Shown one piece after another: positions 1 to 33,636 of a DNA stretch of 33,636 nucleotides. Each line of letters starts with the position of its first letter. Positions within the stretch are counted from its first letter, which is position 1. The notes below the pieces were generated by a model that ran no database searches, was not told the DNA's origin, and was given only the letters and a program-made list of their open reading frames with translations. The position numbers were made by a program, and so were the translations under genes. Origin of the DNA: Candidatus Altimarinota bacterium (lineage in GTDB: Bacteria > Patescibacteriota > Gracilibacteria > BD1-5 > UBA6164); contig JANJUN010000048.1 in NCBI GenBank assembly GCA_024710565.1, positions 1 to 33,636 on the forward strand, given 5' to 3'.

Positions 1-70
1 GAAATCTCTTACTTATTCTTACGATATTTTCTTTTAAAGTCTCAAAACGAAATATATTTAGTACTTTCAT
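1..70 (-). CDS. Hypothetical protein, N-terminal fragment cut by window edge
   Basis: An open frame runs on the minus strand from an ATG at 70-68 to the window edge, giving 23 residues that begin MKVLNIFRFE and contain several Lys and Arg. No stop, domain or signal peptide is visible. It would be transcribed divergently from hsdM. The piece is too short to assign a function, and it could be a chance open frame in AT-rich DNA. Confidence 0.4.
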   Translation of the reverse strand, partial: MKVLNIFRFETLKENIVRISKRF

Positions 71-148
71 AAGAAAAATAATTAAAAAGTAAACATGTAT
101 AAATATATTGTTTTTTTGATTATTGCAAGAGATAGTGAGAAGTACAAT

Positions 149-198
149 AATTTTTATACACTAAAAATACATTGTGGTATTTTTAGTGTATAAAAATT
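149..198. repeat. Perfect 22-bp inverted repeat, hairpin between divergent genes
   Basis: Arms at 149-170 and 177-198 are exact reverse complements around a 6-base loop (ATTGTG). It has the strength of the terminators elsewhere in this window, but no convincing gene ends here. It lies between the divergent 1-70 frame and hsdM. A 32-codon frame at 95-193 (MYKYIVFLII...) ends inside the hairpin, so the structure could terminate that tiny gene or a small RNA. It also insulates the hsdM promoter, which begins 10 bases downstream. Confidence 0.7.
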
Positions 199-207
199 TT
201 GCAATTT

Positions 208-236
208 TTGAAAAACTATTATAGTTGTTATATATT
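208..236 (+). promoter_or_regulatory. Sigma70-like promoter of the type I RM operon
   Basis: TTGAAA at 208-213 and TATATT at 231-236 are separated by 17 bases. Transcription would start near 243, leaving only about 15 bases before the hsdM ATG and no Shine-Dalgarno sequence. It is the only good promoter seen before the operon's first gene. Confidence 0.6.
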
Positions 237-257
237 AAAAATTATTTTTAAAATTTT

Positions 258-1838
258 ATGACAGAAGCACAAAAACAATTACTTGAAAAACAACTTTGGA
301 GTATAGCTGATACTTTAAGATGAAAAATGGATGCAGATGAGTTTAGAGACTATATTTTAGGTTTTATATTTTATAAATATTTATCTGAAAAAGTAACTTT
401 AAAAGCTGATAAATTATTACATGAATGATGAATAAATAAATCTTATGAAGATTTACTTTGAAGTAATAATGAAACTTTAGAGATTTTAAAAGCCCTAAAA
501 ATTGAAGCAATAGATGATTTAGGGTATTTTTTATATCCACAAGAACTTTTTTCTTATATCGCTAAAAAATGAAATTCAACTTCTCAAAATGAAAGTGATA
601 ATTTTATACTTGAAGATTTAACAAAAATACTAAAAAATATTGAATCATCAACTATGTGAACTGATAGTGAAGATGATTTTGATAATTTGTTTGCTGATAT
701 GGATTTAACCAGTCAAAAACTTGGTAAAACTGTTGCTCTCAAAAATGAGCTTATAGCAAAAATTATGTGATATCTTAATAAAATTGATTTCAAACTAGAA
801 GATAGTCAAATAGATGTGCTATGAGATGCTTATGAATATTTAATCTGACAATTTGCAAGTTGAGCTGGTAAAAAAGCATGAGAATTTTACACTCCTCAAG
901 AAGTTTCAAAGATACTAGCAAAACTCGTTACATCAAATAAGAAAAAACTAAGAAATGTTTATGACCCTACTTGTTGAAGTGGTTCGCTACTTTTAAGAGT
1001 TGCAAAAAAAGTTGATGAAGTAGGAGCATTTTATGGTCAAGAATTAAATAATACGACTTACAATCTTGCTCGTATGAACATGATTTTGCACGATGTGAAT
1101 TATAGAAGATTTGATATAAAAAACTGAGATACTTTAGAACATCCAGAACACATGTGAAAAAAGTTTGAAGCAATAGTTGCAAATCCTCCTTTTTCAGCTC
1201 ATTGGAAAGCAAATGACCTAAAATTAACTGATGATAGATTTTGAATTTATGGAAAATTAGCACCAGCTACAAAAGCAGATTTTGCTTTTATTCAGCATAT
1301 GATTTATCACTTAGATGATAATGGAACTATGGCAGTTGTTGTGCCTCATTGAGTGCTTTTTAGATGAGCAAGTGAATGACATATTAGAAGATATTTAATA
1401 GAAAATAGAAATTATTTAGATGCTGTTATTTGATTACCTGCAAATATATTTTTTGGTACTTCAATACCGACTTGTATTTTAGTTTTCAAAAAATGTAGAG
1501 CTAATCCAGATGATGTTTTATTTATTGATGCATCAAATGATTTTGAGAAAAATAAGAATCAAAATAGACTGAGAGAAGAAGATATTGAGAAAATAATTAC
1601 AACTTATAAAAAAAGAGAAGAAATTGAAAAATATTCTCACAAAGCAAGTTTAGAGGAAATAAAAGAAAATGATTACAACTTAAATATTCCTCGTTATGTT
1701 GATACTTTTGAGGAAGAAGAACAAATTGATTTAGATGTAGTTGCTGAAAGACTTTTGAAAATAGAAGAAGAAAGTAAAGAAATAGATGAAAAAATTAAAA
1801 GTTTTTGTGAAGAATTAGGGATAAAAAGTCCTGTTTAG
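258..1838 (+). CDS. hsdM: Type I restriction-modification DNA methyltransferase subunit HsdM
   Basis: This 526-residue N6-adenine methyltransferase is the modification subunit that works with HsdS (and HsdR) to protect host sites. The N-terminal part (about 1-170) matches the helical HsdM_N domain ([23 protein letters not shown]). The SAM-binding motif I, DPTCGSGS, begins at residue 236, and the catalytic NPPF motif is at 309-312. The first glycine of motif I is encoded by TGA, so the protein is full length only with UGA read as Gly. Length is normal for the family. It is first in an operon that continues through hsdS and hsdR, and it ends in TAG 12 bases before the structured RNA at 1851. 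Identification is secure. Confidence 0.96.
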
Positions 1839-1850
1839 GGAATAAAAAAA

Positions 1851-1913
1851 GAGTTTAGCACCGTAAAATTACAAAAGCAAACACGAGAAATTAGGACGAA
1901 CCAGACTAAACTC
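1851..1913 (+). ncRNA. Structured RNA resembling the abiF RNA motif, upstream of an Abi_2/HEPN gene
   Basis: A perfect 8-bp stem (GAGTTTAG at 1851-1858 with CTAAACTC at 1906-1913) closes a 47-base A-rich internal region. The element starts 12 bases after the hsdM stop and ends 40 bases before the Abi_2 gene. It has no U-tract, so it is not a terminator. The known abiF RNA motif is a conserved ncRNA found just upstream of abiF genes, which is exactly this context. What I see is the stem and the position; assignment to the family is inference and needs a covariance-model search. The likely role is as the RNA antitoxin or guide-like partner of the downstream HEPN protein. Confidence 0.62.
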
Positions 1914-1953
1914 AAAAAATATTTTATATAAAATTTAAAAATATCAAATAAAT

Positions 1954-2883
1954 ATGTCAGATATGTCAGAAAAGATAAAATTTTCAAAACCTATATTAAA
2001 TATTGATGAAAAAATAAAGTTATTAAAAGAAAAAAGATGACTTATTATTGAGGACGAAGAAAAAGCAAAACATGATTTATTACATATTTGATATTTTAGA
2101 CTTACTTGATATTTTAAATTTTTTCAAGACAAAGAAACAAATATATTTAAAGAATGAACTACATTTAAACAAGTTGTTGATTTGTATAGTTTTGATAGAA
2201 AATTAAGACTTTTAACTCTTGATGCTATTGAAAAAATAGAAATATCTTTGAAATCAAATATTAATTATACTTTATATAAAGATTATTGAGCTTTTTGGTA
2301 TTTAAATAGAGATTTATTTTATTTAAAAAGCGAAAATTTTTTAAATATATATGATTGATTACTGCTTTTAATAAAAGAAAAACAAACTAATTCATCTTCA
2401 ATATTTGTAAAAAATTATTTTGAAAAATATGAATGAGAATATTTGCCAAGTTGGATGTTATTTGAAGAATTAACTATTTGAGAAGTTTCTAATATTTATA
2501 GAACTTTAAAATGAAATATTCAAAAAGATATTTCTAGAGTTTATTGAATTGATTTTATTGATTTAAATAATTGGATTCAATTAATAAGAACTATAAGAAA
2601 TATTTCAGCACATCAAGCAAGATTATGGAATAGAGAATATATTATTAAGTTATCAAAAGATGATAAAACTATATGAAATAAATTACAAAGATATATTGAT
2701 GAAACAGACGAGGTAATCCCAAATTATTATAATACTACTTTAGTTTTGAATTATTTATTACAAAAAATAAACAAAAACTTTAGTCGGTTAGATGATTTAA
2801 AGGATTTATTTAATGAATATAGTACTATAGATAAAGAAAAAATGTGATTTTTTGAAAATTGGGAATTAGAATTTGAAACATAA
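1954..2883 (+). CDS. Abi_2 (AbiD/AbiF-like) HEPN abortive-infection protein
   Basis: This 309-residue protein belongs to the Abi_2 family, which acts in abortive phage infection and carries a HEPN ribonuclease fold. Near the N terminus (about residues 40-55) is the family signature HIGYFRLTGYF. The putative catalytic HEPN motif R-x4-H is RNISAH at residues 215-220, inside the run [11 protein letters not shown]. The first ATG (1954) is followed in frame by another at 1963, so the true start may be nine bases later. Unlike most genes here it has a dedicated upstream structured RNA (1851-1913) and a hairpin-rich 3' region. In-frame TGA codons as glycine show that it is adapted to this host's code. 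The expected activity is RNA cleavage released on phage infection or loss of the RNA partner; the target is unknown. Confidence 0.88.
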
Positions 2884-2887
2884 AAAA

Positions 2888-2948
2888 ATCCACCTATTGG
2901 GTTTCCCCTCGTGGATATTGGTAAACCAAGTTTATTCATAATTGAATA
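2888..2948 (+). other. Cluster of three successive hairpins after the Abi_2 gene
   Basis: Three inverted repeats lie head to tail. ATCCAC/GTGGAT (2888-2893, 2911-2916) encloses a possible inner GGG/CCC pair. TTGGT/ACCAA follows around 2918-2929. TTTATTCA/TGAATAAA has 8-bp arms with a 4-base loop, near 2930-2949. It is the most GC-rich stretch of this intergenic region. None has a proper U-tract, so a simple terminator is unlikely. It may be a 3' RNA structure of the toxin mRNA or a second ncRNA. Confidence 0.5.
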
Positions 2949-2988
2949 AAATGCAAATATTTTATCAATTTTCTTTATAAAAATACAC

Positions 2989-3021
2989 TTGACAATTTTT
3001 AATATAAAAATTTTTTATGAT
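2989..3021 (+). promoter_or_regulatory. Possible internal promoter and AT-rich hairpin before the small membrane protein gene
   Basis: A consensus TTGACA box (2989-2994) is followed by TATGAT at 3016-3021, but the 21-base spacing is too long for a typical promoter. Between them is an AT-only inverted repeat (AATTTTTA/TAAAAATT, 2994-3001 and 3005-3012) running into T residues, which could be a weak terminator. The arrangement suggests that the upstream toxin module and the downstream hsdS part can be expressed separately. Confidence 0.35.
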
Positions 3022-3062
3022 AACAAAAAGCAAAACTGTAATATTTTTTAACTAAAAATTAA

Positions 3063-3395
3063 ATGTGAAGAAAATATAATAATAAATGAATTCCTTTCAT
3101 TTGGATACTTGTATGAATATGAGTAATTTTATTTTTAATTATTTCAGTTATTCAATTTGTATTTTGGTATTATCCAAAAAATTGTATTTTCTTTGAATTT
3201 GATTTTTCAAAAAAATGTGTGAGTAATACTTGGGAATATATAACAACTTGAAATAAAGAAAAAGTCAATAAATGAGTGGAAGATTGAATAAATAATTATA
3301 TAGATTATAGAGTAGAAAAAATAGAAAATAAAGCAGAAAGGATACAAGAAAAACTAAAAAATATTAGTATTACCGAAACTTGAACTACTAAATAA
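3063..3395 (+). CDS. Small single-pass membrane protein, unknown function, inside RM operon
   Basis: This 110-residue protein is open only with UGA as Gly; the second codon is TGA. A short basic N terminus is followed by a hydrophobic segment at about residues 10-34 (PFIWILVGIG, then aliphatic and aromatic residues to WYY). A Cys-containing region comes next, then a charged stretch from about residue 70 likely to form a coiled coil (YRVEKIENKAERIQEKLKN). No known domain is recognised. It sits between the Abi_2 gene and hsdS, 7 bases before the hsdS start, so it is probably co-translated with hsdS. The orientation and role of the membrane anchor are unknown. Confidence 0.75.
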
Positions 3396-3402
3396 AAAAA
3401 TT

Positions 3403-4569
3403 ATGACAACAAAACTAAAAATACCAAAAATAAGATTTAAAGAATTTTCTTGAGAGTGGGAAGAAAAGAAACTTTGAGAAGTTTCGCAAGTTATTACAAA
3501 GTGAACTACTCCAAGTTATTTTTCTAAAACTTGAATAAAGTTTATAAAAATAGAATGTTTAAATGATAATATTATTGATAATAGTAAGTGTTTGTTTATA
3601 TCTGATGAAATTCATAACAAAGAACTAAAAAGATCTATATTAGAAGAAAATGATTTATTATTTGCAATTGCTTGAGCTACAATCTGAAAATGTACTATAG
3701 TTAAAAAAGAAAATTTACCATCAAATACAAATCAAGCTCTTTCAATTATAAGATTGAAAAATAATATTTCACATGATTATGTTTTATCAATTTTAAAATC
3801 AGTTCAAATGAGAAAATATATTTTATTGAACATCTCAGTTTGAGCTCAACCAAACTTGAATTTAGAACAAATGTGAAATTTTAATCTTAATCTCCCATCA
3901 CTTCCAGAACAACAAAAAATTAGTCAATTCCTATCATCAGTTGATGAAAAAATAGAAAAAATAAAAGAAAAAAAGAAAAATATTGAAGATTACAAAAAAT
4001 GAGTTATGCAAAAAATTTTTAACCAAGAAATTAGATTTAAAGATGAAAATTGAGAAGAGTTTGGAGAGTGGGAGGAGAAGAGTTTAGGAAAATTATCAAA
4101 AATAACTACTTGAAGTTCAAATAGAGAAGATTCAAATTTAGATTGAGAATATACTTTTTTTGATAGGTCTGAAGATATAAGAACAAGTAATATTTACTTA
4201 TTTGACTGTGAAGCTATAATCGTACCATGAGAATGACAAAGATTTATGCCAAAATATTTTATAGGAAAATTTGATTTACACCAAAGGTCATATGCAATTA
4301 TGAACTTTGAAAATTTAAACTGAAGATTTTTATATTATTATATAATTCAAAATCAAAACTATTTTTTATCTCAAGCCGTTGGTTCAACTGTTAAATCTTT
4401 AAGATTACCAATGTTCCAAAAAATGCCTATTAATCTTCCAACTTTAAAAGAACAAGAAAAAATCGCAGATTTTTTATCTGGAATTGATGAAAAAATTGAA
4501 AAAGTAAGTGATGAACTTGAAAAAATGGAAGAGTTTAAAAAAGGTTTGTTGCAAGGGATGTTTGTTTAA
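3403..4569 (+). CDS. hsdS: Type I restriction-modification specificity subunit HsdS
   Basis: This 388-residue protein recognises the bipartite DNA target for the HsdM/HsdR complex. Two target-recognition domains are visible. The first starts with GEWEEKKLGEVS (about residue 17) and ends in [20 protein letters not shown]; the second starts with [12 protein letters not shown] (about residue 227) and ends in [20 protein letters not shown]. Each is followed by a long helical spacer ([18 protein letters not shown] and [18 protein letters not shown]) that sets the distance between half sites. The internal repeat and the length are typical of a complete HsdS. Several glycines are TGA codons. It is preceded by the small membrane protein and followed 23 bases later by a small unknown gene. 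Confidence 0.95.
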
Positions 4570-4592
4570 TTTTTAATTTTAATTTTAATATT

Positions 4593-4913
4593 ATGGATAA
4601 AAAAGAAATTTTTTTACAAGCAATTAATAATAAAAAAATTGTAAAAGTAAAAGTAAACACTTATGAGAAATGAATAATTGAAAGACATTGTATTCCATTT
4701 GACTTTTGACCTTCAAGAAGAAATTTAAAAGTTAATCCTGATAGATTTCATTTATATGATTTAGATAGTCCAGATAATAAACATAATCTTTCTATTATTC
4801 CTGAACAATTAATTAATATAGAAATTACTGAAGAAACTTTTAATCCTTGAAATTATGTTACATGGACTCCAATAAATTGGTTTTATAAAAGAGATTGGGG
4901 TATTTATTCTTAA
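4593..4913 (+). CDS. Small protein of unknown function in RM operon, weakly WYL-like
   Basis: This is a 106-residue soluble protein with no signal or membrane segment. The N-terminal part (KKEIFLQAINNKKIVKVKVN, then IIERHCIPFDFGPSRRN) resembles the strand pattern of WYL-type ligand-binding domains, with an Arg followed by a P-x-D/G turn, but the classic W-Y-L triplet is not clear. The C terminus is rich in aromatic residues (TWTPINWFYKRDW). It lies between hsdS and the Shedu-like nuclease and is 10 bases from the next start, so it is in the same transcription unit. It may be a regulator or small partner of the nuclease; this is inference from position only. Confidence 0.75.
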
Positions 4914-4923
4914 TTATCTAAAA

Positions 4924-6078
4924 ATGGAGAATTATTTTAATTTAATAGACGATGATTTATCAAAACTAAAAATCATTAAAAATACTTTTGACTGTATTTT
5001 ACAAGATTCTGAATGAAAATCTTTTAAATGATTTATTCTTTCAATTTCTACAAATAAAAAATCATATACTATTTGTGATGTTAATTTTCATATTTGAAAT
5101 GAATGAAAATATACTCCTAGATTAACTTTTAGAAAAACAAATGAAAATTTACAAGATAAAACAGTTGAAAGAAATAATGAATTTAAAATAATTAAATTTG
5201 ATAGGTCTGAAGATTGATATAAAGAATTTTGGAAAATGATATGATTTTTAAACTCTTTTAATGATATTATTGACTTATGAGAATTTAAAAATAGTTATTC
5301 AGTTATTTCAAAGAATATTACAATTGATAATATTTCAGAATGGTTTGATGAAGCTCCTGATGTGTGCCAAGATTTATTAATAAAACTACTTTCTTCTAAA
5401 TGAAAAATATCATGACAAGATTTACAAAATTTAATTGATAGAAAAGAACAATTTCGTTTATTTAAATGAATAGTAGAAAATAATCAAACTTTAATCAATG
5501 ATTTAAAAACTAAATATTGAACTTCTCAAACAGAGAAAACCATAGAAAGTTTTTTAAAAGATAATTCTTGGATTTTATGATTATCTCTTGATTCGGTGCA
5601 ATATAATGGAATTGACAAAACTTTAGATAAAATAAAAAGAGTTCAGGAACAAACACAAGGCTGACCAGAACATAATTTTGATATAGTAACCGAAACAACG
5701 GTTTTGAATATTGTTGAACTTAAGTTAGTTGATAAAAAACTTTTTAATGTATGATTAGACTCTCATAATAATCCTAAATGGAATTCAGAGTTTTTTGAAT
5801 ATGTTACACAAATTCAGAATTATAAAAGAGTTTTAGAACAAATATGAGATTCTCCTCTTATTCCTATTTGAAAAAAGGTAATTTTTCCTAGTACTTATTT
5901 AATAGTTTGAAGATTGTCGGATATGGATGAAAATCAAAAAAAAGTTTTTGATATGTATAGAAAAAATTTAAAAGAACCTAAAATATTTACTTATGATGAA
6001 TTATTAGAAAGAGCAGAAAAAATTGCAAACTCAAATAATGTAAATATTGAAGAAACTATAGATGATTTACCATTTTAA
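4924..6078 (+). CDS. Shedu-like immune nuclease (DUF4263/SduA family)
   Basis: This 384-residue protein has a C-terminal domain matching the Shedu (SduA, DUF4263) PD-(D/E)xK-type nuclease of single-gene anti-phage systems. The domain starts near FLKDNSWILG (about residue 210). The catalytic set is Asp253 in HNFDIV, then Glu265-x-Lys267 in NIVELKL, followed by YVTQIQNYKRVLEQ, the conserved Q/Y helix of the family. The N-terminal half (1-200) is a variable sensing region with a predicted beta-rich part (FILSISTNKKSYTICDV). Genes end to start are tightly packed (10 bases upstream, 12 downstream). Placement between hsdS and hsdR makes it cargo of the restriction operon. The family is clear; the trigger is unknown. 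Confidence 0.85.
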
Positions 6079-6090
6079 TTTTCCAAAACT

Positions 6091-8910
6091 ATGAACAACA
6101 TCCAAACTGAAGCACAATTAGAAGAAAATCTAATTAAACAATTAGAAAATCTAGAATATGATTATGTAACTATAAAAGACGAAGAAGATTTGATTAAAAA
6201 TCTAAAAACTCAAATAGAAACACATAATTATAAAAGCCTAGATTGAAAGACTTTATCAAAACAAGAATTTGATAGAGTTTTAAATCATCTCAATAAATGA
6301 AATGTATTTGAAAGAGCAAAAATTCTAAGAGATAAAATGCCTTTAGAGCTTGATAATTGAGATATAAAATACATCGAGTTTATAGATATGGATAATTGGT
6401 GTCAAAATGAGTATCAGGTAACTCATCAAATCACAATGGAATGAAGCTATAAAAATCGTTATGATGTAACTTTGCTTGTGAATTGACTTCCTCTTGTTGC
6501 TATTGAATTAAAAAGAAGATGACTTGAATTAAAAGAAGCATTTAATCAAATCGGTAGATATCATAAACATAGCTTTTGGACTGGATATGGACTTTTTCAA
6601 TACATTCAAATATTTGTTGTTTCTAATTGAGTAAATACTAAATTTTTAGCAAATAATAGAAAACAAACTTTTAAACAAACATTTTATTGGGCAAAAGAAG
6701 ATAATGATATTATTTCAAATCTTGAAGACTTTACAAAAGTGTTTTTAGAGCCTTGTCATCTCAGTAAGATGATTACAAAATATATAGTTCTAAATGAAAC
6801 AGAAAAAATCTTGATGGTTTTGAGGCCTTACCAATATTATGCTTGTGAAAATATTGTTTCAAGAGTAAAAAACTCATCTAAAAACTGATATATCTGGCAC
6901 ACAACTTGAAGTTGAAAAACTCTGACTTCTTTTAAAGTAAGTCAAATACTTACAAAAATGCCAAATGTTGATAAAGTAGTTTTTGTTGTAGATAGAAAAG
7001 ATTTAGATTTTCAAACTACAAAAGAATTTAACTCATTTTCAGAAGGTTCTATTGACGGAACTGATAATACAAAAAGCCTTGTAAAACAATTTTCAGACCC
7101 AAATACTCCACTTATTGTCACAACTATTCAAAAATTAAATACTGCCATTTCAAAAGAAAAACATACTAAATTGATGAACGAAGTAAGTGATAAAAAAATA
7201 GTATTTATTTTTGATGAATGTCATAGAAGCCAGTTTTGAGAAACTCATGATAAAATCAAGAAATTCTTTACAAATCATCAAATGATTTGATTTACTTGAA
7301 CTCCTATTTTTGCTGAAAATAATAATAACAATAAAACTACAAAAGACCTTTTTGATGAATGTTTACATAAATATGTTATCACTGATGCGATAAAAGATGA
7401 AAATGTATTAAAATTTTCTATTGAATATATAAATACTTTTAAAACAAAATCAGATTTTGACTTAAAATCTGATGAAAAAGTAGAAGATATTGATACAAGA
7501 GAAGTTTATGAAGCACCAGAAAGACTGGAAAAAGTAGTTGATTATATTTTAAATATTCATAATACAAAAACTCATAATAGAGATTTTACATCTATGTTTT
7601 GTGTGAGTTCAGTTGATGTTTTGATAAAATATTATGAATTATTTAAAAAGAAAAATAAAAATCTAAATATTGCTACAATATTTTCATATTGAGTAAATGA
7701 AGATGATAAAGAAGCAAATGGATTATATGATGAAGTAAGTTTTGAACCTACAAACATAAATTCTCATTCAAGAGATGCTTTAGAATCATTTATTTGAGAT
7801 TATAACAAGACTTTTAATACAGCTTATACAACAAAAGATACAAAAGAGTTTTATAATTATTACAATGATATTGCAAAAAGAGTAAAAGCAAGAGAAATAG
7901 ATATTTTGCTTGTTGTAAATATGTTTTTGACTGGATTTGATTCTAAAACTCTAAATACTTTGTATGTTGATAAAAACTTAAAATATCATTGACTTATTCA
8001 AGCATTTTCAAGAACTAATAGAATCTTAGACGATAGAAAATCTCAATGAAATATAGTTTGTTTTAGAAACTTAAAACCACAAGTTGATGAAGCAATTGCA
8101 CTTTTTTCAAACAAAGATGCCAATGAAATAATTTTAATGGAACCACTTGAAAAATACATAGAATATTTTAATAAAGCATTAAAAGATTTAAAAGATATTG
8201 TTCCATGAGTTTCTGATGTAGATAATTTGGAATCAGAAAATGACCAATTTGAATTTGTAAAATCATTTAGAGAACTTTTGAGACTTAAAAATATCTTAGA
8301 GAGTTTTTCAGAGTTCAAATTTGAATCTTTAAATATAGATAAACAAGAATTTGAAGACTATAAATCAAAATATCTTGATATTTATGATAAAGTGAAAAAA
8401 GACCATTCTAAGGAGAAAGTATCTATTCTAGAAAATGTTGATTTTGAACTTGAACTTATACAAAGGGATGATATAACTATTGATTATATTTTATCACTTT
8501 TAGCTAAACTTTCTAAAAAAGAAGATAGCGGAGATTATGAAAAAAGAAAAAAAGCTATTCTTGATATGGTTTCATGAGAAGTGAGTTTGAGAAGTAAAAA
8601 AGAACTTATTGAGAGATTTATAGAAGAAAACCTTATAAATATCACAAATGAAGATGAAGTTGCTTGAGAGTTTGAAAAATTTTTATTAAGAGAAAAATAC
8701 AAAGAATTTGAAAAAATATGTTCTGAAGAATGACTTGATAAATCTAAATTTGAAAAAATAATAACTTCTTATATTTATACAGAAAAATTACCACTTAGAG
8801 AAGAACTGATTTGAGCTTTAGAAAAATCACCAAATTTATTACAAAGAAATTCTATTTTTGAAAAATTAAAACAAAAATTGATTGATTTTGTTGAGAAGTT
8901 TGGGGAATAG
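6091..8910 (+). CDS. hsdR: Type I restriction endonuclease/translocase subunit HsdR
   Basis: This 939-residue motor and nuclease subunit translocates and cuts unmodified DNA. The N-terminal nuclease domain carries the E-x-K pair at Glu139/Lys141 (VAIELKRRG), followed by QIGRYHKH. The SF2 helicase core has Walker A TTGSGKT at 271-277, with both glycines encoded by TGA, DECH at 375-378, and motif III-like FTGTPIF shortly after. A C-terminal helical region (from about residue 690) contacts the methylase. It begins 12 bases after the Shedu-like gene and ends in TAG. Under the standard code it falls apart into fragments; with UGA as Gly it is intact and of normal length. Confidence 0.96.
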
Positions 8911-8974
8911 ATGAACTTGAAAAGATGATATAAAATAAGCTATAAAACACCATTTAAATATTTTTACTCCCACC

Positions 8975-10303
8975 ATGAAAAAATCCCTCTTTATTTTCCG
9001 TCAAGATCTCAGAGTCTATGACAATAGATGACTTATAAAAGCGATAGAAGAAAGTGATGAAATATTGCCTATTTTTATTTTGGATAAAAATATTATCTGA
9101 GACTTTTGAGGAACTCAAGATAAAAAGTTTTGATTTTTGAGAGAAATGCTGGAGAAACTTTCAGAAGATATTGAAAAATTATCTCAACAGAAACTGAGAG
9201 TTTTTTATGATTTTCCAGAAAAAATCATTCCGTTTCTTGTAGAAAAATACTCTATTGATACTGTATATGTCAATAAAAGTTATTCCCATTATGGAGCAAA
9301 AAAAAGAGATTTGTCACTGAGAGAAATATTGCACTCAATGGGGAAAGAATTTATACAAGTTCCTGATTATCTCTTAGTAGAACCAGAAGATATTGAGCAA
9401 AGAAAGGTATTTACTCCATACTTTAAACTTTGGCAAAAAAAAGATAAAGACACTCAAGAACTTTCTCCAAAAGCTTTTAAAGCTATCTCTACAGAGGAAA
9501 ATTTTGAACCAAAAGATTTTATAGCTCTTCCAGCACATCCATTTTTTACTTTTGAATTTGGACAAAAAAGATTTGCCTCTCTTCCAAACGAACATTATGA
9601 TGAACTCAGAAATGATCTTGATAGAGATGGAACTTCAAAACTTTCTGCGTATATTCGTTTTTGAATCTTTTCTATTCGCCAAATATACAACAAAAGCGCA
9701 CATATAGAAAGTTTTCTGAGTGAACTGGCTTGGAGAGAGTTTTGGCAACACATAGATTATTATTTTCCAGAATGTAAAGAAATAGAATTTCAAGCTACTA
9801 AAAGAAATATTTCCTGGGAAACAGATGAAAATAATATATATTTTCAAAAATTTATCGCTGGAGAAACTGGGTATCCGATAGTTGATGCTTGTATAAAACA
9901 ACTTCTTACTACCAATCGGATGCACGGAAGATGACGCATGATTACGGCTTCTTTTTTAACCAAAGATTTGCATATTGATTGGAGATTAGGAGAAAAGTTT
10001 TTTAAAAAACATTTGCTTGATTATGATGAAAATGTCAATTTTTGAAATTGGCAATGGTCTGCCTCTGTTTGAGCTGATCCAAAACCCATAAGAATTTTTA
10101 ATCCTATACTCCAATCGCAAAAATTTGATAAAGAAACTCTATTTATAAAAAAATACATCAAAGGATTAGAAAAATATGAAGTCTTTGAAATACACGATCC
10201 CATCACACATCATTTATCTGATTATTTTCCTATAATAGTTGATCATAATAGGGAACAAAAAATAGCAAAAGAAATGTATAAACAAAGTAAAGAAATACAA
10301 TAA
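8975..10303 (+). CDS. phrB: Deoxyribodipyrimidine photolyase (CPD photolyase class I-like)
   Basis: This 442-residue flavoprotein uses blue light to split pyrimidine dimers in DNA. The N-terminal alpha/beta antenna domain begins [17 protein letters not shown]. The FAD-binding helical domain contains [15 protein letters not shown], the ELAWREFW motif, [19 protein letters not shown] and [11 protein letters not shown], all hallmark stretches of photolyases and cryptochromes. The start ATG at 8975 gives the expected N terminus. It lies 64 bases after hsdR on the same strand with no clear promoter of its own, so it may be read through from the RM operon. It ends at a strong terminator that overlaps its stop codon. 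Confidence 0.93.
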
Positions 10304-10326
10304 AACCTCACTTTTAGTGAGGTTTT
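10302..10326. terminator. Bidirectional hairpin terminator between phrB and the BatD-like gene
   Basis: Arms AAAACCTCAC (10302-10311) and GTGAGGTTTT (10317-10326) are perfectly complementary with a 5-base loop. The phrB stop overlaps the left arm, and the convergent gene's stop (10314-10316) lies in the loop. A and T runs on both sides allow use in both directions. Confidence 0.85.
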
Positions 10327-11138
10327 ATTATTTGCTGTAATTTTTCTAAAAGCAGTTCTTTTTGCGATTTATCAGGAGAATATTTTACTTTTTGTAGTAA
10401 TTCTATAATGCTATGTATTTCAGGATACTCTTTTTTATCTATTTCACTAGCAATTTCAGAAAGAGTTTTATAATAAAAATCTTTTCCATAAAATGTTTCT
10501 TCTAAATATTTGATAAAAATATCATACATTTTTGCTTCAAAACTACTATCATCTTGAAGTGGAAAAATAATTTCTTTTTTAGGAGTATTAGGTATTTTTT
10601 GAGCAAAAATCTTTTTATTATTTTGGAATAAGCTATACCAATATCACAAAAGTCAAAGAAAAAAGAGAAAAAATATTATAATGATTGGATTTCATAAAAA
10701 AGTAAATAAAAACCCTTTGTTACTTTCGGGAAGGGATTCATTTTTTATCATATCTCCGGTTACTTGTATCTTTACCGCATTAGAAGAAACAGTTCCGCTC
10801 GAAGTTTGAAAAACAGCTGGTCAAAGTTGAAATTCTCAGGCAGAAAGAGGGGAGAGAGTAAAGAATATTTCATCTATAGTTTTATTTTCTTGCTTCATTT
10901 CACCATTTATAATAGTCATTTGACTCATACTAGAAGTTGATTTTGACTCAGATATTTTTTTAAAATTCTCAGATCATTTCAGTTCTACGAATTCTCAAAT
11001 ATTATCTAAAGTTACTACGACTAAAAAATTTTCTCACATTACTATTTGAGTTTTTTCCACTTCTAAAACAGCATTTTGCGCAAAAATATTCCCAAATAAT
11101 AAAAAAAATATTATTATAAAAACACTTATTTTTTTCAT
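10314..11138 (-). CDS. BatD-like exported membrane protein
   Basis: This 274-residue protein is translated from ATG at 11138. It starts with a signal peptide (MKKISVFIIIFFLLFGNIFA, likely cut before QN), followed by a beta-sandwich domain of the BatD type (VLEVEKTQIVMGENFLVVVTLDN ... LSAGEFQLGPAVF ... NAVKIQV) at about residues 21-135. One transmembrane segment lies near 150-170 (FTFLWNPIIIIFFLFFLGLW), with a helical cytoplasmic tail after it. BatD proteins belong to the Bat aerotolerance/envelope system with MoxR ATPases and VWA proteins, none of which are in the window. Many glycines are TGA-coded. The family call rests on overall pattern and is moderate. Confidence 0.7.
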
Positions 11139-11166
11139 ATATTTCTTTTAAAAAATAAATTCATAT

Positions 11167-11200
11167 TTGTAATATTATAAAGAAACTCATAATATTACAA
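11167..11200. promoter_or_regulatory. 12-bp inverted repeat in divergent promoter region, possible operator
   Basis: TTGTAATATTAT (11167-11178) and ATAATATTACAA (11189-11200) are exact inverted repeats 10 bases apart, between the divergent BatD-like and 11285 genes. The arms contain TATAAT-like hexamers on the minus strand, so it may combine promoter elements with a binding site. The spacing from centre to centre is about two helical turns. Confidence 0.45.
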
Positions 11201-11284
11201 GAAAAATTTTTGTCACTTTTTTTAGAACACTCAGTTATAGACTATGCAATCACGCAAATATTTTATACGTTAATTTTAAAAAAT

Positions 11285-12202
11285 ATGAAAAAGATAATCG
11301 CTTTTACTCTTGCATCAAGTGCTTTACTTGCAAGTAATACATTCGCTGACGCAAATGTAAAAATTATGCCTATTTCAGCTCCTGTAACTATTCAAGAAGT
11401 TTCAACTGAGCTTACCGAAACTCTTTTACAAAAATATGATGTTATTATCAGAAATAATACTATAACTTCTGATAATGAATATAACACTACTCATTACTAT
11501 ACAAAAAAAATTACTACTTCTGATATTGTGATTCCAGATGAGATAAAACAAAAAGCTACCAAAATTTATTTTCTTGTAGAAGAGGGAAATCCTATGTATT
11601 ATGCAAAAGCAGTAAGTATGGAAGCTGATACAGCTATAGATACTGTTGAAAAAGAATATAATTATAAAATAGTAAAATTTACTCCAGGAAAAACAGAATA
11701 TACTTTTAATACAGCAGATTTAGTAAAAGATTTTTCTAAAAATGAATATAAAAATATAACCATTTCATTAATCGCTGAATTTTCAGAAACTGAAAAACTT
11801 CCTCTAGCTAATCCAACCTACATAAATATAGAAAATAAAGAAAGTATTTTACAAACTTTAAAATCTAAAAAAGATGAGGATCAAAGCTATTTTTGATACT
11901 ATGATAGTGCCAGTTTAGAAGCCTACTTGGAAAAATGAGCAGAAAAAATATCGAGAGATGAATATAAAAAACTTCTCCAAAAAGCAGAAACAAAACTAAA
12001 ATCTCTTATCGGAAAAAATTCACAAGAAAAAAAGAAAATCTTAGAATCCATTACAAAAGAGTCTGATTTTGAATGAAAAGTGGACGCATATGCTTTAAAT
12101 GCAGAAACAAATAGCTTATTAACCAATGTAGCTACCGCAACAAAACTTCAACTCCAAAAACTTAGATCATACGATTTAATAGATTCTATTTTCAATAAAT
12201 AA
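11285..12202 (+). CDS. Secreted or periplasmic protein of unknown function
   Basis: This is a 305-residue protein. The ATG at 11285 is preferred over an upstream in-frame one because it gives a clean signal peptide (MKKIIAFTLASSALLASNTFA, then DA). The mature part has a beta-rich N-terminal half (KIMPISAPVTIQEVS ... YKIVKFTPGKTEYTF ... NITISLIAEFSE) and, from about residue 200, a helical, Lys- and Glu-rich half (YLEKGAEKISRDEYKKLLQK, KTKLKSLIGKNSQEKKKI). No family is recognised. It is divergent from the BatD-like gene and followed by a strong terminator, so it is monocistronic. Confidence 0.8.
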
Positions 12203-12222
12203 TATCTTAAAAAAGGAGTATG

Positions 12223-12264
12223 AACAATAAAAAACAAAATCTTTTGATTTTGTTTTTTATTGTT
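12223..12264. terminator. Bidirectional 19-bp hairpin terminator
   Basis: Perfect arms at 12223-12241 and 12246-12264 surround a TTTT loop. It ends the plus-strand 11285 gene, and its right arm contains the stop codon (12257-12259) of the convergent minus-strand gene. Confidence 0.88.
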
Positions 12265-12676
12265 CTGTAATTTCTTCGATTGCTTTTATGAGGAGAGGGA
12301 GCGTTTTTTTACATATTTCTTCTCTTTGAAGGAGATGGAGTTTTCCTACGAGATAAAATTTTGGTTTTCTGGAAACTTCATTTACGGTAATTTCAACTCT
12401 AATATTTCCATATTTTTCATCAACTGCATTATAATCAACAACTATCGTTATCATTTTTTCAATAAATAATTTTTGATCATTCACTTTAATTTTTATGGTT
12501 TTATTTCCGATATCAACATAATCCAGATCAAACAATGTTTCAAGATTTTTATCTAAAAAATCTCATAAAATTTCTATAGTTTTATCTAATTCTTCTTCAA
12601 AATTTCCATTAAATTTTACGGTTGATTTTATCTGAGTTTTGGGAAGTGAATTTTTTAAATAATCTTTTGATCTCAT
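12257..12676 (-). CDS. Small conserved-looking cytoplasmic protein, unknown
   Basis: This 139-residue protein is translated from ATG at 12676 (MRSKDYLKNSLPKTQIK). It has no signal or membrane segment. Alternating beta strands and a C-terminal amphipathic helix (KKTLPLLIKAIEEITEQ) are apparent. Two internal glycines (in EILGDFLDK) depend on UGA as Gly. It lies downstream of the tRNA terminator and is transcribed away from it. The stop codon is embedded in the shared terminator. I do not recognise the family. Confidence 0.72.
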
Positions 12677-12691
12677 ATAATAGTATTTATA

Positions 12692-12720
12692 AAAAAACAG
12701 TTCTTTTTTATTTAAGAACT
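12692..12720 (-). terminator. Terminator of the tRNA gene
   Basis: On the minus strand AGTTCTT and AAGAACT (12714-12720 and 12699-12705) form a 7-bp stem with an 8-base loop, followed by a run of T (forward A at 12692-12698). It sits 19 bases past the tRNA CCA end. Confidence 0.7.
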
Positions 12721-12738
12721 ATTTATTGGAAGTATATT

Positions 12739-12815
12739 TGGCAAGGAGTGTAGGAATTGAACCTACGTCTCTTGGCTTCGGAAACCAAGCACTCTTCGAA
12801 TTAAGCTAACTCCTT
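12739..12815 (-). tRNA. tRNA-Arg, anticodon CCG (probable)
   Basis: This 77-base cloverleaf has a 7-bp acceptor (AAGGAGT/ACTCCTT), a TPsiC arm GTAGG-TTCAATT-CCTAC, a 5-base variable loop, discriminator G and an encoded CCA. The anticodon stem TTGGT/GCCAA with loop TTCCGAA gives anticodon CCG, reading CGG. The D arm (GCTTAATTCGAAGAGT) pairs poorly, lacks a clear GG, and leaves an extra base before the anticodon stem. It is not the UCA-anticodon Gly tRNA expected to decode UGA. Confidence 0.75.
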
Positions 12816-12857
12816 AAAAAAGTAAGCTTATTATATAAAGTATTTTTAAAAATCAAA

Positions 12858-14891
12858 TTATTTAGAATGAAACTCAAAAATCATATCAATATTATAAGAA
12901 GACGGATCTTTTTTATATTGATGAATTCTTTGAATAAAAATTTTTGAAACTTCATCCTGGTAAATAGAGTAATTTTTTTCAAATATTTTGAGTGCTACAT
13001 CAAATTTCTTTTGATAATAAAAATTGAGTGCTTTTTGGTGCTGAGAAAAAAAATGATCTCAGAGATTTTTTTCTGTATGAAAAAGTTCGTAAATTTTTAT
13101 TCCTTTTTCTTTTCCTTTTACTTTTATATTATCTAATTCTCGTATTTTAAAATCGTTTTTTACTTGCAAATAAGTATTTTCAGAGAGGATGATTTTTGTC
13201 GCATAGTATTTATTTATTCACTCGAGTCGAGACGCAAGATTTACATCATCTCACAGTATCGTATAATCTGAAAAGTTTTCATCTCCAATACTTCCAATTA
13301 TCACTTCTCAGGAGTTTATACCAATACGAATATTTATTTTTTTAGATAAAAAAACATTTATTTTTTTGAGTGATTTTTGTAATTCTATAGCTGTTTTACA
13401 TGCTAAAAAGGCATGATTTGAAGCATGATCTTCATCCCAAAATACCATAATACTATCTCAAATATATTTATCAATCGTTCCATTATTTTTTAAAATAATA
13501 TCATTGAAGGTTGAAAAAATCTTATTAGTAGTTTTTAGAAGTTCTTTTGGAGGAATTTTTTCTGACATATCCGTAAATCATTCGATGTCTAAAAATAATA
13601 TACTCACCATTTTTTGAGTAGAGGTGTTTTGTTCATTATTTAAAATATTTTCTACTATTTTCTTGTCCATGTAACGAGAAAATGCGGATTTTATTTTTTG
13701 TTTTTCTCTATATATTTTATAAATTTTCAATCAAAATACGATAAAATAACAAATCAAAAGAGTGAAAATTATATTTTTCAAATCAAAATAAATATCTTTT
13801 TTAAAAAGTTCAAATACAAAGATAAAACTCGCAAATAAATATACTATCGATTGCACGATAATAAAAGATACTTTTTTCGTATAAAAAAGAATAAAAAAGA
13901 GAAATGTGTAAATACATAACAAAAACACTATTTGTACATGGGGTGAAACAGAAAGTATTCAACGATTTTGAATAATTGATTGAACCTCATTGGCAATTAT
14001 TTCTACCCCAGGAGAGAGAGCATCTTTTGATACAGGCGTTTTATACGTATCTCAAAGACTTTCATGATATTCTCAAATAAGCACGATTTTATCTTTTAGA
14101 TCAATCTTATTTCAATTATAATCGTAAAATAAATCGTTATACGCATTATGAAAAGAAATAGCGGTGTAGTTTTGATACGGACGAGAAAAATAATTTATAT
14201 AATATTTTTCAGGAAGAGATATATTCCCTCACATATATTTTTCTGCTATAACAAGAGGAAAAGAATCAGAATTATTTATGTTTTGTTCTCTATATCTAAT
14301 AACTCCATCACTTCAAGGAGATATGTTTACATATCAGAGAGCTGCATTTTTTGCGATACTATCGAGTGGAAAAATATCGTACTCTGGTAATAATATTCAT
14401 TGTGTATCGGTTTTATACGAGTAGGGAAGAACAACATTTCCAGTCTTTTTTATGGATTCTCAAAAATAATTATCAATGGGAGAAATATAGTTTTGGTCAT
14501 AAATTTTATCTTGGTATACTCTATACATCATATCAATATTTCCAGTGGAGAAAAGAGTTATGTCTTGAAATGTATCCCAATCAAAATTATCAGGAATACT
14601 TTTATGAGAAAAAAAATAATCAAAAGCAATCACTTTGGGTTTTTGCGCTGAAATATTTTCTAAAAGTCCCGCGTATATTCCTCTGGTCCAATTTCACATA
14701 TCTCAAAAATATCAAATCGTTTTTGTATCCACTCAAATAATAACTATATCCTCAGATACCGTTTGGTTTTTAAGATTGAAAACTATGAGATTATCATAAA
14801 AGTAGTTTGATAGCTTTTCAAATCAATGAAAAAAAGTGATAAGAAAAATAAAGACACATCATAAAATATAAAATTTTATATATTGTTTCAT
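12858..14891 (-). CDS. CHASE2-domain class III adenylate cyclase
   Basis: This is a 677-residue membrane receptor that would make cAMP from ATP in response to an extracellular signal. An N-terminal membrane segment (YIKFYILGCVFIFLITFF) is followed by an extracytoplasmic CHASE2 domain (about 30-310: VIIGVDTKTIGYFGDMG, KVIAFDYFF, DGVIRYREQ, LIGEYHESLGD). Two or three transmembrane segments follow (about 320-400), then the cyclase domain. Catalytic metal ligands are Asp435 (FLDIEGFTD) and Asp479 (KYIGDSIM). The ATP-selecting Lys475 and Asp542 (FSDYTILGD) favour adenylate over guanylate cyclase. A C-terminal helical tail with possible TPR-like repeats follows. It starts 6 bases after a 48-codon gene. 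No cAMP effector is in the window. Confidence 0.9.
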
Positions 14892-14897
14892 ATGTGA

Positions 14898-15044
14898 TTA
14901 TTTAATTTTTACAGAAGAATCTTTTGCGGTACATATAGTTTTTCCAGTAGATTTTTCTTTGGTTTTATCAACTTTTTCATTATTTTCTTCTGCTTTTTTG
15001 TACTCATCAATGAGTTCTTGATTTTTTCTAGGAATTCTTACCAT
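14898..15044 (-). CDS. Tiny Lys/Glu-rich protein upstream of the cyclase
   Basis: This 48-codon frame (MVRIPRKNQELIDEYKKAEE...) is fully open under either code. It is very rich in Lys and Glu, helical at first, and ends with a short Cys-containing tail (TICTAKDSSVKIK). Its stop is 6 bases from the cyclase start, which suggests translational coupling. A TATAAT box on the minus strand (forward 15077-15082) lies 33 bases upstream. It could be a small regulator or simply a leader gene. Confidence 0.55.
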   Translation of the reverse strand: MVRIPRKNQELIDEYKKAEENNEKVDKTKEKSTGKTICTAKDSSVKIK

Positions 15045-15121
15045 ATATTGAAAAATTATTAAATAAAATAATCTTCATTATAGCGGAAATAATTGGATTA
15101 CAAATTTTTTTATACGATTTT

Positions 15122-15151
15122 TTGGACTTTTTTAAAAAAGTGTATTATAAT
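15122..15151 (+). promoter_or_regulatory. Promoter of the 15204 small gene
   Basis: TTGGAC at 15122-15127 and TATAAT at 15146-15151 are spaced 18 bases apart. Transcription would begin near 15158, about 46 bases before the ATG, one of the longer leaders here. Confidence 0.55.
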
Positions 15152-15203
15152 AACTTTACAACTTTTTAATTATTTTTTCATATTTATTCCTAACACTTAT
15201 AAA

Positions 15204-15353
15204 ATGTGAAAAAATAAAATAATTATAGAGCCATGAGTAAGGCAGAGAATATTATATTCAGAGATTTTATCATCTGATGAGAAAGATAATTTTCTAAAGT
15301 TCATAGCATACTTTACAACGGAAGAAAAAGAAGAACTTTTACTCATGATTTAA
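15204..15353 (+). CDS. Small acidic protein upstream of ftsH, unknown
   Basis: This 49-residue protein contains two TGA glycines (codon 2 and in EPGVRQR). The sequence has a short N-terminal basic/hydrophobic part (KNKIIIEPG) and an amphipathic helix-rich rest (EILSSDEKDNFLKFIAYF, TTEEKEELLLMI). It has its own promoter and terminator, so it is expressed independently of ftsH. No family is recognised. Confidence 0.6.
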
Positions 15354-15360
15354 TTACATT

Positions 15361-15388
15361 AAAAAGGAAGACTTTTCTTCCTTTTTTT
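15361..15388 (+). terminator. Rho-independent terminator
   Basis: AAAAAGGAAGA (15361-15371) and TCTTCCTTTTT (15376-15386) pair perfectly with a 4-base loop, running into more T. It separates the small gene from ftsH. Confidence 0.88.
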
Positions 15389-15401
15389 GTGGAAAATAAA
15401 C

Positions 15402-15429
15402 TTGCAAATTCAAGTTCTATCATTAAAAT
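15402..15429 (+). promoter_or_regulatory. Probable ftsH promoter
   Basis: TTGCAA (15402-15407) and TAAAAT (15424-15429) are spaced 16 bases apart in the short gap between the terminator and the ftsH ATG at 15465. The match is moderate. Confidence 0.4.
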
Positions 15430-15464
15430 CACCAAGCGTATTTTAATTATTTTAAAGAAAACAA

Positions 15465-17368
<1,904 letters not shown>

Positions 17369-17372
<4 letters not shown>

Positions 17373-17404
17373 TAAAAAAGAACCTTTTGGTTCTTTTTTA
17401 TTAT
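17369..17404. terminator. Bidirectional terminator shared by ftsH and the GH114-like gene
   Basis: Perfect 16-bp arms at 17369-17384 and 17389-17404 surround loop TTTT, with core AAGAACC/GGTTCTT. The stops of both convergent genes (17370-17372 and 17401-17403) are within the stem. Confidence 0.9.
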
Positions 17405-18207
17405 TTAAATTGAGTAAGAGTTGTTCATTGTTTATAAGCAAATATTTTTGTAAGATTGTAATCACTAAATACTACTTGAAAGTTATAATTACTCGCTAAA
17501 GATACTACTTTTTGTCCCCATTTTTTAAGAGTTGTATTTTGGTATGGATTTCCATAACTCAGAGCATATACAGGTTTTCATTTTGAAGTATAAAGATCTT
17601 TGTATTCTTGAGCTAAATTTTTATACCATAATCCATCTGATGAATTTTCAAGAGTTCCATAATCCCAAAAATTCTCAAACATAGCACCATCAACATATTC
17701 GACAATAGCTTCTTTTATATTATGAGGATTATTCGGAATAATAACAGCGCTTGACCAATTATTTCTGAGTTTTTTTACGATTTCTATTCATCCAGCTTCT
17801 TGTTCATCATTCCAAATAGTGTCTAAAAACATTCCATGACATCCCATTTGCTTGAGCTCATTTGATTTTGTAAGTAAGTAATTTTGCCAATTTAAGTCTG
17901 ACATATTCATAATAATACTATTCCACTCTGTATTCACTCAAATTTTAGCTTGAGAAAGTCAAAGAGATTCTAACTCTTCTTGAGTTCCATCAAATTCTCA
18001 AACCGTTAAATAACATACTTTTTTTCCAGTATAGTTTTTATACAACTGAAAATTATAGGGTTGAATAATCATCATGTCAAATTTGGAAAAAGTTTTGGTG
18101 GCATAACTTTGAGTAGTACCATAATATATTCCATAATCTGCAAAGCTAAGTATTGGACATAAAAAAGCGATAAGAAGTCATAGTGCGAGTATTTTTGTTT
18201 TTTTCAT
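17401..18207 (-). CDS. Secreted glycoside-hydrolase-like protein (GH114/TM1410 family)
   Basis: This 268-residue protein has a signal peptide (MKKTKILALGLLIAFLCPIL, then SFA). The mature protein follows the TIM-barrel pattern of GH114/TM1410-like endo-alpha-1,4-polygalactosaminidase relatives: FDMMIIQPYN at the first strand, CYLTVGEFDG, GCHGMFLDTIW with the acidic residue, AVIIPNNPHN, VDGAMFENFWDY, and PVYALSYGN. It probably acts on an extracellular or surface polysaccharide; the substrate is not shown by the sequence. It has an excellent promoter (18238-18266), so it is transcribed alone, divergent from the DedA gene. Confidence 0.78.
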
Positions 18208-18237
18208 ATAAAATCTTTTAATGAATAAAGTGGAAAA

Positions 18238-18266
18238 ATTATATTTCATTCGCTATTAAAAGTCAA
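18238..18266 (-). promoter_or_regulatory. Strong promoter of the GH114-like gene
   Basis: Read on the minus strand, TTGACT (18266-18261) and TATAAT (18243-18238) are spaced exactly 17 bases apart, the best consensus match in the window. It implies a high expression level and a leader of about 24 bases. Confidence 0.7.
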
Positions 18267-18288
18267 AAAATAAAAAATATTTTATAAA

Positions 18289-18316
18289 TTAGACTTTTAT
18301 TAAAAATTTATATAAT
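18289..18316 (+). promoter_or_regulatory. Probable promoter of the DedA-like gene
   Basis: TTAGAC (18289-18294) and TATAAT (18311-18316) are spaced 16 bases apart. The start codon at 18346 lies about 23 bases past the expected start site. It is back to back with the promoter at 18238-18266. Confidence 0.5.
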
Positions 18317-18345
18317 AAAAATACTTTAAAATTTAAAAATCAGAT

Positions 18346-18972
18346 ATGTTTTGAGAAATTGCATCATTTGTAGTAGAGAAAGTGTGAGATTGGGGGTATA
18401 CTGGAATTTTTATTATGATGACAGTTGAATCAAGTTTTATACCATTCCCATCAGAAGTAGCAATGATACCCGCATGATATTTATCGAGTTTAGGACAAAT
18501 GAATATTTATCTTGCTTTTTTAGCAGGAACTCTCTGAGCACTTTGCTGATCTGTGATTAACTATTTTTTATGAAAAAAACTTGGTGGCCCACTCATAAGA
18601 ACCCTCATTCATAAATATGGAAAATATATATTTCTCAGCGCTTCGCATTATGATCAAGCAGAAGTATTTTTTCAAAAACATGGAAGTATTACCACTTTTA
18701 ACGGTAGATTTATCCCAGCAGTAAGACAACTTATCAGTATTCCAGCTTGAGTATTTAAAATGAATTTTTTAAAATTTATTATTTTTACTGGAGTTTGAGC
18801 TTGAATTTGGAATACGATTTTACTTACCATTTGATATATTGCATGAGAAAATAAAGAACTTATTGCAGAGTATTCTCAGGAGGCAGTTATAGGAACTATT
18901 ATCTTAATTATTATTATTTCTATCATCTATTATTTCACCAATAAATATTTTTTAGATAAAAAAGGGAAGTAA
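18346..18972 (+). CDS. DedA family (SNARE-associated/VTT) membrane protein
   Basis: This 208-residue integral membrane protein belongs to the DedA/VTT superfamily, associated with lipid carrier flipping, membrane potential and envelope integrity. The family pattern is clear: ESSFIPFPSEVAMIPAGYL (re-entrant loop with conserved E and P), [41 protein letters not shown] (the F/GRF-P-R motif), and a C-terminal hydrophobic helix (IGTIILIIIISIIYYF). Glycines in SVINYFLG and SIPAG are TGA. It precedes murD on the same strand but has a terminator after it. Confidence 0.9.
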
Positions 18973-18980
18973 TCCCTTTT
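18960..18980 (+). terminator. Terminator of the DedA-like gene
   Basis: AAAAGGGA (18960-18967) and TCCCTTTT (18973-18980) pair around the loop AGTAA, which contains the stop codon. A T-rich tail follows. Confidence 0.75.
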
Positions 18981-18998
18981 ATTTTTTGTAAAAAAGAG

Positions 18999-19004
18999 TA
19001 TAAT
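18999..19004 (+). promoter_or_regulatory. Likely -10 box of murD
   Basis: A perfect TATAAT sits 44 bases before the murD ATG and just after the preceding terminator. No good -35 is present at the usual distance, so the assignment is tentative. Confidence 0.4.
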
Positions 19005-19048
19005 GGCAACACATATTATTATTCCTATAAAATTAATTATAAAAATAC

Positions 19049-20377
19049 ATGAAAATTAATTTAATTCACAAAAATATCGCTATATTATGATTTTGAAAAG
19101 AAGGTGCTTCTACTTTGAGATTTTTACAAAAAAATGGTATTTTGGATGGAAGTATTACTATATTAGATAAAAATATTAACTTACAGGTTGAAAATTTCAA
19201 CTGACAAATTATTGCTTGAAAAAACTATCTGGAGCAATTAGATAGATATGACTATATTTTTAAATCTCCTTGAGTAAGTCCGTATACAAATGGTTTATTA
19301 CCATATAAAGAAAAAATCTTAACACAAACAAAATTATTTTATGAATTTTATGCCGGAAAGATCATTTCTATTACGCAAACAAAATGAAAATCAACGACAA
19401 CAACACTCATTTATGAACTTTTAAAAAATGCATGACATAATGTAAAAATAGTTGGGAATATTGGAAAACCTGTTTTTGATGAAATCGATATAATGCATGA
19501 TAATTATGATTTTGTTGTGTATGAACTTTCAAGTTATATGTTAGAAGATTTAGAAAATCATCACAGTTATATTTCAGTTTTATGAAATATTTTTGAAGAT
19601 CATCTTGATTGGCATTTAAATTTTGAAAATTATTCAAATGCGAAAAAAAACGTACTCAAAAATGCAGAAAACATTTTAATTTGATATAATTTATATCCAA
19701 AAATTGAAAAAAACCTCTTAAATCGCAAATTTTTAACTTTTGGTTCAGAATGAGCTTATATAAGCCATGATAAAAATGAGTATTTTATAAACTCTGAAAA
19801 AACTTGAATTATCTTAGAACCAAAGATTCCATGAGATCATAATTTAGATAATTTTGCATGAGTTTTATGAGTTTGCCAAATTATTTGAATTCCATACGAA
19901 TTTTTTATTCAAACGATAAATAATTTTTCAGGACTAGAACATAGACTTCAAAATATATGAACTTTCGCTGGAATTAGTTTTATAGATGATGCAATATCAA
20001 CGACACCAGAAAGTACTATTGAAGCCATAAAAACATTTCAAAATGAATGAGAAACAATTTTTTTATGATGAACCGATAGATGATATCACTTTGAAAATTT
20101 AGTTAAAATAATTGAACAATCCAATATTAAAAATATAGTTTTATTTCCAGAAAGTTGAGAAAATATTAAAAAATGGCTTAAAATAGGGAAATATAATATA
20201 CTAGAAACCGATTCTATGCAAAAAGCGGTAGAGTTTGCATTCAAACACACTGCTAAGTGAAAAATTTGTTTACTCTCAACCGCAAGTCCGAGTTATAGTC
20301 TATGGAAAAACTTTGAAGTAAAATGAAATGAATTTAAAAATGAAATTTTAAATCAATATAAAAAATTTGAACAATAA
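19049..20377 (+). CDS. murD: UDP-N-acetylmuramoyl-alanine--D-glutamate ligase MurD
   Basis: This 442-residue Mur ligase adds D-Glu to UDP-MurNAc-L-Ala in peptidoglycan precursor synthesis. The N-terminal UMP-binding Rossmann domain begins NIAILGFGKEGAST. ATP-binding P-loop TKGKSTTT has Gly113 encoded by TGA, Lys114 and Ser115. The central domain has YDFVVYELSSYMLED, ISVLGNIFEDHLDWH and NAKKNVLKNA; the C-terminal domain has GLEHRLQNIG, FIDDAISTTPESTIEAI and LLSTASPSYSLWKNFE. These match MurD rather than MurC, E or F. Length is normal. It implies that the organism makes its own wall precursors. Confidence 0.93.
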
Positions 20378-20389
20378 TTTTTTACAAAT

Positions 20390-20415
20390 AAAAAGCTGAA
20401 TTTAATCAGCTTTTT
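20390..20415 (+). terminator. murD terminator
   Basis: AAAAAGCTGA (20390-20399) and TCAGCTTTTT (20406-20415) form a perfect 10-bp stem with a 6-base loop, 12 bases after the murD stop. Confidence 0.88.
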
Positions 20416-20430
20416 ATGATATCGGTTTTT

Positions 20431-20478
20431 CTTATAAACTACATTACATAACATACATTATGTAATGTAGTTTATAAG
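20431..20478. repeat. Perfect 21-bp inverted repeat, intergenic
   Basis: The arm CTTATAAACTACATTACATA plus one A (20431-20451) and its exact reverse complement (20458-20478) surround the 6-base spacer CATACA. It lies between two ordinary terminators, one for murD and one for the convergent 20520 gene, so it is not needed for termination. It lacks a U-tract and is less A/T-run-like than the terminators. It may be a mobile-element remnant, a protein-binding palindrome or a cruciform; function is unknown. Confidence 0.75.
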
Positions 20479-20492
20479 ATGTTTTATTCCCT

Positions 20493-20536
20493 ACATACAA
20501 AAAAAATAGTAAAAAATTACTATTTTTTTTGTATGT
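20493..20536. terminator. Terminator of the dnaB operon
   Basis: Perfect 19-bp arms at 20493-20511 and 20518-20536 surround a 6-base loop, with 8 A or T in each arm. On the minus strand it ends the 20520 gene, whose TAG lies in the stem. Confidence 0.8.
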
Positions 20537-20813
20537 CTCATAATGCCTTATAGATATCACTCCATCTTTTTTGAGTTAACTCTTTTGGTGTAATATTTTC
20601 ATCACATCATCTTCTTAATTTTTCTTCTTTTTGGAATAATTTATTAAGTTCTATTTTTTCAGATTCTGTTATATTACTTGGATATCAAAATACTAATAAA
20701 TTAACTTTTAGAGTAAGTAAGTCATGTATTTTATCTACTTTTATATGAAATGCCTCAGATAGTTTTTGTATCAGTTTTTCATCATCAAGAGAATATTTTA
20801 ATATATGTTTCAT
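20520..20813 (-). CDS. Small protein downstream of dnaB, unknown
   Basis: This 97-residue soluble, helix-rich, charged protein starts at ATG 20813 (MKHILKYSLDDEKLIQKLSD). The middle contains LLTLKVNLLVFGYPSN and the C terminus KRWSDIYKALGDIQKK. It needs UGA as Gly at three positions and ends in TAG. It lies 16 bases after dnaB and is probably co-transcribed, which hints at a replication-linked role, but no family is recognised. Confidence 0.7.
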
Positions 20814-20829
20814 GAGGTTTTATTTTTTT

Positions 20830-22161
20830 TTAATAATCTTCTTTTAAATTTGTCTCCATTTCAAGAAATCTTTGATTGGTTCTATCAAACATGAGCTCTA
20901 TAGTTCCAACTGGACCATTTCTGTTTTTTCTTATAGCGACATCAGTAACTCATTTTCTATCGGTAAATTCATCATAATACTCTTCCCTATACAGCATCAT
21001 TACAATATCAGCATCTTGTTCTATAGATCATGACTCTCTCAAATCTGAAAGAATTGGTTTTTTATCAGTTCTTGATTCTACCGCACGTGATAATTGACTC
21101 AGTGCTATAATAGGAACATTTAATTCTCTTGCTAAAGATTTTATTCATCTTGAAATTTCTGATATTTCTTGAACTCTATTGAGACTATTTCCATTACTCA
21201 TGAGTTGTAGATAATCAATAACGATAAGATCAAGTCCTGCTTCCATTTTGAGTCTTCTAGATTTTGATTTTAAATCCAGTAGATTTCATCAAGCTGAATC
21301 ATCTATATAAATATTGGCAGCACTCAGTTTTTCCATAGCTTCTCAGAGTTTTGCAAACTCTTCATCTTCTAACTCCCCTTTTGCTAGTTTCCAACTATTT
21401 ATACCAATACTTGATGCAATCATACGATCAGTAAGCTGTTCTTTACTCATTTCAAGAGAAAAAATAGCTACATTTTTTCCATTAAATCCTATATTTTGCG
21501 CTAAATTAAGCGAAAAAGCAGTCTTTCACATCGAAGGACGAGCTGCTAAAATAACCATATCTCATCATTTTAAACCTCAAAGAGTATTATCTAGAGATTT
21601 AAATCCAGTATAGAGTCTGTGGTCTTTTACACTGTCTGGATTCTCATGAATTTCAGCAAATTCTTCAAATCTTGATTCTAAAATATCGGAAATATGAACG
21701 AGTTTATTTTTAATAAACACTTGCGTCACTCAAAAAAGAGATTTTTCTGATTTTTCTAGTAATTCGTTAATATTTTTTTCTTCGTCATATCCATTAAGAA
21801 TGATTTCATTCCCTGCTTTAATAAGCTTTCTATTTACGGATTTATTTTTTACGATTGAAGCGTATTCAAAAATATTTGAACTGGTTGGAACTATTTCAGT
21901 GAGCTCAATAATATAGGCAATTCCCCCTACTTCATCTAATAGTTTTTTATCATCTAATCTTTCTTTTACGGTAATAATATCTATGGGTTTATTTTTAGTA
22001 TACAACTCAAGCATAGTTTCATAGATTTTCGCATTTCTATCATCATAAAAATCATCTTTTGTTAATAGATCTGAAATAACTAAAAATCAATCTTTATCTA
22101 TAAGTAAACTTCCTAAAACTGATTGTTCAGCTTCTAAACTATGTGGTGGTATTTTCAGCAT
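20830..22161 (-). CDS. dnaB: Replicative DNA helicase DnaB
   Basis: This 443-residue hexameric 5'-3' helicase unwinds DNA at replication forks. The N-terminal primase-interacting domain starts [20 protein letters not shown], and the linker helix is followed by a RecA-like motor. Walker A is around residues 207-214 (ARPSMGKTAF), Walker B is [12 protein letters not shown], and further on are [20 protein letters not shown] and an [16 protein letters not shown]-type segment. Length and order are typical. It is the first gene of a minus-strand unit with the 20520 gene. TGA glycines include those in Walker A. Confidence 0.95.
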
Positions 22162-22220
22162 AACTCTTTTCAAATTAAAAATTATTGTACTATTTATATG
22201 TATTTTTTGCTAAAATAAAA

Positions 22221-22251
22221 ACAAATTTTAAATTCTTAGTTTAAAATTTGT
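22221..22251 (-). terminator. Terminator after the TPR gene
   Basis: Arms ACAAATTTTAAA (22221-22232) and TTTAAAATTTGT (22240-22251) surround a 7-base loop. On the minus strand the stem is followed by TTTTATTTT. It separates the 22275-23842 genes from dnaB. Confidence 0.7.
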
Positions 22252-22274
22252 TAATAAAAAAATGTTAAAAAACT

Positions 22275-23090
22275 CTACTCATTCGTCGCATATTCCAGAG
22301 ATTCTAATTCCTCGATTTCTTTTTTTACTTCATTATTGTATGGTTCTATTTCAAGAGCTCTTTTATAGGTATTCACCGCATCGAGAATCTTTCCGATATT
22401 TCTATAACTTGCTCAAAGTAAAATAATATTTTCACTGTCTCTAGGGTGATCTTTTAAAAACAATTTTAAATAAGAAATAGCATCTACATACATTCATTTA
22501 TAGTAATAAAGATGAGCTAACATATTTACTACTTCATTATCTTCTGGTTTTATTTCGTTTGATTTTTTGTACATTTCAATCGCAAGGTCATATTTCTCTT
22601 GCATCGTGAGAACATAGGCTAATTTTTTTAATACTTCAAAATCTTCTTCATGAACTAAGAGTAAATCTTTATAAATATACTCAGCTTTATGATATTCTTT
22701 TTCTAGAATATAAATTCACGCGAGTTCAAGATTTAACTCAATATTAAATTTATCTATCGTGAGTCATTCAACAATAATATTTTTAGCTAAATCATATTCA
22801 GCTTTTGATATATTGATTTTTATTTTCTTGAGAAGTTCTGATACTTTATTTTTATCCTCAAGAGAAATTTGATATTTTTGAGTCGCATAGTGCGTAGCAT
22901 GGAGATTTCTATCTTCTGAAATTTGTATTTTTGTTATAGGTTTATCACTTCTCCCCTTCCCGATACCAAGAATATTTTTTATAGAAATGATGACTCAAAA
23001 TATTTTTCAAGAAAAAAAATACAATATGTATAATATTGAGATAAGAAATATAACTACTTCAATCTGGAACAAAACTAAATTATAATACAT
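22275..23090 (-). CDS. Membrane-anchored TPR-repeat protein
   Basis: This 271-residue protein has an N-terminal hydrophobic anchor at about residues 5-29 (VLFQIEVVIFLISILYILYFF). A charged linker leads to TPR repeats from about residue 115 to the end: LNLELAGIYILEKEYHKAEYI, LKKLAYVLTMQEKYDLAIEM, VNMLAHLYYYKGMYVDAISY and IILLGASYRNIGKILDAVNT show the W/L-G-Y-A-P pattern. TPRs mediate protein contacts, so this is likely a scaffold on the cytoplasmic face of the membrane. It follows the polytopic membrane gene and ends in TAG. Confidence 0.85.
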
Positions 23091-23149
23091 ATGCGTCTAA
23101 TATTAAAAATTTCAAACATTATATAGAGAAAAAAAATAATTCAAATTTT

Positions 23150-23842
23150 TTAGTGTTCTTCATGATTTTCTGCTTCTTGTTTTTCATTTTTTTCAAACAT
23201 TTTTGCCAATGCATGGAAGAGTTTTGAAAAAAGAAAATCTACTATTCCACCAATGGTCATTTTATAAAATATAAAAATAATGATGCAGAGATTAACGATA
23301 TAATCGTATCGTACCAAAAAATTAAATACATACGAAGGAGAAAAATATTCATAAACAAACTTTATAAATGAACTTTCTCTCACCTGTGTAATAATAGTAT
23401 TATCCATCGTAAATAAGAATTTATTATTGATAATGGATAAAAAAATACTGACAATAAACGAAAAGAAAAAGATCCCAAATAAGAAAATAACAAAATGATT
23501 GAGTGCTTTATTTTTAGAAACTCTAAATCAAATATTTTTATTTAAAGGCAGAAGTATTCATAGAAGTGGAATAAAAAATATACTCCAAAATCAAATTCAT
23601 TCTTTGTTATTTAAAAAGAAGTCTCTGAGTCCATTCACTCAGATATCGTTGTTATTGAGAGAATTTAAAGTAAGATTGATGGTAGTAAAAATAAAAAGTC
23701 ATAAAATAATTCCTAAATAGGTTTTATAAATTTTTTCTATTCATGCATAAATAAACATAACAAAAAATCCTATTGACAAGAAAATGATTACATAATCGGC
23801 AATCGGGATATTTTTAAAAAATTGTATTAGAGTTTCTTGCAT
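23150..23842 (-). CDS. Polytopic membrane protein, unknown
   Basis: This 230-residue protein starts at ATG 23842 (MQETLIQFFKNIPIADYVII). About five transmembrane segments lie near 16-34, 40-58, 84-99, 115-140 and 184-204, and an acidic, His-rich tail (KNEKQEAENHEEH) follows. Several membrane glycines are TGA, so standard-code prediction would recover only the last third. The N-terminal part (FFKNIPIADYVIIFLSIGFFV) resembles CvpA-like small membrane proteins, but I am not sure. It lies between ftsK and the TPR gene on the same strand. Confidence 0.75.
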
Positions 23843-23905
23843 AAAAAGATATTAGAGAATATTTATTATAAAAGATAGTTTCTTGTATAATAAAAATCAA
23901 AGTCT

Positions 23906-26152
23906 TTATTCATATACTTCTCTTGGTTTACTTCCATTTGCTGGACCAACAACTCAAAGTTCTTCGAGTATATCGAGTACTTTTGCAGCTCTTGCGTATC
24001 ATAATCAAAGTTTTCTTTGTATAAGAGAAGTGGATCATTTTTTTGATTCACGAACTATTGCAATTGCTTTTTCTATGAGTTCTGGATCTTCATCTTGATC
24101 TCAATTATAATTTTCTAAAATACTTCCGGCAACATTTGATTTCCCGTTTACGATACTATCATCATAGAGATTATTTATCATATTTGGATCAACCGTGAGT
24201 TTGAGTTCATTTACGATATTTTCTACTTCACGAGTTTCTACGAGTACTCATTGTACTCTCGCAGGTTCTAATACCCCCGTTGGAGCATACAGCATATCTC
24301 ATCTTCAGAGTAAATCCTCTGCCCCAGCTTTATCAATTACGGTTCTTGAATCGATTTGAGAAGCAACGGTAAAGGCAATTCTTGATGGAATATTTGCTTT
24401 AATAAGTCAGGTAATAACATCAACTGATGGTCTTTGAGTAGCTACAATAAGATGCATTCCTACAGCTCTCGCCATTTGAGCAATACGAGCAATCGAGGTT
24501 TCTACTTCTTTTTTATTTCCACTCATCATCAAGTCTGCGAGTTCGTCAACTATTACCACAATATATGGAAGTGAGTCTTCTTTTTTTACTTTTGCGTTAT
24601 ATTCTTTTAAATTTCTTGCATTGAGAGCTTTAGCTAGATCATATCTTCTGAGCATTTCTGCAACCGTCCATTTGAGAGCATTGAGGGCTTTATCAGAATT
24701 AGTAATAACTGGAGTAAGTAAATGAGGAATTCCATTATAAATAGAAAGTTCTACCATTTTTGGGTCAATTAAAATCATTTTTAAATCACTCGGAGAAAAT
24801 TTATACAACATCGAAATAATAAATCCATTCATTCCAACAGATTTTCAAGATGCGGTTTGTCAGGCAACGAGTAAATGAGGCATCTTTGTAAGATCTCAAA
24901 CAATGACATCACCATTTACGTCTTTTCAAATCGCAATAGGAATATCTAGTTTTGAATTATTAAATACACTACTTGCTAATACTTCTTTGAGTCATACAGA
25001 TTGTCTGTTTTCATTTGGAACCTCAATTCAAACTACTCATTCTCCAGGAATTGGGGCTTGGATACGAATAGATTTTGCATGAAGAGCGAGGGTAAGGTCT
25101 TTTTTTAAATTTTCAATCTTATTGAGTTTTACTCACTCTTCTGGTTTTAATCTAAACTGAATAACCGTTGGCCCAACTCTATATCCAGTCATATTGACAT
25201 TGATTTTAAACTGAGCGAGTTTATCAACGATTTCTTCTTGTTTGTTATAGATATCATTTTCATTTACTTGAATATCTCATCCAATATCAGCAAGTAAATT
25301 AAGATTTGGAAGTTTCCAAGAATCATATTTTGGAGAAGTAAATGTTTTTTCATCAGAAGAAAGTTTTTTTTCTATTTTTATAGAAGTTTTTTTCTCTTCA
25401 TTGTCTTCAGATAGAGCATCTTTCATTTTCGAAAAAAATGATTTTTCTTCTTTTTTCTCAATTGAAATTTTTCTTGGTGCATCTTCTAAATCCAGTTGTT
25501 TTGGTTCTTTTTGTGATTTTTTTACTTTTAAAAGTTCTTCTTCTAATTCTTTTTTCATTTTTTGAATTTGTTCGAGATCTTTTTTTGCTTTTGGATTTTT
25601 TATTTCATCTATTTGTTTTTCCTCTTTTGATTTTGGGAGAGAAATATTTTCTTTAATAGTATTTAAATCAGGAGTAAAAGACATTACTTTTTTGATAATT
25701 TTTTTATAACTGATACGAAACATTAAAAATAAACTAAAGAAAAAAATCATAAGCATAAATACAAATGCTGCATTTTCTCAAAAAAAACTTGCAAATGATT
25801 TTTGAAAATTAAAAAAAGATTGATAATTCTTATCAATAGATCAAACGAGAGTATTGAGCGAAAGAAAATATAAAATCATTCAAAAAAACCTTGAATTATT
25901 AAATCAAAATCATTCTTTTGCAAAAATAAAAATTCATAACAATAAGATAATAGGAGAAAAAATAAATTGATAGTACACTCAAAATAAATAGTTTAAAACT
26001 TTATACACATAAAAACCTGCCGTTGAATCGAGTTCTGAAAAAAGTGAAATGGCTCCAAGAACAATAAAAAGACAGGCGATAAAAATATTTTTTGTATCTG
26101 GTCTGAGTGTATTTTTTGAAACTACTTTTTTAGTATTTTTTTTCTTAGCCAC
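23906..26152 (-). CDS. ftsK: DNA translocase FtsK/SpoIIIE
   Basis: This 748-residue septal DNA pump clears chromosomes at division. The start is a GTG at 26152 giving [11 protein letters not shown]; no in-frame ATG fits better and the promoter is just upstream. Several membrane segments occupy about residues 25-165, followed by a charged, Lys/Glu-rich linker. The motor domain has Walker A GQTASGKS at about 431-438, Walker [14 protein letters not shown], and [15 protein letters not shown]. The C-terminal gamma winged helix ([23 protein letters not shown]) would bind KOPS-like DNA sites. The Walker A second glycine position is Ala, a tolerated variant. Confidence 0.95.
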
Positions 26153-26183
26153 AATCGTGATTTTAGTATCTAAATTTGTCTTT

Positions 26184-26210
26184 ATTATAGCAAAAAAAAT
26201 AATTTTTCAA
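26184..26210 (-). promoter_or_regulatory. ftsK promoter overlapping the upstream terminator
   Basis: On the minus strand TTGAAA (26210-26205) and TATAAT (26189-26184) are spaced 15 bases apart, slightly short. The -35 box lies inside the terminator hairpin of the preceding peptidase gene. The expected leader before the GTG is about 25 bases. Confidence 0.55.
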
Positions 26211-26230
26211 GAAAGAAAAATTATTTTTTT
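26193..26230 (-). terminator. Terminator of the M23 peptidase gene
   Basis: Perfect 16-bp arms at 26193-26208 and 26215-26230 surround a 6-base loop, with a long T run on the minus strand. It sits 4 bases past the peptidase stop and shares bases with the ftsK promoter. Confidence 0.85.
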
Positions 26231-26233
26231 ATC

Positions 26234-28201
26234 TTATTGAGCAATTTGGTTTAATAAAAATGCGGCCTCTCATCTCGTAATCGTTTTTGTTGGTTGAAAA
26301 TATCTGGTTTGTCAGAAGTAATCATTCCAGGTTTTATTTTTAAAAATATTTTTTGAAAAGGTTAAGGTTTCGCTATCTAAATCTCTAAATATCATAAAGT
26401 CACCTCACTGATATTCGCTCGTAGGAGTATATTTTGCAACTAATTCTAAATATTCTCAACGAGTAAAATAACTATATTTATCTGATATTTCTTTATTGAG
26501 TAATAAAAGACGTTCACTATAAATTATTTTACAGGTATCATCGATACATTTTTGGTACATATTCTCTAAATAATTTCTGAGAAATGCAACTCCATCTTCT
26601 CTTGAAAGATCTCTATCTGGTAAAAAATATCCTCTATTAATTCCTGTAGCAAATCCTGATTTAGAGAGAAAAACGACATTAGAATAATACGGATGCGTAA
26701 CAGGTACATCTACCGGAAGAATTCCGTTTAATTTTTTATTTGAAATAGTTTTTCCTTCTGAGTTATAAATGGAAAGAGTCGTAGCTCATTCTGATATAAC
26801 TTTGTAATTAAAAACGAGAATTCATAATACACTCTCTTGACTGGTAAACTCTACTTGGTCTTTAAATTGGTCATCTCTACAATTTGTATTAAATACTCTT
26901 GTGAGATCAGATATTTTTGGAACCTTTTTAATACAAAATTTAATAGAATTATTATCTGATTTGAGGGTATATTTTCCATTAAAATGAAATCATAAAATAT
27001 TTACTCAAAAATTATCTTTGAAATATAAAATTCATTTTTTATTTTCTGAGAGAACATTATTGGTTGAGATAGAATACACGGTTTGTTTTGGAATAATTTG
27101 TTTTGAGGTATCAAATACTCAAAATGGTATTTTCTTAAAAAATGTCTCTCAAAGGTAGATATCAATACTTGATTTTCCAGGCATTTTTGGAGTAATAGTA
27201 AATTCTCTTTCTCCTCTATCGATTTGTAGTATTCCTGTTGGAAATACTTCAAGTTTTTTGTTATCATATTTAAAATGCATATCTCATGGGAAAGTTCCAG
27301 TAAAAGGTTTTCCATTTCTTTTATCATAAACCGTTATTTTAAGAGTTCCCTTTTTTCACATTTCAAGATTTCAAGCTATATTGAGTATATTTACTTGAAC
27401 GTTATAAGTTCTTAAAAATTCTTCAATTTCTCTTTTTAAAATTTCCTCTCTTGATAACATACCTTGTTGAGATATTATTTGAGGAGTTGGTTTATCAACA
27501 GTAGTTGCTTTTACTACAGCTCAATTAGTTTCTAAAAATAAAAGTGGGTCAATAGTATTGGTATTTAATTGAGAAAAACATACACTTGTATTTACGATAG
27601 TATCATAATTTTTTTCTGAACAACTCGACCGGTACCAAGGTCATTTTCAGGAAGTTGCTAGATCTATTTGAAAATGAAGATGATTTCAAAAACTATTTCC
27701 TGTATTTCATACTTCTCAGATTTTTGTTTTTGTTTCAACATTTTGTCAGACGCTCGCATCTATTTTTGAAAGATGGGAATAATTTGAATACACTTTTCTT
27801 CCGTTAATCGTATGTTCGATTTTTACATTACTTCCCCGTCCAGCTAAAAATCATGCTTGAACGACTTTTCCATCAGAAATAGAATATACAGGAGTTCATT
27901 CTGCGGTTGCTATATCAACTCATTGATGTCCTCCGTTTCATACATCCCATCCATAATTATAAGAAGCTCCCCATAAAATAGTATAAACTCTTCTATAAGT
28001 ATTATAGTCATTTTTATATTTTGTATAATCACTCGTTTTTAATATCGGCAAATCCATTTTACAATCGTTTCAGAGAGTGGAAAAATTTTGAAATCTACAT
28101 TCCACTTTGCTCATTTCTTGTATAGGATAAACAAGATTTGCAGATGCTGAAAGAGAAAAACCAAATAAAAAAAATCAAATAAAAAATTTCTTTTTTATCA
28201 T
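26234..28201 (-). CDS. Secreted M23 (LytM-type) peptidase with C-terminal SLH-like repeats
   Basis: This 655-residue exported protein has a signal peptide (MIKKKFFIGFFLFGFSLSAS, then A). The M23 metallopeptidase domain (about 75-185) has the zinc ligands His92 and Asp96 (GGHQGVD) and the HxH motif at 174-176 (NHLHFQ), with VYSISDGKVVQAG and a YSNYSHLS core. Beta-rich linker segments follow. The last 150 residues contain repeated SLH-like units (GINRGYFLPDRDLSREDGVA, YFTRGEYLELVAKY, ITRGEAAFLLNQIA) that attach proteins to the cell wall. It probably cleaves peptidoglycan peptides at the surface. Its upstream -10 box is at forward 28221-28226. Confidence 0.88.
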
Positions 28202-28266
28202 ACGGGAAAATTTAATAAATATTATAAGAGAGTGTAGTAGATTTTAAAAAAATACCAAATTATTTT

Positions 28267-29847
28267 TTATACAAAATCTACATCTTGAATAGTGTTGTCA
28301 TTATTTTTCTTACTCAACTCTGCAAAAACTTTTCTCATTTTTGTATAACTGAAAACAAATGATGCCAATAAAAATAATCCGAATATAATAAAAAATAAAT
28401 TAAATCCAAAAATTTTTACCAAAAGAGCTCAGAGTAAGAGTCATATCACATTTGCAGTATTGATAACTATTTTTAACGGAGCTGCCGATATAGTAGTATC
28501 AATTTCTTTGAGATTAAATTTTTTTGCGTATTCCTCATTGTATATTCATGAAAAATGCGCCTGAGCGAGTGGCATAGTTGCGGCATATCCAATACTATTG
28601 AGTATTCAAAAAAGTATGACTAAAATAATAGAATCAAATAATCAAAAACAAATAAGAGAGATTCCTGAAATGAGATTCCCAAACAAAATAGTTTTAAATA
28701 CTCAATATTTTTTTGATTTATTGATAAAAAATTGTTGGAATAAAAATGCAGGGATTACGAGTACTCCAAGTAAAACATATCAAGTAATCATACCTCTGGT
28801 TTGGGAAATGATATATTGATCACTATTAAAACTCATTACTTTTTCTAAAAATTCGACCAAAAAGGTTGCAACAAAAGTATCCCAAAATCAAAATTGTACT
28901 ATGAGAGTTAAGAACCATAAAATAATTATATTTCTTGGTACTTGAACTAAAATTTTATAAAAAGTTTCAAATCCACTTAATGAAAAATTATAAATTTCTT
29001 TTATGTCGATATTTTTTCTCACTTCGATAGGTTTGAGGAGAATAATTTTTGATTGGCGAGAAAGTTCAATAAGGTTTTTAGTATTGATTTTTCCGATAAA
29101 TTCTTCTTTTTTACTCAGTAAATCATTTTTTAAAATATCGAGTTTTATAGTTTTAATTTTTTCAAAATCAATAGTTTCTATTTTATTGTCAAAATACTTT
29201 ATAATAAACCATAAAAATGCTATCAATATAATGATGAAAACTATGATAGCTATTTTTATATTCATTGCTAAAAGGATCCCCGAAAACAGCAATCAAAGCA
29301 TCGATCATCCACCATTGTAGATATTGTATTTCGATAAAATGCTTGCGTATTCTCCAGGGGTAGAGTTATTAAAAATATATCCGATAATGGTAACATCAAA
29401 ACTTTCCTTTATAATTCCATATAAACAGGCAGATAAAAGTAAGAGAATGATATTAAAGGAATGATTCAAAAACTCTCATAAGTATGAGATAGTTTTTTCA
29501 ACTCCACCGCCTCCTTCTGGAAGAAGTGCTGAAATTCCATGAAAGTACACAAATTTTATAAATATTATTGACACAAGAATCATAAAAATAGTTCCTAGAG
29601 TCAAAAAGATTTTAGGTTGAATATATTTTTGTAACACTCAAATAGGAATATCTAAGATAAGGGCGATAAAATTTCCAATTCATAAAAAAAGTCCTACCAG
29701 TAAGATAGATTGTAATTCAAGTCCAAAGAAAAAAATAATTGTAAAGTGAAATACAATCCAAGCAAATCCTACAAAAATTCCAACATTATATAAATTGTTT
29801 AGTTTGATTTTATTTTCTTCGCTTTCAATCGTTACAAAATTACTCAT
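28267..29847 (-). CDS. MFS-like multi-pass transporter
   Basis: This 526-residue protein is rich in hydrophobic segments, about 11-12 in number, in two halves. They include VGIFVGFAWIVFHFTIIFFF, SILLVGLFLGIGNFIALI, FLTLGTIFMILVSIIFIKF and, late in the chain, LLGVLVIPAFLFQQFF and ANVIWLLLWALLVKIFGF. A charged central loop at about 215-250 is typical of the major facilitator superfamily. The C terminus is cytoplasmic and acidic (KNNDNTIQDVDFV). The substrate is unknown. Its promoter (29876-29904) overlaps that of the divergent ABC-F gene. Confidence 0.75.
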
Positions 29848-29875
29848 AAATTTTGATTAAAATATATTTTTCAAT

Positions 29876-29904
29876 ATTATATCAAAAACTTTGTGTTTTT
29901 GCAA
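29876..29904 (-). promoter_or_regulatory. Promoter of the MFS-like gene
   Basis: On the minus strand TTGCAA (29904-29899) and TATAAT (29881-29876) are spaced 17 bases apart, near-consensus. It is interleaved with the oppositely directed ABC-F promoter. Confidence 0.65.
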
Positions 29905-29920
29905 AATAAAAACTTATAAT
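29891..29920 (+). promoter_or_regulatory. Promoter of the ABC-F gene, leaderless transcript
   Basis: TTGTGT (29891-29896) and TATAAT (29915-29920) are spaced 18 bases apart. The ATG at 29927 is 6 bases after the -10 box, so transcription would start at or next to the A of the start codon, leaving no room for a ribosome-binding site. Confidence 0.55.
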
Positions 29921-29926
29921 GAACAA

Positions 29927-31639
29927 ATGAAACATTTACGAATCAAAATAGATAAATACGAAATTGATGGGAATATTATTTTAAAAGATATAGATTTTAT
30001 TCTCAATGAAAATGACTCTGTAGCACTTGTTTGAGGAAATGGAGTAGGAAAAACTACGCTCATGAAAATAATCACTTGAGAAATAAAAGATTTTGATGGA
30101 AAAATAGAAAATATTGGAAATATGTCTATTTGATATCTTTCTCAAATTTATTCTGATAATGAAGATAAAACGGTCAGACAAGAGATAAAGGAATGATTTA
30201 AAGATATTTGTGAGATGGAAAAGAAACTTGAAGAAGTAGAAAAGGAAATGTCTGAACACCCAGAAAATATGGAAATTATTGAAAAATATACTTCCCTTTT
30301 AGAAACGTTTAATAATATTTGAGGTTATAATTATAACAATCAAATTCATAATGTTGCCAATGGGATGCAAATTCTTCATTTACTCGAGAGAAAATTAAAT
30401 GAAATTTCAGGTTGAGAAAGAACTAAAGTTGCACTTTGTAAAATACTCGTTGAATCGCCTGATTTACTTTGTCTTGATGAACCAACCAATTTTATAGATA
30501 TGAAATCGGTTGAATGGCTTGAGAGTTATTTGCAAAACAAATGGTGAAATGGGTATCTCATTATTTCTCATGACAGAGAATTTCTTGATAAAACATGTTC
30601 TAAAACTTATGAATTACAACCAGCAAGACAGATACATTTTTATCACTGCAATTATTCTAAATACGTAGAAGAGAGAGAAAGAGTTGAAGAAAAAAAGATG
30701 GAAGAATGGGAAAGACAACAAGAATTTATTAAAAAAGAGGAAAATCTTATCAATCGTTTTAGGGCTTGAAGTCGCGCAGGATTTGCTGCGAGTAGAGAAA
30801 AAGCCTTAGATCGTTTGGATAAACTTGATAAACCATATATTCCGCCTACTCCAAAATTTTTCTTTGATTATACTGGAGATGAAAATGAAAGAATTTTGTA
30901 TTTTAAGGAAGTATTTATTGGAAGAAAAGAACCTTTATTTTTTATCAATGAACTCTATCTCAATAAATGACAAAGAGTCTGAATAGTTTGAGAAAATGGG
31001 GCGTGAAAATCAACGCTTTTAAAAACAATTATGTGACAACTTGAGATTTTAGATGGAATATTTACCAGAGGAAAATGAATAAAAATTATTTATTATTCTC
31101 AACTTCACGAAGAACTCAACAAAGAAAAAACGGTCAGAGATAATTTTTTAAATCATTGAATACATATGGAGGATCAAACCTTAACAGGGTATTTAAATTA
31201 TTACCTTCTCCCAAGAGAATGTATTGATAAACCTGTAAAATATCTTTCTGGAGGACAAATCTCAAAAGTATTATTTGCAATTCTTGGTCAAAAAGAGTCA
31301 AATTTTCTCATATTTGATGAACCAACCAATCATCTTGATTATGACTCAAGAGAGTCTCTTGAAAAAGCTATTTCAAAATATAAATGAACGGTTTTATTTA
31401 TTTCTCACGATAGATATTTCGTCAATAAAATTGCTGAAATTATGTGGATAATTCGCGACTGAGAATTGAGTGTAAGTTATGGAAATTATGAAGATTATAG
31501 ATATAAACTTGAACATGGAATTGATATTGAAATGAATTTATTTGACGAATCAGCTGAAATGGATATGGTGTTACTTGAAAAGCTTTGAGAAAAAGAAGCA
31601 AAAAGAATAAAAGAAAAGTTTACTAGAAGAAAAAAATAA
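29927..31639 (+). CDS. ABC-F family ATPase (translation factor type)
   Basis: This 570-residue protein has two ABC ATPase domains and no membrane segment. ABC-F proteins bind the ribosomal E site and regulate translation, some giving antibiotic protection. The first domain has Walker A GGNGVGKTT from residue 36, signature SGGERTKVAL and DEPTN. The linker (KYVEEREREEEKKMEEWERQ) is the P-site tRNA-interaction motif region. The second domain has Walker A GENGAGKST from residue 355, signature SGGQISKVLFA and DEPTNHLD. Two Walker glycines are TGA. The length fits EttA/Uup-like members; subfamily cannot be fixed here. The start at 29927 is preferred because an ATG at 29919 hits TAG soon after. Confidence 0.92.
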
Positions 31640-31650
31640 TTTTTTTCTGG

Positions 31651-31656
31651 TATAAT
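31651..31656 (+). promoter_or_regulatory. -10 box (extended) of the 31675 gene
   Basis: A TGG preceding TATAAT (31651-31656) makes an extended -10-like element, 18 bases before the ATG. The upstream region is a T run with no good -35. The leader would be about 12 bases. Confidence 0.5.
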
Positions 31657-31674
31657 ATTAAAATTTACATAGTT

Positions 31675-32130
31675 ATGGAAAAATTATTTTTAGAAATTGA
31701 CCAATATATTAAACAAGAGGCGATATCTCATCTTTATATAAAAGATGGAAAACTAAGAGCTACCTACCATTTAGATAATATATATTCTTCGTTTTGAAAA
31801 AAATCCGATTATTATAATTCTTGAATGGAGGTAGTTGATACAAGTAAGATAAATGAATTATTTCATTTAGATTATAGAGAAACGGATATCACTGATACTT
31901 TGGCTTTAAAATGATATTTTCTTGTATGAGAAAGTGGGGATTTTATTCCAGAATATTTGAAAAAATTCTTTCTTGAATTCCATAATTATTTACTGAGCGA
32001 AACTCCAAAAATAATAAAAAGAACTCGTGGAAAAAGAAATTTAATTTACATCCCCCTTCTTCTTCAAAATAGTTCTTATATTTCAAAAAAATGTTCTCAA
32101 GCTGTCAGTGATATACTTGCTAAATTTTAA
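31675..32130 (+). CDS. Hypothetical protein between the ABC-F ATPase and SpoU methylase
   Basis: This 151-residue cytoplasmic protein begins MEKLFLEIDQYIKQEAISHL. It has a mixed alpha/beta pattern, a Tyr/Phe-rich centre (DYYNSGMEVVDTSKINELFH, FLVGESGDFIPEYLKKFF) and a basic segment (KIIKRTRGKRN). The N-terminal stretch ISHLYIKDGKLRATY recalls the start of PilT-type N domains, but there is no ATPase. It is 4 bases before the methyltransferase start, so the two are co-transcribed. No function can be assigned. Confidence 0.72.
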
Positions 32131-32134
32131 TAAT

Positions 32135-32866
32135 ATGCTCTCTAAAAACCAAATTAAATACATAAAATCACTTCACAATAAAAAAGAAAGAAACGAAGAA
32201 AAAAAATTTTTAGTTGAGTGAGAAAAGAGTTTAGTAGAATTATTAAACTCTGATTTTTTAGTGGAACTTCTCGTGATAAGTGAAGATTTTTTTATAAAAA
32301 ATAGAAATCTTGTTTCAAAATTCAAATATGAAATCTTAAAAGCTGATGAACTCAGCAAACTTTCAACCCTTTCTACAAATTCAGATGGAATTGCGGTTGT
32401 GAAACAAAAAGAAAATCTAGAATTAAAAAATAATAGTGAAATTATTTTAATTTTAGACGAAATAAAAGATCCTTGAAATCTTGGAACCATTATTAGAATT
32501 GCTGATTGGTATGGAATTACAAAAATTATAGCATCAAATAATACTTGTGAATTTTATAATCCTAAAGTGATTATTTCAACTATGTGAAGTTTTATAAGAA
32601 TAAATATGTATTATACTGATTTAGAAGAATATTTTAAATGAGTAAACTTCCCTATTTATGGAGCTTTTATGAATTGAGAAAATGTTCATAAAACTACTTT
32701 TGAAAAGTCTTGATTTTTAGTTATTGGAAATGAAAGTAATTGAATTTCAAAAGAAGTTGAAAAATTAGTGACGAAAAAAATTACTATTCCAAGATTTGGG
32801 AAAGCTGAAAGTCTGAATGCTTGAGTTGCCACTGCGGTTATTTTGGATAATATGAAAAGAAAATAA
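32135..32866 (+). CDS. TrmH/SpoU family 2'-O-ribose RNA methyltransferase
   Basis: This 243-residue protein has an N-terminal substrate-binding domain (KSLHNKKERNEEKKFLVEGE, typical of the SpoU_sub_bind fold) and a C-terminal SPOUT knot domain. The SpoU motifs are clear: motif 1 DEIKDPGNLGTIIRIADWYG, motif 2 IGNESNGISKEVEKL and motif 3 IPRFGKAESLNAGVATAVIL, which form the SAM-binding knot and dimer interface. It methylates a ribose in rRNA or tRNA; the exact target is not fixed. The glycines in DPGN and NESNG use TGA. It ends at a strong terminator. Confidence 0.93.
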
Positions 32867-32894
32867 AAAATCGTGATGTTACTCACGATTTTTT
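32865..32894. terminator. Bidirectional terminator, SpoU methylase and glyS
   Basis: Perfect 12-bp arms AAAAAATCGTGA (32865-32876) and TCACGATTTTTT (32883-32894) surround a 6-base loop. The stop codons of the methylase (32864-32866) and of the convergent glyS (32893-32895) border or overlap it. Confidence 0.88.
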
Positions 32895-33636
32895 ATTTCA
32901 TTTTTTTTCTTAAAAATTCATTCAGTTCAGAAAGTTCTACTACTTCTTGGGTCATAGAGTCTCTATATCTTACCGTTACTTTTTCATTGGCAAAGTTTTC
33001 TGAATCAATCGTTACACAAAATGGAGTTCCGATTTCATCAAATCTTGCATATCTTTTTCCAATAGTTCCAACTTCATCATATTCACAGACAAAGTCTTCG
33101 CTGAGTTGTGTAAATACTTTTTTAGCATCATCTCCGATTTTTTTCACTACTGGTAAAACTCATACTTTGATTGGAGCAACTTTTGGATCAAGTTTTAAGT
33201 ATGTTCTTGTTTCTTCTGCTTCACCTTCAATAGTATATGCGTCAGATAAAACCGTTAAGAACAGTCTATTGAGTCAAACTGAAGGTTCAATAACATATGG
33301 AACGTATTTTTTATTATTTACTGGATCAAAATAACTCATATCTTGTTTTGATTCAGCCATATGAGCTTTGAGATCAAAATCAGTTCTATCAGCAATCCCC
33401 CATAATTCTCACCAACCAAATGGAAATTTGTATTCGATATCAGTCGTAGCATTTGAATAATGAGAGAGTTCGTCCTTGTCATGATCTCTGAGTCTAATGT
33501 TTTCTTCATGGAGTCCAAGAGTATTTACAAGGAAATTTTTACAATCTTCTTTCCATTTTGCATGTACTTCTAAATCTGTTCCAGGTTCACAAAAATATTC
33601 AATTTCCATTTGTTCAAATTCTCTGGTTCTAAAAAT
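32893..33636 (-). CDS. glyS: Glycyl-tRNA synthetase, dimeric class II type, C-terminal part
   Basis: The last 247 residues of the alpha2-type GlyRS are visible; the gene continues past the right edge. Class II motifs are seen: [17 protein letters not shown], then [38 protein letters not shown], motif 3 [18 protein letters not shown], and the C-terminal anticodon-binding domain (APIKVGVLPVVKK, then [27 protein letters not shown]). It charges tRNA-Gly, including, by inference, the UCA-anticodon tRNA that decodes UGA in this organism. The gene itself contains TGA glycine codons, such as in FGWGELWG and SVGLNR. Confidence 0.95.

Follow-up and report, generated by a model that had tools for sequence, protein, structure and literature searches.

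An AbiF-family HEPN gene in the type I restriction-modification operon of a code-25 bacterium and a candidate RNA convergent with its 3′ end

Introduction

Does an AbiF-type gene that lies inside a type I restriction-modification (R-M) operon have an RNA partner, and if so, where is that partner encoded? We address this question for abi2, a gene in a 33,636-nt stretch of DNA (hereafter the window; contig JANJUN010000048.1 of assembly GCA_024710565.1) from a Candidatus Altimarinota bacterium. A preliminary description of this DNA had proposed that an inverted repeat upstream of abi2 is an abiF RNA. It was right about the protein and its neighbourhood and wrong about the RNA; its observation is partly confirmed and its interpretation partly supported. 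The locus was compared with 353 genomes of the same class and with other AbiF loci (G and L numbers denote genomes and loci, respectively).

Results

The region was read with code 25 (UGA = glycine), and the genes of the hsd operon all lie on the plus strand. The methyltransferase subunit gene hsdM (258-1838; NCBIfam TIGR00497, 2.8e-138; Pfam N6_Mtase, 6.7e-117) is followed by abi2 (1954-2883), a 110-aa small membrane-type ORF (3063-3395; weak match to PADLOC 2TM_IV, 1e-4), the specificity subunit gene hsdS (3403-4569; Pfam Methylase_S, 1.2e-36), a 106-aa ORF (4593-4913) and the restriction subunit gene hsdR (6091-8910; NCBIfam TIGR00348, 8.9e-155). A gene for a Shedu-type SduA nuclease (4924-6078; Pfam SduA_C, 6.3e-16; PADLOC SduA, 9.5e-32) is also placed within the operon, between hsdS and hsdR. 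The position of abi2 inside a type I R-M operon, 3′ of hsdM, is as first described, but the gene is not directly beside hsdS because the 110-aa ORF intervenes. The assignment to a UGA-recoding lineage is borne out by the abi2 frame, which is read in code 25 and has 12 in-frame TGA codons, several of them at conserved glycines (e.g., G29, G46 and G298).

The abi2 product (309 aa) matches Pfam Abi_2 (PF07751) at 3e-51 with a score of 174.8 (cut-off 25.6), covering model positions 3-184 of 184, and PADLOC AbiD at 2.2e-67. A chain of PDB 8vz6 could be aligned to nearly the entire protein (5.2e-40), and the AlphaFold2 model (mean pLDDT 90.2) had a single confident PDB match in Foldseek, again 8vz6 (‘PbAbiF dimer bound to ncRNA’; E 6.6e-16, TM 0.82). 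The R-x4-H HEPN motif, RNISAH, is found at residues 215-220, and R215, N216 and H220 are invariant among 10 relatives and likewise among 28. Loss of the R/H pair in close homologues had been set beforehand as a point of refutation; R215 and H220 do not vary. Membership of the abi2 product in the AbiF/AbiD family, as a genuine, full-length HEPN protein, is secure. The equivalents of the R-x4-H pair in AbiFCd, R202 and H207, are required for toxicity, and R/H-dependent growth inhibition has been described for AbiFCd and, as cited there, for PbAbiF (PMC12373285). By analogy, the abi2 product would be expected to act as an RNase. No match was found in viral contigs scanned with the abi2 protein alone.

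The surroundings of abi2 were compared with those of eight further hsdM genes of this type from the family, one of which (G499) ends at a contig edge. The sequence after hsdM varies from genome to genome. Ahead of hsdS, G480 has a NYN-domain gene, G494 has a PemK-like toxin gene and G489 has abi2; G464, G496 and G501 have unnamed genes of 172-186 aa, and G460 has a gene of 114 aa (slot loci L123, L125, L126, L128, L129, L130 and L006, in addition to the window). The G460 gene, which follows hsdM after a short spacer and is the sole cargo there, is 80% identical over 90 aa to the 110-aa ORF that forms the second cargo gene in the window. This suggests that the window differs from G460 by an insertion of ~1.2 kb, roughly 1839-3050, that contains abi2 and both of the hairpins described below. 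On this comparison, the hsdM-hsdS gap is an exchangeable cargo slot in the family, occupied by Abi_2, NYN, PemK-like, small membrane protein and unnamed genes. AbiF in an R-M operon is not new in itself; Abi2/AbiF/AbiD was already listed as ‘embedded in R-M operons’ in 2013 (Anantharaman 2013, PMC3710099).

The element first described upstream of abi2 exists. A perfect 8-bp inverted repeat (GAGTTTAG/CTAAACTC; 1851-1858/1906-1913) spans 63 nt and ends 40 nt before the gene for the Abi_2 protein with its R-x4-H motif. When 1839-1953 was shuffled 2000 times with dinucleotides preserved, 15% of the shuffles contained a perfect 8-bp repeat by chance; with three or more G-C pairs required, the share dropped to 0.3%, so the repeat is probably real. 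The plus strand of 1851-1913 has a predicted folding energy of -6.5 kcal/mol (z -1.5; 15 of 200 shuffles equally good) and no U-run, while the minus strand reaches -14.0 kcal/mol (z -3.2; 1 of 200 shuffles equally good) and runs into U7 at 1850-1844. We leave the strand unassigned; if the element is transcribed, the minus strand is likelier.

The identification of 1851-1913 as an abiF RNA on the plus strand was not upheld. Rfam scans detected no abiF (RF03085) in the whole window at the gathering cut-off, nor in 1800-1990 at E≤10; an RF03085 search of the window genome also returned nothing, and was equally silent in every control genome. Two covariance models built from relatives, R1 (from the abiF RNAs of eight relatives) and the wider R2, left 1851-1913 unmatched with filters off. 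The element is absent from the closest relative, G489, where 16 nt separate the hsdM stop codon from the beginning of abi2. Conservation of the stem had been put forward as a further check, and BLAST of 1839-1953 against the 353 class genomes gave no relative of the hairpin beside an Abi_2 gene among the matches listed. Matches with low E values were many; almost all of those listed fall on the A+T-rich tail (query 65-115) and they are therefore not evidence for the hairpin. We also considered the plus strand on account of the likeness of its AACCAGA to the canonical CACCAG, and rejected it for its lack of a U-run, model support and conservation.

It remains to consider the minus strand, where 1851-1913 would be a strongly diverged abiF RNA that serves as the antitoxin and is divergent from abi2, as are the canonical abiF RNAs upstream of the gene in six class relatives (L007, L008, L009, L010, L011 and L013). 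We regard this as improbable. The good fold and the U7 are in its favour, as is an orphan canonical abiF RNA in G575 (L191 1501-1537 (+), 49 bits), which lies just after hsdM, antisense between hsdM and the NYN-domain gene of a type I R-M operon, matching the window's upstream hairpin in slot and strand. These points are set against the unmatched models and the absence from G489, and G494 has a similarly placed minus-strand hairpin after hsdM beside its PemK-like cargo, which indicates that hairpins of this kind are not specific to abi2. No Abi_2 relative was found in G575. A second orphan abiF RNA match (36 bits) is located in G557 (L193, around 1501-1538 (-)), directly upstream of a Fic-family gene and on the same strand.

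A search of 95 AbiF loci with R1 at E≤1 yielded 85 matches in 81 loci, mostly close upstream of the gene. When these matches were aligned, two-sided changes were present at 8 of the 9 pairs, which none of 500 shuffles equalled, in an alignment that was fitted to the model and so leans towards its structure. Some Bacteroidales AbiF loci with no R1 match (L044 and L081) have a AAGCCTCTCAGGCG...TTGAGGGGCG element 3′ of the gene, possibly a variant abiF RNA.

Relatives of the abi2 protein are present in 11 of the 353 class genomes (the window's own included). The nearest, from G489 (L006), has 58% identity and has the gene order hsdM-abi2-hsdS in common with the window. The two proteins group together (SH-aLRT 100), and carriers of canonical abiF RNAs branch on both sides of this clade, suggesting that the ancestor of the pair probably had an abiF RNA. 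A trans-encoded canonical abiF RNA was sought in the window genome and not found. The simplest reading of this distribution would be that the window/G489 clade has lost, moved or changed its ancestral abiF RNA.

The EcoprrI hsd operon encodes PrrC, a HEPN anticodon nuclease that is restrained by the R-M complex. There is a small chance that abi2 has no RNA antitoxin and is checked in a similar way, with release when a phage inhibits the R-M enzyme; the hsd operon around abi2 is complete and has a slot for toxin-like cargo, the start of abi2 16 nt after hsdM in G489 suggests co-translation, and the missing canonical RNA in the window genome is consistent with such an arrangement. PrrC and other HEPN genes of R-M operons resemble abi2 in being toxin-like genes within a type I R-M operon (Anantharaman 2013, PMC3710099), but PrrC is placed in another HEPN group (PrrC/RloC/APECO1_4465) and has a fused ABC-ATPase (PMC3710099); the abi2 protein has neither feature. 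Control by the R-M complex would also depart from the characterised AbiF proteins, which are controlled by RNA (PMC12373285).

With respect to an RNA partner, a candidate is located at the other end of the gene, on the minus strand and convergent with abi2. What we take as the 3′ part of a candidate antitoxin RNA (2882-2916) consists of a hairpin at 2916-2888 (-) that leads into a U-run at 2888-2882 (-). The hairpin has an outer stem of 6 bp and an inner stem of 3 bp, separated by an asymmetric (2/5) internal loop and capped by a GAAA loop. L006 has a hairpin and U-run at the same place and on the same strand; across the pair, the outer stem is 6-7 bp long and the loop is GAAA or GUAA. RNAalifold predicted 8 pairs, four of which are changed on both sides and none broken, although this compares two sequences only and any conserved terminator would likewise show paired changes. 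The 60 nt located 5′ of the stem are identical at 35 of 60 positions without gaps between the window and L006, a value that none of 1000 shuffles reached, and include a putative promoter and leader (2917-2957 (-)), the promoter being weak. The 11-mer TTTGCATTTTA begins 41 nt before the stem in both. By itself, this shared 11-mer is not significant (17% of shuffles match it) and we discarded it as evidence; significance attaches only to the anchored 60-nt identity. A sigma-70 scan around the locus was uninformative (21 found, 16.4 expected).

The candidate is without the abiF sequence core. With filters off, 2916-2882 (-) scored an unconvincing 3.4 bits (E 7.6) against R1 and had no match to R2. 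Its asymmetric topology is rare: of 275 terminator-like hairpins in a 400-kb sample of G494, just 2 share it, but one of these two is an ordinary terminator following a tRNA-Met gene, which means that abiF-like topology alone is not specific. Overall, 2916-2882 (-) appears to be a better RNA candidate than the 1851-1913 hairpin. Alternatively, both minus-strand hairpins could simply terminate antisense transcription, and abi2 could be an unguarded or decaying cargo gene expressed at a low level from the hsd promoter. Antisense hairpins with U-runs are not rare in the family (in G494, 26 of the 168 co-directional gaps surveyed, about 15%), and the tRNA-Met example demonstrates that the topology can occur by chance. 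We nevertheless judge this reading unlikely, as the abi2 frame is intact with conserved catalytic residues, and the 3′ hairpin has retained its pairing through paired changes, next to a 5′ flank that is itself conserved.

The convergent position of the candidate RNA has a parallel in five sister loci of the same family (L110, L102, two in L103, and L177), in which a canonical-looking abiF RNA gene with a TTTGAC-N17-TATAAT promoter is convergent and located 3′ of the HEPN domain.

A separate observation concerns the toxin genes of these sister genomes. In the metagenome assemblies of G489 and G467, predicted reading frames join Abi_2 domains to Dus, DHFR, GalE and a family 2 glycosyltransferase (GT2) as in-frame fusions (L110 353-2218 (-); L102 1394-2767 (+); L103 1-1470 (+) and 1478-2944 (+)). 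The DNA between the fused domains encodes, on its opposite strand and within the frame, an abiF-type RNA gene with its promoter (TTTGAC-N17-TATAAT), hairpin and U-run, and the conserved linker ‘EAWxxLVxxLYxxYIKKSN’ is this gene read backwards. Besides the fused copies, no DHFR was found in G467 and no Dus in G489, and elsewhere in the family the unfused orthologues start at the fusion junction. In the GT2 fusion of L103, the Abi_2 match ends at position 143 of 184 and the R-x4-H region is missing, suggesting that it is probably an inactive toxin. L177 (about 1740-2020; G496, contig C39) retains an unfused remnant of the Abi_2 C-terminus, in which an antisense abiF RNA gene is embedded as in the fusions. 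This remnant has a stop just after the promoter region; its neighbours are a truncated type III methylase gene on one side and a RhuM/Fic gene on the other.

Discussion

We propose that the abi2 product is an AbiF toxin carried as cargo and held off by a convergent minus-strand RNA from its 3′ side, a scheme that we consider plausible as a whole but somewhat short of an even chance. In this scheme, the hsdM-hsdS gap of the type I R-M operon would carry the gene for an AbiF-type HEPN RNase toxin as exchangeable cargo. The AbiF membership, the conserved R-x4-H motif, the matching fold and the cargo slot are read from the sequence here. The remaining steps are modelled on PbAbiF and AbiFCd, by analogy with which the protein would dimerise, its HEPN site would cut RNA and stop growth, and a small structured RNA on the dimer would keep the toxin off until infection disturbs the balance. 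For the window copy, we infer that the controlling RNA would be the minus-strand candidate at the 3′ end of abi2 (about 2950-2882) and not the 1851-1913 hairpin, and that it may be a sequence-diverged counterpart of the abiF RNA found at the same convergent place in the sister loci.

A broader version of this proposal is more doubtful. It would hold that AbiF in this code-25 family is controlled by an antisense RNA gene at the 3′ end of the toxin gene, that the window and G489 carry a diverged, GNRA-capped form representing a new class of AbiF antitoxin RNA, and that the sister loci embed the canonical RNA gene in the toxin's own frame, with the toxin welded to sole-copy housekeeping enzymes.

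Of the known systems, AbiF with RCd22 of Clostridioides difficile (PMC12373285) and PbAbiF with its ncRNA (8vz6) are comparable to the window in their full-length homologous HEPN protein and R-N-x3-H site, and the predicted abi2 model has the 8vz6 fold. The window differs from both in having no recognisable upstream abiF RNA (RF03085) and in that its candidate RNA is downstream, convergent and without the conserved loop. The AbiD/AbiD1/AbiF abortive infection proteins of Lactococcus lactis belong to the same Abi_2 family, as reflected in the PADLOC AbiD match, whereas abi2 lies in the hsd operon of a code-25 lineage.

AbiF is the proposed single-HEPN ancestor of Cas13, and variation in its RNA partner therefore bears on the path from an RNA-bound toxin to an RNA-guided nuclease. 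An AbiF clade without a recognised RNA but with a convergent candidate offers a direct test of the extent to which the partner can diverge. The fusions, a side result of this analysis, may matter more than the window locus. Together with the cargo slot, toxin-enzyme fusions in which an antisense RNA gene is embedded would be a case of one piece of DNA shared by a toxin and an RNA antitoxin gene.
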